Source: Firmicutes bacterium HGW-Firmicutes-1 (lineage in GTDB: Bacteria > Bacillota > Clostridia > Lachnospirales > Vallitaleaceae). Taken from it: DNA of 64,000 bases. The DNA lies in NCBI GenBank assembly GCA_002841625.1, contig PHAG01000002.1, positions 248,001-312,000 on the forward strand, written 5' to 3'. The translations under genes and the position numbers were made by a program. The stretch's first letter is position 1; the number at the start of each line of letters is the position of its first letter. The notes under the pieces are model-generated. The model did no database searches and was not told where the DNA came from. It saw only the letters and a program-made list of their open reading frames with translations. Shown here piece by piece: positions 1-64,000 of the stretch.

Positions 1-1375
1 TACAATTCTTAGAGATGCACATCAATCTTTGATTGCTACTCGAATGAAAACTGAAAGTATGATTCCAATTATGGAAACAATGGATAAAGTTGGATACCAT
101 TCCGTAGAATGCTGGGGTGGAGCAACCTTTGATTCATGTATTCGTTTCTTAAAAGAAGATCCATGGGATAGACTTCGTATCCTAAGAAAAGGGTTTAAGA
201 ATACAAAATTACAAATGTTATTAAGAGGTCAAAATTTATTAGGGTATAGACATTATGCAGATGATATGGTTGAATATTTTGTGCAAAAATCAATCGCAAA
301 TGGAATTGATATTATTCGTATCTTCGATGCTTTAAATGATCTTAGAAACGTTCAAACTTCAATTGATGCTGCAAGAAAAGAAGGTGGTCATGCTCAAATT
401 GCTATTTCTTATACTTTGAGTGATGTTCATACGTTAGAATTTTATGCAAAAACTGCAAAGACAATAGAAGAAATGGGTGCTGATTCCATTTGTATCAAAG
501 ATATGGCGGGATTATTGGTTCCTTATGCTGCAACAGAATTGATCACTGCACTTAAAGAAACAGTTAAAATTCCAATTGCTATGCATGCTCATTATACGAG
601 TGGAGTTGCAGGAATGACTTACTTAAAAGCAGTTGAAGCAGGTGTAGACATTATTGATACAGCAATGTCTCCATTTTCTATGGGTTCTTCACAACCAGCT
701 ACTGAAGTTATGGTTGAGACCTTCAAAGGAACACCATATGATTCTGGTCTTGATCAAGAAATCCTTGCAAAAGTTGCAGAACATTTTAGACCGCTTAGAG
801 ATGAATCCATTGCATCTGGTTTAATGGATGATAAAGTAATGGGTGTTGACATTAAGGCATTATTATACCAAGTACCAGGTGGTATGTTATCTAACTTAGT
901 ATCACAACTTCAAAAACAAAACCAAATGGATAAATATTATGATGTGTTGAGAGAAATTCCAAAAGTGCGTGCAGACTTCGGTTTCCCACCACTTGTTACA
1001 CCTTCAAGCCAAATTGTTGGTTCTCAAGCAGTATTTAATATCTTAGGCGGAGAACGATATAAAATGGTTACTAAAGAATCAAAAGCTTTGGTGAAAGGCG
1101 AATATGGAACAACTCCAGTACAAATTTCACAAGAAATTATCAAAAAAATCATCGGTGACGAAGAACAAATTACATGTCGTCCTGCTGATTTGTTAAAACC
1201 AGAACTTGCAGCAAATGAAGCAGAAATGAAGAGATTCCAAATTCAAGATGAAGATGTTTTGACATACGCAATGTTCCCTCAAGTTGCACGTGAGTTTTTT
1301 GAATATAGAGAAGCTCAAATGACAAAAGTTGATCCTTCATTAGCAGATAAGGAAAACAAAGTATATCCAGTATAA
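1..1375 (+). CDS. oadA: Oxaloacetate decarboxylase alpha / pyruvate carboxylase subunit B-type carboxyltransferase (5' truncated)
   Basis: Carboxyltransferase that moves CO2 between a biotinyl carrier and pyruvate/oxaloacetate. The frame is open from base 2, so the start lies before the window; from the family I infer about 15-20 residues are missing. The first visible residues are TILRDAHQSLIATRM, the conserved start of the TIM-barrel active site. Metal-binding elements are visible: the Asp in RDAHQS, the Lys in CIKDMAGLL (carbamylated in the family) and the paired His in MHAHYTSG. The carboxyltransferase barrel is followed by the conserved C-terminal region (FPPLVTPSSQIVGSQAVFN), and the protein ends without a biotinyl (MKM) domain. 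It is therefore the form that relies on a separate biotin carrier protein. Partner beta and carrier subunits are not in the window. An intrinsic terminator follows 10 bases after the stop, so this is the last gene of its unit. Family certain; exact substrate direction is not decidable here. Confidence 0.88.
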   Translation, partial: TILRDAHQSLIATRMKTESMIPIMETMDKVGYHSVECWGGATFDSCIRFLKEDPWDRLRILRKGFKNTKLQMLLRGQNLLGYRHYADDMVEYFVQKSIANGIDIIRIFDALNDLRNVQTSIDAARKEGGHAQIAISYTLSDVHTLEFYAKTAKTIEEMGADSICIKDMAGLLVPYAATELITALKETVKIPIAMHAHYTSGVAGMTYLKAVEAGVDIIDTAMSPFSMGSSQPATEVMVETFKGTPYDSGLDQEILAKVAEHFRPLRDESIASGLMDDKVMGVDIKALLYQVPGGMLSNLVSQLQKQNQMDKYYDVLREIPKVRADFGFPPLVTPSSQIVGSQAVFNILGGERYKMVTKESKALVKGEYGTTPVQISQEIIKKIIGDEEQITCRPADLLKPELAANEAEMKRFQIQDEDVLTYAMFPQVAREFFEYREAQMTKVDPSLADKENKVYPV

Positions 1376-1385
1376 ATGTTTCCAG

Positions 1386-1416
1386 AGGACATATCCAAAA
1401 GGGTATGTCCTTTTTT
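1386..1416 (+). terminator. Rho-independent terminator after oadA
   Basis: An 11-bp stem with one G-U pair (1386-1396 with 1401-1411) closes an AAAA loop and runs into six T residues. It sits just after the carboxyltransferase stop codon. Confidence 0.9.
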
Positions 1417-1418
1417 CG

Positions 1419-1680
1419 TGCTACGAAAGTTTTGTATTAGGAATTGGAAAAGGAGCATACAGGGAATGGGAATTTTTGCTCAGCACAGCTGATTTTATTG
1501 TTTACTAGGAAAGTTCTACATATGCAATTGGAAAAGTGGCAGGAAGGTAACGAGAATTTTAACGCTGCGTATAAACAACAAGGTTCTTTAACGCTGCGTA
1601 TAAACAACAAAGTTCTTTAACGCGGCGTATAAACAACAAAGTTCTTTAACGCGGCGTAGCCGATTTTATTGTTTTGCAAT
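1419..1680. repeat. Degenerate tandem array of an approximately 84-bp intergenic unit
   Basis: Two diverged copies of one unit lie head to tail. The block AATTGGAAAAG occurs at 1442 and again at 1526 (84-bp offset), each preceded by a similar run (tacgaaagttttgta / taggaaagttctaca). The block AGCYGATTTTATTG ends each unit, at about 1487 and 1658; that offset is 171 bp because the second unit contains a 29-bp expansion. No convincing coding frame crosses the region. The same blocks recur at 9548-9673 and, inverted and degraded, near 10668-10785. It fills most of the gap between oadA and the RpiR gene. Confidence 0.7.
1561..1656. repeat. 29-bp direct tandem repeat, about 3.3 copies
   Basis: The unit begins AACGCTGCGTATAAACAACA and ends AGGTTCTTT. 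Copies start at 1561, 1590, 1619 and (partial) 1648, an exact 29-base period. Copies 1-2 read CGCTGCG and copies 3-4 read CGCGGCG; other changes are single bases. There are no spacers, so this is not a CRISPR array. It is an expansion inside the second copy of the 84-bp unit. Confidence 0.92.
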
Positions 1681-1707
1681 TTTGTAATGCTTATCATGCA
1701 AAATAGA

Positions 1708-1736
1708 TTGTATTTATAATTGTTATCATATATAAT
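1708..1736 (+). promoter_or_regulatory. Candidate sigma-A promoter for the RpiR-family gene
   Basis: TTGTAT (1708-1713), a 17-base spacer, then a perfect TATAAT (1731-1736). It would give a leader of about 190 nt before the RpiR gene. It lies immediately after the repeat array. Confidence 0.55.
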
Positions 1737-1864
1737 GATGGTATACAAAATCGAAAATAAGTAGGCGAATTTGCAGGAAAAATATTCAAATGCCAATAAA
1801 ATCGTCTAACTACAGTTCTATATTGAAGGTATATGATGAAAATATGAATGAATCGTGTATGTAG

Positions 1865-1905
1865 CATTCATTTTCTGGTAAAACTATAGTATCTCAAAAT
1901 GAATG
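1865..1905. promoter_or_regulatory. Candidate operator: 10-bp inverted repeat upstream of RpiR gene
   Basis: CATTCATTTT (1865-1874) and its perfect complement AAAATGAATG (1896-1905) are separated by 21 bases, 28 bases before the start codon. A further similar half site (ATGAATGAAT) lies near 1843. RpiR proteins bind inverted repeats as dimers or tetramers, so autoregulation is a reasonable inference; a simple mRNA hairpin is the alternative. Confidence 0.35.
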
Positions 1906-1933
1906 ATTAATTGCAAGAATGTGAGGATGAACA

Positions 1934-2848
1934 ATGCACAGACAAAATGATTTAATTAAGAGAATCAATGAAAACTATTCAAAACTCAGCAAAGGCCAGA
2001 AGTTATTAGCGAATTACATTATTGAACATTATGATAAGGCAGTCTTCTTAACTGCTGCTAGGTTAGGATCCATAGTCGGTGTTAGTGAATCCACAGTAGT
2101 AAGATTTGCAAATGAGTTAGACTATGATGGATATCCAAAGCTACAAAGAGCGTTAGAAGAGTTAGTAAAAAACAAATTAACATCTATACAGAGAATGGAA
2201 GTCACTTCTGATCGAATCGATAAAACTCATGTTTTAAAATCAGTTCTTCAATCCGATGCTGAAAAAATTAAACATACTCTTGAAGAAATAGAGCCAGAAG
2301 TATTTGATCAAGCGATAGATATGATTTTGAATGCGAAAACTATTTATATCTTAGGTGTTAGGAGTAGCGCATCGTTAGCTAGTTTTATGGGATTTTATTT
2401 TAATCTAGTTTTTGATAACGTAAAATTAATACATACTAACAGTGTAAGTGAAATGTTTGAGCAAATATATAGATTAGGGAAAGAAGATGTTGTAATAGGT
2501 ATTAGTTTCCCTAGATATTCAAAGAGAACGTTGAAGGCTATGGAATTTGCTAGATCAAGAGAAGCGAAGGTAATTGTAATTACGGATAGTCCATTATCCC
2601 CTATGATACAATTTTCAGATTGTAGCTTAATAGCTAGAAGCGATATGGCATCCTTTGTTGACTCACTTGTAGCTCCCTTAAGTGTTATAAATGCACTTAT
2701 AGTAGCACTTTGTATAAAAAAGAAGGATACTGTTTTAGCATCTCTTGAAAATTTAGAAACAATATGGTCTGAATATCAAGTATATGATAATGATGAAGAG
2801 CTAAAAATTAATTACAATCTTAATTTAGAAAAAAAAGAAGAAATATAG
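1934..2848 (+). CDS. MurR/RpiR family transcriptional regulator (HTH + SIS domain)
   Basis: A 304-residue DNA-binding regulator, the usual family length. Residues about 1-77 form the HTH_6 domain; the recognition region includes IVGVSESTVVRFANELDYDG. Residues about 120-260 form a SIS sugar-phosphate-binding fold with the typical IYILGVRSSASLA and DVVIGISFPRYSKRT segments. Family members sense phosphosugars or related metabolites and control sugar or amino-sugar catabolism. No sugar gene is adjacent; the downstream flavoprotein follows after only 12 bases and is probably co-transcribed. A GTGAGGATGA ribosome site precedes the ATG, and a 10-bp inverted repeat upstream could be its operator. Ligand unknown. 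Confidence 0.88.
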   Translation: MHRQNDLIKRINENYSKLSKGQKLLANYIIEHYDKAVFLTAARLGSIVGVSESTVVRFANELDYDGYPKLQRALEELVKNKLTSIQRMEVTSDRIDKTHVLKSVLQSDAEKIKHTLEEIEPEVFDQAIDMILNAKTIYILGVRSSASLASFMGFYFNLVFDNVKLIHTNSVSEMFEQIYRLGKEDVVIGISFPRYSKRTLKAMEFARSREAKVIVITDSPLSPMIQFSDCSLIARSDMASFVDSLVAPLSVINALIVALCIKKKDTVLASLENLETIWSEYQVYDNDEELKINYNLNLEKKEEI

Positions 2849-2860
2849 CAGGAGAAAATT

Positions 2861-4093
2861 ATGAATCAAGTCCTCGTCATTGGTGGCGGCCCAGCAGGTA
2901 TGATGGCTGCCATTATGGCTGCTAGAAATAACAATCAAGTTATTTTATTAGAAAAGAATGATAAACTCGGCAAGAAGCTTTTTATTACAGGCAAAGGTCG
3001 ATGCAATATTACAAATGTTAGTGATGTTGAAGGACTACTACAGAGTACTTTAACCAATAGAAAATTTCTGTACAGCGCATATTATGGCTTTGATAGCCAG
3101 GCATTATTAGATTTTTTTGAAAAGCTTGGATTAAAAACAAAGGTTGAAAGAGGAAATAGGGCTTTTCCACTAAGTGATAAATCATCGGATGTGATTAAGG
3201 TACTTCAGAATGAAATAGAAAGATTGGGAATTGAAATATATTTTAAAAGCGAAGTAATCGACATAGTGTTGGAGCAAGGGCGAATAACTCAGGTTATAAC
3301 AAAAAATCAAGTGTTTGATTGTAATAAAGTGATTATAGCAACAGGTGGTTTATCTTATGAATTAACAGGTTCAACAGGAGATGGCTATCGCTTAGCAAAG
3401 AAACTTGGACATAAAGTTGTTCAACTAACACCTGGGTTGGTACCCATTGAGACGAAAGAGCCCTGGATCAAGAAATTACAAGGACTTTCCCTTAAGAACG
3501 TTAGTATTCAAATAATCAGTAATCAAAAAGGACAGTCTAAGCTTTTATATGAAGATTTTGGTGAAATGCTATTTACACATTATGGATTGTCTGGACCATT
3601 GATATTGAGTGGTAGTAGTTTTTTGCCTAAGGAAAATGTAAATGGTATTAGAGTAATCATCGATTTAAAACCATCTTTATCTATTGAACAATTAGATGCA
3701 AGAATTCTTCGCGATTTTGATAAAAATTCAAGGAAACAATTTTGCAATTCCCTAGATGACTTATTACCACAGAAGCTTATTCCTATTATCATCGAATTAT
3801 CAGGTATAGATGAAAGATCAAGAGTTGATCAAATTACAAAAGAAGAGAGAAAAAATCTTGTTCAAATATTAAAGAATCTAGAGTGTACAATAGAGAGTAG
3901 AAGACAATATAATGAAGCCATTATAACAAGAGGTGGTATTGATGTTAAGGAAATAAATCCGAATACAATGTCATCCAAACTTGTTGATGGTTTGTATTTT
4001 GTTGGAGAGGTATTAGATCTTGATGCTTTAACTGGAGGATTTAATCTGCAAATAGCTTTTTCAACAGGATATTTAGCGGGAATATCAATTTAA
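2861..4093 (+). CDS. HI0933/BaiN-type NAD(P)/FAD-dependent oxidoreductase
   Basis: A 410-residue flavoprotein of the HI0933 family, a usual length. The N-terminal FAD dinucleotide motif is GGGPAGMMAAIMAA, followed by LEKNDKLGKKLFITGKGRCN, a family hallmark. The C-terminal GGIDVKEINPNTMSSKLVDG and GLYFVGEVLDLDALTGGFNL segments are the second FAD-contacting region. Members are annotated as aminoacetone-oxidase-like or bile-acid reductase-like enzymes; the physiological substrate is generally unknown. In Clostridia this gene is commonly near cmk and ispH, as here. RBS AGGAGA precedes the ATG. A 144-bp structured repeat begins exactly at its stop codon. Confidence 0.85.
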   Translation: MNQVLVIGGGPAGMMAAIMAARNNNQVILLEKNDKLGKKLFITGKGRCNITNVSDVEGLLQSTLTNRKFLYSAYYGFDSQALLDFFEKLGLKTKVERGNRAFPLSDKSSDVIKVLQNEIERLGIEIYFKSEVIDIVLEQGRITQVITKNQVFDCNKVIIATGGLSYELTGSTGDGYRLAKKLGHKVVQLTPGLVPIETKEPWIKKLQGLSLKNVSIQIISNQKGQSKLLYEDFGEMLFTHYGLSGPLILSGSSFLPKENVNGIRVIIDLKPSLSIEQLDARILRDFDKNSRKQFCNSLDDLLPQKLIPIIIELSGIDERSRVDQITKEERKNLVQILKNLECTIESRRQYNEAIITRGGIDVKEINPNTMSSKLVDGLYFVGEVLDLDALTGGFNLQIAFSTGYLAGISI

Positions 4094-4234
4094 CTGAATA
4101 GAATTAGTTCCCCCACTTTTTAAGTGGGGGAACTAATTCCAACATCGGTGGGGGTGGGGGCCCCCACCGATGTGCAAGCGAAGCTTGCATTCGGTTACGA
4201 AACCGTAGCGAATGCGGAGGTTTTGTAACATTGA
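4091..4234 (+). repeat. Dispersed structured intergenic repeat, copy A (multi-hairpin)
   Basis: About 144 bases nearly identical to copy B at 60183-60319. Order of elements: GAATTAGTTCCCCCAC paired with GTGGGGGAACTAATTC; ACATCGGTGGGGG paired with CCCCCACCGATGT; GCAAGCGAAGCTTGC; then GCATTCGGTTACGAAACCG...CGAATGC. It ends GGAGGTTTTGTAACATTGA. The repeat starts at the TAA stop of the flavoprotein gene, just as copy B starts at the TAA of hisC. No coding capacity is evident. It may be a REP/MITE-like element or act as an RNA structure in the mRNA. Confidence 0.85.
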
Positions 4235-4352
4235 CGCTAATAACACAAAGATAGCATTTTGCTTATAGTTACTTCGATACTATTTGAGGTCACGAGCTCG
4301 TTGCTTATAAATGCGGCGCGAGTATCAATTAAATAAGGTAGGAGAAAACACA

Positions 4353-4712
4353 ATGATATCAGTAAGAGGTGCAATAGTAATAAATGAAAATACGAAAGAG
4401 AGCATCTTAAGTGGAACAAAAAGTATGCTAGAAAAGATTATAGTAGATAATGAAATAGAAATTGATGATATCCTATCGATTATTTTTTCAGCAACAAGAG
4501 ATTTAACAGCATCCTACCCAGCACCAGTTGCTAGAGACCTTGGAATACTTCATGCAAGCTTACTATGCGTTCAAGAAATGTACGTTGAAAATAGTATGGC
4601 AATGTGTATTAGAGTCTTGATGAATGTAAATAAAGAATGTTGCCAAAAAGATGTAAAACACGTATACTTAAATGGTGCTGAAAGCTTAAGACCTGATTTA
4701 AATGATAAGTAA
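4353..4712 (+). CDS. aroH: Chorismate mutase, AroH type
   Basis: Converts chorismate to prephenate on the way to phenylalanine and tyrosine. The 119-residue product matches the short trimeric AroH fold: ISVRGAIVINENTKESI at the N terminus, IIFSATRDLTASYPA in the middle, then CIRVLMNVN and VKHVYLNGAESLRPDL at the C terminus. The active-site Arg (VRGA) and the HVYLxGA..LRPDL signature are present. An upstream in-frame ATG at 4311 lacks a ribosome site; ATG 4353 follows GGTAGGAG and gives the normal family start, so I chose it. It precedes cmk by 43 bases in the same orientation and is likely in the same unit. Upstream lies the multi-hairpin repeat. Confidence 0.92.
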   Translation: MISVRGAIVINENTKESILSGTKSMLEKIIVDNEIEIDDILSIIFSATRDLTASYPAPVARDLGILHASLLCVQEMYVENSMAMCIRVLMNVNKECCQKDVKHVYLNGAESLRPDLNDK

Positions 4713-4755
4713 ATGGAAATGATATTTCTATAATAATAATAATTGGAGTTTAACT

Positions 4756-5424
4756 ATGAAGACATTTAGCATTGCCATTGATGGACCAGCTGGAGCTGGG
4801 AAAAGCACCATTGCAAGAATGGTTTCCAAAAAACTAAATTATATTTATGTTGATACAGGTGCAATGTACAGAGCTTTTGGACTATATTGCTTAGAAAATA
4901 ATATTCCACTCAGTGAAGACAGTATTAGCTCTATTGTTGATGATGTAGATATTACAATTGAATATGATGATGATGAACAGCAAGTAATATTGAATGGTAG
5001 AAACGTTAATGTATTTATTCGATCAAGTGAGGCTTCTCATATGGCATCTGCAATTTCTGTATATAAGAGTGTTCGATTAAAGTTAGTAGACCTACAAAGA
5101 AAATTAGCTGAGAATGCGAATGTTGTAATGGACGGTAGGGATATTGGCACCTACGTGCTTCCAAATGCAAGTTTAAAAATATACTTAAATGCGAGTGTTG
5201 CAGTAAGAGCAGATAGAAGATGTAAGGAATTACATGAAAGAGGTATTGATACCGAGGTTGACTTAATAAAAGAAGAAATAATCGATAGAGATACTAGAGA
5301 TATGAACAGAGAATTTGCACCACTTAGGAAAGCTCATGATGCAATTGAACTTGATACTTCAACTATGAATATTTCCCAAGTGACAGAAAAAATTGTAATG
5401 CTATTTGAAGAAAAGGAAAAGTAA
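4756..5424 (+). CDS. cmk: (d)CMP kinase
   Basis: Phosphorylates CMP and dCMP with ATP in pyrimidine nucleotide recycling. The 222-residue protein has the P-loop GPAGAGKS at residues 10-17, the substrate-binding YVDTGAMYRAFG segment, VMDGRDIGTYVLPNA (nucleotide-monophosphate contact) and the lid-region RDTRDMNREFAPLRKA near the C terminus. Length and motif order are normal. RBS TGGAG precedes the ATG. ispH begins 3 bases after the stop, so the two are almost certainly translated from one mRNA; a cmk-ispH-rpsA cluster is typical of Clostridia. Confidence 0.96.
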   Translation: MKTFSIAIDGPAGAGKSTIARMVSKKLNYIYVDTGAMYRAFGLYCLENNIPLSEDSISSIVDDVDITIEYDDDEQQVILNGRNVNVFIRSSEASHMASAISVYKSVRLKLVDLQRKLAENANVVMDGRDIGTYVLPNASLKIYLNASVAVRADRRCKELHERGIDTEVDLIKEEIIDRDTRDMNREFAPLRKAHDAIELDTSTMNISQVTEKIVMLFEEKEK

Positions 5425-5427
5425 TAT

Positions 5428-6276
5428 ATGGAGATCATTGTTGCTAAAACAGCTGGTTTTTGTTTTGGAGTAGACAAAGCCATACAAAAAGTGAATAAAT
5501 TTATTGGTAAGGAAGTTATTTATACATATGGACCAATTATCCATAATCAGCAGGTCGTTAAGGATTTTGAGTCAAAGGGAGTTAAGGTTATTGACGATTT
5601 AGTTGAATTAGATAATATGCCGCTCGGAACGATCATTATTCGAAGCCATGGTGCTGGAAAGAATGACATTGATATCATGAGAAGCAAGGGCTTTAAAATA
5701 ATTGATGCCACATGTCCCTATGTGAAAAGAATTCATAGAATCGTTGAGGAATCAAGTCAACAAGGTAATAAAGTTATTATCATTGGCAGTCCTACACACC
5801 CAGAAGTAATTGGTATTAAAGGTTGGAGTAGTCAGAAGGTTAATATCATCGAAAATATCCAAGATATTGATGCTATAGTAATAGGTGAAGAAGATACTTT
5901 TTGCTTAGTTACCCAAACTACCTTCAATTTTTTAAAATACAAAGAAATTGTGAATAAATTGCAAAAAAGTGAAATTCATGTTATGATATACGAGACAATA
6001 TGTAGTGCCACAGAAGAAAGGCAAATGGAAGCTATTGAATTATCAAAAATAGCTACCAAAATGATCGTTATTGGCGGTAAACACAGTTCAAATACTCAAA
6101 AACTCTATCATATATGTAAAACCCAATGTAAGGATACTTATTACATTGAGACAGCAGAAGATTTGGTGTTGAATGTTTTTGACGATAATGATATTATAGG
6201 AATAACGGCAGGAGCGTCAACTCCAAAGAACATAATTGAGGAGGTCATTTTAAATGTCAGAAGAACAAAGCTTTGA
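5428..6276 (+). CDS. ispH: 4-hydroxy-3-methylbut-2-enyl diphosphate reductase
   Basis: Last enzyme of the MEP isoprenoid pathway, reducing HMBPP to IPP and DMAPP with a 4Fe-4S cluster. The 282-residue product carries the three cluster cysteines: C12 (AGFCFGVDKA), C96 (DATCPYVKR) and C192 (TICSATEERQ). The substrate-contacting histidines lie in GPIIHNQQV and SPTHPEV, and VIGGKHSSNT and TAGASTP are the usual C-terminal motifs. Its last 23 bases overlap the S1-domain gene in another frame. In several Clostridia these two proteins are fused; here they are separate but overlapping. Dxs, from the start of the same pathway, is encoded at 25998. Confidence 0.96.
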   Translation: MEIIVAKTAGFCFGVDKAIQKVNKFIGKEVIYTYGPIIHNQQVVKDFESKGVKVIDDLVELDNMPLGTIIIRSHGAGKNDIDIMRSKGFKIIDATCPYVKRIHRIVEESSQQGNKVIIIGSPTHPEVIGIKGWSSQKVNIIENIQDIDAIVIGEEDTFCLVTQTTFNFLKYKEIVNKLQKSEIHVMIYETICSATEERQMEAIELSKIATKMIVIGGKHSSNTQKLYHICKTQCKDTYYIETAEDLVLNVFDDNDIIGITAGASTPKNIIEEVILNVRRTKL

Positions 6277-7498
6277 ACAAATGTTGGAGGAGTCTTTAAT
6301 AGCGATTCGTAGAGGAGAGGTTATTGAAGGCACAGTAATTGGCGTTAATGATGACGAAATCTATGTCAACATTGGTTATAAATCAGACGGCATTATACCT
6401 AAGAGTGAATTTTCTAATTTTCCTTCTGTTAGCTTAAGAGACAGTGTGAAAGAAGGAGATAAGATTAGAGCGAAGGTTCTGAAAGTAAACGATGGTGAAG
6501 GACAAGTATTATTAACGTATAAGAGATTACAAACCGAAGAAGGACTTAAGAAAGTTGAGAAGCTTTGTAAATCTAAAGAAGAAGTAACCGGTAAAGTTTC
6601 ACTTGTTCTTGAAGGTGGATTGATTGTTATCATTGATGAAGTTAGAGTTTTTATTCCTGCTTCATTAGTTTCAGATTCATATGTCACAGATTTACAAGCG
6701 TACAAAAATCAAGAGATTACTTTTGTTATTACTGAAGTGAATCAAAAGAAAAATAGAATTATTGGTAATAGACGTATTCTTTTAGAACATGAAAAGAATA
6801 TTTTACAAGCGGAAACCTTTAAAACTCTTGCAGAAGGTGCAGTTTTAAATGGAGAAGTTAAAAATATTACTGATTATGGTGTATTTGTTAACCTCAAGGG
6901 AGTAGATGGACTAGTTCATATCTCCGAATTATCATGGGGTAGAGTTAAGTCTCCTAAGGATGTTGTAAAGGTTGGAGATATTGTTAAGGTTAAGGTTATT
7001 TCTATTAACATGGAAAAGAAAAAAGTTTCCTTAACGATGAAATTTCCAGAAGACAATCCATGGAACAATGCAGAACAAAAATATGCTGTAGGCAATGTTG
7101 TTGAAGGTAGAGTAGCTAGGATGACCGAATTTGGCGCATTTATTGAGCTTGAGGTTGGAGTAGATGCTTTATTACATGTATCACAAATTTCTGTAAAGCA
7201 TATTGAAAAGCCAAAGGATATTCTTAAAATCGGACAAACAGTTACTGCGAAGGTTACTGAATTAGATTTAGATGGCAAGAAAATCAGCTTATCAATTAAA
7301 GCTTTAGAATCAGATAAAGAAGTGGAAACTGAAGTTCAAGAAACAGAAGTTCAAGAAATCGTAACTCCAGTAGAAACACAAGTGGTAGACCAAGAAGAGC
7401 CACAAGTAGTAGATCAAGAAGAGCCACAAGTAGTAGAACAAGAAGAACCTCAAGCAAGCGAAGATGAGACGTTAAACGACTCAAATGATCAAGCATAA
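6254..7498 (+). CDS. rpsA: S1 RNA-binding domain protein (ribosomal protein S1 homologue)
   Basis: A 414-residue protein with four S1/OB-fold repeats: about residues 17-86 (GTVIGVNDDEIYVNIGYKSD), 105-172 (GKVSLVLEGGLIVII), 195-264 (GEVKNITDYGVFVNLKGVDG) and 280-350 (GRVARMTEFGAFIELEVGVD). Repeats 3 and 4 are the best conserved; repeat 2 is diverged. Firmicute S1 homologues have four repeats, against six in E. coli, and are thought to bind mRNA or the ribosome. The last 60 residues are acidic and low complexity, including three copies of an 8-residue VVDQEEPQ unit. Start ATG 6254 follows GAGGAGG inside the 3' end of ispH, which implies translational coupling. Confidence 0.92.
   Translation: MSEEQSFEQMLEESLIAIRRGEVIEGTVIGVNDDEIYVNIGYKSDGIIPKSEFSNFPSVSLRDSVKEGDKIRAKVLKVNDGEGQVLLTYKRLQTEEGLKKVEKLCKSKEEVTGKVSLVLEGGLIVIIDEVRVFIPASLVSDSYVTDLQAYKNQEITFVITEVNQKKNRIIGNRRILLEHEKNILQAETFKTLAEGAVLNGEVKNITDYGVFVNLKGVDGLVHISELSWGRVKSPKDVVKVGDIVKVKVISINMEKKKVSLTMKFPEDNPWNNAEQKYAVGNVVEGRVARMTEFGAFIELEVGVDALLHVSQISVKHIEKPKDILKIGQTVTAKVTELDLDGKKISLSIKALESDKEVETEVQETEVQEIVTPVETQVVDQEEPQVVDQEEPQVVEQEEPQASEDETLNDSNDQA
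7381..7452 (+). repeat. 24-bp in-frame tandem repeat in the S1-protein tail
   Basis: Three copies (7381-7404, 7405-7428, 7429-7452) encode a repeated acidic octapeptide (VVDQEEPQ type). The period equals eight codons, so copy number can change without shifting the frame. It lies downstream of all S1 domains in a probably disordered tail. Confidence 0.9.
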
Positions 7499-7548
7499 AT
7501 TGGGCAAAAAAGTGCTTATATTCGACTAATTTTTGGAGGATTTCATTG

Positions 7549-8331
7549 ATGAAGGATTATGAGTGGTTTAAGACTGAAGTTTTTAAACTTTCAAGTATTG
7601 ATTTAAACGCTTATAAGGAAAGACAAATGAAGCGTAGAATTGATTCTTTAATAGCAAAGAATGGCTATAATAGTTATGAAACTTATGCCGTAGCACTTAA
7701 AGATGACAAGGAAAAATATGAAGAATTTATTAATTATTTAACCATAAACGTTTCGGAATTTTTTAGAAATACGTCGCAATGGGATGTTCTTGAGAAAGAA
7801 GTTTTTCCATATTTATTTGAGAGGTTTTCTAAGGATGTAAATATATGGAGTGCAGCTTGCTCTACGGGAGATGAACCCTATTCTTTAGCAATGGTACTAA
7901 GTAAGTTTTTACCATTAAATAAAATTAATATTTTAGCGACTGACATTGATAGACAAATATTAGCTAAGGCTCAAATGGGCTTATATAATGATAAAAGCGT
8001 AATTGGTGTTCCAAAAGATTTTAAAAGCAAATATTTTCAAGAAGTTGGTAAGTCCTTTAAGGTTTCCGACGAAATTAAGAAAACAATTAATTTTAAACAG
8101 CATAATATGCTAAAGGATGCTTATCCTAGAAACTTAGATTTAATTGTATGTAGAAATGTCTTAATTTATTTTACTGAAGAGGCAAAGGATGAAATTTATA
8201 TTAAATTCAATCAAGCATTGAAGAAAGAGGGCATATTATTTGTTGGTAGTACAGAACAAATTATACAGCCTCAAAAATATGGTTTTGAAGCTATTAGATC
8301 ATTTTTCTATAAAAAGGTAAGTGATTTATAA
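7549..8331 (+). CDS. cheR: CheR-type chemoreceptor glutamate methyltransferase
   Basis: Methylates glutamates on chemoreceptors using S-adenosylmethionine, for adaptation in chemotaxis. The 260-residue product has the N-terminal CheR helical domain (YKERQMKRRIDSLIAKNG), then NVSEFFRNTSQWDVL, the SAM-binding AACSTGDEPYSLAMVL, ILATDIDRQILAKAQ and LDLIVCRNVLIYF. Motif order and length are normal. A TTG sits at 7546, but ATG 7549 is better placed, 8 bases after GGAGGA. No other che gene is adjacent, so it is an orphan copy; a chemoreceptor is encoded at the far end of the window. Its 3' end overlaps the convergent exonuclease gene by 6 bases. Confidence 0.92.
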   Translation: MKDYEWFKTEVFKLSSIDLNAYKERQMKRRIDSLIAKNGYNSYETYAVALKDDKEKYEEFINYLTINVSEFFRNTSQWDVLEKEVFPYLFERFSKDVNIWSAACSTGDEPYSLAMVLSKFLPLNKINILATDIDRQILAKAQMGLYNDKSVIGVPKDFKSKYFQEVGKSFKVSDEIKKTINFKQHNMLKDAYPRNLDLIVCRNVLIYFTEEAKDEIYIKFNQALKKEGILFVGSTEQIIQPQKYGFEAIRSFFYKKVSDL

Positions 8332-9405
8332 GCTTGAGAGTATTTGCGAAAATAATTGACTAAAGTAGTGATTGTCTTTTAATAGATCTTCGGTTAACTC
8401 TACATAATGGAGTGAATCCTTAAGATTGTATTTATATGTAGTTAATGTTGTAGTTGAGCTTTTTATAAGGGGTATGAATGTACCTCTTTTTTTTATGTAG
8501 CAATTAAGTTTAGTAGCTTTTTTCCGATGTTCTTTATCAACGAATTGACCAATTGAGCGATGAACAGCCATGTCCTCAAGAGGTAGGTAGTAATAACTTT
8601 GATAATCTGGAAAATAGAAATACAATGTATCAAGATGAATAGGTATGAATATACATATCTCTTCTTGAGCGATTTCTATGGTGTAAGGATTTAAGCGAAT
8701 GGTTGTCTTAAAGTTTGAATGATAAGGAATACTCAATTTGAGTATTCCTTCTTGAATATCAATAAATAGTGCATCCGTAGAAAATGTTTTAGTTGTAGCA
8801 TTTCTAAAAAACAAGATTTGATCATATGCATTGATAATATAGTACAAGCCCAATAAATCCTCTTCATTATGTAGCAATATGAGTTCTTGTAAATGAGGCA
8901 TTTGATTCTTTATATAATCGAAATAGATATTGATAAGTGTTCCACCAGTATTTATATCACGTCTATGAAAGCCAAAGGCTTTTTCTACTGTTTTAAGCTT
9001 TAGATTTTCGAGGTTTAAGTATGTATGAAGAGGTTTCAGTTCATGATATAAATCAATTTGCTTAACTTCATTTATTTGAGAGGATATTTTATACATTTCA
9101 AGTCTTTTTTTAATAAAAGGTATATCAAAGGATGAACCATTATAATTGATAATAGTATATTCTGCAGTAAGCATTTTTGAAAATCTATATAACAATTCAA
9201 ACTCATCTGCTTCCTTTTCGCATAACCATTGAGTAAGCTTTAATTGATGAGCTTCTACGCTAATGAATCCAATCAGATAAATTTGATTTTTAGTTGAAGA
9301 AAAGCCAGTTGTTTCAATATCTAACAAAAGAAATTTTGAAGGATCGTTGGTGATTTTTTCTAGTAATAATAAATCATGAGCGATATTTTTTTCGATTATT
9401 TGCAT
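8326..9405 (-). CDS. YprB-like RNase H-fold exonuclease
   Basis: A 359-residue protein with an RNase_H_2/YprB DnaQ-like fold. The DEDD-type acidic residues are visible: LLDIETTGF near residue 30, INYNGSSFDIPFIKKR near residue 95 and HNEEDLLGLYYIINA near residue 190. The following about 170 residues resemble the tail of B. subtilis YprB and have no clear motif. Such proteins are predicted 3'-5' exonucleases acting on DNA or RNA; the substrate is unproven. It is transcribed alone on the minus strand, convergent with cheR. A GGAGGATC ribosome site precedes the ATG at 9405. Confidence 0.8.
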   Translation of the reverse strand: MQIIEKNIAHDLLLLEKITNDPSKFLLLDIETTGFSSTKNQIYLIGFISVEAHQLKLTQWLCEKEADEFELLYRFSKMLTAEYTIINYNGSSFDIPFIKKRLEMYKISSQINEVKQIDLYHELKPLHTYLNLENLKLKTVEKAFGFHRRDINTGGTLINIYFDYIKNQMPHLQELILLHNEEDLLGLYYIINAYDQILFFRNATTKTFSTDALFIDIQEGILKLSIPYHSNFKTTIRLNPYTIEIAQEEICIFIPIHLDTLYFYFPDYQSYYYLPLEDMAVHRSIGQFVDKEHRKKATKLNCYIKKRGTFIPLIKSSTTTLTTYKYNLKDSLHYVELTEDLLKDNHYFSQLFSQILSSL

Positions 9406-9547
9406 ATATTGATCCTCCTTAAAGTTAGTTTGAAATTCAGTCTACTATTTAACAATTATAATACCATATATATTTTAATAGAGGAAGCCTATGTTATATT
9501 TAGGAGATTTAGTATAAGTAGCATAGAAAAACGGCAAAATGATATTG

Positions 9548-9673
9548 GGCAGATATGTAATGAATATATAAATCAGCGCAACCGATTTTCTGTTTCTTAT
9601 AAACGGTTTACATGGGCAATTGGAAAAGCGGCAGATATGTAATGAATATATAAATCAGCGCAGCCGATTTTCT
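9548..9673. repeat. Tandem 82-bp intergenic duplication related to the 1419-1680 array
   Basis: A 44-base block starting GGCAGATATGTAATGAATAT and ending CCGATTTTCT occurs at 9548-9591 and 9630-9673, with one mismatch (CAACCG / CAGCCG) and an offset of 82. Between them is GCAATTGGAAAAGCGGCAG, nearly the same as GCAATTGGAAAAGTGGCAGG in the first array. The gap 9406-9746 holds this array; I found no gene in it. Confidence 0.85.
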
Positions 9674-9746
9674 TATAATGTATTAACAGTATTGAAAGGT
9701 TATGGTATAGTAATAGAATATATAAGACTCTTAAAAGGAGATAATT

Positions 9747-10325
9747 ATGGCAAAACTATTTTTTAAATATGGTACTGTTTTTTCAGCTAAGTCTCTTAAT
9801 TTAATTGCAACAGCACATAATTACGAGACACAAGGTAAGAAAGTGCTTTTATTAATCCCCAAAATAGATACAAGAAGCGAGGGGTTCATAACTACGCGTG
9901 CAGGATTTAAACTTGCAGCTGAGGCTATCGATACACATACTAATATTTTAGATGTTTTTAATGATCATTTGAAAAAGAAGGAAAGAATAGATTGCGTATT
10001 AGTTGATGAGAGTCAAATGTTTTCAATTGAGCACATTAATCAACTGCGAGAAATTGTAAGTGTTTTTAATACACCTGTAATATGTTATGGATTACGTGTA
10101 AGTTATACTTTGGAATTATTTGAAGCAAGTAAACGATTATTTGAACTTGCCGATAAGCTAGAGGAGATTAAGACAATTTGTTGGTATTGTAAGAATAAGG
10201 CAACTCATAATTTGAAACTAGTAGACAATCAACCGCAATATGAAGGGAATCCTATCGATATTGGGGGATTAGAGAAGTATGTTCCGGTTTGTTATGAATG
10301 TTATATAAAACCACCATTAAACTAG
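9747..10325 (+). CDS. tdk: Thymidine kinase with divergent P-loop
   Basis: Type II thymidine kinase family (thymidine salvage), 192 residues, normal length. It keeps the family architecture: N-terminal MAKLFFKYGT, the DESQMF Walker-B-like site (D87, E88), ICYGLR lasso region, LADKLEEIKTIC, and zinc-binding cysteines C145, C148, C182 and C185. Two key sites differ from the usual sequence. The P-loop reads GTVFSAKS, with Ala14 where Gly (or sometimes Ser) precedes the lysine, and the usual DF after GLR is SY (residues 119-120). The frame is intact and the RBS AAAAGGAG is good, so it is expressed, but activity may be altered. It stands alone between a repeat array and a small membrane protein gene. 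Confidence 0.85.
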   Translation: MAKLFFKYGTVFSAKSLNLIATAHNYETQGKKVLLLIPKIDTRSEGFITTRAGFKLAAEAIDTHTNILDVFNDHLKKKERIDCVLVDESQMFSIEHINQLREIVSVFNTPVICYGLRVSYTLELFEASKRLFELADKLEEIKTICWYCKNKATHNLKLVDNQPQYEGNPIDIGGLEKYVPVCYECYIKPPLN

Positions 10326-10508
10326 AAAGGTTTTTACGAAGATAGCACACTATTTGCGTTGTTAGTTACATATATATTAATTTATAAATGACTCGCAGCG
10401 CTTTATATTTTGAAAAAGAAAAAAGACTGTTGATCCAGTCAATTTCAGCCTATTTTAAAACTTGTTATACATATAATAGAATAAGAACTATTTTCTAGGA
10501 CTGAGGTT

Positions 10509-10664
10509 ATGTTTTTTAAAAATAAATTATTGGGTATAGCTCTTTGTTCTTTAGCTGTAGGTATGGTTATTATTACCATTTTGCCTAAAGGTAGTTTAGG
10601 GATAATATTAGCATTGGTTACATTTGCGATTGGATTATATTTGGTGAAGCGGTGTTACTATTAA
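10509..10664 (+). CDS. Small hydrophobic membrane protein (51 aa)
   Basis: A short frame from ATG 10509 to TAA 10662-10664 encodes a 51-residue protein with a basic N terminus (MFFKNK) and two hydrophobic stretches (LLGIALCSLAVGMVIITIL and LGIILALVTFAIGLYLV) separated by PKGS, ending KRCYY. This is the pattern of a two-pass inner-membrane microprotein with Lys/Arg at both ends. A GAGG sequence lies just before the ATG. I do not recognise a named family. It is separate from tdk and is followed by a degraded repeat copy. Coding is likely but not proven. Confidence 0.6.
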   Translation: MFFKNKLLGIALCSLAVGMVIITILPKGSLGIILALVTFAIGLYLVKRCYY

Positions 10665-10667
10665 AAC

Positions 10668-10785
10668 AAGTTTTTCCAATTGCGTATGCACAACGTTCTT
10701 AATAAAGAACAAAGCGCTTGTCAGCGCGTCACATAATAATTTATGCTATGTTCTATGCTTCGTGGAAAGTAGAACTTTCCTACTG
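10668..10785 (-). repeat. Degraded inverted copy of the intergenic repeat family
   Basis: Read on the minus strand, the region contains GCATACGCAATTGGAAAAA and AGTAGGAAAGTTCTAC, which match CATATGCAATTGGAAAAG and CTAGGAAAGTTCTAC of the 1504-1546 unit, but in a rearranged order. The similarity is visible by eye over short blocks only. The rest of the gap between the small protein and rpmB holds only the rpmB terminator. Confidence 0.4.
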
Positions 10786-10791
10786 GACAAG

Positions 10792-10817
10792 AAAATCCCC
10801 TAATTATAGGGGATTTG
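10792..10817 (-). terminator. Terminator of rpmB
   Basis: A 9-bp perfect stem (AAATCCCCT, 10793-10801, with AGGGGATTT, 10808-10816) lies 6 bases past the rpmB stop. The T-run on the minus strand is short (ATTTTCTT). Confidence 0.65.
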
Positions 10818-10822
10818 TTGTT

Positions 10823-11011
10823 TTATTGTGCACGTTGAACTTTTCCTGCACGTAAGCAGCTAGCACAAACTTTGATTTTCTTTGACTGTCCGTTAACAAC
10901 AGCTTTTACATTTCTAATATTCGGTTTCCATAGCTTGTTAGATCTATTATGAGCATGGCTGACTTGAATACCAAAGTGAACTCCCTTATCACAAACTGAA
11001 CACTTAGCCAA
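10823..11011 (-). CDS. rpmB: Ribosomal protein bL28
   Basis: Large-subunit ribosomal protein, 62 residues, a normal length. The N terminus MAKCSVCDKGVHFGIQVSHA and the central NRSNKLWKPNIRNVKAV are diagnostic. It is the zinc-binding C+ form: cysteines at residues 4, 7 (CSVC) and near the C terminus in VCASCLRAGKV. It is divergently transcribed from the Asp23/YloV pair, the same arrangement as rpmB-yloU-yloV in Bacillus. AAGGAGGTGCC is the RBS. Its leader contains an inverted repeat around 11046-11071 (ATTGTATG with CATACAAT). Confidence 0.97.
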   Translation of the reverse strand: MAKCSVCDKGVHFGIQVSHAHNRSNKLWKPNIRNVKAVVNGQSKKIKVCASCLRAGKVQRAQ

Positions 11012-11168
11012 AATGGCACCTCCTTAGGATACAATATTTGAAGATTGTATGTGGTTATTACCATACAATACAATATTTTATAATTCTCCGCAACAAAACA
11101 ATTCTAACAAAAAACCGCCAATAAAGCAAGTACAAATTTTAAGATTTCTAAAAAAAGTAAAAAGTGTT

Positions 11169-11196
11169 TTGAATATTGAGGAAAGAATGATATAAT
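11169..11196 (+). promoter_or_regulatory. Candidate sigma-A promoter for the Asp23-yloV unit
   Basis: TTGAAT (11169-11174), a 16-base spacer, TATAAT (11191-11196), located 93 bases before the Asp23-family gene. It is divergent from rpmB. Confidence 0.6.
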
Positions 11197-11288
11197 AATA
11201 GCTGAATTAATAATCTTGTTATAGGGTAAAGTCCATAGATAGAGTCTTTAAGGATATTATAAATGCATTAAAAATAGGAGGCTTATAC

Positions 11289-11645
11289 ATGGTAGGTAGA
11301 ATAAGTAATGAAATTGGAGACATCCTTATAGAAAAGGAAGTAATAGCCAAGGTTGCAGGCCTATCTGCAATGGAATGTTATGGTATTGTTGGAATGGCTA
11401 TGATTAATGTTACCAGTGGCATAGCTAAACTATTAAAGAGAGAAAGCCTAACAAAAGGCATAGCAGTTACATTTGAAGAAAATATTATTAATATTGATTT
11501 GCATATTATTGTGGAATACGGTGTGAACATCACTGCTGTTACTGATACTTTAATTTGCACTGTTCAATATAAAGTTGAGAAATTTTCTGGGATGAAAGTG
11601 GGAAAAATAAATATATATGTTGAGGGTGTACGAGTAGATGAATAG
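11289..11645 (+). CDS. Asp23/Gls24 family envelope-stress protein (YloU-like)
   Basis: A 118-residue protein of the Asp23/Gls24 (DUF322) family. The conserved pattern is visible: GDILIEKEVIAKVAGLSAMECYG at the N terminus, GIAVTFEENIINIDLHIIVEYG in the middle and VGKINIYVEGVRVD at the end. Family members are cytoplasmic, often membrane-associated, and linked to cell-envelope or alkaline stress; the biochemical role is unclear. It lies 35 bases before the FakA/YloV gene, the same pairing as yloU-yloV in B. subtilis. A paralogue is encoded at 21475. RBS ATAGGAGG is strong. Confidence 0.9.
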   Translation: MVGRISNEIGDILIEKEVIAKVAGLSAMECYGIVGMAMINVTSGIAKLLKRESLTKGIAVTFEENIINIDLHIIVEYGVNITAVTDTLICTVQYKVEKFSGMKVGKINIYVEGVRVDE

Positions 11646-11680
11646 CTTGGTACTATAGTATATATTAAGGAGGCAGACCA

Positions 11681-13336
11681 GTGGCATTAGAAAGTATAGA
11701 CTCAAAAATGCTTAAAAATATGTTTATTGCTGGGGCAAAATATTTAGAATCCAAAAAGAAATATGTTGATGAGCTCAATGTTTTTCCTGTTCCCGATGGA
11801 GATACTGGAACGAATATGACACTAACCATCCTAGCAGCAGCAAAAGAAGTACAAAGCGTTGATGAAAATAGTATGGCACAAGTTGCTAAGGCGATTTCAA
11901 GTGGTTCATTAAGAGGCGCCAGAGGTAATTCAGGTGTTATTTTATCACAATTATTTAGAGGATTTGCAAAAGAGATTGGTGAATATGAGCAATTAGATAC
12001 AATGATTATTGCAAATGCTTTTCAAAAAGGTACAGATACAGCGTATAAAGCAGTAATGAAGCCAAAGGAAGGTACGATTTTAACTGTTGCTAGAGCGATA
12101 GCGGATAAAGCATCTCAAATGTCAGAAGATACAGATGATATTTTATTCGTGTTAAAAGAGACATTAAATCATGCAGAAGCTGTTTTAGCAAAAACACCTG
12201 ACATGCTTCCAGTATTAAAAGAAGCAGGTGTAGTAGACGCTGGAGGACAAGGCTTAATCTATGTACTGTATGGCGCATACTTGGCACTTCAAAACAATGG
12301 GGAACTGACCTTTGAAATTGAAGAAACAGTTGAAAATGAAGTGAATTTAATTAGACAACATGTATCAGCTGATATTGAATTTGGTTATTGTACTGAGTTT
12401 ATTATAAATGTTCATCCAAGTAAGGTGAATGATAGTGAACAGGAAGCATTAGATATTCGTGATTATTTAGAAACCATAGGTGACTCTATAGTTGCGGTTG
12501 CAGATGAAGATATCATAAAAATACATGTGCACACAAATGATCCAGGAAAAGCCTTACAACAAGGTTTAACACTTGGGGAATTGATGAACATTAAAATCGA
12601 TAATATGAGAGAACAACACTCAAACATTATTTTTGAAAAATCAGAAGTAGAACAAATACCTAAGCAGACAGAAAAAAAAGAAACCGGCTTTGTAGCAGTA
12701 TCAATTGGTTCAGGTTTAAGCAAAATTTTTTCTAGTCTTGGTGCAGATTATATTGTTGAAGGTGGACAGACAATGAATCCAAGCACAGAAGATATACTGA
12801 ATGCAATTGAAAAGGTTAATGCAGCGCATGTGTTTATTTTACCAAACAATAAAAACATCATTTTAGCAGCTATGCAAGCAAAAGATCTAGTAGAAAACAA
12901 AATAATTCATGTCATTCCGTCTAAATCAATACCACAAGGAATAACAGCAATGATTAATTATACCCAAGGAATTTCTCCTGATGAAAACGAGAAAGTCATG
13001 ACAGAGCATTTAAGTGACGTCTCAACGGGTCAACTTACCTACGCTGTTAGAGATACAAGTATCAATGATCAAACGATTCAACAAGGAGATATTTTGGGCA
13101 TTGGAAACGATGAAATACTTGTTGTTGAAAAGGATATTGAACAATGTGCAAAGGCTTTAATCCATCAGCTCATTAATGAAGACAGTGGACTTGTAACCAT
13201 ATATTATGGACAAGAAATTGAAGAAGAAAAAGCTAATAACTTGGCTACATATATTGAAGAGAATTATGAAGATTGTGAAGTAGAAGTACATTATGGTGGT
13301 CAACCACTGTATTATTATCTTTTATCTATAGAATAG
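11681..13336 (+). CDS. yloV: DAK-phosphatase domain protein, FakA/YloV-like kinase
   Basis: A 551-residue protein of the YloV/FakA family. The N-terminal DhaL (Dak2) ATP-binding domain has the hallmark VFPVPDGDTGTNMTLT near residue 35 and SLRGARGNSGVILSQLFRG near residue 75. The middle and C-terminal DegV-like and Dak-phosphatase domains follow. In Staphylococcus FakA phosphorylates fatty acids held by FakB carriers, feeding exogenous fatty acids into phospholipid; the same role is likely here, but the FakB partner is not in the window. The start is GTG 11681, 6 bases after AAGGAGG. It is translated with the Asp23 gene, and a strong terminator follows. Confidence 0.9.
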   Translation: MALESIDSKMLKNMFIAGAKYLESKKKYVDELNVFPVPDGDTGTNMTLTILAAAKEVQSVDENSMAQVAKAISSGSLRGARGNSGVILSQLFRGFAKEIGEYEQLDTMIIANAFQKGTDTAYKAVMKPKEGTILTVARAIADKASQMSEDTDDILFVLKETLNHAEAVLAKTPDMLPVLKEAGVVDAGGQGLIYVLYGAYLALQNNGELTFEIEETVENEVNLIRQHVSADIEFGYCTEFIINVHPSKVNDSEQEALDIRDYLETIGDSIVAVADEDIIKIHVHTNDPGKALQQGLTLGELMNIKIDNMREQHSNIIFEKSEVEQIPKQTEKKETGFVAVSIGSGLSKIFSSLGADYIVEGGQTMNPSTEDILNAIEKVNAAHVFILPNNKNIILAAMQAKDLVENKIIHVIPSKSIPQGITAMINYTQGISPDENEKVMTEHLSDVSTGQLTYAVRDTSINDQTIQQGDILGIGNDEILVVEKDIEQCAKALIHQLINEDSGLVTIYYGQEIEEEKANNLATYIEENYEDCEVEVHYGGQPLYYYLLSIE

Positions 13337-13345
13337 ATAATGGGG

Positions 13346-13376
13346 GGCTGTGTAAAACATTACACAGCCTTCTTTA
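13346..13376 (+). terminator. Rho-independent terminator after yloV
   Basis: A perfect 10-bp stem, GGCTGTGTAA (13346-13355) with TTACACAGCC (13360-13369), loop AACA, then TTCTTTAT. Confidence 0.88.
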
Positions 13377-13473
13377 TAAGAATAGATCAAAGTGTTTGAT
13401 CGAATCAAAGGGATATTATGCGTTGTAAAGAGATAAATTCTAAAAAGGTTAGATAAAAAAGGAGGTGAGAGCT

Positions 13474-15531
13474 TTGAATATTTCAAGCCCTATTACCAAT
13501 ATAAAGGGTATAGGTGAAAAAACAGCGAAAGCTTTAGAAAAAATAAATATTTATACAATTGAAGATCTAATTCGTTATTATCCAAGAGATTATGAACAAA
13601 AGATAGATTTGAAAAAAATCTCAGAAATGAACTTCAATGAAGTTAATCTTGTTGAAGGTGAAGTTTGTGAGATGCCTCAAAATATCAGGAAGAAAAACCT
13701 GATCATTACAAAGATGAAAGTGAAAGATGAAACAGGACAAATTTATGTTACATGGTTTAAACAACCTTATATGAAAAACAAGTTTAACCTTTATGAAAAA
13801 GTAGTATTAAAAGGTAAGGTCACATTAAAATATGGTCAAATACAAATGGAATCACCAAAGGTTATTAGAAAAGATGAATTGATTCTTCAAAGCTCTCAGC
13901 AGTTGTTTCCAATCTATCCTTTAATAAAGGAACTTTCTCTAAGGAGCTTGACTGATTTTATCAATGAAGGGTTAAACTACACAAAGGGACAATTGAAAGA
14001 TTTTCTCCCAAGTGAAATAAAAGAACAATATATGCTTTGTGAATATAATTATGCACTTTCTCAAATTCATAATCCTGAAGATGAACATGCTCTTGAAATG
14101 GCAAAAAAAAGATTGATATTTGATGAATTTCTATATTTTCAGTTAGGACTTTTGATGATAAAAAACGAGTGTTTTGTCATGGAGAACCAATTTGATTTTA
14201 AGCAAGTAAACTTGGTAAGTCATTTTTTAACGCTAATTCCATTTGAATTGACTACGGCGCAAATCAAAGTTTGGAAAGAAATAAAAAATGATTTACAAGG
14301 TGAGCGAACAATGAATCGTTTGGTACAGGGCGATGTTGGTTCCGGAAAAACAATTGTTGCAGTTTTGGCTTTATTATTTGCAGTAGAAAATGGTTATCAG
14401 GGGACGATGATGGCGCCTACTGAGGTATTGGCTAAACAGCATTATAAATCCTTATTAGGCCTACTTGAGCCGTTAGGTATTAAGGTTGGTTTACTTGTTG
14501 GTTCAATGACTAAAAAACAAAAACAAGAAATATCGGCAGAAATAGAAGATGGTACTATTCAAATTATCATTGGAACCCATGCAATTATTCAAGATCCGAT
14601 TAAGTTTCATAATTTGTCGTTGGTTATTACAGATGAACAACATCGATTTGGAGTAAAGCAAAGAGAAAAGTTAGCAGGAAAAGGTCATCATCCACATGTT
14701 TTAGTCATGAGTGCAACACCAATACCTAGAACCTTAGCCTTAATTGTTTATGGGGATTTGGATGTTTCTATTATTGATGAGCTTCCGCCAGGTAGACAAA
14801 TTATAAAAACCTATAGTGTGCAAAGTAGTTACCGAGAAAGGATTTATTCTTTTATAGAAAAAGAAATTGAAATAGGAAGACAATGCTATATTGTTTGCCC
14901 TGCAGTTGAAGAAAATGAAGAGATTGATTTAGAATCAGTTATTCAATATACAGACAAGTTGAAGATCGCACTACCATCTTCAATAAGAATAGCATTTTTA
15001 TATGGAAAAATGAAACCAAAAGAAAAAAATTCGATTATGGAAAGTTTTTCAGAAGGTGATATAGATGTTTTGGTATCTACAACAGTTATTGAAGTTGGAG
15101 TTAATGTACCCAATGCAACGATTATGGTAATTGAAAATGCAGAAAGATTTGGTTTAGCTGGGCTTCATCAGCTTCGTGGTAGAGTTGGAAGAGGTGTTCA
15201 TCAGTCACATTGTATACTAATTACTGATTCAAAAGCTGATATAACAAAGAAAAGAATGAAGGTACTAGAAAAGTATACAGATGGTTTTATCATTTCTGAA
15301 TATGATTTAAAGCTTAGAGGACCAGGAGATGCATTTGGAATTAAGCAACACGGGTTACCTGAATTTAAAATCGGTAGTATATTTGAAAATATGGATGTAT
15401 TAAAAGAAACCCATATTTTGGCAAAAAAAATAAATGAGGAAGACAAACATTTAACAAGTGAGAAGTATAAATGTTTAGGTGACTTGATTAATGCATCGTT
15501 AAGTCAAAGTATAGGGCAAATTTCGCTATAA
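13474..15531 (+). CDS. recG: ATP-dependent DNA helicase RecG
   Basis: Branch-migrating helicase that remodels stalled forks and Holliday junctions. The product is about 685 residues, normal for the family. It begins with the wedge/OB region (ITNIKGIGEKTAKALEKINI, with IEDLIRYYPRDYE). Helicase motifs follow in order: RLVQGDVGSGKTIVA (Walker A), MMAPTEVLAKQH, VITDEQHRFGVKQR (DEQH box), LVMSATPIPRTLAL, TTVIEVGVNVPNA and HQLRGRVGRG. The usual C-terminal RLKVLE-like segment appears as RMKVLEKYTDGF. A GTG at 13465 overlaps the AAGGAGG ribosome site, so TTG 13474, 8 bases after it, is the likelier start. It stands alone after the yloV terminator. Confidence 0.95.
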   Translation: MNISSPITNIKGIGEKTAKALEKINIYTIEDLIRYYPRDYEQKIDLKKISEMNFNEVNLVEGEVCEMPQNIRKKNLIITKMKVKDETGQIYVTWFKQPYMKNKFNLYEKVVLKGKVTLKYGQIQMESPKVIRKDELILQSSQQLFPIYPLIKELSLRSLTDFINEGLNYTKGQLKDFLPSEIKEQYMLCEYNYALSQIHNPEDEHALEMAKKRLIFDEFLYFQLGLLMIKNECFVMENQFDFKQVNLVSHFLTLIPFELTTAQIKVWKEIKNDLQGERTMNRLVQGDVGSGKTIVAVLALLFAVENGYQGTMMAPTEVLAKQHYKSLLGLLEPLGIKVGLLVGSMTKKQKQEISAEIEDGTIQIIIGTHAIIQDPIKFHNLSLVITDEQHRFGVKQREKLAGKGHHPHVLVMSATPIPRTLALIVYGDLDVSIIDELPPGRQIIKTYSVQSSYRERIYSFIEKEIEIGRQCYIVCPAVEENEEIDLESVIQYTDKLKIALPSSIRIAFLYGKMKPKEKNSIMESFSEGDIDVLVSTTVIEVGVNVPNATIMVIENAERFGLAGLHQLRGRVGRGVHQSHCILITDSKADITKKRMKVLEKYTDGFIISEYDLKLRGPGDAFGIKQHGLPEFKIGSIFENMDVLKETHILAKKINEEDKHLTSEKYKCLGDLINASLSQSIGQISL

Positions 15532-15570
15532 AAGAATTTATTTGAAGATCATATGACAACAATTTCTAGC

Positions 15571-15600
15571 GTATAACAATTCCTTTTGCATATAATATTA
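15571..15600 (+). promoter_or_regulatory. Candidate sigma-G promoter for the SASP gene
   Basis: GTATA (15571-15575) matches the sigma-G -35 consensus GHATR; an 18-base spacer leads to AATATTA (15594-15600), which differs from CATNHTA at one base. The position 60 bases before a spore protein gene fits forespore expression. Inferred by pattern only. Confidence 0.5.
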
Positions 15601-15660
15601 TCGTAACCTATTCGCTTACAATAAAACAAAAAGATTATAATTAAAAGGAGGAATAGTATT

Positions 15661-15873
15661 ATGGCAAGTAGAAATAGAAATGTTGTACCACAAGCAAGAG
15701 AAGCATTAGATAGATTCAAATATGAGGTAGCAAGTGAAATTGGAGTACCATTAAAACAAGGTTATAATGGCGACTTAACTTCTGCACAAAATGGATCTGT
15801 TGGTGGATATATGGTTAAGAAGTTAATTGAATCAGCAGAACAAAACATGGCAAATGGTAATACACTTAGATAA
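15661..15873 (+). CDS. Alpha/beta-type small acid-soluble spore protein
   Basis: A 70-residue DNA-coating protein of dormant spores that protects DNA and is degraded by the GPR protease at germination. The sequence shows the family layout: a basic start (MASRNRNVVPQA), the GPR cleavage region KYEVASEIGV near residues 20-29, and the conserved NGDLTSAQNGSVGGYMVKKL with glycines needed for the DNA-bound helix. AAAAGGAGG precedes the ATG. A candidate sigma-G promoter lies upstream and a terminator downstream, so it is monocistronic. Confidence 0.95.
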   Translation: MASRNRNVVPQAREALDRFKYEVASEIGVPLKQGYNGDLTSAQNGSVGGYMVKKLIESAEQNMANGNTLR

Positions 15874-15909
15874 TGTGAAAAATAAATGATATGAAAATTT
15901 ATAATTAAA

Positions 15910-15960
15910 AAGAGCTGTCTCAAAGTAGAAGAATAATCTATGGAGAGATAGTTCTTTTTT
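15910..15960 (+). terminator. Rho-independent terminator after the SASP gene
   Basis: A 12-bp stem with two G-U pairs (15910-15921 with 15945-15956) and a long loop, running into a T-tract of about 9 bases. Confidence 0.75.
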
Positions 15961-16002
15961 TATTGTAGCGATTTTGCTTTATTAATTTATTATTTGTAAA
16001 AT

Positions 16003-16031
16003 TCATGGATTCATAAAAACTTGCATATACT
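16003..16031 (+). promoter_or_regulatory. Candidate sigma-E promoter for the spoIIIA operon
   Basis: CATATACT (16024-16031) matches the sigma-E -10 consensus CATACAMT at seven of eight positions. TCATGGA (16003-16009) is a weak -35 match, with the right 14-base spacing. In B. subtilis spoIIIA is transcribed by sigma-E in the mother cell. Confidence 0.45.
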
Positions 16032-16073
16032 TTTATGAGGAAACATATATATGTCCTAGGAAGGTGGACAAGG

Positions 16074-17045
16074 ATGAAGTGCAATAGAATAGAAAATATT
16101 TTATCTGAAAGACTTAAGAGAGTATTAGAGGATATTAATGTAAGTACTGAACTACAAGAAATTCGATTAAGAGTAGACAAGCCTATTTTGATTTACTGGG
16201 GCAATAAGGAGTTTTTTGTTGGTAATGACCTAAAACTACGCACAACAGATGAAAATTGCTTATATGCAACAAATGATGACATAAAGGAGGTATTAGAATA
16301 TATTAGCAAACATTCACTATATGCTTATGAAGAGGATATAAGGAATGGTTATATAACAATAGAAGGCGGTCATAGAATTGGACTTGCAGGTAAGGTGGTT
16401 TTAGAGAATGGTAAGGTCAAAACCATTCGAAATGTATCTTGTATCAATATTAGAGTATCACATGAAATGAAGGGTTGTGCGGATCATATTTTGCCTTATA
16501 TTGTGAATGACGGTTTGATACATCATACGCTAATCATTTCTCCACCGAAATGCGGTAAGACAACCCTGCTTAGAGATATCGTAAGACAAGTTTCTGATGG
16601 CTTTATGAACTTTTGTGGTGTTAATGTGGGTTTAGTAGATGAGAGATCAGAAATTGGGGGTTGTTATAGAGGAATACCGCAAAATGATATTGGTAAGAGA
16701 ACAGATGTATTAGATAGTTGCAACAAAGGTGAGGGATTGCTGATGTTAATTAGAGCAATGGCACCACAAGTAATTGCCTTAGATGAAATTGGCAATAAAG
16801 ATGACATTGATGCAATTGAATATGCCTTAAATGCTGGATGTAAAATAATATGTACAGTACATGGAAATTCTATAAAAGATATTAAGGACAAACCCAAGTT
16901 ACAGGAATTAATAGAAAGAAAACTTTTTAAGCGATATATTTTTTTGGAAAATCAAAATAATATTGGTGATGTTAAAAAAATATATGATGAAGATCATAAA
17001 ATGATCAGTATGCTTGTAGATAAGAGGGTGTTAAAGGAGAGTTAA
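16074..17045 (+). CDS. spoIIIAA: Stage III sporulation protein AA (ATPase)
   Basis: Secretion-type ATPase of the SpoIIIA-SpoIIQ channel that links mother cell and forespore. The 323-residue product has Walker A SPPKCGKTTLLRDIVRQ, then VGLVDERSEIGGCYRG and Walker B QVIALDEIGN, followed by a sensor-like CTVHGNSIKDI. An earlier ATG at 16035 has no ribosome site and would fall at the putative transcription start; ATG 16074 follows AAGGTGG by 6 bases and is preferred. It is the first of eight genes in the classical order, and spoIIIAB begins one base after its stop. Confidence 0.94.
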   Translation: MKCNRIENILSERLKRVLEDINVSTELQEIRLRVDKPILIYWGNKEFFVGNDLKLRTTDENCLYATNDDIKEVLEYISKHSLYAYEEDIRNGYITIEGGHRIGLAGKVVLENGKVKTIRNVSCINIRVSHEMKGCADHILPYIVNDGLIHHTLIISPPKCGKTTLLRDIVRQVSDGFMNFCGVNVGLVDERSEIGGCYRGIPQNDIGKRTDVLDSCNKGEGLLMLIRAMAPQVIALDEIGNKDDIDAIEYALNAGCKIICTVHGNSIKDIKDKPKLQELIERKLFKRYIFLENQNNIGDVKKIYDEDHKMISMLVDKRVLKES

Positions 17046-17046
17046 T

Positions 17047-17562
17047 ATGAGAATTCTGGGGATGATGATGGTATTTATTTCTTGCTCAGGGATAGGTATC
17101 ACCTATAGTTACATATATAAAAAAAGGGTAGAGCAATTATGCGATTGGAAAAAAGGTATTGTTTTATTAAAAAATGAAATAAATTATGCGTTAACTCCAT
17201 TACCAGAAGCCTTCGAAACGATTGGGAAAAGACTTGATGGTGTAATGAGTAGATTTTTCAATGAAATTGGAACACTGTTGAAAACAAATAACAATAAGAC
17301 TATGAGTAATTTGAATGAAGCGGAAATAAAGAAATTACTAATTGATAACTGTTTAAATGAAAAGGATAGAAAAACGATTATTGGATTTATTAAAAACTTA
17401 GGTCTATTAGATAAGGAAAGTCAAATGAATAACCTTGAGTTACACATTAAATATCTCGAACAAGAAATTGATACCGCAAAAAAGGATGAAGAAAAAAACA
17501 ATAAATTATTCAAGACGCTAGGAATTCTATCAGGTATTTTTATTATAGTAATTTTCATTTAG
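17047..17562 (+). CDS. spoIIIAB: Stage III sporulation protein AB
   Basis: A 171-residue component of the mother-cell side of the SpoIIIA channel, resembling type II secretion GspF-like proteins. An N-terminal membrane segment (MMMVFISCSGIGITYSYIY) is followed by a helical cytoplasmic part containing the family segment CDWKKGIVLLKNEINYALTP, and a C-terminal hydrophobic stretch (LGILSGIFIIVIFI). RBS AAAGGAGAG overlaps the end of spoIIIAA, indicating tight coupling. Position in the operon supports the call. Confidence 0.92.
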   Translation: MRILGMMMVFISCSGIGITYSYIYKKRVEQLCDWKKGIVLLKNEINYALTPLPEAFETIGKRLDGVMSRFFNEIGTLLKTNNNKTMSNLNEAEIKKLLIDNCLNEKDRKTIIGFIKNLGLLDKESQMNNLELHIKYLEQEIDTAKKDEEKNNKLFKTLGILSGIFIIVIFI

Positions 17563-17594
17563 CCCTAGCGATAAAATACGTAGGAGATGATTCA

Positions 17595-17789
17595 ATGGAT
17601 ATTTCAATTATTTTTAAAATTGCAGCAGTAGGTATATTGATTTCTGTATTAAATCAAGTATTAGATAGGGCTGGAAGAGAAGAACAAGCTATGTTAACTA
17701 CTTTAGCAGGATTAGTTGTTGTTTTGTTTTGGGTTATACATTACATAAGTGATTTGTTTGTAGAAGTACAACAATTATTTCAACTTTAG
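17595..17789 (+). CDS. spoIIIAC: Stage III sporulation protein AC
   Basis: A 64-residue, highly hydrophobic channel subunit with two membrane segments. The conserved family core is IFKIAAVGILISVLNQVLDR followed by GREEQAMLTTLAGLVVV. RBS TAGGAGATG precedes the ATG. The next gene begins within 11 bases of its stop. Length and order are normal. Confidence 0.93.
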   Translation: MDISIIFKIAAVGILISVLNQVLDRAGREEQAMLTTLAGLVVVLFWVIHYISDLFVEVQQLFQL

Positions 17790-17800
17790 GATGGATGCAT

Positions 17801-18181
17801 ATGGAAATAGTACAGATAGTGATTATTGGATTGTGTGCTACAATTTTTATTGCAATTCTTGACAAACAAAAAGAATTCAAAGTATATATTAGCATTGTTG
17901 CGTCGGTCATTATTTTCTTCATATTTATTGATAAATTTGATTCCATCATTGCATTGTTTAACAAAATCAATGCTCTAATGAACATCGATGATGTCTATAT
18001 GAAAATACTACTTCAAATACTTGGTATAGCTTTTGTTACAGAGTTTGGTTCCCAATTATGCAAGGATTCAGGACAAAAATCAATAGCGAATAATATTGAA
18101 ATTGCAGGCAAGATTATTATTTTAGTTATTTCAGCACCAATCGTGTTGGGAATTATTAGCTTAATAGAATCAATTATGTAA
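17801..18181 (+). CDS. spoIIIAD: Stage III sporulation protein AD
   Basis: Polytopic membrane subunit of the SpoIIIA channel, about 126 residues with several hydrophobic helices and the family C-terminal segment ILLQILGIAFVTEFGSQLCK...ANNIEIAGKIIIL. Two in-frame ATGs exist, 17795 and 17801. The second gives better spacing from the AGGATGG sequence, and MEIVQIVIIGL resembles family starts, so I used it. It lies between spoIIIAC and spoIIIAE with minimal gaps. Confidence 0.9.
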   Translation: MEIVQIVIIGLCATIFIAILDKQKEFKVYISIVASVIIFFIFIDKFDSIIALFNKINALMNIDDVYMKILLQILGIAFVTEFGSQLCKDSGQKSIANNIEIAGKIIILVISAPIVLGIISLIESIM

Positions 18182-18229
18182 AATATCCCAAAAAGATAAC
18201 GATAATCAAATGATAAGAGGGCATCCGAT

Positions 18230-19432
18230 ATGAACAATTGGAGAAAAGCGTTAAAGGCTCTTATTACTTGTAGTATCATTTTATTGTTATTGATGACTAC
18301 AAGTCGTGGAGTAGAAATAAAAGATGAGGATGAAGCCATCAACATCGAAGAAGAATTGGAAAACATTAAAAATAGTCAAAATGAATTGGTTGATTATAGC
18401 AACATTCAACAGGCAATTGATCAAACAGTACAAAATAGTTATGAATTTGATTTCGAAAAACTTGTTACGAATATTCTAAGTGGACAGTATGAGTTAGAAG
18501 GAGAAACCATTGGGAGCATGATATTTGAGGCATTTTTCGAAGATATGAAAGCGAACATAGGAATTCTTATTCGAATTATTATTATTAGTATTATAGCTGC
18601 TTTTTTTAAGTCATTTACGCAATCCTTTGAAAATAAGCAAGTATCAGAAATGGGGTTTTTAATTGTTTTTTTATTAGTCATAGCTTCGGTTATACAGTCC
18701 TATCATCTATTAAATAGTGTAGCTAATGGGCTAATAGACAACCTTTTGATTTTTATAGAAGCGCTTGTACCAAGTCTCTTAACAGTAACCGTACTATCAG
18801 GAGCTGCAACATCATCGGTAATGTTTAGTGAAACCATGATTATGCTAATAGGAATTATTGATAATTTAATAAAAACATTTATGCTTCCATTTTTATACAT
18901 AATTATTATATTTGTTGTATTGAATACGCTTACGGATGAAGATAGTTTAAGTAAGATTATTGATATATTTAAAAAAGGTTACGAGTGGGCAATTAAGATT
19001 ATTTTATGGATATTTGTAGCTATGTTTGGTCTTCAGTCATTTGGGCTTCCTGTCGTTGATGGTATGATTTCCAGAACAGCTAAACAAACCATTGGTATCG
19101 TACCAATCATTGGTACTACTATTTCAGGTATGTCAGATATAGTTCTCGGCTGTGGGAGCCTGATTAAAAATGCTTTTGGAATTGGAGCAATCATTGCTAT
19201 TGTATTTGTTGCTGTTATTCCAGTGATTAAAATCGGTGTTATTGCTTTCATATATAAATTATCAGCAGCATTAATTGAACCAATATCAGAATCTAAACTT
19301 GTATCATGTTTGTCTAATGTGGGTGATGTATGCTTTTTATTACTTGGTACAGTTTTGATTGTTGTTTTATTATTCATTATTGCAATTGCAATGACACTTT
19401 TTCTAACAAATATAATGTTGTATATAAGGTGA
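18230..19432 (+). CDS. spoIIIAE: Stage III sporulation protein AE
   Basis: A 400-residue multi-pass membrane protein, the largest membrane subunit of the SpoIIIA complex. It has an N-terminal signal-like helix (ALITCSIILLLLMTTSRG), an extracytoplasmic segment rich in acidic residues to about residue 100, then about eight membrane spans. Family-typical stretches are SFGLPVVDGMISRTAKQTIG and GTTISGMSDIVLGCGSLIKN. RBS AGAGGGC lies upstream. It ends 4 bases before spoIIIAF. Confidence 0.93.
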   Translation: MNNWRKALKALITCSIILLLLMTTSRGVEIKDEDEAINIEEELENIKNSQNELVDYSNIQQAIDQTVQNSYEFDFEKLVTNILSGQYELEGETIGSMIFEAFFEDMKANIGILIRIIIISIIAAFFKSFTQSFENKQVSEMGFLIVFLLVIASVIQSYHLLNSVANGLIDNLLIFIEALVPSLLTVTVLSGAATSSVMFSETMIMLIGIIDNLIKTFMLPFLYIIIIFVVLNTLTDEDSLSKIIDIFKKGYEWAIKIILWIFVAMFGLQSFGLPVVDGMISRTAKQTIGIVPIIGTTISGMSDIVLGCGSLIKNAFGIGAIIAIVFVAVIPVIKIGVIAFIYKLSAALIEPISESKLVSCLSNVGDVCFLLLGTVLIVVLLFIIAIAMTLFLTNIMLYIR

Positions 19433-19436
19433 TATT

Positions 19437-20027
19437 ATGGAATTTTTATCAGATTGGGCAAAAAATATTGTTTATTATATTCTATTAGTGAAGTTAATCT
19501 CTCAATTACTACCAAATGGTAACATGAGTAAATATATTAAGTTGTTTACTGGGGTTTTATTAATTGTCGTTGTAATGGAACCAATCTTATCATTACGCAA
19601 TCTGGATCAGAAGGTATTAAGTAATATCATGAATATGGAAAATATGTTAGCGCATAAAGATTATAATAGTCAATCAAAAACATATAACCAAATCAATGAC
19701 CAGTTAGCAATCAATTTATATAAGAAACAAGTTGAAGAGCATATTAGAAAACTTGTTCATGATGAAGGTGTAGAAGTAAGCCGTATTGAAATAGAAGTTA
19801 ATGAAGATGAAGGGGATCATTTTGGTGAAATAGTTGCAATGAACCTAAATGTAAGAAAAGAAACCGCTAATAAAGGTGTGACGATTGACAAAATTGAAAT
19901 AGGCAATCATCATACGGCACATGATGTTACAGCAGAAGATATTATTATAGAAAAAAATATTAAAATTGCATTACGTGGCTTCTATAATATCGCTCCTGAT
20001 AATATGAATATTAGTATAAGCCAATGA
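19437..20027 (+). CDS. spoIIIAF: Stage III sporulation protein AF
   Basis: A 196-residue protein with two N-terminal membrane helices (NIVYYILLVKLISQLLPN and LFTGVLLIVVVMEPILSL) and a C-terminal ring-building-motif-like domain of about 130 residues facing the intermembrane space. The pattern PNGNMSKYIKLFTGVLL is typical of the family. It sits between spoIIIAE and spoIIIAG. A 64-base gap follows, with an AGGAGG site for the next gene. Confidence 0.9.
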   Translation: MEFLSDWAKNIVYYILLVKLISQLLPNGNMSKYIKLFTGVLLIVVVMEPILSLRNLDQKVLSNIMNMENMLAHKDYNSQSKTYNQINDQLAINLYKKQVEEHIRKLVHDEGVEVSRIEIEVNEDEGDHFGEIVAMNLNVRKETANKGVTIDKIEIGNHHTAHDVTAEDIIIEKNIKIALRGFYNIAPDNMNISISQ

Positions 20028-20091
20028 GGGGTCTTATGTATCATAAAAGCGGTATTTTAAAATATCTAAATAGTTTAGCAGGAGGATAAAA

Positions 20092-20670
20092 ATGAACTTT
20101 AAATTACCTAGTATTCAAAACAATAAACAAAAGAGAATTATCAATTTGTTATTTATCATATTTTGTATAGGATTTGCTTTTGTTATTTTTTACAAACAAA
20201 ACACTTCAGAAGAACAACAACCTAATAAACAATTAAATACCGCTGTTTTGCAAGAGGAAGACACCATTCATTATAGTGATGCAATAGAAAAAAAACTGGA
20301 AATTGAATTTGAGAAAATAGATGGTGTTGGAAGTGTAGATGTACTACTTACGATGAAAACAAAGGGGGAAGTGGTTCTTAATAAAGATTCACCTAACAGT
20401 TCTTCGAAAACTACAGAAAAGGATAAAGAAGGTGGAAGTAGAGAAAGCGAGGAAAATGATCAACAACAAATTACAGTTATGATAAAAAAAGGTGATGGTA
20501 GCGAAGAACCAATTATCATCAAGGAATTGTTGCCAGAAGTAAATGGGATTCTTATTATTGCAGAAGGTGGTGATGATCTGATTGTAAAAAATAATTTAAT
20601 TAATGCTGCAAAAGTATTATTAGATTTACCAGCGCATAAAATAGAAGTAATGAAAAGGGTTCCAAATTAA
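20092..20670 (+). CDS. spoIIIAG: Stage III sporulation protein AG
   Basis: A 192-residue protein with one N-terminal membrane helix (IINLLFIIFCIGFAFVIFY) and an extracytoplasmic domain that forms a large ring in the SpoIIIA channel of B. subtilis. Family motifs are IEKKLEIEFEKIDGVGSVDV near residue 65 and PEVNGILIIAEGGDD near the C terminus. The insertion between beta strands is low complexity and Ser/Lys/Glu rich (residues about 100-125). It lies 12 bases before spoIIIAH. Confidence 0.93.
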   Translation: MNFKLPSIQNNKQKRIINLLFIIFCIGFAFVIFYKQNTSEEQQPNKQLNTAVLQEEDTIHYSDAIEKKLEIEFEKIDGVGSVDVLLTMKTKGEVVLNKDSPNSSSKTTEKDKEGGSRESEENDQQQITVMIKKGDGSEEPIIIKELLPEVNGILIIAEGGDDLIVKNNLINAAKVLLDLPAHKIEVMKRVPN

Positions 20671-20682
20671 GGGGGAAAAAAT

Positions 20683-21363
20683 ATGAATACCTTTAAAAAA
20701 AATCAAATTATAATTACAGCTTTAGCGATTATGATTGCCATAGCTGGATACTTGAACTTTACTGATAAGGCTAGTATCAAAGAAGAAAAATATGTGTTCA
20801 ATAACAAAGGTTCAGATGTTACTCAGGATGCAGGTGTATTAGTACCTAATGAGGATGAGTTAACAAATGCAAATGTTATTGAAGAAATAATGGAAGAAAC
20901 TGCAACGACTGGAGAAAATGTAACCAGTGAGGAAACTGCAATCGTTGACGAAGCACAAAAAGAAACAGTAGGGGAAGCAGTATTTGTGAGTAGTAATTCT
21001 GTGGATAGCCGCTATTTTCTTGAAGAAAAAATTGATAGAGAACAAACAAGAGCCTACAGTATGGAAATATTACTTGGTGTGATTAACAATGAAAAATTAG
21101 GCGAAGAACAAAAAATTGATGCAGCTGCAAAAATGGTGGATTTACAGGATCGAATAGAAAAAGAAGCAGCAGCAGAATCTATTTTAGAAGCAAAGGGTTT
21201 TGAAGAAGTTTTTGTTAGAATGGATGAAAAAGGTGTAGATGTTGTTGTAAATGCAGAAAAACTAACTGAAAATGAGTTGGCACAAATTACTGATGTAGTA
21301 GCTAGAAAAACAGGTGTAGCAGCTGAACTGGTAGTGATTACACCTCTTAAAATAAATAAGTAA
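20683..21363 (+). CDS. spoIIIAH: Stage III sporulation protein AH
   Basis: A 226-residue protein whose B. subtilis homologue contacts SpoIIQ across the intermembrane space. It has an N-terminal membrane helix (QIIITALAIMIAIAGYLNF), a long acidic Thr/Glu-rich linker (about residues 60-110), then the ring-building domain with the segments INNEKLGEEQKIDAAAKMVDLQD and a C-terminal VVARKTGVAAELVVITPL. This is the last gene of the operon. A candidate promoter for the Asp23 paralogue follows. Confidence 0.92.
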   Translation: MNTFKKNQIIITALAIMIAIAGYLNFTDKASIKEEKYVFNNKGSDVTQDAGVLVPNEDELTNANVIEEIMEETATTGENVTSEETAIVDEAQKETVGEAVFVSSNSVDSRYFLEEKIDREQTRAYSMEILLGVINNEKLGEEQKIDAAAKMVDLQDRIEKEAAAESILEAKGFEEVFVRMDEKGVDVVVNAEKLTENELAQITDVVARKTGVAAELVVITPLKINK

Positions 21364-21408
21364 GTGGCACTCGTATCCTTGTGTAAATGCAAAATTAGAA
21401 GCTTTGAC

Positions 21409-21437
21409 TTGTGACATAATGGCTCATATGTTATAAT
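21409..21437 (+). promoter_or_regulatory. Candidate sigma-A promoter for the second Asp23 gene
   Basis: TTGTGA (21409-21414), a 17-base spacer and TATAAT (21432-21437). An alternative TTGACT at 21404 would give an overlong 22-base spacer. Confidence 0.5.
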
Positions 21438-21474
21438 ACATTATTATATGCATTTTATATATAGGAGGTTACTA

Positions 21475-21846
21475 ATGGATAGAGAAACAGTTAAAATACA
21501 TGAAAAAGAAGATATTGGAGAAGTTCAGATTGCCAATGAAGTAGTTGCAATTATTGCTGGTTTAGCTGCCACAGAAGTTGATGGTATAGCTGGGATGGTA
21601 GGTAGCTTAAAGGGAGATGTTTTTGAGCTATTAGGCAAGAAGAATTTATCTAAGGGTGTCATCGTAAATGTTGGTGAAGACTCCATTTCCTTAGAACTAT
21701 CTGTGATTGTTGATTTTGGAGCAAGTATTCCAGAAGCATGCAAGAATGTGCAGGAAAAAGTAAAAAATGCTGTTGAAACAATGACAGGACTCACAGTAGA
21801 GGAAGTTAATGTACGTGTTGCTGGCGTAGATGTTGAAAACAAATAA
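21475..21846 (+). CDS. Asp23/Gls24 family protein (YqhY-like)
   Basis: A 123-residue Asp23/Gls24 protein. Conserved segments are IANEVVAIIAGLAATEVDGIA, KKNLSKGVIVNVGEDSISLE and a C-terminal MTGLTVEEVNVRVAGVDVE. The position between spoIIIAH and nusB corresponds to B. subtilis yqhY, which lies before nusB and has been tied genetically to acetyl-CoA carboxylase/lipid homeostasis. An earlier ATG at 21448 lacks an RBS; ATG 21475 follows ATAGGAGGT. It is a paralogue of the protein at 11289. Confidence 0.9.
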   Translation: MDRETVKIHEKEDIGEVQIANEVVAIIAGLAATEVDGIAGMVGSLKGDVFELLGKKNLSKGVIVNVGEDSISLELSVIVDFGASIPEACKNVQEKVKNAVETMTGLTVEEVNVRVAGVDVENK

Positions 21847-21872
21847 ATAACACGATTCATATAAGTTACTTA

Positions 21873-21910
21873 TTTAATACCCTTAAATATTTTTATTTAA
21901 GGGTATTAAA
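21873..21910. terminator. 17-bp perfect inverted repeat between the Asp23 gene and nusB
   Basis: TTTAATACCCTTAAATA (21873-21889), loop TTTT, and its exact complement at 21894-21910. No T-run follows the stem, so it is not a textbook terminator. It lies just before a TATAAT at 21927 and could equally be an operator or an mRNA processing structure. Confidence 0.5.
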
Positions 21911-21964
21911 ATGTGTAGAACTATACTATAATAAAAGTTAAATGAAAGTTAGGAGGATACTCTT

Positions 21965-22363
21965 GTGAACAGAAGATTGCAAAGGGAGCATGTTTTTAAA
22001 ATCATATTTTCTTATGAATTTGACATAAAAGAAGATTTTGCTCAACATATGGAATATTATTTAGAGGATATTGAACCAGACAATGCAGAGTCTATTGATT
22101 ATATAAGAGAAAAGGCACTTAAGATTGTTGGCTTGATTGATGAGATTGATTTGCGCATTAATGAAAAAACGAAGGATTGGACAACGGAGAGAATTGCCAA
22201 GGTAGAAGTTGCAATTATAAGACTAGCTGTCTATGAAGTGTATTATGATGACGAAGTACCAAATTCGGTAGCAATAAATGAAGCGATAGAAATAGCTAAA
22301 AAGTTTGGTGGAGAGAGTTCGCCATCATTTGTGAATGGTGTGCTTGCAAATATCGTTAATTAA
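21965..22363 (+). CDS. nusB: Transcription antitermination factor NusB
   Basis: A 132-residue RNA-binding antitermination protein that acts with NusE/S10 on boxA sequences of rRNA operons. Visible motifs are REHVFKIIFSYEF at the N terminus, WTTERIAKVEVAIIRLAVYE in the middle and VAINEAIEIAKKFGGESSPS with the closing FVNGVLANI. The start is GTG 21965 after TTAGGAGG. It opens the nusB-xseA-xseB-ispA cluster, which is conserved in Firmicutes; xseA follows 12 bases later. Confidence 0.95.
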   Translation: MNRRLQREHVFKIIFSYEFDIKEDFAQHMEYYLEDIEPDNAESIDYIREKALKIVGLIDEIDLRINEKTKDWTTERIAKVEVAIIRLAVYEVYYDDEVPNSVAINEAIEIAKKFGGESSPSFVNGVLANIVN

Positions 22364-22375
22364 AGAGGTATACCA

Positions 22376-23602
22376 ATGAATCAAAATATATTATCAGTTG
22401 CACAAGTGAATGCATATATTAAAAAGCTTTTTGAAATGGATTATATTGTCAAGAGCGTCTGGATTCAAGGTGAAGTGTCAAACTGTAAACAACATAGCTC
22501 TGGCCATGTTTATTTTACATTGAAAGATGCGAATTCATCTATTGCTTGTGTGCTTTTTAAAGGATATAGGCTAAATTCGTTAAAGGATTTAAAGGATGGG
22601 ATGAAAATCATTGCCCATGGCGCAGTTTCGGTATATGAAAAAAGTGGTCAATACCAATTATATGTAAAAGAATTTTTAGAAGACGGTGTTGGTTTGCTAT
22701 ATATGAAATTTGAAGCCTTAAAGGAAAGACTAGATGAATTAGGATGGTTTTCGGAAGAATATAAAAAAGCACTCCCATACTATCCTCGAAAAGTAGGAAT
22801 CGTTACATCAGATACGGGTGCTGCTATTCAGGATATCGTTCACATTTCAAAAAGAAGAAACCCATTCATTCAATTAGTACTTTATCCTTCCCTAGTCCAA
22901 GGTGCAGAAGCAAAGGATAATATTGTTGAAGGTATTCGTTTTTTAGATGCAGTACCCGACATAGATATTATTATTATTGGAAGAGGTGGAGGGTCAATTG
23001 AAGATTTATGGCCTTTTAATGAAGAGTGCGTAGCAAAAGCAATCTTTGAAGCAAAAACACCTATTATTTCAGCAGTAGGACATGAGACGGATTTTACTAT
23101 ATCCGATTTTGTAGCAGATATGAGAGCGCCAACCCCGTCAGCAGCTGCAGAACTTGCGATACCTTCCATTGATGAGATACAGTCTTCCTTAAATTACTAT
23201 AAAGAAAAATTAACGCAGCTTATTGAATATAGAATTGATCAAAAAAGAAGTTTAATTGAAGTTTATAAGGCTAGATTCGAAAGATATAACCCGAGACATA
23301 GTGTTGAACAAATCATGCAAAATCTGAATGATTTACAAGATAGGCTTGAAAATGCAATCTTCACCAATATCAAAGACTTGAAGAATCAACTAGCGCTTTT
23401 AAGCGAAAGCTTAAAGCGGGTTTCACCTATAGAAAAACTTAAAGACGGGTTTGCGTATATAACTGATGAGAACGGAAAACATATTAAATCAATAGATCAT
23501 TTAAATGGACAAGAAACGCTCGTGATTCAATTATTTGATGGTCAAATTAAGGCTGGAATAACTAATATTGAGAAAGGTGAGGGAAACTATGGTGAAGAAT
23601 AA
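22376..23602 (+). CDS. xseA: Exodeoxyribonuclease VII large subunit
   Basis: Catalytic subunit of exonuclease VII, which digests single-stranded DNA. The 408-residue product has an N-terminal OB fold (VWIQGEVSNCKQHSSGHVYF), the central catalytic region with VGIVTSDTGAAIQDI, DIIIIGRGGGSIEDLWPFN and ISAVGHETDFTISDFVADMRAPTPSAAAE, then a coiled-coil C-terminal part. The HETDxT and RGGGS motifs are intact. It overlaps xseB by 14 bases in another frame, consistent with fixed stoichiometry by coupled translation. Confidence 0.96.
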   Translation: MNQNILSVAQVNAYIKKLFEMDYIVKSVWIQGEVSNCKQHSSGHVYFTLKDANSSIACVLFKGYRLNSLKDLKDGMKIIAHGAVSVYEKSGQYQLYVKEFLEDGVGLLYMKFEALKERLDELGWFSEEYKKALPYYPRKVGIVTSDTGAAIQDIVHISKRRNPFIQLVLYPSLVQGAEAKDNIVEGIRFLDAVPDIDIIIIGRGGGSIEDLWPFNEECVAKAIFEAKTPIISAVGHETDFTISDFVADMRAPTPSAAAELAIPSIDEIQSSLNYYKEKLTQLIEYRIDQKRSLIEVYKARFERYNPRHSVEQIMQNLNDLQDRLENAIFTNIKDLKNQLALLSESLKRVSPIEKLKDGFAYITDENGKHIKSIDHLNGQETLVIQLFDGQIKAGITNIEKGEGNYGEE

Positions 23603-23786
23603 AACACTTGAAGAAAACATTAAAGACATTGAAGGTATCGTAGAAAAAATTGAGAAGGGTGGAGTATCCCTTGAGGAATCAATTATTCTATACAAAGAAG
23701 GCGTTTCAATTTTAGAAAAGTGTAATATAAAAATTGATACGATTGAGAAAGAACTCATTGTAATAAAAGATCAAGACAAGGTGTAA
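23589..23786 (+). CDS. xseB: Exodeoxyribonuclease VII small subunit
   Basis: A 65-residue helical partner of XseA. The family signature IEGIVEKIEKGGVSLEESIILYKEG is present (as two adjacent parts) followed by a short helix with LEKCNIKI. An in-frame ATG further upstream would add seven residues; ATG 23589 follows AAGGTGAGG and gives the normal length. ispA begins 5 bases after the stop. Confidence 0.93.
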   Translation: MVKNKTLEENIKDIEGIVEKIEKGGVSLEESIILYKEGVSILEKCNIKIDTIEKELIVIKDQDKV

Positions 23787-23791
23787 TCAAA

Positions 23792-24682
23792 ATGATGGAA
23801 TTTAAATTAGAACTTAACAAACGTATAGATTATATTATAAATTTATTAAAAATATATTTGCCAAAGCAAGTAGAAAATAACGAACTATTAGTTGAAGCAA
23901 TGGCATATAGCTTATTAGCTGGTGGTAAAAGAATGCGACCTATTTTCATGTTGGAAGCATTTACCATATTGAATGGTGAAGGTAAAATTATAAATCCCTT
24001 CATGGCGGCAATTGAAATGATACATACGTATTCGTTAATTCATGATGACTTACCTGCACTTGATAATGATGAATTGCGAAGAGGTATGCCTACTTGTCAT
24101 GTTAAGTTTGGTGAGAATATCGCTATATTAGCTGGAGATGCACTTCTTAATCGTGCATTTGAAATAGCGATAGAGGAAGCTCTAATAAATCCTAAAATGA
24201 ACGTAATTAGGGCTATGAATGAAATCGGAAAGGCAGCTGGTGCCAATGGAATGATTGGTGGACAAGTTGCAGATGTATTAAATGAAAATAAGCCAATAGA
24301 TATTGAACTTCTTAACTATATTCACACCCATAAAACCTCTGCTATGATTGAAGCCTCTTTTGTTGTTGGGGCATTACTAGCAAACGCAACGGAAAGGGAA
24401 GTAGAAGTATTTAGAAGTATTGGTAAAAATATAGGATTAGCCTTTCAAATTCAAGATGACATACTAGATGTTACGGGTTCAGAATTTGAACTTGGAAAAC
24501 CAATTAATAGTGATGAAAAAAACAGCAAAGTAACTTATGTTACTCTGAAAGGTATGGAGAAGTCTACTCAAATTGTATTTGAACAATTAGAAGAGGCTGT
24601 AACATACCTTCAAAGCTTTGATTCAGATAAATGCGAATTTCTTCTAGCATTTATAGAATATTTAAAAACAAGGAATCATTAA
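23792..24682 (+). CDS. ispA: Farnesyl/geranyl diphosphate synthase
   Basis: Short-chain trans-prenyltransferase that condenses IPP with DMAPP/GPP. The 296-residue protein has LLAGGKRMRPIF, the first Asp-rich motif DDLPALDNDELRRG (usually DDLPAMDDDDLRRG, so one Asp is Asn and another Glu, both tolerated), GAxxxMIGGQVADV, HTHKTSAMI and the second Asp-rich motif FQIQDDILDVTG. Two ATG codons start the frame (23792 and 23795). Its product feeds undecaprenyl phosphate, quinone and other isoprenoids. It directly precedes OLE RNA, an arrangement known from other OLE-bearing Firmicutes. Confidence 0.95.
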   Translation: MMEFKLELNKRIDYIINLLKIYLPKQVENNELLVEAMAYSLLAGGKRMRPIFMLEAFTILNGEGKIINPFMAAIEMIHTYSLIHDDLPALDNDELRRGMPTCHVKFGENIAILAGDALLNRAFEIAIEEALINPKMNVIRAMNEIGKAAGANGMIGGQVADVLNENKPIDIELLNYIHTHKTSAMIEASFVVGALLANATEREVEVFRSIGKNIGLAFQIQDDILDVTGSEFELGKPINSDEKNSKVTYVTLKGMEKSTQIVFEQLEEAVTYLQSFDSDKCEFLLAFIEYLKTRNH

Positions 24683-24705
24683 ATGTTAGGATGAATAATG
24701 TGGTA

Positions 24706-24734
24706 TTTATATTTAAATAGAAATATGCTATAAT
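24706..24734 (+). promoter_or_regulatory. Candidate promoter for OLE RNA
   Basis: TATAAT (24729-24734) with a weak -35 (TTTATA, 24706-24711) at 17 bases. Transcription would start near 24741. The RNA may also be made by read-through from ispA. Confidence 0.4.
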
Positions 24735-24740
24735 AAACAT

Positions 24741-25312
24741 TCAGACTAAAGATGCAGTATTCTAGTCCTTCCACTTAATTTTGAAGACGGGGCTAAAAAT
24801 CCGTTAAAGGGCATACCGATGAAGTTCCTTGTGTTGGCTGGCGACGCCCAGTCGCGGGCTTATGCTGGGAGTTAAGACTTTAGGGCGATCCGCAATGGCA
24901 TGCGGGCGTTGACCCTTTTGTCGTGGAGACCAACGAATGTGGGAAGTTGCACTATGTGCATGCCTACGACGTTGGATTGAACCTGTCATGCGGCGAAAGC
25001 TGTGGACAGAGTAGCCTGCCTTGCGTGATCATAAATGGGAGAGCAAGTTAAACCTCCATTACCTTTGGCCAAAGATAATGTGAAGTTTTTGCTTGAAATT
25101 TTATTCGCAAAAGAGGCTAGGAATTATGGTGGATTGTTAGGGAAAACCTCTAGACTGTTCGAAAGAGATATATATAGGATTACAGTGTGATTATTCAAGG
25201 TGATCTAGCTCTACTGTTGGCAACACAGTAGGAATTTGTTTCATAGGAAACTACTCCTTTGGCGACAAAGAAGCACAAATTCGGGAAAACCTGCTAGACT
25301 ATATGTCGCAAA
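24741..25312 (+). ncRNA. ole: OLE RNA (ornate large extremophilic RNA)
   Basis: A stretch of about 570 bases with no sense coding frame, much less AT-rich and far more structured than its surroundings. It has the features I associate with OLE RNA: a 5' region with GAAGACGGGGCTAAAAATCC, GGCTGGCGACGCCCAGTCGC and GGGCGATCCGCAATGGCATG; a middle with GCGGCGAAAGCTGTGGACAG; and a 3' domain ending in GCGACA (25262) paired with TGTCGC (25304-25309). Location is the strongest support: between ispA and a membrane protein gene followed by dxs, the known OLE neighbourhood. OLE RNA forms a membrane ribonucleoprotein with OapA and other Oap proteins and is linked to ethanol/cold and metal stress and to energy adaptation. 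Exact ends are estimated. Confidence 0.88.
25262..25312 (+). terminator. 3' terminal hairpin of OLE RNA
   Basis: GCGACA (25262-25267) and TGTCGC (25304-25309) close a long branched loop at the 3' end of OLE RNA, followed by AAAATTTACT. There is no strong T-tract, so some read-through into oapA is expected. Confidence 0.45.
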
Positions 25313-25362
25313 ATTTACTATATATTATTGTCTTTGGTTTGTTAATTAAAAAGGAGATTAAG

Positions 25363-25398
25363 TTGAAATTGACAAGTTTAATTTTGACTTGTGTATAA
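25363..25398 (+). CDS. Possible 11-codon leader peptide before oapA
   Basis: AAGGAG (25351-25356) is followed after 6 bases by TTG 25363 and an 11-codon frame (reads MKLTSLILTCV) that ends in TAA at 25396-25398, inside the first codons of the OapA frame (GTG 25391). The only good ribosome site in this gap belongs to this tiny frame. It could couple translation into oapA, or the real oapA start may be read differently. No function is assumed. Confidence 0.3.
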   Translation: MKLTSLILTCV

Positions 25399-25399
25399 T
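25369..25399 (+). promoter_or_regulatory. Possible internal promoter at the oapA start
   Basis: Perfect TTGACA (25369-25374) and TATAAT (25394-25399) hexamers, but with a 19-base spacer. Initiation here would begin downstream of the proposed oapA start codon, so its role for oapA is doubtful; it could serve dxs. Confidence 0.3.
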
Positions 25400-25987
25400 T
25401 TGGAGTCGAAGGAAAAAAAAACAAAAGTAAAATTTAGAAGCTTATATACGCATAGATCGGTCAATTATTCTTGGATAATGGTGGTAACAATCATCACTTT
25501 TTTTATATCAATTATTTTGGGATATTTTTCCTTGGTAATAACCGAGAGGGTTTCGTTATATCTTGCAATCATTGTTCTCTTGCTCATTGTATTTACTGGT
25601 GTCTTTTTTGACTTATTAGGAATAGCAGTTACTGCTGCAGAAGAAACACCTTTTCACGCAATGGCTTCACATAGACTTAGAGGTGCAAAAGAAAGTATTA
25701 CAATACTTAGAAATGCTGGTCCAGTGGCTAACTTCTTCAATGATGTTATTGGCGATATTTCAGGAATTATTTCAGGTTCTGCATCAGCAGCAATATTGAT
25801 TAAAATAAATCAAAACATATCTGTACAATCTACCCTTGCTAGCCTTATATTAACTGCCATCATAGCAGCTATAACAGTTGGTGGTAAAGCAATAGGGAAG
25901 GAAATTGCACTTAGACATGCAAATTATGTTGTTTTTAAAATGGGCTATATTATAAGCTTTTTTAGCTTTAAAGGACAGAAGAAATGA
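25391..25987 (+). CDS. oapA: OLE-associated membrane protein OapA
   Basis: A 198-residue membrane protein with a basic N terminus (KVKFRSLYTHRSVNYSW) and about four hydrophobic helices: residues about 27-48, 52-72, 135-155 and 158-175. A conserved-looking loop between them contains ETPFHAMASHRLRGAKESI, the part I would expect to face the cytoplasm or the RNA. Identity rests on its position directly after OLE RNA and before dxs, and on the four-helix topology of OapA (the BH2780 type protein). The first in-frame start is GTG 25391; TTG 25400 is an alternative. Neither has a proper Shine-Dalgarno, which is odd. RBS GAGGACG of dxs lies at its stop. Confidence 0.8.
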   Translation: MYNLESKEKKTKVKFRSLYTHRSVNYSWIMVVTIITFFISIILGYFSLVITERVSLYLAIIVLLLIVFTGVFFDLLGIAVTAAEETPFHAMASHRLRGAKESITILRNAGPVANFFNDVIGDISGIISGSASAAILIKINQNISVQSTLASLILTAIIAAITVGGKAIGKEIALRHANYVVFKMGYIISFFSFKGQKK

Positions 25988-25997
25988 GGACGATTAA

Positions 25998-27866
25998 ATG
26001 GGTAAATTATTAGATAAGATTCAAGGACCTAAGGATTTAAAAGCTTTACAGGTCGAACAATTAGGTAACTTATCACGAGAAATCAGAAAATATCTTGTTG
26101 AAGTGGTCAGTGAAGGTGGTGGACATCTAAGCTCCAATCTTGGGGTTGTAGAATTGACCATTGCACTTCACTATTGCTTTCATTCTCCAGTAGATAAAAT
26201 TATTTGGGATGTAGGCCACCAAAGTTATGTGCACAAAATATTGACAGGTCGCAAAGATGCCTTAAAAACAATTAGAAGGTTAGATGGCATAAGTGGATTT
26301 CCTAAAACAGAGGAGAGTCCTCATGATGCATATAATACAGGACATAGTTCAACCTCTATTTCTGCGGCACTTGGGTTTGCTAGTGCAAGAGATTTACTAA
26401 ACCAGAAAAATTATGTAATTCCAATTATTGGTGATGGCGCTTTAACTGGTGGACTAGCTTTTGAGGCATTAAACAATGCAGCCAATTTGAAAAGTAATTT
26501 TATCGTTATTTTAAATGATAATCAAATGTCCATTTCTGAAAATGTTGGGGGCATATCTTTATATTTAGATTCTATTCGTACAGCAAGCTTTTATAACGAG
26601 GTAAAAGAAGACGTTCAAAAGGTTCTTCGAAAGATACCTAAATATGGTGAAGGCGTAATTAATGCAGTTCGAGACGTAAAGGATAGTGTTAAACAGTTAT
26701 TTATTCCTGGGATGTTTTTTGAAGAAATGGGGTTTACTTACCTAGGTCCAATTGATGGACATAATATTAAGCAAGTGATTACAACATTAAATCAAGCAAA
26801 AAAAGTTGATGGACCAACATTAATTCACGTAAATACTGTAAAGGGTAAAGGCTATAAATATGCGGAAGCCTTTCCTTCAAAATTTCATGGTACACGTCCT
26901 TTTATCAAAGAAAGCGGAGATGTAAAAAGCGAGTCAAAAGGAAAGAGCTTTTCTAAAACTTTTGGTGCAGCCTTACTTGATTTAGCAAAAGATAACAGTA
27001 AGATTGTTGCTATAACTGCTGCTATGCCAGAAGGTACTGGACTAGATGAATTTGCTGTAAAATATCCGCAGAGGTTTTTTGATGTTGGAATAGCAGAGCA
27101 GCATGGAGTAACATTTGCAGGTGGTTTAGCGATGTCTGGACTTAAACCATTTATTGCTATCTATTCCTCGTTTTTACAACGGGCTTATGATCAGATTTTG
27201 CATGATATTTGCTTGCAGAAGCTACCGGTAGTTTTCTGTGTAGATAGGTCAGGGATCGTTGGTGAAGATGGCGAAACCCATCAAGGAATTTTTGATACAT
27301 CCTTTCTGGGACACATACCAAATATGACTATTATGGCGCCCAAAAATTCGGTAGAATTAGTAGAAATGATAAATTTATCAGCGCTATATTATGATGGACC
27401 AATTAGTATTAAATATCCGAGAGGAATTGATGCTCTAGAGCATTTTGAAGATACTGTTCCAGTACTATTTGGTAAGTCAGAAACCATATATAAAGGCAAT
27501 CAAATAGGTATCATTTCAGTTGGAACAATGTGTAAACAAGCACTAGATGTATGTGATAAATTGTTAGAAAAAGGGTATTCACCTACATTAGTCAATGCTA
27601 GATTTATTAAGCCAGTAGATAAGGAATGTATACTTGAACTTGCCAACAATCATGAAGTTTTGGTGGTGATTGAAGAGAATGTTATTTCTGGTGGTTATGG
27701 TGTAGAAGTGTTACAAGTAGCAAGCGGGGTATGTAGAGTACTCCTTTGTGGAATTGAGGATACCTTCGTTACCCATGGTAGTAGAGATGAACTATTAGAT
27801 CAATGTGGATTAAGTTCAGAAAAGCTATACGATAGAATTATCGATTATATTAAGGATATCAAATAG
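25998..27866 (+). CDS. dxs: 1-deoxy-D-xylulose-5-phosphate synthase
   Basis: Thiamine-diphosphate enzyme joining pyruvate and glyceraldehyde 3-phosphate, the first step of the MEP pathway. The 622-residue protein has the N-terminal SNLGVVELTIALHY and WDVGHQSYVHKILTGR, the ThDP motif GDGALTGG...NDNQMSISENVGG, GPIDGHN, then the pyrimidine-binding transketolase domain (FDVGIAEQHGVTFAGG, CVDRSGIVGEDGETHQG) and the C-terminal domain (VVIEENVISGGYG). All motifs are intact. It follows oapA by 10 bases and is followed by tlyA, as in Bacillus. Confidence 0.97.
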   Translation: MGKLLDKIQGPKDLKALQVEQLGNLSREIRKYLVEVVSEGGGHLSSNLGVVELTIALHYCFHSPVDKIIWDVGHQSYVHKILTGRKDALKTIRRLDGISGFPKTEESPHDAYNTGHSSTSISAALGFASARDLLNQKNYVIPIIGDGALTGGLAFEALNNAANLKSNFIVILNDNQMSISENVGGISLYLDSIRTASFYNEVKEDVQKVLRKIPKYGEGVINAVRDVKDSVKQLFIPGMFFEEMGFTYLGPIDGHNIKQVITTLNQAKKVDGPTLIHVNTVKGKGYKYAEAFPSKFHGTRPFIKESGDVKSESKGKSFSKTFGAALLDLAKDNSKIVAITAAMPEGTGLDEFAVKYPQRFFDVGIAEQHGVTFAGGLAMSGLKPFIAIYSSFLQRAYDQILHDICLQKLPVVFCVDRSGIVGEDGETHQGIFDTSFLGHIPNMTIMAPKNSVELVEMINLSALYYDGPISIKYPRGIDALEHFEDTVPVLFGKSETIYKGNQIGIISVGTMCKQALDVCDKLLEKGYSPTLVNARFIKPVDKECILELANNHEVLVVIEENVISGGYGVEVLQVASGVCRVLLCGIEDTFVTHGSRDELLDQCGLSSEKLYDRIIDYIKDIK

Positions 27867-27874
27867 GTGAAAAA

Positions 27875-28687
27875 ATGGGTGTAAAAAAAGAACGATTAGA
27901 CGTTGTTTTGGTTAATAATGGGTATGCACCCTCAAGAGAACGTGCAAAAACATTAATTATGACGGGAAATGTTTTTGTTAATGGACAAAGAGAAGATAAA
28001 GTTGGTACAAAAATTGATATTGAAGCTTCAATTGAAGTAAAGGGTAATCCGATCCCTTTTGTTAGTCGGGGTGGATTAAAATTAGACAAAGCTGTTAAAA
28101 TATTTGGTATTCATCTTCAAGATTTAGTTTGCATGGATGTTGGAGCATCAACAGGAGGATTTACTGACTGTATGTTGCAAAATGGAGCAAATAAAGTCTA
28201 TGCAGTTGATGTTGGTTATGGACAATTGGACTGGAGACTGCGTCAAGATGAACGGGTTATTTGTATGGAAAAAACAAATATTAGATACGTAACTGATAAA
28301 GAAATAACTGAATTGTTAGATTTTGTTTCGATTGATGTATCTTTTATTTCGCTTAAGAAAATTCTATTGCCTATTTGGCATTTAATGAAAATAGATGCAG
28401 AGTGTATGTGCTTAATCAAGCCTCAATTTGAAGCCGGTAGAGAAAAGGTCGGGAAAAAAGGTGTTGTTAGGGAATGGCAAACTCATTTTGATGTAATTAA
28501 AGATGTTATCGAGTATGCAACCAGCATTTCCTTTGAGATGCTTAACCTAGATTTTTCACCGATAAAAGGCCCAGAGGGTAATATTGAATACTTACTATAT
28601 ATGAAAAAGGTCATAGAGGTTAATAATGAAGGCAATGGGTTGGAAGTTATAAAAAATGTTGTTGATAATGCACATGAAAAGTTATAA
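27875..28687 (+). CDS. tlyA: TlyA family rRNA 2'-O-methyltransferase
   Basis: A 270-residue protein with an N-terminal S4 RNA-binding domain (ERLDVVLVNNGYAPSRERAK, with TGNVFVNGQ) and an FtsJ/RrmJ-like SAM methyltransferase domain (SRGGLKLDKA, CMDVGASTGGFTDCML, VYAVDVGYGQLDWRLR, LIKPQFEAGREKV). Mycobacterial TlyA methylates 16S and 23S rRNA and affects capreomycin sensitivity; Firmicute members (YqxC) are assumed to act on rRNA. It lies 8 bases after dxs. RBS TAGGTG is modest. Confidence 0.92.
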   Translation: MGVKKERLDVVLVNNGYAPSRERAKTLIMTGNVFVNGQREDKVGTKIDIEASIEVKGNPIPFVSRGGLKLDKAVKIFGIHLQDLVCMDVGASTGGFTDCMLQNGANKVYAVDVGYGQLDWRLRQDERVICMEKTNIRYVTDKEITELLDFVSIDVSFISLKKILLPIWHLMKIDAECMCLIKPQFEAGREKVGKKGVVREWQTHFDVIKDVIEYATSISFEMLNLDFSPIKGPEGNIEYLLYMKKVIEVNNEGNGLEVIKNVVDNAHEKL

Positions 28688-28733
28688 AATGAAAATTAGA
28701 GTTAATAAGTTGAATGGAAAAGTTGGTGAATAG

Positions 28734-29597
28734 ATGAATAAATTTTTGTTAATGCCTAATATATTAAAAAGTTCCAGCCAGGAATTAACTAAGGATATAG
28801 TTACTTGGCTTACGAACCACCAATATGAAGTATATATAACTGAAGATGTTGGTGATCTATATGATTTGCAACGTTATAGTTGTAATCAAGAAGAGGCAAT
28901 ATTGAAAGCTGATTGTGCTATCGTTTTAGGCGGGGATGGTACTATTTTACATGCTGCAAGAGATTTAGCGGCTTATGATTTGCCTATTTTGGGAGTAAAT
29001 CTTGGACATTTAGGATTTTTAGCAGAAGTGGATGAAACAGATATTTATTCTACATTAGATGATCTTTGCTCAGGACGGTACTCAATTGAGGATCGCATGA
29101 TGCTTCAAACAACGATAATCGATGATAATAATCAAGTAAATAATATAGGCTTGGCTCTAAATGATGTGGTAGTTTCAAGAGCTTCTTCTAGGATGGGGGG
29201 ATATAGCGTATTTGTTAATGATGAGTTGGTAAATCATTATTTTGCTGATGGTATCATAGTATCTACGCCGACTGGATCAACAGCTTACAATTTGTCAGCA
29301 GGTGGTCCGATTTTGGTACCAAGTAAGGAAATGATTGTTATTACTCCGATTTGTCCACATTCCTTAACTGCAAGAAGCATAGTTATCTCATCAGATGATC
29401 AAGTTCGTATTAATTTCAAACAAAATAGAAGACCTCATGATAAAGATTTGCAAGTTACTATAGATGGGCAGCAAGTGATAGGTATCACAAATGATACAGA
29501 GCTTGTTATAGAGCAATCTAAAGTATATACTCATCTTGTTAAGCTGAATAGTGTTAATTTTTATTCATTACTTAGAAAGAAGTTAGGAAGCAATTAA
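28734..29597 (+). CDS. nadK: NAD kinase
   Basis: Phosphorylates NAD to NADP. The 287-residue product shows the GGDGTILHAARD motif near residue 64, LGVNLGHLGFLAEVD, the conserved NDVVVSR, DGIIVSTPTGSTAYNLSAGGPI and a C-terminal TIDGQQ. Length is normal for bacterial Ppnk. It precedes argR and recN in the conserved Firmicute order; the ATG follows TTGGTGAATAG, a weak ribosome site. Confidence 0.96.
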   Translation: MNKFLLMPNILKSSSQELTKDIVTWLTNHQYEVYITEDVGDLYDLQRYSCNQEEAILKADCAIVLGGDGTILHAARDLAAYDLPILGVNLGHLGFLAEVDETDIYSTLDDLCSGRYSIEDRMMLQTTIIDDNNQVNNIGLALNDVVVSRASSRMGGYSVFVNDELVNHYFADGIIVSTPTGSTAYNLSAGGPILVPSKEMIVITPICPHSLTARSIVISSDDQVRINFKQNRRPHDKDLQVTIDGQQVIGITNDTELVIEQSKVYTHLVKLNSVNFYSLLRKKLGSN

Positions 29598-29642
29598 TAT
29601 GCTTTGATTATAAATATTCTATGAATAAGAGAGGGCTATCAT

Positions 29643-30101
29643 TTGAAAATCGAAAGACAATCCAAAATTCTTCAATTGATTAATGAAATGGATATTGAAA
29701 CACAAGAGGATTTAGCCAACAAATTATTAGAGAACGGATTTTTAGTCACGCAAGCCACAGTATCTAGGGATATTAGGGATTTGAAGTTAACAAAGGTGAC
29801 AGTATCAAATGGTAGGCAGAAGTATGTTGTTTTACCAGACAAAGAAAATAATTTAAGTGAAAAATACATACGTGTTTTTCGAGATGGGTTTTTGAATATG
29901 GATCGTGCAGAGAATATCATCGTATTAAAGACATTAACTGGCATGGCAATGGCAGTTGCGGCCGCTATTGATGCTATGGACTTTGAAGAAGTAGTCGGAT
30001 GTATAGCTGGAGATGATACTATTTTTTGTGCAGTAAGAGCAGAAGCAAATGCGGTACAAGTTATGGAAAGATTTAATAGAATAGCACACGCTAGCAATTA
30101 A
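29643..30101 (+). CDS. argR: Arginine repressor
   Basis: A 152-residue hexameric arginine-responsive regulator (AhrC/ArgR). The N-terminal winged HTH has KILQLINEMDIETQEDLANKL and TQATVSRDIRDLKLTKV; the C-terminal oligomerisation and arginine-binding domain has VLKTLTGMAMAVAAAIDAMD and GCIAGDDTIFCAVR. The start is TTG 29643, preceded by GAGAGGG; no ATG gives the family N terminus. Its place between nadK and recN is the usual Firmicute one. Confidence 0.95.
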   Translation: MKIERQSKILQLINEMDIETQEDLANKLLENGFLVTQATVSRDIRDLKLTKVTVSNGRQKYVVLPDKENNLSEKYIRVFRDGFLNMDRAENIIVLKTLTGMAMAVAAAIDAMDFEEVVGCIAGDDTIFCAVRAEANAVQVMERFNRIAHASN

Positions 30102-30124
30102 GTTAAACATATAGGGAGGGGCAT

Positions 30125-31810
30125 ATGTTAACCTATTTACATGTAAAAAATATAGCATTAATTGATGAGCTAGAGGTTGATTTTGACGGAGGCTTTAATA
30201 TACTTACTGGAGAGACTGGTGCCGGTAAGTCTATTATTATTGGATCTATTAATGCGGTATTAGGTAGCAAGGTCTCTAAAGATTTTATTCGAAAAGATGA
30301 AGAAAATGCTCTCGTAGAATTAATGTTCCAAGTGACATCAAAAGATGTCTTAAAACAACTTAAAGATCTTGAAATTGATTGTGATGGAGAAGTATTAATA
30401 TCGCGTAAAATTAGTCAAAATGGTAGAAGTGTTTTTAAAGTGAATGGACAAGTTGTAAATGCCGAAGGTGTTAAAAATATGACTTCCTTGCTTATAGATT
30501 TACATAGCCAACACGAACATCAATCTTTATTAGAAAAGAAAAATCATATTCGCTTACTTGATAAATACTTAGGTAATAAAGTTGAGTTAATCCAAAATGA
30601 ACTTAAAGCGAAGTATAAAAAGTATCAGCAGTTAAAAAATGAAATCAAAGAATTTTCCTTAGATCACGAAACTATAAAACGTGAAATTAGCTTCTTAGAA
30701 TATGAAATAGTTGAAATAGAAAATGCACAATTAACACCAGGAGAAGATGAGTTGCTAGATCTAGAATATAAGAAACAATCAAATATTCAAAGCATTCAAA
30801 GTACGCTGTCAAATATTAGAGAAATGATAGATGGGCAAGATCACATTAGTAGTGTGTCCTTTCAAGTAACAAAAGCCCTTGAATTAATGAATAGAATAAA
30901 AGGACTAGATCATACACTTGTCAAGCTAACGGAACAACTTGAACAGATAGATTTTATTCTAATGGATTTCAATCACGATACTTATGAATATATTGATAAT
31001 CTTATTATGGATGAAGAAGCACTAGACTATACTAGAAAAAGAATTGATACCATTAATGGACTTAAGATGAAACATTCAAATAATATTGAGGAAATATTAC
31101 TCATGTTAGAAGTAAAAAGAGAAAAGCATCAAAAATTACTTCATCATGAAGAAAGCCTTGAGAAAATACGAAATGAAATGATGATTCTAGAAAGAGAAAT
31201 TATCGATTTATGCAAATCATTAACTACAGTAAGAGTGGAGGGTTCAAAAGAGCTATCTAAACAAATTGTCGTAGCATTAAAAGATTTGAATTTAAACAAT
31301 ACAGATTTTTTGATTCAATGTTTGCAAAAAGAAGCCTTTGGACCTGATGGTTGGGATGATGTAGAATTTATGATTTCAACTAACATTGGTGAAAATATGA
31401 AGCAGTTAATTCAAATTGCATCAGGTGGAGAGTTATCTAGAGTAATGTTAGCTATAAAATCTGTACTTGCAGACTGTGATGAAATATCAACTTTAATTTT
31501 TGATGAGATTGATAACGGCATTAGTGGTAGAACAGCTCAGATGGTTGCGGAAAAAATGGTACGATTATCAAGAAGCAGACAGCTCATATGTATATCACAT
31601 TTGCCTCAGATTGCTGCCATGGCAGATAATCATTACCTCATAGAAAAAAGATCAAATAATGATAAGACGATAACGACAATGGTTAAACTTAAAGAAGAAG
31701 AAATTCCAAACGAATTATCTCGTCTAATAGGTGGAGCGAAAATTACAGAGTCTATACAAAAAAGTGCTATTGAGATGAAGAAGTTAGCGAATGAAGTGAA
31801 AGGCGTTTAG
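30125..31810 (+). CDS. recN: DNA repair protein RecN
   Basis: SMC-like ATPase that gathers double-strand breaks. The 561-residue protein has Walker A LTGETGAGKSIIIGSINAVL at the N terminus, long coiled coils (about residues 160-380), the ABC signature ASGGELSRVMLAIKSVLAD and Walker B TLIFDEIDNGISGRTA, then ISHLPQIAAMADNHYLI. Motifs and length are normal. RBS GGGAGGGG precedes the ATG. A terminator follows. Confidence 0.96.
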   Translation: MLTYLHVKNIALIDELEVDFDGGFNILTGETGAGKSIIIGSINAVLGSKVSKDFIRKDEENALVELMFQVTSKDVLKQLKDLEIDCDGEVLISRKISQNGRSVFKVNGQVVNAEGVKNMTSLLIDLHSQHEHQSLLEKKNHIRLLDKYLGNKVELIQNELKAKYKKYQQLKNEIKEFSLDHETIKREISFLEYEIVEIENAQLTPGEDELLDLEYKKQSNIQSIQSTLSNIREMIDGQDHISSVSFQVTKALELMNRIKGLDHTLVKLTEQLEQIDFILMDFNHDTYEYIDNLIMDEEALDYTRKRIDTINGLKMKHSNNIEEILLMLEVKREKHQKLLHHEESLEKIRNEMMILEREIIDLCKSLTTVRVEGSKELSKQIVVALKDLNLNNTDFLIQCLQKEAFGPDGWDDVEFMISTNIGENMKQLIQIASGGELSRVMLAIKSVLADCDEISTLIFDEIDNGISGRTAQMVAEKMVRLSRSRQLICISHLPQIAAMADNHYLIEKRSNNDKTITTMVKLKEEEIPNELSRLIGGAKITESIQKSAIEMKKLANEVKGV

Positions 31811-31877
31811 CTTATATTGATGAAAACGTAAAAATAAGAGAAAACACCTTACCAATTTTGTAAAAAAATGTTAATTT

Positions 31878-31909
31878 AAAAAACTTGCTTGAATAAAGCA
31901 AGTTTTTTA
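31878..31909 (+). terminator. Rho-independent terminator after recN
   Basis: AAAAAACTTGCTT and AAGCAAGTTTTTT form an A/T-flanked stem of about 12-13 bp around GAATA, with a T-run on the plus strand and an A-run on the other side, so it may act in both directions. Confidence 0.85.
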
Positions 31910-31953
31910 TTTGCTATAAAGTTCTGTTAAGTAATTACTTGTACTTTTTACTA

Positions 31954-31983
31954 GCATAATTAAATTTTTCAAAGGGAATTTTA
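31954..31983 (+). promoter_or_regulatory. Candidate forespore (sigma-G/sigma-F) promoter for spoIVB
   Basis: GCATA (31954-31958) matches GHATR (sigma-G) and GYWTA (sigma-F). An 18-base spacer leads to AATTTTA (31977-31983), one mismatch from CATNHTA; the overlapping GGGAATTTTA fits the sigma-F -10 pattern with one mismatch. In B. subtilis spoIVB is expressed in the forespore. Confidence 0.5.
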
Positions 31984-32026
31984 AAACTATAGTTCTTGAA
32001 AAAATATGCTAATAGGATGTGAAAAG

Positions 32027-33307
32027 ATGAGCGGAAAATTATATAGATCTATCCTACTAATCGTTGCCTTTTGTTTAACATTAGTAATTTGCTTTCATTT
32101 TTTTGTAAAACTATATATACCGAATAACTATAAAATGTTTGTAGGCGAGGAAAGAAATATTGGCTACAATGTACCTTTTGAAGCTGATATAACAGGTGAT
32201 ATTAAGGGCGTCTTACAAATAAATAGTGAACCAGTTCCAAATAATCGTATTGCTGTTAACTTAAATAAACCATTTACAGTTTTATCAAATGAAACTAGAA
32301 AGTTTAATGTTCATTTAAAATTATTAGGATGGTTACCAATTAAAAAAGTACAAGTAGAAGTCATTAATCCTGAAAACTACATACCTGTTGGTGAAATGGT
32401 TGGAGTTACTGTTTCAACAGATGGGGTATTGGTATTAGGAACTGGCAATTTAATTAATCCTGAAGGCAAAAAGGCATCACCCTCCAAGGATATTTTATTT
32501 TCTGGTGATTATATTAAAAAGATCAATCAAAAAACAATTGTGAATAAGGAGGAGTTAATAAAAGAGATCAATGCATCTGATGGCAAGGAAGTATTAATAG
32601 AAATTGAAAGAAAAGACGAGACAATGAGCGTTAAAGTAAAACCGAGTAATACATCTATAGAAGGTGAATATAAGTTAGGTGTATGGGTTAGAGATGATAC
32701 GCAAGGAATAGGTACATTAACCTACATTAATTTAGAAAAAAATACATTTGGAGCTTTAGGCCATGGTATTACAGATGTTGATACACAACAGCTTATGGAG
32801 CTATCAGGAGGCACATTAGTAACTTCTTTGATAACTAACATAACGAAGGGTAAAGATGGCGCTCCAGGTGAAATAGCAGGAGTAATTATTGAAAGTGAAG
32901 AGAACACGGTTGCGTTTGTAAATCAAAATCATCGAAATGGTATTTTTGGATCATTGACAAAGAATGGAATTGAGATGTACTCCAATAAAGAATGTCTTTC
33001 TTTGGGTTTTAAATATGATATTAAATTAGGGAAAGCCTTGATAAGAAGTGATGTTAGCGGGGATATTCGGGATTATGAAATTGTGATTGAAAAGATTTTT
33101 TTGAATGATGAAGCCAATAAAGGCATGATTATTAAAGTAGTTGACACGGAACTACTAAATCTGACAAATGGTATTATACAAGGAATGAGTGGAAGTCCGA
33201 TAATACAAGACGGAAAGCTGATAGGTGCGGTAACTCATGTTTTTGTTCAGGATTCGACAAAAGGTTATGGAACGTTTATTGAAAACATGATTTTAGAAGA
33301 AAACTAG
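32027..33307 (+). CDS. spoIVB: SpoIVB serine peptidase (signals pro-sigma-K processing)
   Basis: Forespore-secreted S55-family serine protease that triggers activation of pro-sigma-K in the mother cell. The product is about 426 residues: an N-terminal membrane anchor (SILLIVAFCLTLVICFHFFV), a PDZ domain around residues 130-215 (ILFSGDYIKKINQKTIVNKE), and the S55 domain with the catalytic His in FGALGHGITDVDT and the catalytic Ser in IIQGMSGSPIIQDGKLIGAV. ATG 32006 is also in frame, but ATG 32027 is better spaced from AGGATGTG. It lies between recN and spo0A, the conserved position. Confidence 0.95.
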   Translation: MSGKLYRSILLIVAFCLTLVICFHFFVKLYIPNNYKMFVGEERNIGYNVPFEADITGDIKGVLQINSEPVPNNRIAVNLNKPFTVLSNETRKFNVHLKLLGWLPIKKVQVEVINPENYIPVGEMVGVTVSTDGVLVLGTGNLINPEGKKASPSKDILFSGDYIKKINQKTIVNKEELIKEINASDGKEVLIEIERKDETMSVKVKPSNTSIEGEYKLGVWVRDDTQGIGTLTYINLEKNTFGALGHGITDVDTQQLMELSGGTLVTSLITNITKGKDGAPGEIAGVIIESEENTVAFVNQNHRNGIFGSLTKNGIEMYSNKECLSLGFKYDIKLGKALIRSDVSGDIRDYEIVIEKIFLNDEANKGMIIKVVDTELLNLTNGIIQGMSGSPIIQDGKLIGAVTHVFVQDSTKGYGTFIENMILEEN

Positions 33308-33358
33308 TTCTTGTGGAGCAAAAAGCGATATTTTGTCAAAAATTGCGTTTTTTATTTG

Positions 33359-33387
33359 TTGATTAAAAAGGATTATGGTACTATAAT
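33359..33387 (+). promoter_or_regulatory. Sigma-A-type promoter for spo0A
   Basis: TTGATT (33359-33364), a 17-base spacer, TATAAT (33382-33387), 39 bases before the spo0A ATG. TTGTCAAA at 33333-33340, one base from the 0A-box core TTGTCGAA, lies upstream and could allow autoregulation; that part is weak. Confidence 0.6.
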
Positions 33388-33425
33388 AATATTGTACATT
33401 AAAATATGGAAGAGGGGGAAGAATA

Positions 33426-34232
33426 ATGAAAGATAAAATTGATGTCTTAATAGCAGATGACAGCCAAAAATTATGTGCAATGATGTCTGATTTTTTTGAA
33501 ACACAGGAGGATATTGACGTAATTGATGTCGTTCATAATGGAGAAGATGCAATTGAACAGATTAGAGTCAAAAAACCTGATGTTGTTTTGTTAGATGTTG
33601 TAATGCCGCTAATAGATGGTTTAGGTGTTCTCGAAAGGATCAATGAAGAGGATTTAGATAAGAAACCTATTTTTATTATGCTGTCAGCAGTTGGGCAAGA
33701 AAAGGTAACTAAGAGTGCTTTAAGTTTAGGTGCAGAGTATTATATGATGAAGCCATTTAATTATGATTCTTTAGCAAAACGCATTAGACAGCTTAAAGGA
33801 AGAATTGAGTTTGTAAAGAGAGAAAAAAATAATAGCTTCATTAAAGAAAATACCATTAATAAATATGGATACCAATCAAGAGTATTAGAATCAGAGGTAA
33901 CAAATATTATTCATGAAATAGGTGTACCTGCACATATTAAAGGTTATCAATATTTAAGAGATGCCATTATTATGGTAATCAATGATATTGAGATTCTGAA
34001 TTCGATAACAAAATCATTATATCCTGCAATTGCAGAAAAATATGATACAACACCAAGTAGAGTAGAAAGAGCAATAAGACATGCCATTGAAGTAGCTTGG
34101 AGTCGAGGCAAGATGGAAACTTTAGACAATTTATTTGGTTATACCATCAGCCACGGTAAAGGCAAACCTACCAATTCAGAGTTCGTAGCCCTTATTGCAG
34201 ACAAGTTGAGATTAGAGCTTCGAGTAAGTTAA
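33426..34232 (+). CDS. spo0A: Sporulation master response regulator Spo0A
   Basis: Response regulator that commits cells to sporulation. The 268-residue protein has an N-terminal receiver domain with acidic pocket D11/D12, phosphoacceptor D57 (VVLLDVVMP) and the conserved Lys in MMKPFNYD, and a C-terminal Spo0A DNA-binding domain with [19 protein letters not shown], the recognition helix in [20 protein letters not shown] and [19 protein letters not shown]. Length and motifs are canonical. No orphan kinase is adjacent. RBS AGAGGGGG precedes the ATG. Confidence 0.98.
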
Positions 34233-34430
34233 AAAAATTTTTGAATAGAATTCGTTTTGCTGGACATAATATTAATGTGAGTTGAAGTTGTACTCACAGA
34301 TGACTTATAATTGTGAGGTGTAGTTCCAATGGATATCATCATTAATTGTTGACATAGTTTTGGTATTATAATCACAAATAAAGATGGTTCAAGGTAATTT
34401 TTAGGAACAAATGAATATTATAAGTTAAGA

Positions 34431-34463
34431 AAAATAGTGGTCTAAATGGCTGCTATTTTTTTG
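34431..34463 (+). terminator. Plus-strand terminator between spo0A and rqcH
   Basis: A 12-bp stem with three wobble pairs (34431-34442 with 34448-34459) runs into about eight T residues. It is 200 bases from the spo0A stop. The rest of the gap 34233-34430 holds no gene; it has a GTGAG/CTCAC hairpin near 34277-34298 and a TATAAT at 34367. Confidence 0.75.
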
Positions 34464-34477
34464 TTATTCATAAACGG

Positions 34478-34507
34478 ACGAAGGTAAACCTATTGGTTTA
34501 CCTTCGT
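34478..34507 (-). terminator. 13-bp perfect hairpin spanning the rqcH stop codon
   Basis: ACGAAGGTAAACC (34478-34490) and GGTTTACCTTCGT (34495-34507) are exact complements around a 4-base loop. The rqcH stop codon (34490-34492) lies inside it, so the stem contains the last codons. No T-run follows on the minus strand, so its role as a terminator is uncertain. Confidence 0.5.
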
Positions 34508-36235
34508 TAGTTTATCTTCATTTGGTTCTACTAGCATCGAATAATTCGTATGATAAATTACAAATCCTGGTGCAGAGCCATTGGGTTTTTTTAGGTTTTT
34601 CTTTAAAGTGTAATCAACAGTAACTTTATTTGAATCTTTTCCTTTGCTATAATAGGCAGCAAGTGCAGCAGCCTCTTCAAAGACTTTATCTGTCATTTCA
34701 TTGCCTGCAGATTTAACAATTACATGAGAACCGGGGATATCCTTAGCATGAAACCACCAATCATTGTTTGCTGCGAATTTGATCCAAAGCTCTTCGTTTT
34801 GTATATTATTTTTTCCTACATAGATATCAAAACCGTCGGAAGAAACATAATGGAGTGGTTCAGATTTGCTTAATATTTTTTTTGCTTTTGTTTTTTTGAA
34901 TTTAATATATCCAGAAGCGATTAATTCGCTTTTAATTTGCATCAAATCTTCTTCTGAAGCAGTAAATTCCAAGGCATATTTTATGGATTCTAAATGGTTC
35001 AACTCATTTTTAGTTCCATCAATTTGTTCTGAAATAGCAACAAAGGTACGTTTCTTCTTATTATATTTTGCAAAATAACGTTGTGCATTTTGAGATGGAG
35101 TTAAATTAGGATCTAAAGTAATTGTATCATTGGAATCGTTGTAATAGTTATAAAGCTCAATTTTTGACATTCCTTCATTTATTTGATACAAATTAGCATT
35201 GATTAATTCGCCTTTGATTTTTAAGTTATCTCGATCAAGGGTATCTTGAAGCTGGCGTAATTGTAATTCTAGCTTCTTAGAACAACGTTCATAATTGTTT
35301 TGAACAAGTTTTCTTATATCAACAGATTTTTGGCTTATTCTACTAGAGCTTGAACGTTTCTCGAAAAAACTATCCATTAATTCTGAGATGGAAGAGTGAG
35401 ATAGCGTTTTATAATGAGTATATATGGACAGCGGTAGAACATAAAATTCTATATATTTACCAGTTTCATCAAGAAATATAGTAGGTGAATAGTCGGCTGT
35501 TTTAATTCTTGTACTAATGATATTGAAAATACCATATAAGCGATTAAGCGCTTCCTTTGATAGTTCATTTACAGAGCTATTACTGTCTATTTGAGAGGCA
35601 TAGCACATCTCTTCTCCGATTAGGGGACTCATACCGGTAAACGATTCATAAATAGCTTGACCAATTCCAATTGGTTTAGAAATAGCTTTTATAAAACTGT
35701 CTAAATCCGTAATATCAAATAAATATTGCTTGTCCTTTGAAGGCGGATAAAAATAGTTTTTTCCAGGAAATACCTCTCGAATTGAACTCATTTGGCTATT
35801 TACATGTTTGATACTATCTAGAATCATTTTGTTGTCATCACATAATATAATATTGCTGTGTCGACCCATGACTTCAATGATCAATGTCTTCTGGCACAAA
35901 TCACCAAGTTCATTTAGATGTTCAAATGATATTTCAACAATTCTCTCGAAATTTGGCTGTTGAATATTTAGAATCTTTGCATTATTAAGATACTTTCTAA
36001 GAATCATACAAAAGCTAGGTGCAGTTAAGGGGTTGTTTTTTTGTAGGTTTGTAATGTGAAGTCTTGGAAAGTTAGCTTGAGCTGAAAGGAGTAACTTATA
36101 TAATGTACGATTATTCCTTATAGAAATAATCAGTTCGTCTTTTTCAGGTTGAGAAATTTTGTCCACTCTTCCACCAATGAGTAGCGTGCTTAATTCGTTT
36201 ACAATGCTTGATAAAACGATACCGTCTAATGCCAC
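34490..36235 (-). CDS. rqcH: RqcH (NFACT/Rqc2 homologue), ribosome quality control
   Basis: Bacterial Rqc2/NEMF homologue that binds stalled 50S-peptidyl-tRNA complexes and recruits tRNA-Ala for alanine tailing. Older annotations call it fibronectin-binding protein. The 581-residue product has the NFACT-N domain (MALDGIVLSSIVNELSTLL, EVMGRHSNIILCD), coiled coils around residues 290-420, and the NFACT-R domain (IYVGKNNIQNEELW, NDWWFHAKDIPGSHVIVKS). At the key tRNA-contacting pair the sequence is Glu97-Arg98 (PNFERIVE) rather than the Asp97-Arg98 I recall for B. subtilis. It is transcribed alone on the minus strand; AGGAGGCAAC precedes the start. Confidence 0.93.
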   Translation of the reverse strand: MALDGIVLSSIVNELSTLLIGGRVDKISQPEKDELIISIRNNRTLYKLLLSAQANFPRLHITNLQKNNPLTAPSFCMILRKYLNNAKILNIQQPNFERIVEISFEHLNELGDLCQKTLIIEVMGRHSNIILCDDNKMILDSIKHVNSQMSSIREVFPGKNYFYPPSKDKQYLFDITDLDSFIKAISKPIGIGQAIYESFTGMSPLIGEEMCYASQIDSNSSVNELSKEALNRLYGIFNIISTRIKTADYSPTIFLDETGKYIEFYVLPLSIYTHYKTLSHSSISELMDSFFEKRSSSSRISQKSVDIRKLVQNNYERCSKKLELQLRQLQDTLDRDNLKIKGELINANLYQINEGMSKIELYNYYNDSNDTITLDPNLTPSQNAQRYFAKYNKKKRTFVAISEQIDGTKNELNHLESIKYALEFTASEEDLMQIKSELIASGYIKFKKTKAKKILSKSEPLHYVSSDGFDIYVGKNNIQNEELWIKFAANNDWWFHAKDIPGSHVIVKSAGNEMTDKVFEEAAALAAYYSKGKDSNKVTVDYTLKKNLKKPNGSAPGFVIYHTNYSMLVEPNEDKLTKVNQ

Positions 36236-36372
36236 TTGTGTTGCCTCCTAAAAGTAATTGTCTTTGTTAAGTGACTAAGCCACTTAGAAATAGTATAGCA
36301 TTCTTCCTCATGGTTGGGAAGAATATTGTTGAAGTTTAAAAGGATGTATTTGTTGGTTACTTATAAACTAAT

Positions 36373-36420
36373 TAAAAAGTGGCTATCATCAATAGAGTGA
36401 AATCTATATTGTGACAGCCA
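36373..36420 (-). terminator. Terminator of the secreted GH26-like gene
   Basis: On the minus strand TGGCTGTCACAATATAGA pairs imperfectly with TCTATTGATGATAGCCA, followed by CTTTTT. It begins 6 bases after the stop codon. Confidence 0.8.
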
Positions 36421-36425
36421 GTGTT

Positions 36426-38456
36426 TTAATATGAAAGAGTAAGTTTTTGTTGTTTTGAATCCCAGACTAGGGCAACTCCCATTGTGTCAGCAAAAAATCT
36501 AACGGGAAGATATGTCCTGCCATTTCTTATGGTTAATGGTGTTTTAATATTGATCAATTCTCCATCTAGCAAAGCTGTCTTTGAATCAGCGGTCAAAACT
36601 AAGGTAGAGTTGTTGTACTTAAGAGTTACTGTTTTGCTTTTTTCTTCCCAAGCGATTGTTCCTCCCAAATTTTCAATAAGAGCCCTGGCTGGAATATATG
36701 TACGAGAGTCAATAATGATTGGGGTAGTGTTTGCATTTTGTTCGATTTTTATCTTTTCATTGTTTTTATATAAATAGGGGTCATTTATTTTCATTGTTAC
36801 TATGCTTTCATAGGTTGAATAAAAGCTTAAATTAAATGTTTTTTCACTTGCAAGTTGATTATTAGAATCATAAACTTTAATTCTTAATTTTGCAATTGGT
36901 GCCTTGTAGTTAGTGAAATCATAATTCAATTCAAAAGGCATAGCAGTGCTTGTTGCTATAAGCTTCCGATCTAAATAGTATTCAACTTTTCCAATAAATG
37001 GATCATAAATATATGCATACGTACTTAGCTTGATGGCTTCTTTTTTTAACAATTGATCTTTAATTTCTTCATAATATATTGGTGATGAGCTGTTTAATTT
37101 AGAAATATAATAGGGAGAAGCAATCATTTGTGAATAAAGCTCACTTGCTGCTTTATTATCCTCAAGCTCATATTTGTTAATACCGGGTGAAGCGTTGAAA
37201 TAGGTTATTCCTTTTATACCGGGGAAAATTCTTGGCAAGTAATGATACACTTTTTCAAGGTTATTTCCATACCAATCATTGAAATCAACATCCGGAAAAT
37301 AGCTATTATAATAGGAAGGAGCACCTTCTGCTATCATAATTGGTTTTCTTCCTACAAATGCTTGATAGATGAATTCCAACTTTTCAATAGGGTTAACATT
37401 CATATTCGATAAACTAACACGATTATTGCCATCAGGTGTTGCGTAAGAACTAACACCAATCCAATCAACGTATTTGTCTCCAGGATAATAACTAAGCATT
37501 GTACTAAATGGAATATCATTAGGAGACCATAACATCATAACATTCGGTGCTTCTTCTGCCATAATGTCATGAATTAATCTGAACTTTTGTTTGTATTTTT
37601 CGGGGTCACCATACCAAGGAACCCAATCTCCATTCATTTCACAAGCAAATCTTAAATAGATAGGTAAACCTGAAGCTTTGGCATCTTTTGCCCAAGTACG
37701 AATATATTCATTATCTACAACACTATCAAGTCCTAACATAGGTTCCATAGCAATTTGAAATCCCATATTTTTACCTTCTAACAGTTCTGCTTGAATCGTA
37801 GGGAACTTTGAAACTCCAAAAGTTGAGTAGCATAATAAGATACCCAGGTCTCTACCAAATGTAGAAGAAAATAAATCAGTATCTACATATCCTCCTGAGG
37901 TTAATCTTAAATCAGGTTCAGCATACATTCCAATGTAGGCACCATATTTGGGCACATATAAAGCATTGCTTATTGAAGAATTCGCTGCTTTTTTTTCATA
38001 GAACAATCTGATATCAACTCTTAGATCATTTGCCTTATCCTTAACCTTAACTGCATATACAGACTGTTTGGCTTCTATATAAGCATAATGGCTTTTATCA
38101 TAATACTCTACAGCAAGCTCTGAGTCTGTCGAAAAATCTCCATATATACCAGCATAATAATTACCTATCTTTTCTAAATAGATTGCATAGTTCATAGGGG
38201 TCAATTGCTCACGAATAGATAATATCTTTAAAAAAGGGCTTGATTGACCAGTAGCGGCCTCATGAATAGATACAATCTTTAACCAAGTATTGAATGCTTT
38301 TTCATACTCTCGATTATCAAAGTACTTAGCTGCCAATACTTGCTCTGACCAAATATCTGTATCACTAGCAAATGCCGATGGAGTAGGCACTGCGGATAAA
38401 ACCATTAGAATTGCCATAGCCAATGGATATATAATTTTGCTTCTTACCTTGTGCAT
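36426..38456 (-). CDS. Secreted GH26-like glycoside hydrolase with copper-amine-oxidase-N stalk domains
   Basis: A 676-residue exported protein. Residues 1-30 are a signal peptide (KIIYPLAMAILMVLSAVPTPSAFA). Residues about 175-450 resemble the GH26 mannanase/glucanase TIM barrel, with YIGMYAEPD, LRFACEMNGDWVPWYGD (candidate acid/base Glu), MMLWSPND and PIMIAEGAPSYYNS (candidate nucleophile Glu). Residues about 470-550 look like a beta-sandwich (KVEYYLDRKLIATSTAMPFE). Residues about 575-676 form a copper amine oxidase N-terminal-like domain pair (TYIPARALIENLGGTIAWEE and TYLPVRFFADTMGVALVWDS), common in clostridial surface proteins. Substrate is inferred only. RBS AAGGGAGG precedes ATG 38456. 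The gaps 36236-36425 and 38457-38672 hold no gene. Confidence 0.75.
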   Translation of the reverse strand: MHKVRSKIIYPLAMAILMVLSAVPTPSAFASDTDIWSEQVLAAKYFDNREYEKAFNTWLKIVSIHEAATGQSSPFLKILSIREQLTPMNYAIYLEKIGNYYAGIYGDFSTDSELAVEYYDKSHYAYIEAKQSVYAVKVKDKANDLRVDIRLFYEKKAANSSISNALYVPKYGAYIGMYAEPDLRLTSGGYVDTDLFSSTFGRDLGILLCYSTFGVSKFPTIQAELLEGKNMGFQIAMEPMLGLDSVVDNEYIRTWAKDAKASGLPIYLRFACEMNGDWVPWYGDPEKYKQKFRLIHDIMAEEAPNVMMLWSPNDIPFSTMLSYYPGDKYVDWIGVSSYATPDGNNRVSLSNMNVNPIEKLEFIYQAFVGRKPIMIAEGAPSYYNSYFPDVDFNDWYGNNLEKVYHYLPRIFPGIKGITYFNASPGINKYELEDNKAASELYSQMIASPYYISKLNSSSPIYYEEIKDQLLKKEAIKLSTYAYIYDPFIGKVEYYLDRKLIATSTAMPFELNYDFTNYKAPIAKLRIKVYDSNNQLASEKTFNLSFYSTYESIVTMKINDPYLYKNNEKIKIEQNANTTPIIIDSRTYIPARALIENLGGTIAWEEKSKTVTLKYNNSTLVLTADSKTALLDGELINIKTPLTIRNGRTYLPVRFFADTMGVALVWDSKQQKLTLSY

Positions 38457-38672
38457 ATGTTGTTTCCTCCCTTGTTTGTATCTCTATACAAATTTATATG
38501 TATTGCATAAAAATGTCAATGGAATAATAAAAATTTAATCATTAAGTAATCAAATTGAATTAATTTTGGTAGCCAAAATAAAATTGAATTCATAATGATT
38601 ATATGATATATTAATTAATTAATAAAAGAAATGATGATTGTTTCAACTATGTGGAATGTAAGGAGAATGAAA

Positions 38673-39311
38673 ATGATGATATTTAAAGGCCTAAAATTTG
38701 GTATGCTTCTTCAAATTGCCATTGGACCAATTAGTATATATGTTTTTAACATTTCTAGTAATCATGGATTTATACAAGGAGAAATTGCGGCCACTGCTGT
38801 AACTTTAGCTGATTCCCTTTTTATCTTGCTTGCTTTACTTGGATTAACAACTTTTTTAGAACATCAAAAGGTTAAAAAGTATGTCACGTTATTTGGTGCA
38901 ATCGTTATTGCAATATTTGGTATTAACATCATTTTAGAGGTTTTTGGTCATGGTCTATTACCAAATATTCAGTTATTCCACATTCAAAGTAATAACAATG
39001 TTTTTTTATATGCATTTTTTCTCACATGTGCGAACCCCTTAACAATATTGTTTTGGGCAGGAGTTTTTTCATCAAAGCTGAGCAAGGAAAACTATAATAA
39101 AAAGGATATGTACTTATTTGGTATCGGTTCAGCAACTTCAACCTTAATCGCATTAACGAGTGTTTCGATTATAGGAACTATTACGAAAAGTTTTTTATCA
39201 GAGAATATTGTTGGAATATTAAATGGAATTGTTGGAGTAGTACTCGTTATTTACGCGATAAAAATGATTTTTATAAAGAGAGAAAAATCCCAAATAACAA
39301 CGATTAACTGA
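38673..39311 (+). CDS. LysE/RhtB family exporter
   Basis: A membrane exporter of the LysE superfamily, 212 residues with about six hydrophobic segments. The N-terminal family motif region reads GLKFGMLLQIAIGPISIYVF, followed by GEIAATAVTLADSLFILLALLG, and the central CANPLTILFWAGVFSSKL is typical. Members expel amino acids or related solutes; the substrate cannot be told. Earlier in-frame ATGs exist at 38631 and 38667, but AAGGAGA at 38660-38666 places the start at ATG 38673 (or 38676). Monocistronic. Confidence 0.8.
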   Translation: MMIFKGLKFGMLLQIAIGPISIYVFNISSNHGFIQGEIAATAVTLADSLFILLALLGLTTFLEHQKVKKYVTLFGAIVIAIFGINIILEVFGHGLLPNIQLFHIQSNNNVFLYAFFLTCANPLTILFWAGVFSSKLSKENYNKKDMYLFGIGSATSTLIALTSVSIIGTITKSFLSENIVGILNGIVGVVLVIYAIKMIFIKREKSQITTIN

Positions 39312-39440
39312 TTTAACTTTTTTGAAAATTGAAAGAACAGATATATATATCTTCGAATAGAATATTAGTACAAGTATTATGACGAAGGTCATTGTCGACA
39401 AATATTTACTTGTTAGTATTTTATAAAGGAGGTTGGAAAT

Positions 39441-39647
39441 ATGTGGAATAGAGTATTAGGTGATGTAGCTGAAGAAAGCTGTAACAAACATAGACGTAGA
39501 CCATCTGACGTTGAAGGTATTTTATGTGACATCTTAGATTCAGTTGAGAATATCGAAGAATGTACTTGTGATCAAATTGTACCTTTATTAAGAAGGATTT
39601 TAAATGCTGTAGAAAATGATGATAAACATCGTAAATGTAGAGATTAG
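39441..39647 (+). CDS. Small cysteine-containing hypothetical protein (68 aa)
   Basis: A 68-residue soluble, highly charged protein that I do not recognise. Four cysteines occur (NKC-less N terminus: SCNKHRRR, ILCDIL, ECTCDQI) plus one in the tail HRKCRD, so metal binding or disulphides are possible. The middle (VEGILCDILDSVENIEE with QIVPLLRRILNAVEND) looks like two amphipathic helices of similar pattern. The RBS AAAGGAGG is excellent and a perfect terminator follows 70 bases later, so it is an expressed single gene. Spore-coat-like small proteins can look like this, but no assignment is made. Confidence 0.7.
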   Translation: MWNRVLGDVAEESCNKHRRRPSDVEGILCDILDSVENIEECTCDQIVPLLRRILNAVENDDKHRKCRD

Positions 39648-39718
39648 TTCATAATACAACATTACGGATATAATCAGAAAGTTGAACATATTGATTGGAC
39701 AAGTCAAATAATAAGATA

Positions 39719-39744
39719 AAAACCCAAGGCGCCTTGGGTTTTTG
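39719..39744 (+). terminator. Rho-independent terminator after the 68-aa gene
   Basis: AAACCCAAGGC and GCCTTGGGTTT form a loopless perfect palindrome (in practice a tight hairpin), with a T-rich 3' side (TTTTTG). Confidence 0.85.
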
Positions 39745-39824
39745 TTGATTAATCAGCAAATGTTTTACAAAAACACAAGAATATGCTATCGTATATACAT
39801 TATAAGAAATGGAGGAGCTTATGC

Positions 39825-40565
39825 ATGGTGATATCTTTAGAATTGGTTCCTAACAATGAAGAACTTTTATCTCAACAGTTAAGCTATGTTAAATCCAATT
39901 TCCCTAACATTGAAGGTATTAATATTCCTGATCTTCTTAAATTTGAAATGCGTAGTTGGGAAGGGTGTAGAATTGCGAAAGGATATTATCAAAGAACAAT
40001 ACCCCATATACGTGCTATGGATATAGACTTAGAAGAACCTCTGCCTATGGCAAAATCATTAATTGAAAACAATATATGCGAAGTTCTAATACTAACAGGT
40101 GACCTACCGCAAGATATGAATAGAAAAATATATCATTCCTCAACAATTGATGTAATTAGGAAGTTTAAAACTGAGCTTCCACATATTAAGGTATATGGTG
40201 CAATTGACCAATATAGAGATAGCTTTAAGACGGAAATGCTCTATGTAAAACGAAAGATTTATGCAGGAGTTGATGGATTTTTCACACAGCCTTTTTTCGA
40301 TATGAGACTTTTATCAATTTATGAAGAAATGTTAAGTGGTACCAATGTTTTTTTTGGAATCTCTCCAGTATTATCAGAACACTCACAAAACTATTGGCAT
40401 GCAAAAAACAATGTAATATTCCCAGAGGGATTTTCACCAAATTACGATTGGAATATTGATTTTGCTAAGAAAGCTACAGAGTTTGCTGATAGCAAAAATA
40501 GAAATCTGTATTTTATGCCAATTAAAACAAGCTTAGAGCAGTACTTACATAGTGTTTTCAGGTAG
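39825..40565 (+). CDS. Methylenetetrahydrofolate reductase-like protein
   Basis: A 246-residue protein resembling the MetF TIM barrel but shorter than standard MetF (about 290). The N terminus MVISLELVPN parallels the SFEFFPP segment carrying the catalytic Glu; ICEVLILTGDLPQ parallels the ALRGDxP strand; GVDGFFTQPFFDMRLL parallels the FxTQxxFD motif. These support a flavin-dependent C1 reductase or a relative; the exact substrate is uncertain. An ORF-extending start at 39783 has no RBS; ATG 39825 lies 7 bases after GGAGGAG. A TetR-family gene follows 47 bases later and may regulate it. Confidence 0.68.
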   Translation: MVISLELVPNNEELLSQQLSYVKSNFPNIEGINIPDLLKFEMRSWEGCRIAKGYYQRTIPHIRAMDIDLEEPLPMAKSLIENNICEVLILTGDLPQDMNRKIYHSSTIDVIRKFKTELPHIKVYGAIDQYRDSFKTEMLYVKRKIYAGVDGFFTQPFFDMRLLSIYEEMLSGTNVFFGISPVLSEHSQNYWHAKNNVIFPEGFSPNYDWNIDFAKKATEFADSKNRNLYFMPIKTSLEQYLHSVFR

Positions 40566-40612
40566 AAGTAATTTCTGAAATAAAGTTCTATAATTAAAAT
40601 GGGTGAATGAAT

Positions 40613-41218
40613 ATGCAAATAAAAAAAGAAGAAGTAAGAGATGCAATATTAAAAAATGCAGAGAATGAGTTTTATATAAATGGATTTGAAAAAGCATCCA
40701 TTAGGAAGATTGTAAAAGCTTCGGGGACAACTATTGGGAACTTTTATAATTACTTTGTGAGTAAGGAAGGCTTATTTGATCAAGTTGTGGGTGAAGAATA
40801 CTATAATTTTAAGTATATTCTTCAAAACCATGACCAATTGGTTAAGCCTGATTATTTATGGCAAGTATCGAATCCTAGTGAATGGAAAAAGGTATTGTCT
40901 GAGTTTATTCCAGGCTTCTTTCCGGTTCTTGGTAATAAATTTGTTATTCTGATTGAATGCAGCAAAGGGACAAAGTATGAACAAGCGCGCTCAATACTGA
41001 TTGACTTAATCGATGAGCACTTTATAGAACATATAAAAACCTTTAGTCCGAAATATGAGATGGTTGATATTGGCAAAGTGCTAGCTGAACAGGCATTGAA
41101 TGGAATAGTAGCTATCATACGAAAATACCATAATGATGAATATAAAAAGAATAATATGATTGTAGAATACTTATTGTTTTTCTTTATTGGTACAATGGGT
41201 TTATTAAGTGAATTTTAG
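40613..41218 (+). CDS. TetR/AcrR family transcriptional regulator
   Basis: A 201-residue regulator. The N-terminal TetR HTH is clear: AILKNAENEFYINGFEKASI followed by RKIVKASGTTIGNFYNYFVS and KEGLFDQVV. The C-terminal ligand-binding region (about residues 70-200) is diverged and has no recognised subfamily motif. ATG 40607 also exists, but GGGTGA at 40601-40606 favours ATG 40613. It follows the MTHFR-like gene closely and could act on it. Ligand unknown. Confidence 0.88.
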   Translation: MQIKKEEVRDAILKNAENEFYINGFEKASIRKIVKASGTTIGNFYNYFVSKEGLFDQVVGEEYYNFKYILQNHDQLVKPDYLWQVSNPSEWKKVLSEFIPGFFPVLGNKFVILIECSKGTKYEQARSILIDLIDEHFIEHIKTFSPKYEMVDIGKVLAEQALNGIVAIIRKYHNDEYKKNNMIVEYLLFFFIGTMGLLSEF

Positions 41219-41316
41219 TATAAAAATTTTTGAATAAATTCCTTAGTTTTAGCAAAACTTGAAAGCTAGAGATGCTATAACAAACTGATTTTAAAGAGAT
41301 CAGATGAGGAGTTTGA

Positions 41317-42108
41317 ATGTTTAAGCTAAAAAATAGAATTTATGAAATAATGGAATTAACAAATGAACACGATAATTTAGCAAAGGCATTTGACTATTCA
41401 ATCTTAGCACTTATTACCATTAATGTCGCAGCTATCATTTTAGAATCCTACAAAAATATTTACGCAGCATATTATTTAACATTCTTAGCAATTGAACGGG
41501 TTTCTATTGTTGTATTTACTATTGAATATGTATTAAGATTATGGTTAGCAGATTTGCATTATACGAATGAGAATAGAAAAATTTGGGTTAGAATTAAATA
41601 TATATTTACGTTTATGGCGCTTATTGATTTGTTTGCGATTTTACCTTTTTATTTTCCAGTGTTAATCGGATATGATCTAAGAGTTTTCAGAATAGCTAGA
41701 CTGTTTAGAGTAATGAAGCTTACACGATATTCCAGGGCTATGAAGTTAATTAAGGATGTAATAAAAGCTAAAAAAGATGAACTTTTTGCTATGATCATGA
41801 TTATGCTTATATTGATTATTATTTCTTCAACAATTATGTTTTATATTGAATCACCATCTCAGCCAGAAGCATTTCCTAACATTATAGCGACTTGTTGGTG
41901 GTCGATAGCCACGTTAACTACAGTAGGTTATGGGGATGTTTATCCTGTTACATGGGCAGGTAAAATTTTATCTTCGATCATTGCAATCTTTGGAATAGGT
42001 TTGATAGCATTACCGACAGGTATTGTTAGTACTGGGTTTATTGATGTTTTGAAAAATAAGGACAAAGATAATATTTGTCCTTATTGTGGTAAAAAAATTA
42101 ATCATTAA
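41317..42108 (+). CDS. Voltage-gated potassium channel (Kv-like, six TM) with C-terminal CxxC motif
   Basis: A 263-residue ion channel. Six helices are visible, including a voltage-sensor S4 with Arg at every third position (R122, R125, R128, R131 in LRVFRIARLFRVMK) and the pore with selectivity filter TTVGYGD at residues 201-207, followed by S6 (ILSSIIAIFGIGLIALPTGI). The cytoplasmic end is short and closes with CPYCGKKINH, a zinc-ribbon-like knuckle with only one CxxC, so it may bind metal across subunits of the tetramer. RBS TGAGGAG precedes the ATG. A run of TTAATCA repeats covers the stop codon. Confidence 0.9.
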   Translation: MFKLKNRIYEIMELTNEHDNLAKAFDYSILALITINVAAIILESYKNIYAAYYLTFLAIERVSIVVFTIEYVLRLWLADLHYTNENRKIWVRIKYIFTFMALIDLFAILPFYFPVLIGYDLRVFRIARLFRVMKLTRYSRAMKLIKDVIKAKKDELFAMIMIMLILIIISSTIMFYIESPSQPEAFPNIIATCWWSIATLTTVGYGDVYPVTWAGKILSSIIAIFGIGLIALPTGIVSTGFIDVLKNKDKDNICPYCGKKINH

Positions 42109-42257
42109 TCATTAATCATTATTGATTATGATTGTTATACATTGAACAATAGTAATTTTATTCTTTTTTTAGAATTGCTTTCATTACAGTTTATATTTAA
42201 CTACTATACTAAGCATGTAACAGTTGTTAAGCAATTTATTTTAAGGAGAGATTTATA

Positions 42258-43172
42258 ATGAAAAACAAAAAGGTTTCACTCGTTATCGTTTTGGTTGTAG
42301 CATTATCGTTGTTTTCAGTAACGATACTTGCATTTTCAGGAAATCAAGATAATTATGAGGCTTTAAAGAAAGTAATGATGGCATCAGAGCATTTTGAAAA
42401 TGGTACATTTAACGGACATTTAACAATCACCGATAATTCTAAAGTGCTATTAGATGCAAAGGTAATAGGAAAAGCTGATCATGTTAGCGAAAATGTAAGC
42501 GGTAAGGTAATCTTAAATATTGAAGATATTACAAAATCTGCGGAATTTTACAAAGAAGGACAAAAAGCATATTTTGTTGATAAAGACAATGAATTATATT
42601 ACCAGGTAGATGATATTGAAGACCATAAAACAAGTCATCATAATCGCAATCATTTTAAAGGGAAAGATTCAAGAGAAATGAGTAAAGCAGAAGAAGAACT
42701 TGTGGATTTTATGATGGGAGATATAAAAGAACAAATAAAATTATCTGTTGATGAAAATGGAACAAAGGCTTTTTCAATTGATTTAACTGAAAATGAAATT
42801 CCAGTTCCAATAAAGCTTTTGTTAACAAAAGGAATATTAGATAACGACCATATGAGTAAAACAAGTGACGATGATGAAAAATATGAAGCGATTCACCAAT
42901 TACCATTTTTTAATGGACTAGAAGAAGCTCATAACAATTTTCCGGTTATAACAGATAATGTCAAGGTAAATCATATCTTAATATCTGTAAAAATTGACGC
43001 TGAGGATAAGATTATTGCGCATGAATTTTCGTTAACCGTTGAAGGAACTGATGTTTCAGGAAAGGCACATACTACGACTATAGATGGTTCTTTGTTACTA
43101 AATGAAGTGAATTCAACAGTAGTTGATACTTTGGATTTAACAGGAAAAGATGTTAAAATTCTTAAAAAATAA
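42258..43172 (+). CDS. Secreted protein of unknown function (304 aa)
   Basis: A predicted exported protein: residues 1-28 are a signal peptide (KVSLVIVLVVALSLFSVTILAFS), with no lipobox cysteine. The mature part is rich in Lys, Asp, Glu and His, with a His/Lys patch (DHKTSHHNRNHFKGKDS) near residue 130 and beta-strand-like alternation (FNGHLTITDNSKVLLDAKV, FYKEGQKAYFVDKDNELYYQ). It has the look of a LolA/LppX-like or DUF-type beta-structured envelope protein, but I recognise no family. RBS AAGGAGAG is strong. Its terminator is followed directly by a two-component system, which may sense the same envelope condition. Confidence 0.75.
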   Translation: MKNKKVSLVIVLVVALSLFSVTILAFSGNQDNYEALKKVMMASEHFENGTFNGHLTITDNSKVLLDAKVIGKADHVSENVSGKVILNIEDITKSAEFYKEGQKAYFVDKDNELYYQVDDIEDHKTSHHNRNHFKGKDSREMSKAEEELVDFMMGDIKEQIKLSVDENGTKAFSIDLTENEIPVPIKLLLTKGILDNDHMSKTSDDDEKYEAIHQLPFFNGLEEAHNNFPVITDNVKVNHILISVKIDAEDKIIAHEFSLTVEGTDVSGKAHTTTIDGSLLLNEVNSTVVDTLDLTGKDVKILKK

Positions 43173-43180
43173 TTCTTCAG

Positions 43181-43213
43181 ACCTCACCGTAATAGGTGGG
43201 GTTTGCCTTTTTA
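43181..43213 (+). terminator. Rho-independent terminator after the 304-aa secreted protein gene
   Basis: ACCTCACC (43181-43188) pairs with GGTGGGGT (43195-43202, one wobble), followed by TTGCCTTTTTAT. Confidence 0.75.
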
Positions 43214-43226
43214 TAAACAAACTTTA

Positions 43227-43255
43227 TTGCTAAAAAAAAGCTCATCCTATATAAT
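43227..43255 (+). promoter_or_regulatory. Candidate sigma-A promoter for the two-component operon
   Basis: TTGCTA (43227-43232), a 17-base spacer and TATAAT (43250-43255), 39 bases before the kinase ATG. Confidence 0.55.
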
Positions 43256-43294
43256 TATGAATATACATTATATTTTGTCAAAGGAAGTAATCAT

Positions 43295-44782
43295 ATGTCA
43301 ATTAGAATCAAATTAATTATTACATATATTATTATGGTAGGTGTAGCAACTTTCATTATTACAGTAGCAAGCATGTCTTTTATGGCTGGGGTAGTAAATG
43401 ATATAACAAGTGTTATCACCGATGATTCCTCTATGGATATGGTTATTCATTCGGTTATTGATTTATTGGCTGAATTTAAACAAGCGCAATTATATGATCA
43501 AGAGAAAATAAAAGATGAAGCGTTCATGAGGGATATTAATGAAAGATTAAACGAATTTTCGGGATTCTTAATCACAGAAGTAAATGGTGAATTTAATTCC
43601 TTTGGAAGTAATGAGCTATCTAGTGCGTTTTACAATAAAATTAAAAGCTTTACTACTATTAAGCCAATAAAAGCTCATGGGATGGATGATGAAAGACATG
43701 TATTAAAGGAAGGAAGTAATACCTACTTTATTATTAAACATGAGTTTGAAGATAATGAAGCTTCAATATTTTATTATATTGTAATTGATGTAACAGAATT
43801 TGATCAGTTGTCTAAGAATTATGGACAAAAATTTCTTGCAATGATGATCGTTATTGTTTTTTTGATTATTTTACCGTTAACATATATATTAACAAAGGAT
43901 ATCATAAAGCCACTTAAAAAGCTAGAAAAAGGGGCATTAAATATTAAAGCTGGATATTTAGATTTTTCATTAGAGTCTAAAGGTAGTAATGAAATCGGAC
44001 GAGTAATCAATGCCTTTGAAAAAATGAGAAGTGAGCTAAAAAAGTCTATAGTACATCAGATTCAGGTTGAAGAAAACCGGAAAGAATTGATTTCGAGTAT
44101 TTCACATGATTTAAAAACGCCCATAACCTCTATTAAGGGGTATGTTGAGGGTATTCAAGATGGTGTTGCAAATAGTCCTGAAAAGCTCGCACGTTATCTA
44201 GAGGTAATATATCAGAAATCAGAGGATATGGATCGTCTTATCGATGATTTGTTTCTATATTCTAAGCTTGATCTTCATCGAGTTCCATTTGATATGGAAC
44301 AAGTTATGTTAAAGCCTTTCTTCAACAGTTGTATTGAGGAACTTCGACTTGAATATGAGAAGCTAGGAATCATAATTAACTCAAACTATTTCTGTCATGA
44401 TCAACAAGTCATTGTTATGGATTCGCAAAAAATAAAAAGAGTGATTCTAAACATTATAAACAATTCATTGAAATTTATGGAGAAAGATAACAAGCGAATA
44501 GATATAAGCTTTCAGGAAGAAAATGAACATATTATTATGAGTATTACTGATAATGGAGCAGGCATTGATCCTTTGGAAATTGATAAAATATTTGAGCGGT
44601 TTTATCGTTCAGATCCATCAAGAAATACAAATACAGGGGGATCAGGACTAGGCTTAGCGATTGCAAAGCAAATTGTTGAACAACATGGAGGTATCATATT
44701 TGCAGAAAGTGTACCTAATGAGTGGACTACCATTTCCATTAGGCTACCCTATAATAAGGAGAACGGATCTTATGAGCAATAA
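43295..44782 (+). CDS. Sensor histidine kinase
   Basis: A 495-residue membrane kinase. TM1 is at about 8-30, an extracytoplasmic sensor of about 150 residues follows, TM2 is at about 180-200, then a HAMP linker (about 201-253), the HisKA dimerisation domain with phosphoacceptor H271 (SSISHDLKTPITSIKGYV) and the HATPase domain with N-box NIINNSLKFM, G1 ITDNGAGIDP, and GGSGLGLAIAKQIVEQHGG. Ligand unknown. The response-regulator gene overlaps its 3' end by 11 bases, so the pair is one operon. Confidence 0.95.
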   Translation: MSIRIKLIITYIIMVGVATFIITVASMSFMAGVVNDITSVITDDSSMDMVIHSVIDLLAEFKQAQLYDQEKIKDEAFMRDINERLNEFSGFLITEVNGEFNSFGSNELSSAFYNKIKSFTTIKPIKAHGMDDERHVLKEGSNTYFIIKHEFEDNEASIFYYIVIDVTEFDQLSKNYGQKFLAMMIVIVFLIILPLTYILTKDIIKPLKKLEKGALNIKAGYLDFSLESKGSNEIGRVINAFEKMRSELKKSIVHQIQVEENRKELISSISHDLKTPITSIKGYVEGIQDGVANSPEKLARYLEVIYQKSEDMDRLIDDLFLYSKLDLHRVPFDMEQVMLKPFFNSCIEELRLEYEKLGIIINSNYFCHDQQVIVMDSQKIKRVILNIINNSLKFMEKDNKRIDISFQEENEHIIMSITDNGAGIDPLEIDKIFERFYRSDPSRNTNTGGSGLGLAIAKQIVEQHGGIIFAESVPNEWTTISIRLPYNKENGSYEQ

Positions 44783-45461
44783 AATTCTAATAATTGAAGA
44801 TGAAGTAAGCATTGGTGAACTTGAAAAGGACTATTTAGAAATAAATGGTTTTGAAGTAAACCTCATTACAAATGGGAAAAAGGGACTGATGGAAGCACGT
44901 ACAAATCATTATGATCTCATTATTCTTGATTTAATGCTACCTGAAATTGATGGTTTTGAAATCTGCAAAAAAGTCCGCGAAAAAAGCAATATTCCAATTT
45001 TAATGGTTTCTGCAAGAAAAGAAGATATTGATAAAATAAGAGGCCTTGGACTTGGGGCAGATGATTATATGACCAAGCCCTTTAGTCCTAATGAATTGGT
45101 AGCTAGAGTGAAGGCCCATATTCTTCGTTATGAAAGGCTGGTAGGAATCAATCAAGAAAAAAATGAATTGTCAATACGTGGGCTTACAATTAATTTAGGG
45201 ACTAGGCGTGTATCACTTAATGGTCAAAATATCTTTTTAACAGCTAAAGAATTTGATCTATTGTTATATCTTGCACAAAATCCAGATATCGTTTTAAGCA
45301 AAGATCTTATTTTTGATAGAGTATGGGGTATGGATAGCTTTGGTGATATTGCTACGGTTACAGTTCATATTGGGAAAATACGTGAAAAGATTGAAAAAGA
45401 CACTTCGAACCCACAATACATAGAAACTGTATGGGGTGCAGGTTACAGGTTTATGGTATGA
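44772..45461 (+). CDS. OmpR-family response regulator
   Basis: A 229-residue partner of the preceding kinase. The receiver domain has acidic residues E9-D10-E11 (IIEDEV), phosphoacceptor D53 (IILDLMLPEIDG) and the Lys of DDYMTKPFSPNELVARV. The C-terminal winged helix shows LTAKEFDLLLYLAQNPDIV and VTVHIGKIREKIEK, ending in VWGAGYRFM. The frame is open further upstream, but ATG 44772 after AAGGAGA gives the canonical start. Confidence 0.96.
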   Translation: MSNKILIIEDEVSIGELEKDYLEINGFEVNLITNGKKGLMEARTNHYDLIILDLMLPEIDGFEICKKVREKSNIPILMVSARKEDIDKIRGLGLGADDYMTKPFSPNELVARVKAHILRYERLVGINQEKNELSIRGLTINLGTRRVSLNGQNIFLTAKEFDLLLYLAQNPDIVLSKDLIFDRVWGMDSFGDIATVTVHIGKIREKIEKDTSNPQYIETVWGAGYRFMV

Positions 45462-45563
45462 TTTCTACACTTTTTTGTTCTTGGTAGATTGTTTCCAATA
45501 ATTTAATATTGACATGTAAGTAGCCTTCAAGTTATAATATGAATGCTTAAGGAAGGTGAATAT

Positions 45564-45929
45564 ATGACAAAAGGTCAATTAGAGACGAAAATAAGCGAAG
45601 CTATTAGTAAATTTGAAATTGAATATATGGGTAGAGGTCCAAAAACAATTCGCACATATATCATTAATGATATGATCATTGCTAGGCTTTCAGGATTTTT
45701 AAATCCTTCAGAGCAAAAGCTTACAGAAAATCCTCAAGGGATTGAATTATTTAAAAAAGTGCGTACTTCTCTTTTTGAAGGTGGGCGAGGATATTTGGAG
45801 ACATTGATTACAGATATAATTGATGTAGCCATAGTCAGCACTCATTCTGATATTAGCACGAAAACCAGCGAAAAAATTATTGTTATTACAACTGACAGAA
45901 ATTTAGAAGAAATGATAAAATTAATATAG
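45564..45929 (+). CDS. DUF2294 domain protein
   Basis: A 121-residue protein matching DUF2294 as I know it: GQLETKISEAISKFEIEYMG, RGPKTIRTYIINDMIIARLSG, and FEGGRGYLETLITDIIDV. Family members are small cytoplasmic proteins of uncertain role. ATG 45564 follows GGAAGGTG; an earlier ATG at 45543 has no RBS. It is 100 bases after the response regulator and could be the end of that operon; a strong terminator follows. Confidence 0.8.
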   Translation: MTKGQLETKISEAISKFEIEYMGRGPKTIRTYIINDMIIARLSGFLNPSEQKLTENPQGIELFKKVRTSLFEGGRGYLETLITDIIDVAIVSTHSDISTKTSEKIIVITTDRNLEEMIKLI

Positions 45930-45970
45930 TTTCGGAAGACAAATCAAAGTAGCCTAGCTAAGTTGAAAGT

Positions 45971-46014
45971 AAGCCGATATCCACAGATAACTCTGAGGAT
46001 ATCGGCTTTATATA
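45971..46014 (+). terminator. Rho-independent terminator after the DUF2294 gene
   Basis: AAGCCGATATCC (45971-45982) and GGATATCGGCTT (45997-46008) form a perfect 12-bp stem, followed by TATATATTTTT. Confidence 0.82.
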
Positions 46015-46105
46015 TTTTTAAACAGATAAAAGTTCTCTAAATCTACAAATTAGATGTTCTACTATCAATTGTTTAAATACTAATTTATTAAAATAGGAGG
46101 ATTAT

Positions 46106-47980
46106 ATGAAAGAATACTTAAACAAAATACACTTATCAAGCGAAGTACGAAATATTCTAGAAGGTAGTCAAAAATTAATATTTCCTAAGTCAAGGGAAGA
46201 GCTCATTAAGCTTTCTTTTGGAACAGATGATAACGACATTTATAATGTAGAATATGACAGTGGTTTTGGAATGTTTACTGAAGCAACAGTTACAAGATGT
46301 AAAAATGGTGCGGTTGTTAATTATACGGATGACTATATGAGACGTCGTGATCCAGATTGTCTTTTAGTAGCAGATGAACTTGATACGGATAAACCAACTT
46401 ATGATGATGTATATAAAGAAAAATTTGAACCATTGAGAAAAGAAACCTTCGAATGGCTTATGAAGCAGGAGCTAATCGTTCTACCATTTATGGCAGGTGG
46501 ACAAGAATATGGATATGATGCGCTGCTTATTGCACCTGCCAATGCAGCCTTTTTTGCTTGTGGGCTTTCGGACTTGCAGGGGTTTTTAAGCATTGATGAT
46601 ATACCTGAAGGATTTACGCCGAAATCTATTGTGTTTCTTGCACCACCCTTTAGACATACCCATTTTGAAGGTAAGCAGATAGTAGTTCACAATAGATTAA
46701 CTCAAATGCATGAAGTGTTTTCCTATAATCTATATCCTGGCCCAAGTGCAAAAAAAGGTATTTATGGTGTATTACTTAATATTGGAGAAAATGAAGGCTG
46801 GACTACTGTTCATGCTTCAACCGTAAAGGTAATCACACCATATGACAATGAAATTGTCATCATGCATGAAGGTGCTTCTGGCGGTGGAAAAAGTGAAATG
46901 ATCGAAAATGTACATAAAGAATCAGATGGAAGAATTCTTATAGGAGAAAATCTTGTAACAGGTGAGAAAAACTTTATGGAGCTCACAGAATCCTGTGAAC
47001 TACGTCCAGTAACGGATGATATGGCTATGTGTCATCCGAAAATGCAAAATGAAAGTAAGAAGCTTGTAGTTAAGGATGCTGAACAGGGTTGGTTTTTAAG
47101 ATTAGATCAGATCAAAAATTACGGTACAGCACCTGAATATGAAAAGACCTTTACACAACCACCAGAGCCGCTTGTATTTTTAAATATCCAGGGTGTTGCA
47201 AACTCTACTTGTCTGGTATGGGAGCATACGCTAGATTCAGATGGTACTCCATGTCCTAATCCTAGAGTTATTCTTCCTAGACGTTTGGTTTCAAATATTG
47301 TTAACGAACAAGTGGAAATTGATGTAAGAAGTTTTGGTGTTAGAACGCCTCATTGTACAAGGGAAAACCCTTCCTATGGAATTATTGGTTTATTTCATGT
47401 ACTACCACCTGCACTTGCTTGGTTATGGAGACTTGTTGCACCTAGAGGGCATAATAATCCAAGTGTAATCGCATCTGTGGGAATGACAAGTGAAGGGGTA
47501 GGTTCTTACTGGCCCTTTGCAACAGGCAAGATGGTTCAGCAGGCAAATTTACTATTAGAGCAAATTATACGTTCTTCTAATACGAGATATGTACTGATCC
47601 CAAATCAACATATTGGAGTATATAAGGTTGGCTTTATGCCACAATGGATTGCTAGGGAATATATAGCAAGGCGTGGAAGTGCTAAATTTAAACCTGAGCA
47701 TTTAAAAGAGGCTCGCTGTACAATCTTAGGTTTTTGTCTTGATTCATTAAGAATAGATGGACAATATATCAGAAAAGCATTTTTACAACCAGAAACTCAG
47801 GCAGAGGTTGGAAAGGATGGCTATGATAAAGGCGCAGAAATACTTACTGAATTTTTCAAAAAGGAAGTAATGAAATTCAACACTCCAGAGCTTCATCCAG
47901 TAGGTAGACAAATTATTGAATGTTTTTTAAGGGATGCTCCCTTAAGTGAGTATATCGACTTGATGCCAATGAGATACTAG
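46106..47980 (+). CDS. DUF4914 family P-loop protein (PEP carboxykinase/HPr kinase-like fold suspected)
   Basis: A 624-residue cytoplasmic protein that I recognise as DUF4914. Conserved stretches are MRRRDPDCLLVADE (residues about 78-91), APPFRHTHFEGKQIVVHNRL, YNLYPGPSAKKGIYGVLLNI and the P-loop HEGASGGGKSEM with K262 and S263. The GGGKS loop followed by an acidic cluster resembles PEP carboxykinase and HPr-kinase-type P-loops, so nucleotide-dependent phosphotransfer is plausible but unproven. Length matches the family. RBS TAGGAGGA is strong. A DUF3360 membrane protein starts 5 bases after its stop, so the two probably act in one pathway. Confidence 0.78.
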   Translation: MKEYLNKIHLSSEVRNILEGSQKLIFPKSREELIKLSFGTDDNDIYNVEYDSGFGMFTEATVTRCKNGAVVNYTDDYMRRRDPDCLLVADELDTDKPTYDDVYKEKFEPLRKETFEWLMKQELIVLPFMAGGQEYGYDALLIAPANAAFFACGLSDLQGFLSIDDIPEGFTPKSIVFLAPPFRHTHFEGKQIVVHNRLTQMHEVFSYNLYPGPSAKKGIYGVLLNIGENEGWTTVHASTVKVITPYDNEIVIMHEGASGGGKSEMIENVHKESDGRILIGENLVTGEKNFMELTESCELRPVTDDMAMCHPKMQNESKKLVVKDAEQGWFLRLDQIKNYGTAPEYEKTFTQPPEPLVFLNIQGVANSTCLVWEHTLDSDGTPCPNPRVILPRRLVSNIVNEQVEIDVRSFGVRTPHCTRENPSYGIIGLFHVLPPALAWLWRLVAPRGHNNPSVIASVGMTSEGVGSYWPFATGKMVQQANLLLEQIIRSSNTRYVLIPNQHIGVYKVGFMPQWIAREYIARRGSAKFKPEHLKEARCTILGFCLDSLRIDGQYIRKAFLQPETQAEVGKDGYDKGAEILTEFFKKEVMKFNTPELHPVGRQIIECFLRDAPLSEYIDLMPMRY

Positions 47981-47985
47981 TTAAC

Positions 47986-49224
47986 ATGAATCATAAAATG
48001 ATTAAACACTCAAACATAAAAATAATTGATTTTATTCCAGCAATTTCTGGTTTAATTGGCAAAGTAGCACTTGTCACATCTTTTGCCTTTGTATGGGCAC
48101 AAGAGTTAAACATTACTACACCAAATTTTGTGTTTGATAATGTGAGAATTGAAGTGATTATTGGAAGCATCATAACACTTTTAGTAGCCTTATTTTTACC
48201 AAATACATCTCCAGCAGGAACACTTGCACCTCTAATCGTGTTAATACCATCTATGGTTAGCTTTGGTGTTCACCCTTTCATTTTAAGTATAATGGTTGGA
48301 TGCATTGGAATAATTGTTGTAAAAACAAAAATATTCAATAAGTTAATATTGCTTTCGAACCATATTGGTAGATCAAGTCTAGCTCTTACCTTTGGAATTT
48401 CAGGCATAATATTATCTGCTCAAAAACTTCTTTCTTTTTTTGGTAATCAGTATATAGCGTTGATTTTTCTGATTTTTCTACTTATACTTACTTATGTACT
48501 ATTGCTACGTTATAATAAGAGCTGGCTAATTATTCCGGCGGCAACTATTGTTTCTATAGTAATTCCTTTACTTTTTGGAATAAGTATGGATATTTCTGTA
48601 CCAGATACAACGCTGAGCTTTAATCCGATTTATTGGTGGAATGATATGTGGGGCATTGGTTTTGGATTTAATATCGTTACAATCATCAAAACCTTACCAT
48701 TTGCTTTATTTGTAGTTCTACTTTGGGCTATTGATACTGTTTCAATTAAAGCTGTGATTCATACAGCCGAGAATTCAAGTGAAAAAAATGAGGAAATGAA
48801 TCTTGACACTTCATTCATTATTGTTTCGTTGCGTAACATTATTGGGGGAGTATGTGGTGGAGCACAGACCAGTTCTCTTTGGAGAAGCTTTCTAATACCT
48901 CTTTATATGATTAAGAGACCAATTAGATCATCAGCAATATTGCTGGGCATACTAGGTATCATTGCAGGGTTCACTTCAATTCCTATAAAGATTCTATCTT
49001 TTTCTCCTTTAATATGGACAGTATTGCTTTTTGGTATTTTTATTCCATTTGTACTAGTGGGAATTAAGCATTTAAGAAGTACTCAAAAAATAACGCAGAA
49101 GATTGCAATTTTATTATTTTCTGCTACAGGAGTGTTTGTTAGTCCAATTCTAACGTGGTTAGCTGCAGTATGCTTTGAAAAAATCGAGCATAAGTTGATG
49201 AAATTAAATAATAAGATTGATTAA
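47986..49224 (+). CDS. DUF3360 family multi-pass membrane protein (SulP/NCS2-like)
   Basis: A 412-residue protein with about 11-13 hydrophobic helices. Segments match the DUF3360 family as I remember it: DFIPAISGLIGKVALVTSFA, NVRIEVIIGSIITLLVALFLPN, FNPIYWWNDMWGIGF and RNIIGGVCGGAQTSSLWRSFL with PLYMIKRPIRSSA. DUF3360 has repeat organisation like SulP/NCS2 transporters, so transport of an anion or base is likely. No Shine-Dalgarno is visible before ATG 47986; it is 5 bases after the DUF4914 stop and is probably translationally coupled. Confidence 0.75.
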   Translation: MNHKMIKHSNIKIIDFIPAISGLIGKVALVTSFAFVWAQELNITTPNFVFDNVRIEVIIGSIITLLVALFLPNTSPAGTLAPLIVLIPSMVSFGVHPFILSIMVGCIGIIVVKTKIFNKLILLSNHIGRSSLALTFGISGIILSAQKLLSFFGNQYIALIFLIFLLILTYVLLLRYNKSWLIIPAATIVSIVIPLLFGISMDISVPDTTLSFNPIYWWNDMWGIGFGFNIVTIIKTLPFALFVVLLWAIDTVSIKAVIHTAENSSEKNEEMNLDTSFIIVSLRNIIGGVCGGAQTSSLWRSFLIPLYMIKRPIRSSAILLGILGIIAGFTSIPIKILSFSPLIWTVLLFGIFIPFVLVGIKHLRSTQKITQKIAILLFSATGVFVSPILTWLAAVCFEKIEHKLMKLNNKID

Positions 49225-49228
49225 TATG

Positions 49229-49273
49229 AAAGAGAAGGTCCTTTTTACTTAGATTAAGGCTTTCTCTTTTTTT
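49229..49273 (+). terminator. Rho-independent terminator after the DUF3360 gene
   Basis: AAAGAGAAGG pairs with a TTCTCTTT-containing arm at 49262-49269, followed by a run of T. The rest of the gap to asnB (49274-49506) holds no gene. Confidence 0.7.
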
Positions 49274-49506
49274 GATATTAATGAATGGTACCGTTGTTTA
49301 TGTATACTTTTTATTTTAACAAACATACTCGATTGGGAAAGTCTGCTTGCACTTTAATTATCATTATGATAAAATTTATTAGATTAACGTCGTATTTGCA
49401 CTTATAATGTTGGGATTTTTGGACATGCTTTTATGTAAAAGTAATCATAGATACGTCGCAAGTAATCATTAATGCTCAGAAAACAGAAGAGAAAGTAGGT
49501 ATTCAT

Positions 49507-51333
49507 ATGTGTGGATTTGTAGGATTTATAGATAAAATAGATGATAAAAATTCAGTTTTAACGAATATGATGAATGAAATTATTCATAGAGGACCAGATA
49601 GTGAAGGACAGTATATTGACGATAATGTGGCTTTGGGATTTAGAAGACTATCTATTATTGATTTAGAAGGTGGATCACAGCCCCTTTATAATGAAGACAG
49701 TACTATGGTATTGGTTTTCAATGGGGAAATATACAATTATAAGCTAATTAGAGAAGACTTGGTTTCCAAGGGACATATTTTCAAGACCTCAACAGATTCT
49801 GAAGTATTGTTACATGGCTATGAAGAATATGGAACTGAACTCGTAAAAAAGTTAAGAGGTATGTTCAGTTTTGTAATATGGGATAAAAGAAATCAATCAC
49901 TTTTTTGTGCTCGGGATTTTTTTGGTATTAAGCCTTTATATTATAGTCAAAGCAACGGTACCTTCATGTTTGGGTCAGAAATTAAGAGCTTAATTCAACA
50001 TCCAAGTTTCATTAAAGAACTAAATGAAAGGGCATTAGAAAATTATTTAACCTTTCAATATTCCCCAACAAATGAAACCTTTTTTAGAGGAATTTACAAG
50101 CTACCTCCAGCGCATTATTTTATTTATAAAAGTGGTGAAATGAACATTGAGAGGTATTGGGAACCAGAATTTGAGACTGAAGATAAATCATTAGAAGATT
50201 ATGTTGATTTGATTGATGATCAGTTTAAAGAATCAGTTGAGGCACACAAAATTTCCGATGTTGAGGTTGGTTGTTTCTTATCAAGTGGTGTAGACTCTAG
50301 CTATGTTGCCTCTTGTTTTCATGGAGATAAAACCTTTACTGTAGGATTTGATTATCATAAGTACAATGAAATTGATTATGCGAAGGAATTATCATCCTAT
50401 ATTAATATCGATAATTATCATAAGATTATTACAACAGAAGAATACTGGAGTGTACTACCGAAGGTTCAGTATCATATGGACGAGCCTTTGGCAGATCCTT
50501 CTGCAGTAGCGCTATATTTTGTAAGTCAGTTGGCAAGTGAACATGTAAAGGTTGTTCTGTCAGGAGAAGGAGCGGATGAGCTATTTGGTGGTTACAATAT
50601 ATACAGGGAACCAATGGACATTGCTTTTTATACTAAGCTTCCACATGGTCTTAGAAAAGCGATTGGATTTTTAGCAAAATTCCTTCCGGATGTAAAAGGC
50701 AAGAATTTTCTTATACGAGGAAGTAAGACGATTGAAGAACGTTTTATTGGAAATGCGTTTATGTTTACTGAAAAGGAAAGAAAAGCATTACTAACAATTA
50801 CTACTGATGCGGTTGCTCCACAAGTCTTAACGAAACCTTTTTATAACAAGGTGAAGGACAAAGATGATGCTACAAAAATGCAGTTTTTAGACATTCATAT
50901 GTGGATGGCTGGAGATATTTTATTAAAGGCTGATAAGATGAGTATGGCTCATTCGCTTGAACTTAGAGTGCCATTTTTGGATAAAGAGGTTATGAAGTTG
51001 GCGGGTAAAATTCCAACAAAATATAGAGTTCATCCAGTCAATACAAAGTATGCAATGCGTTTAGCTGCACTTAGAAATATTCCAGAAAAAGTAGCGCAGA
51101 AAAAGAAGCTCGGCTTTCCTGTGCCTGTTCGTGTTTGGTTGCGTGAGGAAAAATACTATTTGATTGTTAAGGAAGCTTTTTCTTCAGAACATTCTAAGCA
51201 ATTTTTTGATGAGAAGGAATTACTAAAAATACTCAACCTTCATTATAAAGGTAAAAAGGATAACTCTAGAAAAATATGGACAATATATATGTTTTTAGTA
51301 TGGTATCAACAATTTTTTGTGCAGAAGGGATAA
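49507..51333 (+). CDS. asnB: Asparagine synthetase B (glutamine-hydrolysing)
   Basis: Makes asparagine from aspartate, ATP and glutamine. The 608-residue product starts MCGFVGFID, with catalytic Cys2 of the class II glutamine amidotransferase domain (RGPDSEGQY, VFNGEIYNYKLIR). The synthetase domain has the PP-loop LSSGVDSSYVAS, MDEPLADPSAVALYFVSQLA, VVLSGEGADELFGGYNIYR and DKMSMAHSLELRVPFLD. All motifs are intact and length is typical of the AsnB/AsnO group. RBS GAAAGTAGG is weak. The downstream membrane protein starts 9 bases after its stop. Confidence 0.95.
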   Translation: MCGFVGFIDKIDDKNSVLTNMMNEIIHRGPDSEGQYIDDNVALGFRRLSIIDLEGGSQPLYNEDSTMVLVFNGEIYNYKLIREDLVSKGHIFKTSTDSEVLLHGYEEYGTELVKKLRGMFSFVIWDKRNQSLFCARDFFGIKPLYYSQSNGTFMFGSEIKSLIQHPSFIKELNERALENYLTFQYSPTNETFFRGIYKLPPAHYFIYKSGEMNIERYWEPEFETEDKSLEDYVDLIDDQFKESVEAHKISDVEVGCFLSSGVDSSYVASCFHGDKTFTVGFDYHKYNEIDYAKELSSYINIDNYHKIITTEEYWSVLPKVQYHMDEPLADPSAVALYFVSQLASEHVKVVLSGEGADELFGGYNIYREPMDIAFYTKLPHGLRKAIGFLAKFLPDVKGKNFLIRGSKTIEERFIGNAFMFTEKERKALLTITTDAVAPQVLTKPFYNKVKDKDDATKMQFLDIHMWMAGDILLKADKMSMAHSLELRVPFLDKEVMKLAGKIPTKYRVHPVNTKYAMRLAALRNIPEKVAQKKKLGFPVPVRVWLREEKYYLIVKEAFSSEHSKQFFDEKELLKILNLHYKGKKDNSRKIWTIYMFLVWYQQFFVQKG

Positions 51334-51342
51334 AAGGATAGA

Positions 51343-51930
51343 ATGAAAAAAACCAAAGGTGAAAATGGCTATATCAATTACTATAAGAAGCAATATCTCC
51401 TAATTTCATTAGGATTATTAGTTGCTGTTCTTATCATATATTTTATTGGTAAAGTATTTGCAAAAGATAATTTTGTTTTTTTTGCAGTTGGATCAGCAAT
51501 CATGATCTTACCAGCTGCACAATATTTATCAAAGTATTTTGTGTTTGCTAACTATAAAAGTGGGCTTAGGGATAGCTATATGAAATTTAAAGATGTTCAT
51601 GAACAATTAATCGTATTGAGTGACTTAATTATTGTAAAAGGGAAGAAAACCATGTTTTTTGATTTTATAATAAATACAGATAAAATGATCGTTGCTTGTC
51701 ATAAAGCTCAAAATAAGAAAAATGATAAAAAAGAAGAACAACTTAAAGTTGCTAAAGACCTATTAAGCAGTATTTTTAAACCTAAAGGTTATGATTTGCA
51801 AATTATTGTATTCTCTGACGAAGAAGAAGTGTTAACTTATTTGATACAAAATGTAAAAGGCACAATGAATAACATTGATGAAACAGCACAAGATAAAGTG
51901 GCTACGATTATTCTCCAAAGTGCTATTTAA
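51343..51930 (+). CDS. Membrane-anchored hypothetical protein (195 aa)
   Basis: I do not recognise this family. Two adjacent hydrophobic helices near the N terminus (QYLLISLGLLVAVLIIYFIG and FVFFAVGSAIMILPAAQYL) are followed by a soluble domain of about 130 residues, rich in Lys/Asp, that contains an alternating pattern compatible with an alpha/beta fold (FFDFIINTDKMIVACHKAQ, YDLQIIVFSDEEEVLTYLI). It follows asnB closely and precedes an RluA-type gene by 64 bases. RBS AAAAGGATAG. Confidence 0.7.
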   Translation: MKKTKGENGYINYYKKQYLLISLGLLVAVLIIYFIGKVFAKDNFVFFAVGSAIMILPAAQYLSKYFVFANYKSGLRDSYMKFKDVHEQLIVLSDLIIVKGKKTMFFDFIINTDKMIVACHKAQNKKNDKKEEQLKVAKDLLSSIFKPKGYDLQIIVFSDEEEVLTYLIQNVKGTMNNIDETAQDKVATIILQSAI

Positions 51931-51994
51931 CGAAAGGTACCAATAATAGTTTTGCAACGAGTAATTATTGAAACCCGTAGAGGTGAGGTTATAA

Positions 51995-52930
51995 ATGAAA
52001 TCCTATATAATTAGTTCTATTGAAGAGAACCAACGTGTAGATAAATACATAATGAAAGTTTTGGGAAAAGCATCTAAAAGCTTTATTTATAAAATGTTCC
52101 GTAAAAAAAACATTAAGTTAAATGATAAGAAAATTGAAGGTCATGAGATATTAATGGAAGGCGATGAAATTAAAATCTTTTTTTCCGACGATACTTTTGA
52201 AACCTTTAAAAAAGAAGAAGATCGTAAAGTTGCAACATCGATTACCTTTACAATTTTATTTGAAGATGAAAATTTGCTTGTATGTAATAAACCTGTTGGC
52301 TTATTATCTCAACCAGACGGCAAGGGCGAGAATTTAGTTGATCAAATTGAGAGCTATTTGAATATGAAAGAAAGTAGCTTTAAGCCTGGGATTTGTAATC
52401 GATTAGATCGTAACACAAGTGGAATTATTATTGCAGGCAAGAATATAAAAGCTCTTCAATTGATAAATGGTGCAATCGCATCGAGGGCTGTTGAGAAACT
52501 GTATCTAACAATTGTGAAAGGTGTTATTACCGATGAAAATACCATTGAAGGGTATTTGCTTAAGGATGAAGCTACGAATAAGGTAACGATCCATCTACAA
52601 CCTAAGGGTGACTTTATTAAAACAATCTATAAACCAATTAAAAATAACGGGGATTATACGTTGTTACAGGTTAAGATCATAACAGGGAAGTCACACCAAA
52701 TAAGAGCGCACCTTCAAAGCATTGGACATCCTATTGTAGGAGATCACAAATATGGTGATTCAAAGGTTAACAGATATTTTGATAAGCACTTTCATTTGAA
52801 CAATCAATTATTGCATGCCTATAAATTTGAAATTTTAGAAATTGAGGGGCAGCTTCATTACTTAAACAATAAGCAATTTGAAGCGCCTTTAACAGCACAA
52901 TTTGATACAATTGTGACGGAATTGTTTTGA
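51995..52930 (+). CDS. RluA family pseudouridine synthase
   Basis: A 311-residue enzyme that isomerises uridine in rRNA or tRNA. An N-terminal S4 domain (KYIMKVLGKASKSFIYKMFR and KNIKLNDKKIEGHEIL) precedes the RluA catalytic domain, with NKPVGLLSQPD and the catalytic Asp in ICNRLDRNTSGIIIAGK, then KTIYKPIKN and the closing TGKSHQIRAHLQSIGHPIVGD. It belongs to the RluC/D-like group with S4; the target uridine is not decidable. queG starts 11 bases after its stop. Confidence 0.92.
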   Translation: MKSYIISSIEENQRVDKYIMKVLGKASKSFIYKMFRKKNIKLNDKKIEGHEILMEGDEIKIFFSDDTFETFKKEEDRKVATSITFTILFEDENLLVCNKPVGLLSQPDGKGENLVDQIESYLNMKESSFKPGICNRLDRNTSGIIIAGKNIKALQLINGAIASRAVEKLYLTIVKGVITDENTIEGYLLKDEATNKVTIHLQPKGDFIKTIYKPIKNNGDYTLLQVKIITGKSHQIRAHLQSIGHPIVGDHKYGDSKVNRYFDKHFHLNNQLLHAYKFEILEIEGQLHYLNNKQFEAPLTAQFDTIVTELF

Positions 52931-52941
52931 GGCTGACAAAT

Positions 52942-53946
52942 ATGAATATTAATCAATCAATCATACAATATGCAAAAGAAATAAGCATTGATAAAATTGG
53001 GTTTTGCCGAGCAAATACAGATTTAGAAAGAAATCAACTCAAGGGAGCGCAAAGCTTTATTGTGATTTTAGAAAGCTACAATCTGTATTTAACAAATGAA
53101 AAATCAACAATATTACATGGCAAAATGTCAAAAGCAGCAATTTTTGAAGACTATCATAAAATAGTAAACAGAAAACTAGAGCTTTTGCAACGTTTTTTAA
53201 GTGATGGTTTTCATTGTAATTCTAAATTATACTGTGATACGAGTCTTTTTTCTGATAGAAGTCTGGCGGTTAGGGCTGGATTAGGTGTCATTGGGAAAAA
53301 TACTTTTTTAATCAATGAAGATTACGGAACAGCAACTTTTATTGGATATTTACTAACAGATATGAAGCTTGAATATTATGATTCAGAAATAAGGAATGAT
53401 TATTGCGAGGGTTGTAGTATATGTTTAAATGCATGCCCGAGTAAAGCCATAGGAGTAGATAAACAGTTTCATATTGATTTATGCATATCTAAATTAACGC
53501 AAGCCAAGGAAGTTCCTGAAGAATTAAAAAAATTAATGAGTAATTCACTATATGGATGTGACATATGCCAATTGGCATGCCCGTCTAATCATCCTAAGAA
53601 TAAAAACAGTGTAAAAGAGAGCATTATTGAAGAATACTATGATTTAGATTTTCTTTTATCTATGAATAATGCAATCTTTAAGGATACAATAGGAAAAACG
53701 GCTGCAGGTTGGAAAGGTAAGAAAACCCTTCAAAGAAATGGGATTATTGCTTTAGGTAATCATGACAGCCAAGAAAGTGTTCGAATTTTGAACAAATTTT
53801 ATCAAGATATAAGAATCGATATTAGAATGGAGATTGTTCATTCATTAGGACGTATCGGTTCAATAGAAGCAAAACAAGTACTAAAAGAGAAGCATGCAAC
53901 AGAAAAAAATGAAGAGGTAAGGCTACTCATTCACAAATACCTTTGA
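52942..53946 (+). CDS. queG: Epoxyqueuosine reductase
   Basis: Last step of queuosine synthesis in tRNA, reducing epoxyqueuosine with cobalamin and 4Fe-4S clusters. The 334-residue product has the N-terminal cobalamin-binding domain (FCRANTDLERNQLK, YCDTSLFSDRSLAVRAGLG), two ferredoxin-type clusters (CEGCSICLNACPSKAI and CDICQLACPSN) and C-terminal HEAT-like repeats (LQRNGIIALGNHDSQESVRI). A TTG start at 52927 would overlap the preceding gene; ATG 52942, after TGAGG, is more likely. No other que gene is in the window. Confidence 0.93.
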   Translation: MNINQSIIQYAKEISIDKIGFCRANTDLERNQLKGAQSFIVILESYNLYLTNEKSTILHGKMSKAAIFEDYHKIVNRKLELLQRFLSDGFHCNSKLYCDTSLFSDRSLAVRAGLGVIGKNTFLINEDYGTATFIGYLLTDMKLEYYDSEIRNDYCEGCSICLNACPSKAIGVDKQFHIDLCISKLTQAKEVPEELKKLMSNSLYGCDICQLACPSNHPKNKNSVKESIIEEYYDLDFLLSMNNAIFKDTIGKTAAGWKGKKTLQRNGIIALGNHDSQESVRILNKFYQDIRIDIRMEIVHSLGRIGSIEAKQVLKEKHATEKNEEVRLLIHKYL

Positions 53947-53960
53947 TAAGGTGGGATATT

Positions 53961-54494
53961 ATGGCTTGGCAATCAAGAGGTTTAAGAGGAAGTGCACTTG
54001 AAGAGTTAATAAATCTAACGAACGAAAAATATAGAGAGCATGGGTTAGCTCTCATTCAAAAGATTCCAACCCCAATAAAGCCAATAAAATTAGATCAAGA
54101 AAAAGGACATATTTCTTTAGCATATTTTGAAAAAAGAAGCACTGTTGACTATATTGGAGTAGTTCAAGGAATACCTATTTGTTTTGAAGCAAAAGAAACA
54201 ACAAAAAATGAATTGCCCTTACAAAACATTCATCAACATCAACTCGATTTTATGTCAGATTTTGAGAAACAAGAAGGAATTGCTTTTTTAATTGTTTTTT
54301 TTGCACTTCATAATGAATATTATTATTTACCTTATTGCCAGTTGAATGAATTTTTTGAACAAGTTAAAATGGGAAGCAAAAAATCCATTCCCTATGAAGC
54401 GTTTCAAAAACAATATAAAATCGAAACAAAATCGGGTTACTATCTACACTATTTAGAGCCGCTTGGGGCCTTTCTAAACGATAAAGGTAAATAA
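53961..54494 (+). CDS. recU: Holliday junction resolvase RecU
   Basis: Structure-specific endonuclease that resolves Holliday junctions in Firmicutes. The 177-residue product shows SRGLRGSALEELINLTN, IQKIPTPIKPI, FEKRSTVDYIGVVQGIPICF (catalytic Asp) and EAKETTKN (catalytic Glu and Lys), then IHQHQLDFMSDFEKQEGIAF, all in the RecU order. ATG 53961 follows AAGGTGGG; an upstream ATG at 53943 overlaps queG. In Bacillus recU is paired with ponA; here it is not. Confidence 0.92.
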   Translation: MAWQSRGLRGSALEELINLTNEKYREHGLALIQKIPTPIKPIKLDQEKGHISLAYFEKRSTVDYIGVVQGIPICFEAKETTKNELPLQNIHQHQLDFMSDFEKQEGIAFLIVFFALHNEYYYLPYCQLNEFFEQVKMGSKKSIPYEAFQKQYKIETKSGYYLHYLEPLGAFLNDKGK

Positions 54495-54520
54495 AATACC
54501 CCTATTATGATAAAAATTGT

Positions 54521-54549
54521 TTGCAAAAGCAAGCATTAAACTATATAAT
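54521..54549 (+). promoter_or_regulatory. Candidate sigma-A promoter for the SleB-like hydrolase gene
   Basis: TTGCAA (54521-54526), a 17-base spacer and TATAAT (54544-54549), 65 bases before the ATG. Confidence 0.6.
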
Positions 54550-54613
54550 CTTAATAGGTCTAAAGAAAATGGGAAGAATATACAAATGACACCTAATTCT
54601 TGAGAGGTATTTT

Positions 54614-55429
54614 ATGAAAAAAATAATGATGATTTTAGTTTCAATTGTTTTACTAGTAGGTTCGTATACTTTTTGTGCAGGTAGTTCAAAAGGCATACCA
54701 ATTACTATGTACCTAAATGGAAGCTTTATATCAACCGATGTACTACCATTTAAATCTAACGGAACGACTTATGTTCCAATCAAACCACTTACTGATGCTC
54801 TTGGAATCACTGAAGTGATGTTTGAAAAAGAAGATAATAGCGTTACAATTGTTGATAGTAATAAAACAATTAAGCTTTTTATTGATCAAAGCATTGTCTG
54901 GGTAAATGAAAGAGAATATTATATTAACGCTAGGCCTACAATTGTAAACAATCGAGCTATGGTTCCACTGGAGTTTATTGCTGAAAACTTCGGTTGTAAA
55001 ATTTCTTGGGACAAGCTAACAGGCTCAATTAATATAACAAAAGAAGGTTTGCAGATTGCTAAAAACACATCAAAAGACAGCTATACCCCTGATGATGTGC
55101 TTTGGTTGTCAAGGATTGTTCATGTTGAGGCCAAAGGTACGGAATATGAATGTAAGCTTGCGGTTGCGAATGTAGTGCTGAATAGAAAAAACAGTGGTGT
55201 TTTTCCAAATACAATTTATGGAGTGATTTTTCACCCGGGTCAATTTCCACCGGCTCATAAAAGTGGATTTTCTAGCCTAATACCATATGAGGGTTCCATT
55301 ATTGCAGCAAAAGATGCTTTAAATGGAAAAAACAATATTTCTAGAAGTTTGTATTTTAACAATAGACCGTTTGGTTCAAAATCAAACGATCTTTACAAGA
55401 TTATTGATGGCGAATATTTTTATTATTAG
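54614..55429 (+). CDS. Secreted cell-wall hydrolase, SleB-like, with copper-amine-oxidase-N domain
   Basis: A 271-residue exported protein. Residues 1-24 are a signal peptide (IMMILVSIVLLVGSYTFCAG). Residues about 30-145 form a copper amine oxidase N-terminal-like domain (TTYVPIKPLTDALGITEVMF, RAMVPLEFIAENFGCKISWD). Residues about 155-271 are a Hydrolase_2/SleB domain with LSRIVHVEAKGTEYECKLAV (catalytic Glu expected in VEA), AVANVVLNRKNSGVFPNTIY and FPPAHKSGF. SleB-type enzymes cut spore cortex or vegetative peptidoglycan; the stalk domain suggests surface attachment. The same stalk domain is in the GH26-like protein at 36426. Confidence 0.88.
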   Translation: MKKIMMILVSIVLLVGSYTFCAGSSKGIPITMYLNGSFISTDVLPFKSNGTTYVPIKPLTDALGITEVMFEKEDNSVTIVDSNKTIKLFIDQSIVWVNEREYYINARPTIVNNRAMVPLEFIAENFGCKISWDKLTGSINITKEGLQIAKNTSKDSYTPDDVLWLSRIVHVEAKGTEYECKLAVANVVLNRKNSGVFPNTIYGVIFHPGQFPPAHKSGFSSLIPYEGSIIAAKDALNGKNNISRSLYFNNRPFGSKSNDLYKIIDGEYFYY

Positions 55430-55453
55430 AATTTTATTTGTGGAGGAAGAACA

Positions 55454-55678
55454 ATGGAATTAAGAGAAGTGCTTAGCGTGTTAGATATTTTTGCTTTAGT
55501 TTTTTTTATAATCTTATGTATTCTTGCAATGATTAAACCCAAAAAGGCATTTGAGCTTCTTAGAAACAAAAAGAAGAAAGATATCATACCTGATCCTAAG
55601 GTATATAATAAAGTAAGACTATATGCAGCTATTTTTTTATTATTAGCGGGCATTGGACTTGCCGAATTATTTATATAA
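55454..55678 (+). CDS. Small two-TM membrane protein (74 aa)
   Basis: A 74-residue protein with two hydrophobic helices (ALVFFIILCILAMIKP and LYAAIFLLLAGIGLAELFI) linked by a basic loop (KKAFELLRNKKKKD, then PDPKVYNKVR). The helix-KP-x-loop-helix pattern resembles small DUF6199-like membrane proteins, but I would not insist on that. RBS TGGAGGAAG is strong. It follows the SleB-like gene by 24 bases, so it is likely co-transcribed, and is closed by a terminator. Confidence 0.72.
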   Translation: MELREVLSVLDIFALVFFIILCILAMIKPKKAFELLRNKKKKDIIPDPKVYNKVRLYAAIFLLLAGIGLAELFI

Positions 55679-55704
55679 ACCACAATTAGACTTGTATTAT
55701 GATT

Positions 55705-55732
55705 AGCTAGCTTGATAAGAGCTAGCTTTTTA
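55705..55732 (+). terminator. Rho-independent terminator before the his operon
   Basis: AGCTAGC (55705-55711) pairs with GCTAGCT (55721-55727), followed by TTTTTA. Confidence 0.78.
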
Positions 55733-55759
55733 TGATTAACTAGTTGCATAAAAAATTAG

Positions 55760-55788
55760 TTGACATTCAAAAATGTATCGAATATAAT
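55760..55788 (+). promoter_or_regulatory. Consensus sigma-A promoter of the histidine operon
   Basis: Perfect TTGACA (55760-55765), a 17-base spacer and perfect TATAAT (55783-55788). The leader to hisZ would be about 67 nt, too short for a T-box, and no T-box features were seen. Confidence 0.85.
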
Positions 55789-55861
55789 AAAAATTAGTTT
55801 AGTGAATTAGCAAATTAGTAATGCGATACTTTAACGTGGTAAAATTACAGGAGGAAATAAC

Positions 55862-57172
55862 ATGATTGACCGTTTGCTGCATACACCAGATGGAGTAAGA
55901 GATATACATTTGGTTGAAGCTTCAAGAAAAAACGAACTACAAAATAGGATACTTAGCATATTTCATTCATATGGATTTAAAGATGTTCAAACACCTACCT
56001 TTGAATATATAGATATTTTTAGCAAAGAAAGAGGTACGATTGATACGAAAATGATGTACAAATTCTTTGATAGAGATGGAAATATATTGGCATTACGACC
56101 TGATATTACTCCATCAATTGCTCGGTTTGTAGCATCAACCTTCGAGGACGATGGCTTACCAAAAAGAATTTGCTATCTTGGAAATACTTTTAGAAATAAC
56201 GAAAGTTATCAAGGTAAGTTAAGAGAATTTACACAAGCTGGTGTAGAATTTATTGGTGTAGATAGTGCTGATGCAGACGCAGAAATCATTGCTGTTGTTG
56301 TAAACAGTTTGCTTGCATCAGGGCTTGAAGAATTTCAAATTGATATAGGATTGGCTAGTTTTTTCAAAGGGTTAGTTGAGGAAGCTGGTTTAGATGCTTC
56401 CTATGAGGAAGAGCTTCGAAGATTAATTGATGAAAAGAACTATATCGCTACAGAAGAGCTTCTCCAAAGCTTGCATTTAGATCAAGAACATAAAAGTACT
56501 TTATTGGATTTGCCTAAGCTATTTGGATCTATAGATGTACTCGTCCAAGCAAGAAAAATGACTGAAAATAAAAGAGCATTGGATGCTCTTGATAGATTAG
56601 AGAAAATTTATGAGATTCTTTCGGATTATGGAATAGAAAATTATATTTCTATTGATCTAGGGATGGTAAGTCAAATTAATTATTACACAGGTATTGTTTT
56701 TAGAGGATATACCTATGGAACAGGCGTTGCAATTGCTGATGGAGGACGATATGACTCTTTAATTGGACAATTTGGTCATGATGAGCCAGCTGTTGGTTTT
56801 GCTATTATTATTGATGAATTAATGGCTGCATTAGAGAGCCAAGAAATAATATTGCCTACAGAGGAAATTAATACACTCTTAATTTATAATTCACTTTCCA
56901 GAAAAATTGCGATTGGAATAGCTGAAAGCATGAGATATCAAGAAATGAATATTGAAATTGGACTATTAGAGGAAACTATAGAAAAGAATATTGAATATGG
57001 TAAGAAGCATGAGATAGGTGGCATTATGAATTTTATTTCAGAAGAAGAGGTAGAATTGATTAATTTGAAAACCAATGAGAGATCAGTAATATTAGTATCA
57101 GAGTTATTTGAAGATCACCAGGAAGAAGAACATCAGCATGAGCACGAGTATGAGAAGGATGGTGAAGCTTAA
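55862..57172 (+). CDS. hisZ: ATP phosphoribosyltransferase regulatory subunit HisZ, with histidine-rich tail
   Basis: Regulatory partner of short-form HisG, derived from a histidyl-tRNA synthetase catalytic fold. The 436-residue protein has [50 protein letters not shown], and [25 protein letters not shown], all aaRS-like. It ends with an unusual acidic, histidine-containing tail ([17 protein letters not shown], four His codons) right before the junction with hisG. Its stop codon overlaps the hisG ATG by one base. RBS AGGAGG precedes the ATG. First gene of the operon. Confidence 0.95.
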
Positions 57173-57804
57173 TGAGATATTTAACAATAGCATTGGCTAA
57201 GGGAAGACTTGCAAAAAAAGCAATGTCTATGCTTGAAGAAATCGGTATAACCTGTGATGAAATGAAAGAAGATTCCAGAAGACTGATCTTCACAAATGAG
57301 GAGCTTAAATTAAAGTTTTTCCTTGCTAAGGCGAATGATGTTCCAACTTATGTAGAGTATGGGTCTGCAGACATTGGAATAGTAGGGAAAGATACTATTT
57401 TAGAAGAAAAAAGGAATTTATATGAAGTAGTTGATTTGGGTTTTGGAAAGTGCAATATGGTAGTTGCTGGTCCAAAGGCGATGGAAGAAAAGCTGAAATA
57501 TAGCAATACAATAAGGGTTGCTACTAAATACCCTAATATTGCAAAGGATTACTTTTATAATAAAAAAAATCAAAAGGTTGATATTATAAAACTCAATGGG
57601 TCTATAGAACTAGCACCATTGGTTGGTCTATCAGAAGTAATCGTAGACATTGTGGAAACGGGATCAACACTTAAGGAAAATGGTTTGGTAATATTAGATA
57701 CTATTTGTTCATTATCAGCTAGAATGGTAGTAAATAGAGTTAGTATGAAAATGGAAGGTGAACGTATTAATAAAATAGTTGAGGGTCTGAGAAATTTAAA
57801 ATAA
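57172..57804 (+). CDS. hisG: ATP phosphoribosyltransferase, short form
   Basis: First step of histidine synthesis, joining ATP and PRPP. The 210-residue product is the short HisG lacking the C-terminal regulatory domain, which explains the presence of HisZ. Motifs: [54 protein letters not shown] and [20 protein letters not shown] with [10 protein letters not shown]. It shares one base with hisZ, so translation is coupled. Confidence 0.97.
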
Positions 57805-57823
57805 TCCTCAAGGAGGTATGCAC

Positions 57824-59128
57824 ATGAAAATATTTAATTTTAAAGATGGACAAAGAATTGATATTAAAAAAATGTTAATTGAACGTGCTCCAATGAGCTA
57901 TGGTAGGTATGAGGAGCAAGTTGCTAAAATAATTGAAGAGATTAAGATAAATGGTGATAGTGCGGTTATTGAATTTAGCAAACAATTTGATGGCGTATCC
58001 TTAGAAATGAATACAATAAAAGTAACAAAAGAGGATATTGATTTTGCATATTCACAAGTAGAACCTACTATAATAGAAGTTATTAAAAGAGCCAAGTTTC
58101 GTATAGAGGCATTTCATAACAAACAAAAAACCTATAGTTGGTTTGATACCAGCGAAAAAGGAGCGATTCTTGGTCAAAAGGTTACCCCTATTGAAAGTGT
58201 TGGAGTTTATGTTCCTGGTGGTAAGGCTGTGTATCCTTCCTCGGTACTCATGAATGTATTACCTGCAATCGTTGCAGGAGTTGAGAAAATAGTAATGGTT
58301 ACACCCCCTTCAAAGGAATTAGAAGGACGTATTAATCCGCTAACCTTAGTTGCAGCTGATCTATGTGGTATTCATGAAATATACAAGGTAGGTGGAGCAC
58401 AGGCAATTGCTGCCCTTGCCTTTGGTACACAGATAATACCTAAGGTAGATAAAATTGTTGGACCAGGAAACATATTTGTTGCTTTGGCCAAAAAAGCTGT
58501 TTATGGGCATGCCAGTATTGATTCTATAGCAGGACCAAGTGAGGTGTTGGTAATTGCTGATGCCTCAGCAAATGCAAAATTTGTTGCAGCAGATTTATTA
58601 TCTCAAGCAGAACATGACGAGCTTGCTTCTGCTGTCCTGGTAACTACTGATGAAGCACTGGCTTATGAAGTAGAAAAAGAAATTATAAGACAAACAGGGT
58701 ATTTATCTAGACATGAAATTATAAAGGCTTCCTTAGATAAATTTGGTGCAATCATTATTGTTGATTCATTGCAGGAAGCAGTTGATATCTGCAATGATAT
58801 TGCGCCAGAACATTTGGAATTATGTGTAAAGGAACCATTTTCTGTGATGCCAATGATTAAAAATGCTGGAGCAATCTTTTTGGGAGATTATAGTCCAGAA
58901 CCATTGGGTGACTATATGGCGGGACCTAACCATGTACTACCTACGAATGGTACTGCAAAGTTCTTTTCACCACTTAATGTTGATGATTTTGTCAAGAAAT
59001 CTAGCATCATATCATTTGATGAAGATGCATTAGCATTATTAAAAGATGATATCATTACCTTTGCTAATGCAGAATTTTTAACGGCACATGCCAATTCTAT
59101 AAAAGTGAGGTTTGAAGATGATAAATAA
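57824..59128 (+). CDS. hisD: Histidinol dehydrogenase
   Basis: Zinc- and NAD-dependent enzyme making histidine from histidinol. The product of about 434 residues has SVGVYVPGGKAVYPSSVLMN, GGAQAIAALAFGT, VGPGNIFVALAKKAVYG, DSIAGPSEVLVIAD, LLSQAEHDELASA and DYMAGPNHVLPTNGTA. Two ATGs are possible (57818, 57824); the second is 7 bases after AGGAGG and is preferred. It overlaps hisC by 11 bases. Confidence 0.96.
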   Translation: MKIFNFKDGQRIDIKKMLIERAPMSYGRYEEQVAKIIEEIKINGDSAVIEFSKQFDGVSLEMNTIKVTKEDIDFAYSQVEPTIIEVIKRAKFRIEAFHNKQKTYSWFDTSEKGAILGQKVTPIESVGVYVPGGKAVYPSSVLMNVLPAIVAGVEKIVMVTPPSKELEGRINPLTLVAADLCGIHEIYKVGGAQAIAALAFGTQIIPKVDKIVGPGNIFVALAKKAVYGHASIDSIAGPSEVLVIADASANAKFVAADLLSQAEHDELASAVLVTTDEALAYEVEKEIIRQTGYLSRHEIIKASLDKFGAIIIVDSLQEAVDICNDIAPEHLELCVKEPFSVMPMIKNAGAIFLGDYSPEPLGDYMAGPNHVLPTNGTAKFFSPLNVDDFVKKSSIISFDEDALALLKDDIITFANAEFLTAHANSIKVRFEDDK

Positions 59129-60185
59129 TTATTTGAGAAAAGATTTGTTAGATTTTAAAAATTACCATGTTCCGACCCTTGATTATAAAATAAAACTTGA
59201 TGCAAATGAAAACCCATTTTTTCACAGTGAGAATGTAATGGCTAAAGCAATAGAATGGCTTCAAGAAAAGGACAATTTAACTAGATATCCTGATAATAAT
59301 CAAAATAGTCTGCGTGAAAAGATTGGTACTACCTTTGGAGTTACAAAAGACAATGTAATTTGTGGTGTAGGTTCTGATCAAATTATTGAGTATATTCTTA
59401 AGGTTTTCATTGATCCTGGCGATACAATATTGGTTCCGAGTCCTTCCTTTAGTATGTATCAATTATCAAATACTCTAAACCATGGGAAAACCGTTGAATA
59501 TGAACTTGAGGATGATTTTTCATATAATATTGAGAAAATAATTGATTTGTATCAGATACATAATCCTAAAGTGATTTTTATCTGTTCTCCAAACAATCCG
59601 ACGGGTACAATTATTTCCAAAGCAAAACTCAAACAATTATTAGAGGTTGTAAAATGTCCAGTTGTAATAGATGAAGCTTATGGAGAATTTATTGATGATG
59701 GAATGATTTCTGAAATAAATTATCATAAGCAAATTGTAATACTAAAAACATTTTCAAAAGCATTTGGATTGGCGGGCTTAAGAGTTGGCTATGGAATAGG
59801 ATCCACATCAATGATTGATGCGATTAGTATTGCAAAAGCCCCTTACAATTTATCGAGTTTTTCCGCTGCTATGGCAGAAATGGTTTTAACTGATATCGAA
59901 TATTATAAAGAAAATATTAAGTTAATAAAAGAAAATAGAGATTATTTGTTTGAAAATCTAAAAAAAGTACCAGTAATCGATGAAGTATATCCGTCTGAAG
60001 GCAACTTTATATTAATTAAAGTAAAAGATACGGGTGTTGCAAACCATTTGCAGCATTTTAGAATTTTAGTAAGAGGATATGGGAATAGTGGTAGGCTAGC
60101 AAACTGTATTCGTCTTACGATTGGAAATAAAGAAGAGAATGAAATGCTTTTGAAAAGATTGAATGAATTTTACAAATTATTTTAA
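59118..60185 (+). CDS. hisC: Histidinol-phosphate aminotransferase
   Basis: PLP enzyme converting imidazole-acetol phosphate to histidinol phosphate. The 355-residue protein shows KLDANENPFFHSENV, RYPDNNQNSLREKIG, ICSPNNPTGTIISK, VIDEAYGEF and the PLP-lysine region LKTFSKAFGLAGLRVGYG. ATG 59118 follows GTGAGG inside the 3' end of hisD. The repeat copy B starts at its stop codon and separates it from hisB. Confidence 0.96.
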   Translation: MINNYLRKDLLDFKNYHVPTLDYKIKLDANENPFFHSENVMAKAIEWLQEKDNLTRYPDNNQNSLREKIGTTFGVTKDNVICGVGSDQIIEYILKVFIDPGDTILVPSPSFSMYQLSNTLNHGKTVEYELEDDFSYNIEKIIDLYQIHNPKVIFICSPNNPTGTIISKAKLKQLLEVVKCPVVIDEAYGEFIDDGMISEINYHKQIVILKTFSKAFGLAGLRVGYGIGSTSMIDAISIAKAPYNLSSFSAAMAEMVLTDIEYYKENIKLIKENRDYLFENLKKVPVIDEVYPSEGNFILIKVKDTGVANHLQHFRILVRGYGNSGRLANCIRLTIGNKEENEMLLKRLNEFYKLF

Positions 60186-60319
60186 CCGAATGGAATTAGT
60201 CCCCCACTTGAGGGAACTAATTCCAACATCGGAGGGGGTTCAATCACCCACCGATGTGCAAGCGAAGCTTGCATTCGGTTACGAAACTGTAGCGAATGCG
60301 GAGGTTTTGTAACATTGAT
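60183..60319 (+). repeat. Dispersed structured intergenic repeat, copy B, inside the his operon
   Basis: About 137 bases matching copy A at 4091-4234. It begins at the TAA of hisC (TAACCGAATGGAATTAGT) and ends GGAGGTTTTGTAACATTGA. The first two hairpins differ in sequence and arm length from copy A (GGAATTAGTCCC with GGGAACTAATTCC; ACATCGG with CCGATGT). The last 70 bases, TGCAAGCGAAGCTTGCATTC onward, are nearly identical. It separates hisC from hisB by 160 bases, the largest gap in the operon. Confidence 0.88.
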
Positions 60320-60348
60320 AGTCAATTAGTAGTATTGGAGGTATTATG

Positions 60349-60939
60349 ATGTTAAGAAAAACGAGTATCAAAAGAGAAACGAAAGAAACAACAATCGAAA
60401 TGGACTTTAATCTAGATGGAAGTGGCCTATATAGCATTGATTCCGGTGTTGGATTTTTCGACCATATGATGAACCATATTGCGAAACATGGATTCTTTGA
60501 TTTAGATCTAAGATGTAAGGGTGATTTATATATTGATTGTCATCATACAATTGAGGACATCGGTATTGTTTTTGGTAAATGTATTCAAGAAACGATTGGA
60601 AATAAGGAAGGTATCAAAAGATATGGATCAGCCATCATACCAATGGATGAAACCCTTGTACTATGTGCTCTTGACTTATCAGGGCGTCCATTTTTGAACT
60701 TTGATGTAGAGTTTTCTGCAATGAAGCTAGGAGATATGGATACAGAAATGATTGAAGAGTTTTTTAGAGCGGTTGCTGTGAATGGAGGAATGAATTTACA
60801 TATTAAATTATTAAATGGTAAAAATAATCATCACATCGCAGAAGGTATCTTTAAAGCATTTGCGAATGCGTTAGATACGGCTACCATGATAGATCAGAGA
60901 ATAGTAGGAACAAGATCAACGAAAGGCATGCTGGAATAA
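60349..60939 (+). CDS. hisB: Imidazoleglycerol-phosphate dehydratase
   Basis: Dehydrates imidazole glycerol phosphate. The product of about 196 residues has the metal-binding histidine motifs FFDHMMNHIAKHG, DCHHTIEDIGI and NNHHIAEGIFKAFANAL. It is the monofunctional enzyme without a phosphatase domain. ATG codons occur at 60346 and 60349; GGAGG at 60337-60341 gives better spacing to the second. It is followed by hisH after 13 bases. Confidence 0.96.
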   Translation: MLRKTSIKRETKETTIEMDFNLDGSGLYSIDSGVGFFDHMMNHIAKHGFFDLDLRCKGDLYIDCHHTIEDIGIVFGKCIQETIGNKEGIKRYGSAIIPMDETLVLCALDLSGRPFLNFDVEFSAMKLGDMDTEMIEEFFRAVAVNGGMNLHIKLLNGKNNHHIAEGIFKAFANALDTATMIDQRIVGTRSTKGMLE

Positions 60940-60952
60940 TAAGGAGATTAAA

Positions 60953-61555
60953 ATGAGCATAGGTATTATAGATTATGGAATGGGTAACCTCAAGAGTGTT
61001 TCTAACGCTTTAAAATTCATTGGATATAATTCGTTTATTTCTTCCGATATCAAAGAGCTTGCAAAGGCAGAAAAATTAATTTTACCTGGTGTTGGTGCCT
61101 TTAAAGATGCGGTTGCACTTATTAGGGAAAAGAACATTGAAGCCTTCATACACAAAATACACCAGGAAGAAGTTCCTTTGCTAGGTATTTGTTTAGGTAT
61201 GCAGCTCTTATTTGATTCTTCTAACGAATTTGGGAAGCATGAAGGATTGTCATTACTTAAGGGAGAGATCGTTAAATTAGATGTTGATTTAAAAATCCCT
61301 CATATGGGATGGAATAAGCTAGAAATAAAAAAAGAAGCACCTTTATTTGTAGGTTTACCGGAAAATAGTTATGTCTACTTCGTTCATTCATATCATTTGC
61401 AAACAGCTGAGGACATTGTTTCTGCAACTACTTATTATGGAAAAGAGATTCAAATTGCTGCACAAGAAAAAAACACTTTTGCACTTCAATTTCATCCTGA
61501 AAAAAGTGGAGATGTAGGACTTCAAATTTTGAAAAATTTTGCTAGCCTATTATAG
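60953..61555 (+). CDS. hisH: Imidazole glycerol phosphate synthase subunit HisH
   Basis: Glutaminase subunit that passes ammonia to HisF. The 200-residue class I amidotransferase has IIDYGMGNLKSVSNALKF, LPGVGAFKDA, the nucleophile Cys in LLGICLGMQLLFD, VYFVHSYHL and the catalytic His-Glu in FALQFHPEKSG. hisF starts 12 bases after its stop. hisA, usually between hisH and hisF, is absent. Confidence 0.96.
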   Translation: MSIGIIDYGMGNLKSVSNALKFIGYNSFISSDIKELAKAEKLILPGVGAFKDAVALIREKNIEAFIHKIHQEEVPLLGICLGMQLLFDSSNEFGKHEGLSLLKGEIVKLDVDLKIPHMGWNKLEIKKEAPLFVGLPENSYVYFVHSYHLQTAEDIVSATTYYGKEIQIAAQEKNTFALQFHPEKSGDVGLQILKNFASLL

Positions 61556-61567
61556 AGGAGTGATATT

Positions 61568-62329
61568 ATGTTCTGTAAAAGAATTATACCTTGTTTAGAT
61601 GTAGATAAAGGAAGAGTGGTTAAAGGAGTTCAATTTGTTGATCTTATCGATGCGGGTGATCCAGTTGAGGTCGCAAAGGCTTATAATAAAAGTTTAGCTG
61701 ATGAAATTGTATTTCTGGATATCACAGCATCTCATGAAGCAAGAGAAACAATTATTGATGTCGTGAGAAAGACTGCAGCAGAGATATTTATTCCACTTAC
61801 TGTAGGTGGGGGAATTAGAACAACAGAAGATTTTAGAAATATATTGCTTGCGGGTGCAGATAAGGTAGCTGTTAACTCAGCGGCCATAGGAAGGCCAGAA
61901 CTCATTAATGAAGCAGCTGAGAAGTTTGGCAGCCAATGTGTTGTAGTGGCGATGGACGCAAAAAGAAATAATGAAAGAGGAAGCTGGGATATCTATATTA
62001 ATGGAGGGCGAGTCAATACGAATATTGATGCTATTCAATGGGCAATTGAGGTTGAACAAAGAGGAGCAGGTGAAATATTATTAACCAGTATGGATTGCGA
62101 TGGTACCAAGGCAGGCTACGATGTAGAGCTAACGAGAATAATTAGTGAGAGCGTTCATATTCCTGTGATTGCTTCAGGAGGAGCAGGAAATATGGAGCAC
62201 TTTGCTACAGTATTAACGGAAGGCAAAGCTGATGCTGCTTTAGCAGCAAGCCTATTTCACTTTAAAGAGATTGAAATAGTTGAATTAAAGGAGTACTTGA
62301 ACCAACATAACGTGCCAGTTAGATTATAA
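61568..62329 (+). CDS. hisF: Imidazole glycerol phosphate synthase cyclase subunit HisF
   Basis: Cyclase that makes imidazole glycerol phosphate and AICAR. The 253-residue TIM barrel starts with [20 protein letters not shown] (catalytic Asp11) and has [56 protein letters not shown] (catalytic Asp) and [15 protein letters not shown]. These are HisF, not HisA, features. RBS GAGGAGTG precedes the ATG. Confidence 0.97.
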
Positions 62330-62362
62330 GATTTTAATGAACCTTAAAGGAGAAATAATAAA

Positions 62363-62995
62363 ATGAAATTTTCAGACTTAAAGCTTAATGAACAAGGACT
62401 TGTGACGGTGGTAACTCAAGATCATTATAATGGTCAAGTTTTAATGGTTGCTTATATGAATGAGGAAGCCTTTAACAAGACAATTGTAACTAAAAAAGCT
62501 CATTATTATAGTAGAAGCAGAAATTCGCTATGGCTGAAGGGGGAGACCTCAGGGCATTTTCAACATGTAAAAGAACTTTATATAGATTGTGACAATGATA
62601 CGTTATTAATGAAGGTTGCTCAAGAAGGCGTTGCTTGTCATACTGGCAAATCTAGCTGTTTTTATAGATTATTAGATTTTGAAACTTGTGAAATCAAAGA
62701 GATAGATGATTTCAAAGCAACTGATATTTTAAAAGGTATTTATAATGTAATACTAGACAGACAGCAAAACCCAAAAGAGGGTTCTTATACGAATTATTTA
62801 TTCGATAAAGGGATCGATAAGATTCTAAAAAAGGTTGGAGAGGAAACAGCAGAAGTAATCATTGGTGCTAAAAACGCTGGTAAGGAAGAAATCGTATATG
62901 AAATATCTGATTTATTATATCATTTATCAGTATTAATAGTAGAAAAAGGTGCAACATGGGAAGACATATTCCAAGAATTAGAAGGTAGACGATAA
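62363..62995 (+). CDS. hisIE: Bifunctional phosphoribosyl-AMP cyclohydrolase / phosphoribosyl-ATP pyrophosphatase
   Basis: Catalyses steps two and three of histidine synthesis. The 210-residue protein joins an N-terminal HisI domain ([43 protein letters not shown], zinc-site [13 protein letters not shown]) to a C-terminal HisE domain ([19 protein letters not shown] and [13 protein letters not shown]). Last gene of the operon; no clear terminator is visible before the chemoreceptor. Confidence 0.96.
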
Positions 62996-63087
62996 GATTT
63001 CTGTTTGGGAATGAAAAATGAGTGAATAATAATGTAAAACACTGGAAAAATTAGATCTCAGATTACAATATTCTAAAATAATCCTTG

Positions 63088-63116
63088 TTGAAAAATGTAA
63101 GAACTAGTGGTAATAT
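63088..63116 (+). promoter_or_regulatory. Candidate promoter for the chemoreceptor gene
   Basis: TTGAAA (63088-63093), a 17-base spacer and TAATAT (63111-63116), 35 bases before the GTG start. Confidence 0.45.
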
Positions 63117-63150
63117 AGTATTATCAGTTTTCAAAAGGAGTGAAATATAC

Positions 63151-64000
63151 GTGAAAAAAATTAGTTCTAAAATTGTATTTTTTACGATATTTATTGTATT
63201 AATATTATCATTCGTTTTACAAGGCACTTTTTTGATAAGTCAATATTCATTGAACAAGTTTATTAGTGGTCAGAATCGAACGTTATTAGAAGATTCTTTT
63301 AATAGACTCATACAGTCAGAAGTAGAAACGGCTGTTAGTAGTATTAAGAGTATGCATGAACATGGAACTGCGAATGGTCTATCAGAAGAGGTAATTAAAG
63401 CCAATATTGTAGAATACGTTAGAAATTTTAGATATGCGGAAACGGGTTACTTTTGGATTGATGATGAGCTGGGTAATAATGTTTTATTACCACCAAAACC
63501 TGAGGTCGAAGGAACGAATCGATATGAAGCTGTTGATGAACATGGTAATTTCTTTATTAAGGATATTATCAATGCAGGACTAAATGGCGGTGGGTTTTCT
63601 GAGTACTATTTTCCAAAGCCAAATGAAGAAGAAGCTAAAAAGAAAATATCTTACTCCTTAGCATATAAACCATTTAGCTGGGTAATTGGGACCGGTAATT
63701 ATGTCGATGATATTGACCTTGTTGTTCAGAAGCAAGGGGAATTAGTAACGAAGAAGATTAATACTTCAATAATGCTATCCATTGCAATTACAGGTGTATT
63801 GATAATTGTATTTTTAATATTAGCATTTTTATATGGTAAGAAAATATCTAAACCAATCGTTGAACTAAATAAAACTATTAAGCAAGCTGCAGGAGGCGAT
63901 CTTACAGTTCAAGTAAACATTCATTCTAATGATGAAGTTGGAGAGTTATCTACGTCATTTAATATTATGATTGCCAATTTGCAAGATATTACAATGGACA
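63151..64000 (+). CDS. Methyl-accepting chemotaxis protein (3' truncated by the window end)
   Basis: An open frame from GTG 63151 to the window edge gives 283 residues of a chemoreceptor. TM1 is at about residues 7-30 (IVFFTIFIVLILSFVLQGTF). A single-cache (sCache_2-like) sensor follows, with RYAETGYFWIDDELGNNVLL and PFSWVIGTGNYVDDIDLVV. TM2 is at about residues 206-230 (SIMLSIAITGVLIIVFLILAF), then a HAMP domain (KKISKPIVELNKTIKQAAGG, DEVGELSTSFNIM). The signalling domain must lie beyond the window. RBS AAAAGGAGTG precedes the GTG. Such sCache receptors often sense small organic acids, but the ligand here is unknown. The orphan CheR at 7549 could methylate receptors like this. Confidence 0.9.
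   Translation, partial: MKKISSKIVFFTIFIVLILSFVLQGTFLISQYSLNKFISGQNRTLLEDSFNRLIQSEVETAVSSIKSMHEHGTANGLSEEVIKANIVEYVRNFRYAETGYFWIDDELGNNVLLPPKPEVEGTNRYEAVDEHGNFFIKDIINAGLNGGGFSEYYFPKPNEEEAKKKISYSLAYKPFSWVIGTGNYVDDIDLVVQKQGELVTKKINTSIMLSIAITGVLIIVFLILAFLYGKKISKPIVELNKTIKQAAGGDLTVQVNIHSNDEVGELSTSFNIMIANLQDITMD

Follow-up and report, generated by a model that had tools for sequence, protein, structure and literature searches.

The OLE RNA class (Rfam RF01071) has been catalogued in 2,822 Bacillota genomes (PMC11332333). Surroundings of ispA, dxs and sporulation genes are its known setting (PMC12265935, PMC11332333), and in Halalkalibacterium halodurans the cluster has been described as one polycistronic RNA (PMC12265935). 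Dimer contacts in P4, P5.1/P6.1 and P9 have been described in other species, and P12.2/P13 is the binding region of OapB (PMC12265935). In H. halodurans, a CCUCCU anti-Shine-Dalgarno mimic has been reported for bS21 binding. What is said about OLE function draws on four papers (PMC11332333, PMC12265935, PMC9723947, PMC12054373), and the genetic evidence for a stress and homeostasis role through the membrane protein OapA comes from H. halodurans alone. The function is unsettled, as an earlier note on this DNA had it and as PMC11332333 likewise states.

The locus described here lies in a 64,000-nt stretch of DNA, referred to as the window, in which a covariance-model search gave RF01071 as the sole Rfam match. 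The match is full length (model positions 1-616) and scores 455.9 bits (E 1.3e-130), the gathering score being 50 bits. In the RF01071 alignment, 137 of the 159 modelled pairs are standard pairs. The genome (3.95 Mb, 99% complete) holds one OLE copy according to Rfam. It is virtually certain that 24733-25350 is a genuine full-length OLE RNA next to oapA. The gene and its neighbours are arranged as follows.

23792-24682, plus strand: ispA, the upstream neighbour, encoding farnesyl diphosphate synthase (328.5 bits to NCBIfam NF045485, exceeding its cut-off)
24733-25350, plus strand: OLE RNA gene, full length
25391-25987, plus strand: oapA, membrane protein of 195-198 aa starting at GTG 25391 or TTG 25400 (ORF, DVIGD motif, predicted CNNM-like fold)
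25998-27866, plus strand: dxs, 1-deoxy-D-xylulose-5-phosphate synthase, downstream neighbour (TIGR00204, 801.5 bits)

The earlier note had described about 570 bases at this place as non-coding, GC-rich and strongly pairing, and this is confirmed on all three counts. The interval from ispA to oapA (24682 to 25391) has no sense frame of at least 60 aa, and the lone frame of that size is antisense (61 aa, 24804-24989). Windows of 300 bases with starts at 24700-24850 have a G+C content of 0.46-0.47, compared with 0.28-0.38 in the surroundings, and the fold of the OLE strand beats 20 of 20 dinucleotide shuffles (z -3.4). Its assignment to OLE RNA stood up to the covariance-model check, and its placement between ispA and a four-helix membrane protein gene followed by dxs corresponds to the usual OLE neighbourhood. 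The span of 24741-25987 that it gave is essentially OLE plus oapA, but its inner limits shift: OLE reaches 25350 by the model, and oapA starts at TTG 25400 or GTG 25391. As thousands of members of the class have already been catalogued, the OLE/oapA locus is a typical further example of it and not a new kind.

The wider gene order is spoIIIA genes (16035-21363), nusB-like, xseA, xseB, ispA, OLE, oapA and dxs, followed by FtsJ/S4 methyltransferase, NAD kinase, argR, recN, spoIVB and spo0A genes. spoIIIAF and spoIIIAG were named by TIGR02896 and TIGR02830, and some spoIIIA members and nusB by position and eye. Elsewhere in the window, a 29-base unit is repeated in tandem (3.5 copies, 97% matches) between two open frames at 1558-1658, and short tandem repeats of 15 and 24 bases at 7325-7454 fall within the 3' portion of frame 6254-7498. 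The minus-strand stretch 36426-38456 probably encodes a secreted protein whose middle looks like a glycoside hydrolase and whose C-terminal part looks like a copper amine oxidase, as judged by eye from sequence alone.

We then compared the RNA with the full-length type of the class (Fernando and Breaker 2024). It shares the 616-position model, the conserved loops and junctions, the place before oapA, and the ispA/dxs/sporulation surroundings. Five elements inside the RNA can be placed.

24786-24805, plus strand: hairpin whose conserved A-rich loop (GCUAAAAA) corresponds to the dimer contact of P4 seen by cryo-EM (PMC12265935)
24815-24877, plus strand: P5/P5.1 region, with the OapC kink-turn strands 24815-24824 and 24867-24877 (RF01071 alignment, comparison)
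24876-24922, plus strand: P6/P6.1 region, the bS21 binding site in H. halodurans
25051-25086, plus strand: P9 tip with the palindromic loop UGGCCA, a self-kissing dimer contact (PMC12265935, PMC12286853)
25211-25274, plus strand: two GNRA-capped domain 2 hairpins, 25211-25231 and 25253-25274, in the expected OapB area (P12.2/P13; helix naming approximate)

All three dimer contacts are present at the sequence level, namely the P4 A-rich loop, the P5.1 loop GCCCA with the complementary P6.1 loop AUGGCA, and UGGCCA of P9. Different from the class, the CCUCCU of P6 is not kept and reads CCCUUUU here, and several mismatches occur in modelled helices at 24930-24975 and 25051-25086. The third difference concerns the OapC kink-turn. 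Its essential pair, C24817-G24876 (85-144 in H. halodurans numbering), is kept, and the neighbouring C24816-A24877, at position 84, is a mismatch. This C-A pair is found in both species of the genus; the other 18 family sequences have U-A, and most class sequences have U-G or U-A, with A at position 84 in a few. The effect of the mismatch on OapC binding is uncertain, since changing that position to A in H. halodurans made OapC binding weaker without abolishing it and function was kept (PMC9723947). As a separate observation, the OLE RNAs of another genus, g5 (L028, L029 and L030), have a domain 2 hairpin that is eight bases shorter and has lost its GNRA loop; the hairpin is GNRA-capped in other relatives.

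The oapA ORF begins 41 bases after the end of OLE RNA. The earlier note's assignment of its product to the OapA family is borne out by 37-65% identity to proteins directly behind OLE in relatives outside the genus (Clostridia and Bacilli), including Halalkalibacter. The identity is 87% within the genus, where the sister species retains all hallmark residues. Among named relatives, HGW-Firmicutes-7 (87%), Petrocella, Vallitalea and Anaerotalea come closest. Against Pfam CNNM (PF01595) the protein scores 16 bits, below the gathering cut-off of 28.4, and such sub-threshold similarity has also been reported for OapA (PMC11332333). The DxxxD motif, which is the feature separating OapA from other CNNM proteins, reads DVIGD, and its D115 and D119 are invariant across 35 relatives. 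OapA of H. halodurans and relatives likewise has DxxxD, four long helices, about 195 aa, weak CNNM similarity, and OLE directly upstream. The differences from that type are the start codon here, GTG or TTG, which lacks a ribosome-binding site of its own, and an identity of about 41-48% to the proteins of the Bacilli (Halalkalibacter, Rossellomorea, Fictibacillus). NCBIfam has no OapA model.

An AlphaFold model of OapA built from our own alignment (pLDDT 82.6) predicts four long helices, 23-50, 53-79, 106-136 and 142-172. In a Foldseek search with this model, the six best PDB folds are CNNM/CorB/CorC transporters, both archaeal CorB and bacterial CorC (probability 0.85-1.00), with modest TM-scores of 0.40-0.54 and E-values to CorB of 0.0013 and up, above the 0.001 line. 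The predicted fold is thus CNNM-like with modest fold scores, and its transmembrane part resembles archaeal CorB (7m1t/7m1u) and the membrane domain of CorC (7cfg). Unlike MpfA, CorB and CorC, OapA has no CBS or CorC_HlyC domains, carries DxxxD, and has one more transmembrane helix (PMC11332333). A PDB sequence search with OapA also returned viral spike proteins at weak, chance-like scores (E 0.0017 at best and mostly 0.1), which were rejected as low-scoring, compositional and functionally senseless matches.

The tie between the RNA and the protein gene holds among relatives. Rfam finds OLE upstream of oapA at 13 of 14 checked loci; at the 14th, a contig end leaves 127 bases of sequence ahead of oapA. 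We also looked for oapA without OLE: of ten loci at which a simple motif had been missed and which were sent to Rfam, nine gave OLE matches, and a contig end truncates the tenth (L149). The RNA occurs in all 22 genomes of the family (Vallitaleaceae-like) and in 86 of 196 genomes of the class, and in none of the nine listed genomes of other families of the same order.

Two control elements flank OLE RNA.

24726-24734, plus strand: predicted extended -10 promoter element TGCTATAAT of OLE (motif recurrence), with the transcription start expected near 24740-24743
25351-25398, plus strand: AAGGAG ribosome-binding site (25351-25356), then an 11-codon frame from TTG 25363 to TAA 25396-25398 (sequence; Shine-Dalgarno and start conserved in the sole congener)

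The -10 candidate scores 10 of 12 and is preceded by TG. Just upstream of OLE, the motif TGnTATAAT occurs at 13 of the 20 loci from the family and at 13 of the 29 from the class, and it mostly precedes the conserved CAGTAT by 16-23 bases; these 49 loci are related, so that their counts are not independent events, and they cover several genera and differing upstream genes. First-order resampling gives about 0.5 occurrences per set, or about 1 over the 49 loci. Because the motif recurs at 26 of the 49 loci, where about 1 occurrence would be expected, the comparison suggests that OLE has its own promoter in Clostridia. Given the polycistronic RNA of H. halodurans, a dedicated clostridial OLE promoter is a testable addition; it was not found stated in the cited OLE literature, a scope to which the 2006 discovery paper does not belong. 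The fixed motif is informative, and a crude two-hexamer promoter score is uninformative in this AT-rich DNA. A second promoter-like sequence before oapA (TTGACA, 19 bases, TATAAT) was dropped, as it is not conserved in the sister species.

The start of oapA also has an unusual context. The 11-codon frame stops at the oapA start, and its counterpart in the sister species has 7 codons. In both species, AAGGAG precedes the conserved TTG of oapA by 44 bases. In relatives the ribosome-binding site is usually 6-9 bases upstream of the oapA start, and the short-frame arrangement as such is absent. With two sequences, a claim of translational coupling of oapA would be premature.

The same genome was inspected for OLE partners by family searches and regional reads. 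The OapB gene (L037:11933-12229) sits between map and infA, and its product matches OLE-associated protein B of PDB 7k9b with E 5.9e-12; YbxF/OapC is encoded between rpoC and rpsL (L038:6731-6970; PDB 4lck and 3v7e). A second L7Ae-type protein, the YbxF/OapC paralogue YlxQ, is also encoded (L040:3846-4148). Of these two, only YbxF/OapC is an OLE partner in H. halodurans. bS21 is encoded next to a YqeY-like gene. Because OapB, YbxF/OapC and bS21 are all encoded, every protein partner shown to be needed in H. halodurans is present, and the known particle could be complete. In addition, the genome encodes two full-length MpfA-type CNNM-CBS-CorC proteins (L041:3460-4773 and L042:2963-4225). Among the other 21 family genomes, 11 have one such protein and 10 have none, so that two is the highest count among the 22. 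The usual pattern in OLE bacteria is at most one MpfA, and the two MpfA-type transporters here run counter to it.

We consider it very probable that ole and oapA here belong to a Vallitaleaceae-like clostridium and work together as an OLE-OapA particle. OLE would probably be transcribed from its own extended -10 promoter and by read-through of upstream genes, and then be processed away from the oapA-dxs message, by analogy with H. halodurans. It would fold into the known ornate structure and dimerize through three contacts: the A-rich loop of P4, the kissing loops of P5.1 and P6.1, and the palindrome of P9. The dimer would bind the four-helix, CNNM-like OapA, presumably at the membrane, together with OapB, YbxF/OapC and bS21. 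By the same analogy, the most likely role of the particle is to sense stress and, through OapA, to adjust divalent-metal and carbon/energy homeostasis. In the best-supported model, the OLE dimer would organize OapA in the membrane and link stress to metal and energy homeostasis partly via OapC, OapB and bS21. The kink-turn mismatch, the altered CCUCCU, the two MpfA-type transporters and the modest fold scores weigh against this reading.

Two readings that deny such a particle are each highly improbable. Were the OLE copy decaying or non-functional, with its job taken over by MpfA proteins, the two CNNM-CBS-CorC proteins, the most among the family genomes, would fit, as would the kink-turn C-A mismatch and the weakened oapA start context in the genus. 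However, the OLE match is full length and untruncated with most modelled pairs formed and the dimer loops intact, the sister species keeps a closely similar OapA with its hallmark residues, OapB, OapC and bS21 are retained, and that sister species shows the same kink-turn change yet has one MpfA. The structured stretch could also be mainly a cis-acting, riboswitch-like leader regulating translation of oapA or dxs, as it lies directly upstream of oapA, no intrinsic terminator was found between the two, and the genus has an upstream short frame at the oapA start. Against this, OLE is a separate protein-bound RNA in H. halodurans (PMC9723947, PMC12265935), neither a terminator nor a start-site-sequestering switch is seen, and the OLE-oapA distance varies widely in relatives.

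What the particle does is a more balanced matter. We give even chances to a metal-transport mechanism of OLE-OapA. It is a substantial possibility, somewhat short of even, that OLE and OapA act jointly and that the key activity is something other than metal homeostasis, for example a ribozyme reaction or translation control via bS21; in size and conservation OLE resembles a ribozyme, and bS21 has been proven to be a partner (PMC11332333, PMC12054373). The predicted Mg2+ transporter fold of OapA speaks for metal homeostasis instead, as do the Mg2+ sensitivity of OLE mutants and the anticorrelation of OLE with MpfA (PMC11332333). A rewired particle in this genus, with a kink-turn that weakens OapC recognition, oapA coupled to the upstream frame, and a second MpfA sharing the work, is very unlikely.

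Returning to the OLE-OapA particle, the finding places a well-preserved OLE locus and all known partners in one genome, from a family with OLE in every examined genome. The promoter motif suggests that OLE in Clostridia is transcribed alone and not only within a long message. If the rewiring were true, the lineage would stand naturally halfway between control of metal and stress by RNA and such control by proteins alone. A genome that has OLE together with two MpfA is a natural setting in which to test whether OLE-OapA and MpfA overlap, as has been proposed.

Follow-up and report, generated by a model that had tools for sequence, protein, structure and literature searches.

The locus raises the question of whether two adjacent genes of the families DUF4914 (PF16260) and DUF3360 (PF11840) form a functional unit and, if they do, what reaction it might serve. 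They lie in a stretch of 64,000 nucleotides (hereafter the window) from contig PHAG01000002.1 of Firmicutes bacterium HGW-Firmicutes-1, and an original prediction had read them as a coupled uptake-and-activation module for an organic anion, with a first protein whose P-loop recalls phosphoenolpyruvate carboxykinase (PEPCK) or HPr kinase. The layout agrees with that description (Table 1): both open reading frames match their Pfam models, DUF4914 as a full-length member of its family, they are read from the same strand with 5 nt between the stop of the first and the start of the second, the P-loop is found in DUF4914, and sequence inspection found no AGGAGG-like motif before the ATG of DUF3360, DUF4914 having one of its own. 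The upstream gene MpsC and the hairpin that follows it had been overlooked; the segment 45965-46025, which covers the hairpin, has a folding energy of -24.8 kcal/mol (z -7.9), and the hairpin is absent from the list of a simple terminator scan. A consensus promoter stands just 5' of MpsC, and promoter-like sites across the region as a whole are no more numerous than in shuffled versions. An Rfam scan of 45000-49800 gave no match, and NCBIfam has no family for any of the three proteins.

Table 1. Features of the locus, in window coordinates
Feature	Coordinates	Strand	Basis
Consensus sigma-70 type promoter (TTGACA-18-TATAAT) just 5' of MpsC	45509..45538	+	12/12 matches
MpsC (PF10057) gene, 128 aa, immediately upstream of DUF4914	45543..45929	+	Pfam 125.8 bits
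Terminator-like hairpin and T-rich tract between MpsC and DUF4914	45972..46007	+	RNA fold
AGGAGG (ribosome-binding site) 5 nt 5' of the DUF4914 start codon ATG	46095..46100	+	sequence
DUF4914 (PF16260) gene, 624 aa	46106..47980	+	Pfam 1074.6 bits over residues 10-620
P-loop GASGGGKSEM of DUF4914, residues 256-265, K262	46871..46900	+	sequence; hhalign to E. coli PEPCK P-loop
DUF3360 (PF11840) gene, 412 aa	47986..49224	+	Pfam 173.9 bits, cut-off 26.2

The predicted structure of DUF4914 (pLDDT 90.2, pTM 0.89, with confidence below 50 at residues 259-261, within the P-loop) shows a PEPCK fold over the whole chain. All of the best 50 Foldseek matches are PEPCK (best E 1.9e-22; their PDB titles include R65Q and other PEPCK mutants), and the best 50 VIA matches have Z of 24.7-29.1, led by the ATP-dependent enzyme of Thermus thermophilus (2pc9/1j3b; Z 29.1, 487/512 residues, rmsd 3.1). 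The pyrophosphate-dependent enzymes (8e1u from Propionibacterium freudenreichii, 6k31) reach Z 27.6-27.7 with the widest coverage of the model, 578-582 of its 624 residues, and the GTP type (PF00821) Z about 25; identity to PEPCK in these structural alignments is mostly 14-18%. The PEPCK half of the expected fold is therefore borne out by the structure comparison. For the HPr kinase half, no HPr kinase occurs among the best 50 matches of either search, although a distant relationship could lie beyond such a list. The kinship is visible only by profile-profile and fold comparison: a Pfam scan at E up to 10 returned PF16260 alone and not the PF01293 model, PF01293, run against the window genome, matched a different gene from that of DUF4914, and no PEPCK came up when solved structures were searched by sequence, either with the protein itself or with its profile. 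By hhalign, DUF4914 aligns with profiles built from 7 ATP-PEPCKs (E 1.2e-6) and 6 GTP-PEPCKs (E 4.6e-5), compared with 0.64 and 0.28 for the respective reversed controls; this significance lies mainly in residues 22-281 (ATP) and 204-417 (GTP), the likeness of the C-terminal third coming from structure alone. On the strength of the model, then, we regard DUF4914 as a divergent PEPCK homologue, with a resemblance that extends along the entire chain.

A 2020 review distinguishes three types of PEPCK by their donor, ATP, GTP and PPi (PMC8100219), and DUF4914 differs from each. With the ATP type (PF01293; E. coli Pck) it has in common the KKG motif, the metal-binding histidine, the P-loop lysine and the equivalent of R333, but it is about 100 residues longer, has a wider gap between the P-loop and the DD motif and is at most 18% identical. 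The GTP-type motifs EGW..H, DDxA, PN.R and FGxRxP align with it by hhalign, whereas the P-loop of that type, PSACGKTN in locus L146, is unlike GASGGGKSEM. The chains of PPi-PEPCK, at 1,109-1,126 residues, far exceed the 624 of DUF4914, which thus falls short of the characteristic length of about 1,100, and identity is 17%.

Across 90 non-identical DUF4914 sequences, R80, Y210, K216, K217, H236, K262, S263, D304, D305 and R387 are identical in 90/90. In the alignments R80, Y210, K216 and K217 correspond to E. coli PEPCK R65, Y207, K212 and K213, while H236, K262, D304/D305 and R387 correspond to H232, K254, D268/D269 and R333, K262 being matched with K254 by hhalign. We take K213, H232 and D269 of the E. 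coli enzyme to be metal ligands and R65 and R333 to bind oxaloacetate/PEP. The equivalents of these ligands, K217, H236 and D305, are thus kept throughout (the lysine and histidine placed by the ATP-type alignment, the DD pair by the GTP-type one), as are those of the two substrate arginines. By analogy with PEPCK, R80 and R387 would bind PEP or oxaloacetate, H236 and K217 would hold the catalytic metal, K262/S263 and D304/D305 would hold the phosphoryl donor and its metal, and a mobile lid at about residues 448-466 may shut over the active site.

DUF3360 had been described as SulP/NCS2-like on account of the motif FNPIYWWN, and this description also held. The motif is present, 11 DUF3360 sequences all keep its W217 and W218, and the predicted structure (pLDDT 85.6) matches UraA (Z 27.9), SLC26Dg (Z 26.8) and AE1 (Z 23.7) by VIA, with only 12-14% identity in the alignments. 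Short strands at model residues 77-79 and 296-298 correspond to the TM3/TM10 half-helix/strand elements of this fold. DUF3360 is therefore predicted to be a membrane transporter of the UraA/SLC26/SLC4 fold. It differs from SulP proteins that carry a STAS domain at the C terminus in that the transporter takes up the whole 412-residue frame and leaves no space for one; the frame ends after the transmembrane part, and a Pfam scan found no such domain.

The two genes could stand together by accident or by mere inheritance, functionally unlinked, and the first surveys looked that way: with Pfam models, PF11840 was missing from 30/31 DUF4914 genomes of the phylum sample, the window genome being the only overlap, and from the other sampled members of the window's own family, and 41 surveyed relatives held no further adjacent pair. 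Recurrence was seen afterwards, in named loci and in a sample of the order. DUF3360 is rare (2/299 genomes of the phylum sample, 7/295 of the order sample), yet all seven of the latter genomes carry DUF4914, and in six of them the two genes are near each other, four times adjacent and twice with one MpsC gene between. DUF3360 lies within 4 kb of DUF4914 in 13/90 loci, or 10/87 once the window and two loci fetched because they carry DUF3360 (L159, L162) are set aside, and at least 7 state changes on the tree are needed. Moreover, two DUF3360 subfamilies are paired with two DUF4914 clades in differing gene orders. Given how rare DUF3360 is, the pairing is beyond chance, in line with the coupling originally predicted; it is not a general trait of DUF4914. 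The original prediction would have fallen had the pair been confined to this genome, and it withstood that test. An accidental association is largely refuted by this recurrence, and we consider it very improbable.

The wider neighbourhood bears on what the pair may do. The commonest partner of DUF4914 is MpsC, within 4 kb in 28/90 loci (at least 11 state changes on the tree), and PurE follows with 18/90 (at least 8); MpsC recurs beside both DUF4914 and DUF3360. In the window genome a second MpsC is followed by PurK, an archaeal-type PEP carboxylase (PF14010) and PurE, and in genome G317 MpsC precedes PEP carboxylase. This carboxylase belongs to another Pfam family than DUF4914 and has MpsC and PurE/PurK neighbours in common with it. 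PEP carboxylase is an irreversible carboxylating enzyme that needs no phosphoryl acceptor; like PurK, it consumes bicarbonate, and PurE acts on the carboxylated intermediate. The shared neighbourhood points to a step involving PEP, oxaloacetate and CO2, the same PEP-to-oxaloacetate step as that proposed for DUF4914. Consequently the module of the original prediction survives as one reading, and its wording is less apt, since the anion may be bicarbonate and not an organic one. The MpsC neighbour was considered as proof of a bicarbonate role and rejected as such.

Together, the predicted fold, the conserved residues and the recurrent neighbourhood, all observed, suggest an undescribed enzyme that makes or uses oxaloacetate, and from them we infer the reaction, its direction, the phosphoryl donor, the transported anion and the part of MpsC. 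We put at roughly 60% a reading in which DUF4914 is a PEPCK-superfamily enzyme at the PEP-oxaloacetate step, probably anaplerotic, served by DUF3360 as a bicarbonate or carboxylate transporter and by MpsC as an accessory. It would interconvert phosphoenolpyruvate and CO2 with oxaloacetate, with phosphoryl transfer, most likely in the anaplerotic, CO2-fixing direction; DUF3360, presumably on the same message, would be an anion transporter, most likely for bicarbonate supply or else for exchange of small carboxylates; and MpsC may be an accessory or regulatory protein for bicarbonate-using steps. Several observations count against parts of this reading. The window genome encodes, besides PEP carboxylase, one more PEPCK-like protein, which scores 65 bits against PF01293, so that a further PEP-to-oxaloacetate enzyme looks redundant; in 51/90 loci MpsC, PurE, PurK and DUF3360 are all absent within 4 kb; and MpsC was dispensable for bicarbonate transport by MpsAB of Staphylococcus aureus (PMC6689103).

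The choice of anion is also where another reading enters, namely that DUF4914 is a true PEPCK but a gluconeogenic one, turning oxaloacetate into PEP, with a neighbouring transporter that imports lactate, pyruvate or a like carboxylate. In four relatives (G307, G311, G318, G319) the gene directly after DUF4914 encodes an MFS transporter in place of DUF3360, and the copies of G311 and G307 exceed the cut-off of the NCBIfam L-lactate MFS transporter model, which favours an organic acid as the anion carried. A related MFS, 42% identical, lies within the MpsC-PurK-PEPC-PurE locus, and PPDK is found near DUF4914 in locus L098. The MpsC and PurE/PurK partners and the parallel with PEP carboxylase fit carboxylation better, and we hold the gluconeogenic direction to be unlikely. 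A different substrate, with DUF4914 using the PEPCK fold as a kinase or decarboxylase of another 2-oxo acid or carboxylate, in keeping with the activation step of the original prediction, is less probable again. The remoteness of its sequence from PEPCK would suit such a role, and a distinct job is plausible where a genome also owns a canonical PEPCK, as 11/31 DUF4914 genomes of the phylum sample do. The residues that presumably touch oxaloacetate/PEP, CO2 and the catalytic metal in E. coli PEPCK (R65, Y207, K213, H232, R333), however, have equivalents invariant in DUF4914, which argues for the same substrate.

The same counts were used to ask whether DUF4914 replaces canonical PEPCK, and they give no clear pattern of that kind: either type occurs in those 11/31 genomes versus 137/268 without DUF4914 (p 0.13), the ATP type being rarer with DUF4914 (6/31 versus 113/268, p 0.019) and the GTP type not significantly different (5/31 versus 24/268, p 0.20), where the p values treat genomes as independent of kinship and the counts omit matches below 240 bits (ATP) or 350 bits (GTP), including the 65-bit one of the window genome. 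Canonical PEPCK is also present in 7/16 DUF4914 genera and PEP carboxylase in the window genome, so DUF4914 is not simply a replacement.

More tentatively, and in our judgement doubtfully, DUF4914 might be a fourth kind of PEPCK with a donor of its own, possibly pyrophosphate, that carries out the carboxylation in a CO2-fixing module of anaerobes, with MpsC, PurE and a DUF3360 bicarbonate transporter as shared components, and that can alternate with PEP carboxylase. The family is widespread: in the GTDB collection at least 581 matches were confirmed by tblastn, and its named records include Clostridia, Sphaerochaeta, Bacteroidetes and Thermoanaerobacter (Thermotoga maritima served as control genome). 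A full-text literature search, with subscription journals mostly outside its scope, found no papers on DUF4914 or DUF3360. PEPCK occupies a central metabolic junction, and a further family of it, if true, would alter the metabolic models of many anaerobes and make DUF3360 a candidate transporter of bicarbonate or carboxylates.

The DUF4914 protein (PF16260) was modelled with AlphaFold2, the input being the window sequence aligned with 47 relatives (mean pLDDT 90.2, pTM 0.89), and a Foldseek search of the PDB returned a phosphoenolpyruvate carboxykinase (PEPCK) in 50 of the 50 rows shown (best 1aq2, E 1.9e-22). With VIA-align the model matched the Thermus ATP-PEPCK at Z 29.1 (rmsd 3.1, 487 aligned), PPi-PEPCK 8e1u at Z 27.7 (rmsd 3.5, 578 aligned) and GTP-PEPCKs at Z of about 25; the PPi-dependent enzyme accounts for the largest part of the model, but with chains nearly double the length. 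This kinship is backed by profile comparison, which is independent of the fold search: the DUF4914 profile matched seven ATP-PEPCKs, E. coli Pck among them, with E 1.2e-6 and six GTP-PEPCKs with E 4.6e-5, against 0.64 and 0.28 for the respective reversed controls and 0.95 for the DUF3360 alignment. The PEPCK likeness put forward in the original prediction is borne out.

The predicted active site agrees with this assignment. In the ATP-type profile alignment, R80, Y210, K216, K217, H236, K262 and S263 of DUF4914 correspond to R65, Y207, K212, K213, H232, K254 and T255 of E. coli PEPCK, and a low-threshold alignment, supported by the GTP-type one, equates R387 with R333. The GTP-type alignment also places D304/D305 on the DD of GTP-PEPCK, a pair that we equate with D268/D269 of E. 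coli PEPCK. These ten DUF4914 residues are identical in 90/90 non-identical sequences (96 rows minus 6 duplicates), and PDB titles record mutation of E. coli R65, Y207, K212, K213, S250, K254 and D269 for structural study. A low-confidence loop near 451-470 sits at the position of the PEPCK mobile lid. On fold and active site together, we regard DUF4914 as very probably a member of the PEPCK superfamily (probability about 0.95), and it is likely to be an enzyme acting on PEP/oxaloacetate. DUF4914 is no simple substitute for canonical PEPCK: 11 of the 31 DUF4914 genomes, in 7 of 16 genera, carry both. The window genome also has PEP carboxylase and a further 551-aa PEPCK-like protein (PF01293 at just 65 bits, NCBIfam PEPCK models below their cut-offs); similar weak PF01293 matches (57-69 bits) occur in 12 genomes out of 41, that of the window being one of the 12, and this protein possibly represents another uncharacterised PEPCK-type family.

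Features of the DUF4914 locus and of two further loci of the window genome (L, gene locus examined; G000, the window genome)
Feature	Position	Strand	Evidence
MpsC-family ORF, directly upstream of DUF4914	45543-45929		Pfam PF10057, 125.8 bits
DUF4914 ORF	46106-47980	+	Pfam, full length, 1074.6 bits
DUF3360 ORF	47986-49224	+	Pfam, 173.9 bits
551-aa PEPCK-like protein	L132:1234-2889 (G000:C10)
PurK of the MpsC-PurK-PEP carboxylase-PurE locus	L164:5682-6830 (G000:C21)

As originally described, and as we confirmed from the sequence, the DUF4914 and DUF3360 ORFs lie 5 nt apart. They share one strand, with AGGAGG ahead of the DUF4914 start and no AGGAGG-type motif ahead of that of DUF3360. Between MpsC and DUF4914 lies a strong hairpin whose tail is rich in T (RNA fold -24.8 kcal/mol, z -7.9), so DUF4914-DUF3360 look like a single message, which MpsC would join by read-through only, if at all.

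The pairing recurs in other genomes. In an evenly drawn order sample, the more informative set, DUF3360 was found in 7 of 295 genomes, all seven with DUF4914 and MpsC; it directly adjoins DUF4914, by coordinates, in four (the window genome G000, G342, G456 and G491) and is separated from it by one MpsC gene in two (G362, G469), making six of seven near DUF4914, while in G320 MpsC precedes DUF3360 and DUF4914 is on another contig. Across the phylum sample, DUF4914 occurs in 31/299 genomes and DUF3360 in 2/299, both together in the window genome only; in G136, an eighth DUF3360 genome, neither DUF4914 nor MpsC was found. Among 41 relatives, 27 have DUF4914 and 2 have DUF3360. Of 90 loci (80 named ones, the best 80 of at least 581, supplemented with others), 13 have DUF3360 within 4 kb of DUF4914 (10/65 where at least 2 kb is available on both sides), 28 have MpsC and 18 have PurE, the last including seven close relatives with PurE at 3.4-3.7 kb; 51 have none of MpsC, PurE, PurK or DUF3360 within that distance. 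On the tree these neighbours changed state at least 7 (DUF3360), 11 (MpsC) and 8 (PurE) times, and of the two DUF3360 types the short one goes with one half of the DUF4914 tree and the long one with the other. Gene orders include MpsC-DUF4914-DUF3360, MpsC-PurE-DUF4914-DUF3360, MpsC-DUF4914-MpsC-DUF3360 and DUF4914-PurK-PurE-DUF3360. One DUF4914 copy (L030, genome G060) has many in-frame stops and is probably decayed.

Judged by its model (11 sequences, pLDDT 85.6), DUF3360 belongs to the transporters with the UraA/SLC26/SLC4 fold: Foldseek gave a NAT transporter as top match (E 3.3e-7) and VIA-align gave UraA Z 27.9 and SLC26Dg Z 26.8, about 1 apart, in keeping with the SulP/NCS2-like features first noticed. 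In SLC26 and SLC4 anion transporters the tenth helix has an arginine at its start. In DUF3360, R300 directly follows the model's second short strand and is invariant in 11/11 sequences, which favours an anion rather than a nucleobase as substrate.

The neighbours bear on the direction of the reaction. Of 18 strong MpsC copies in the 41 relatives (three weak ones set aside), nine are directly upstream of DUF4914, one is upstream of DUF3360, two are in PEP carboxylase loci, five are beside a sodium/proton antiporter and one (G302) adjoins none of the genes taken as reference. The second copy of the window genome heads MpsC-PurK-PEP carboxylase-PurE-MFS; this PurK aligns over 389 aa in an ORF of just 211 aa, so its frame is interrupted. 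At loci L165, L166, L169, L170 and L143, MpsC directly precedes a sodium/proton antiporter (PF00999 in the one copy scanned), followed in L165, L166 and L170 by a gene assigned by eye from sequence as aconitase-like. Elsewhere, an adenylate kinase homologue lies within 1.4 kb after DUF4914 in L078, L092 and L098 (with PPDK close by in L098), a P-type cation ATPase of about 870 aa no more than five genes away in L071, L072, L083, L115 and L122, and a 160-208 aa protein directly before DUF4914 in L083, L092, L098 and L078, the one copy scanned (L098) having no Pfam match above cut-off.

PEP carboxylase converts PEP and bicarbonate to oxaloacetate, PurK uses bicarbonate and PurE handles the PurK product. 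We prefer the carboxylating direction for DUF4914, mainly because it keeps the same company as PEP carboxylase, an enzyme of the same step. An indication to the contrary is that an MFS gene directly follows DUF4914 in G307, G311, G318 and G319, and the two copies scanned (G307, G311) match the NCBIfam L-lactate transporter model, so a carboxylate may be what the transporter in this position handles. What was originally observed stands, and its interpretation as an uptake-and-activation module for an organic anion was right in part. Returning to the carboxylating direction, our reasoned hypothesis, held tentatively and at somewhat less than even odds, is that the locus may form an anaplerotic module with a bicarbonate transporter.
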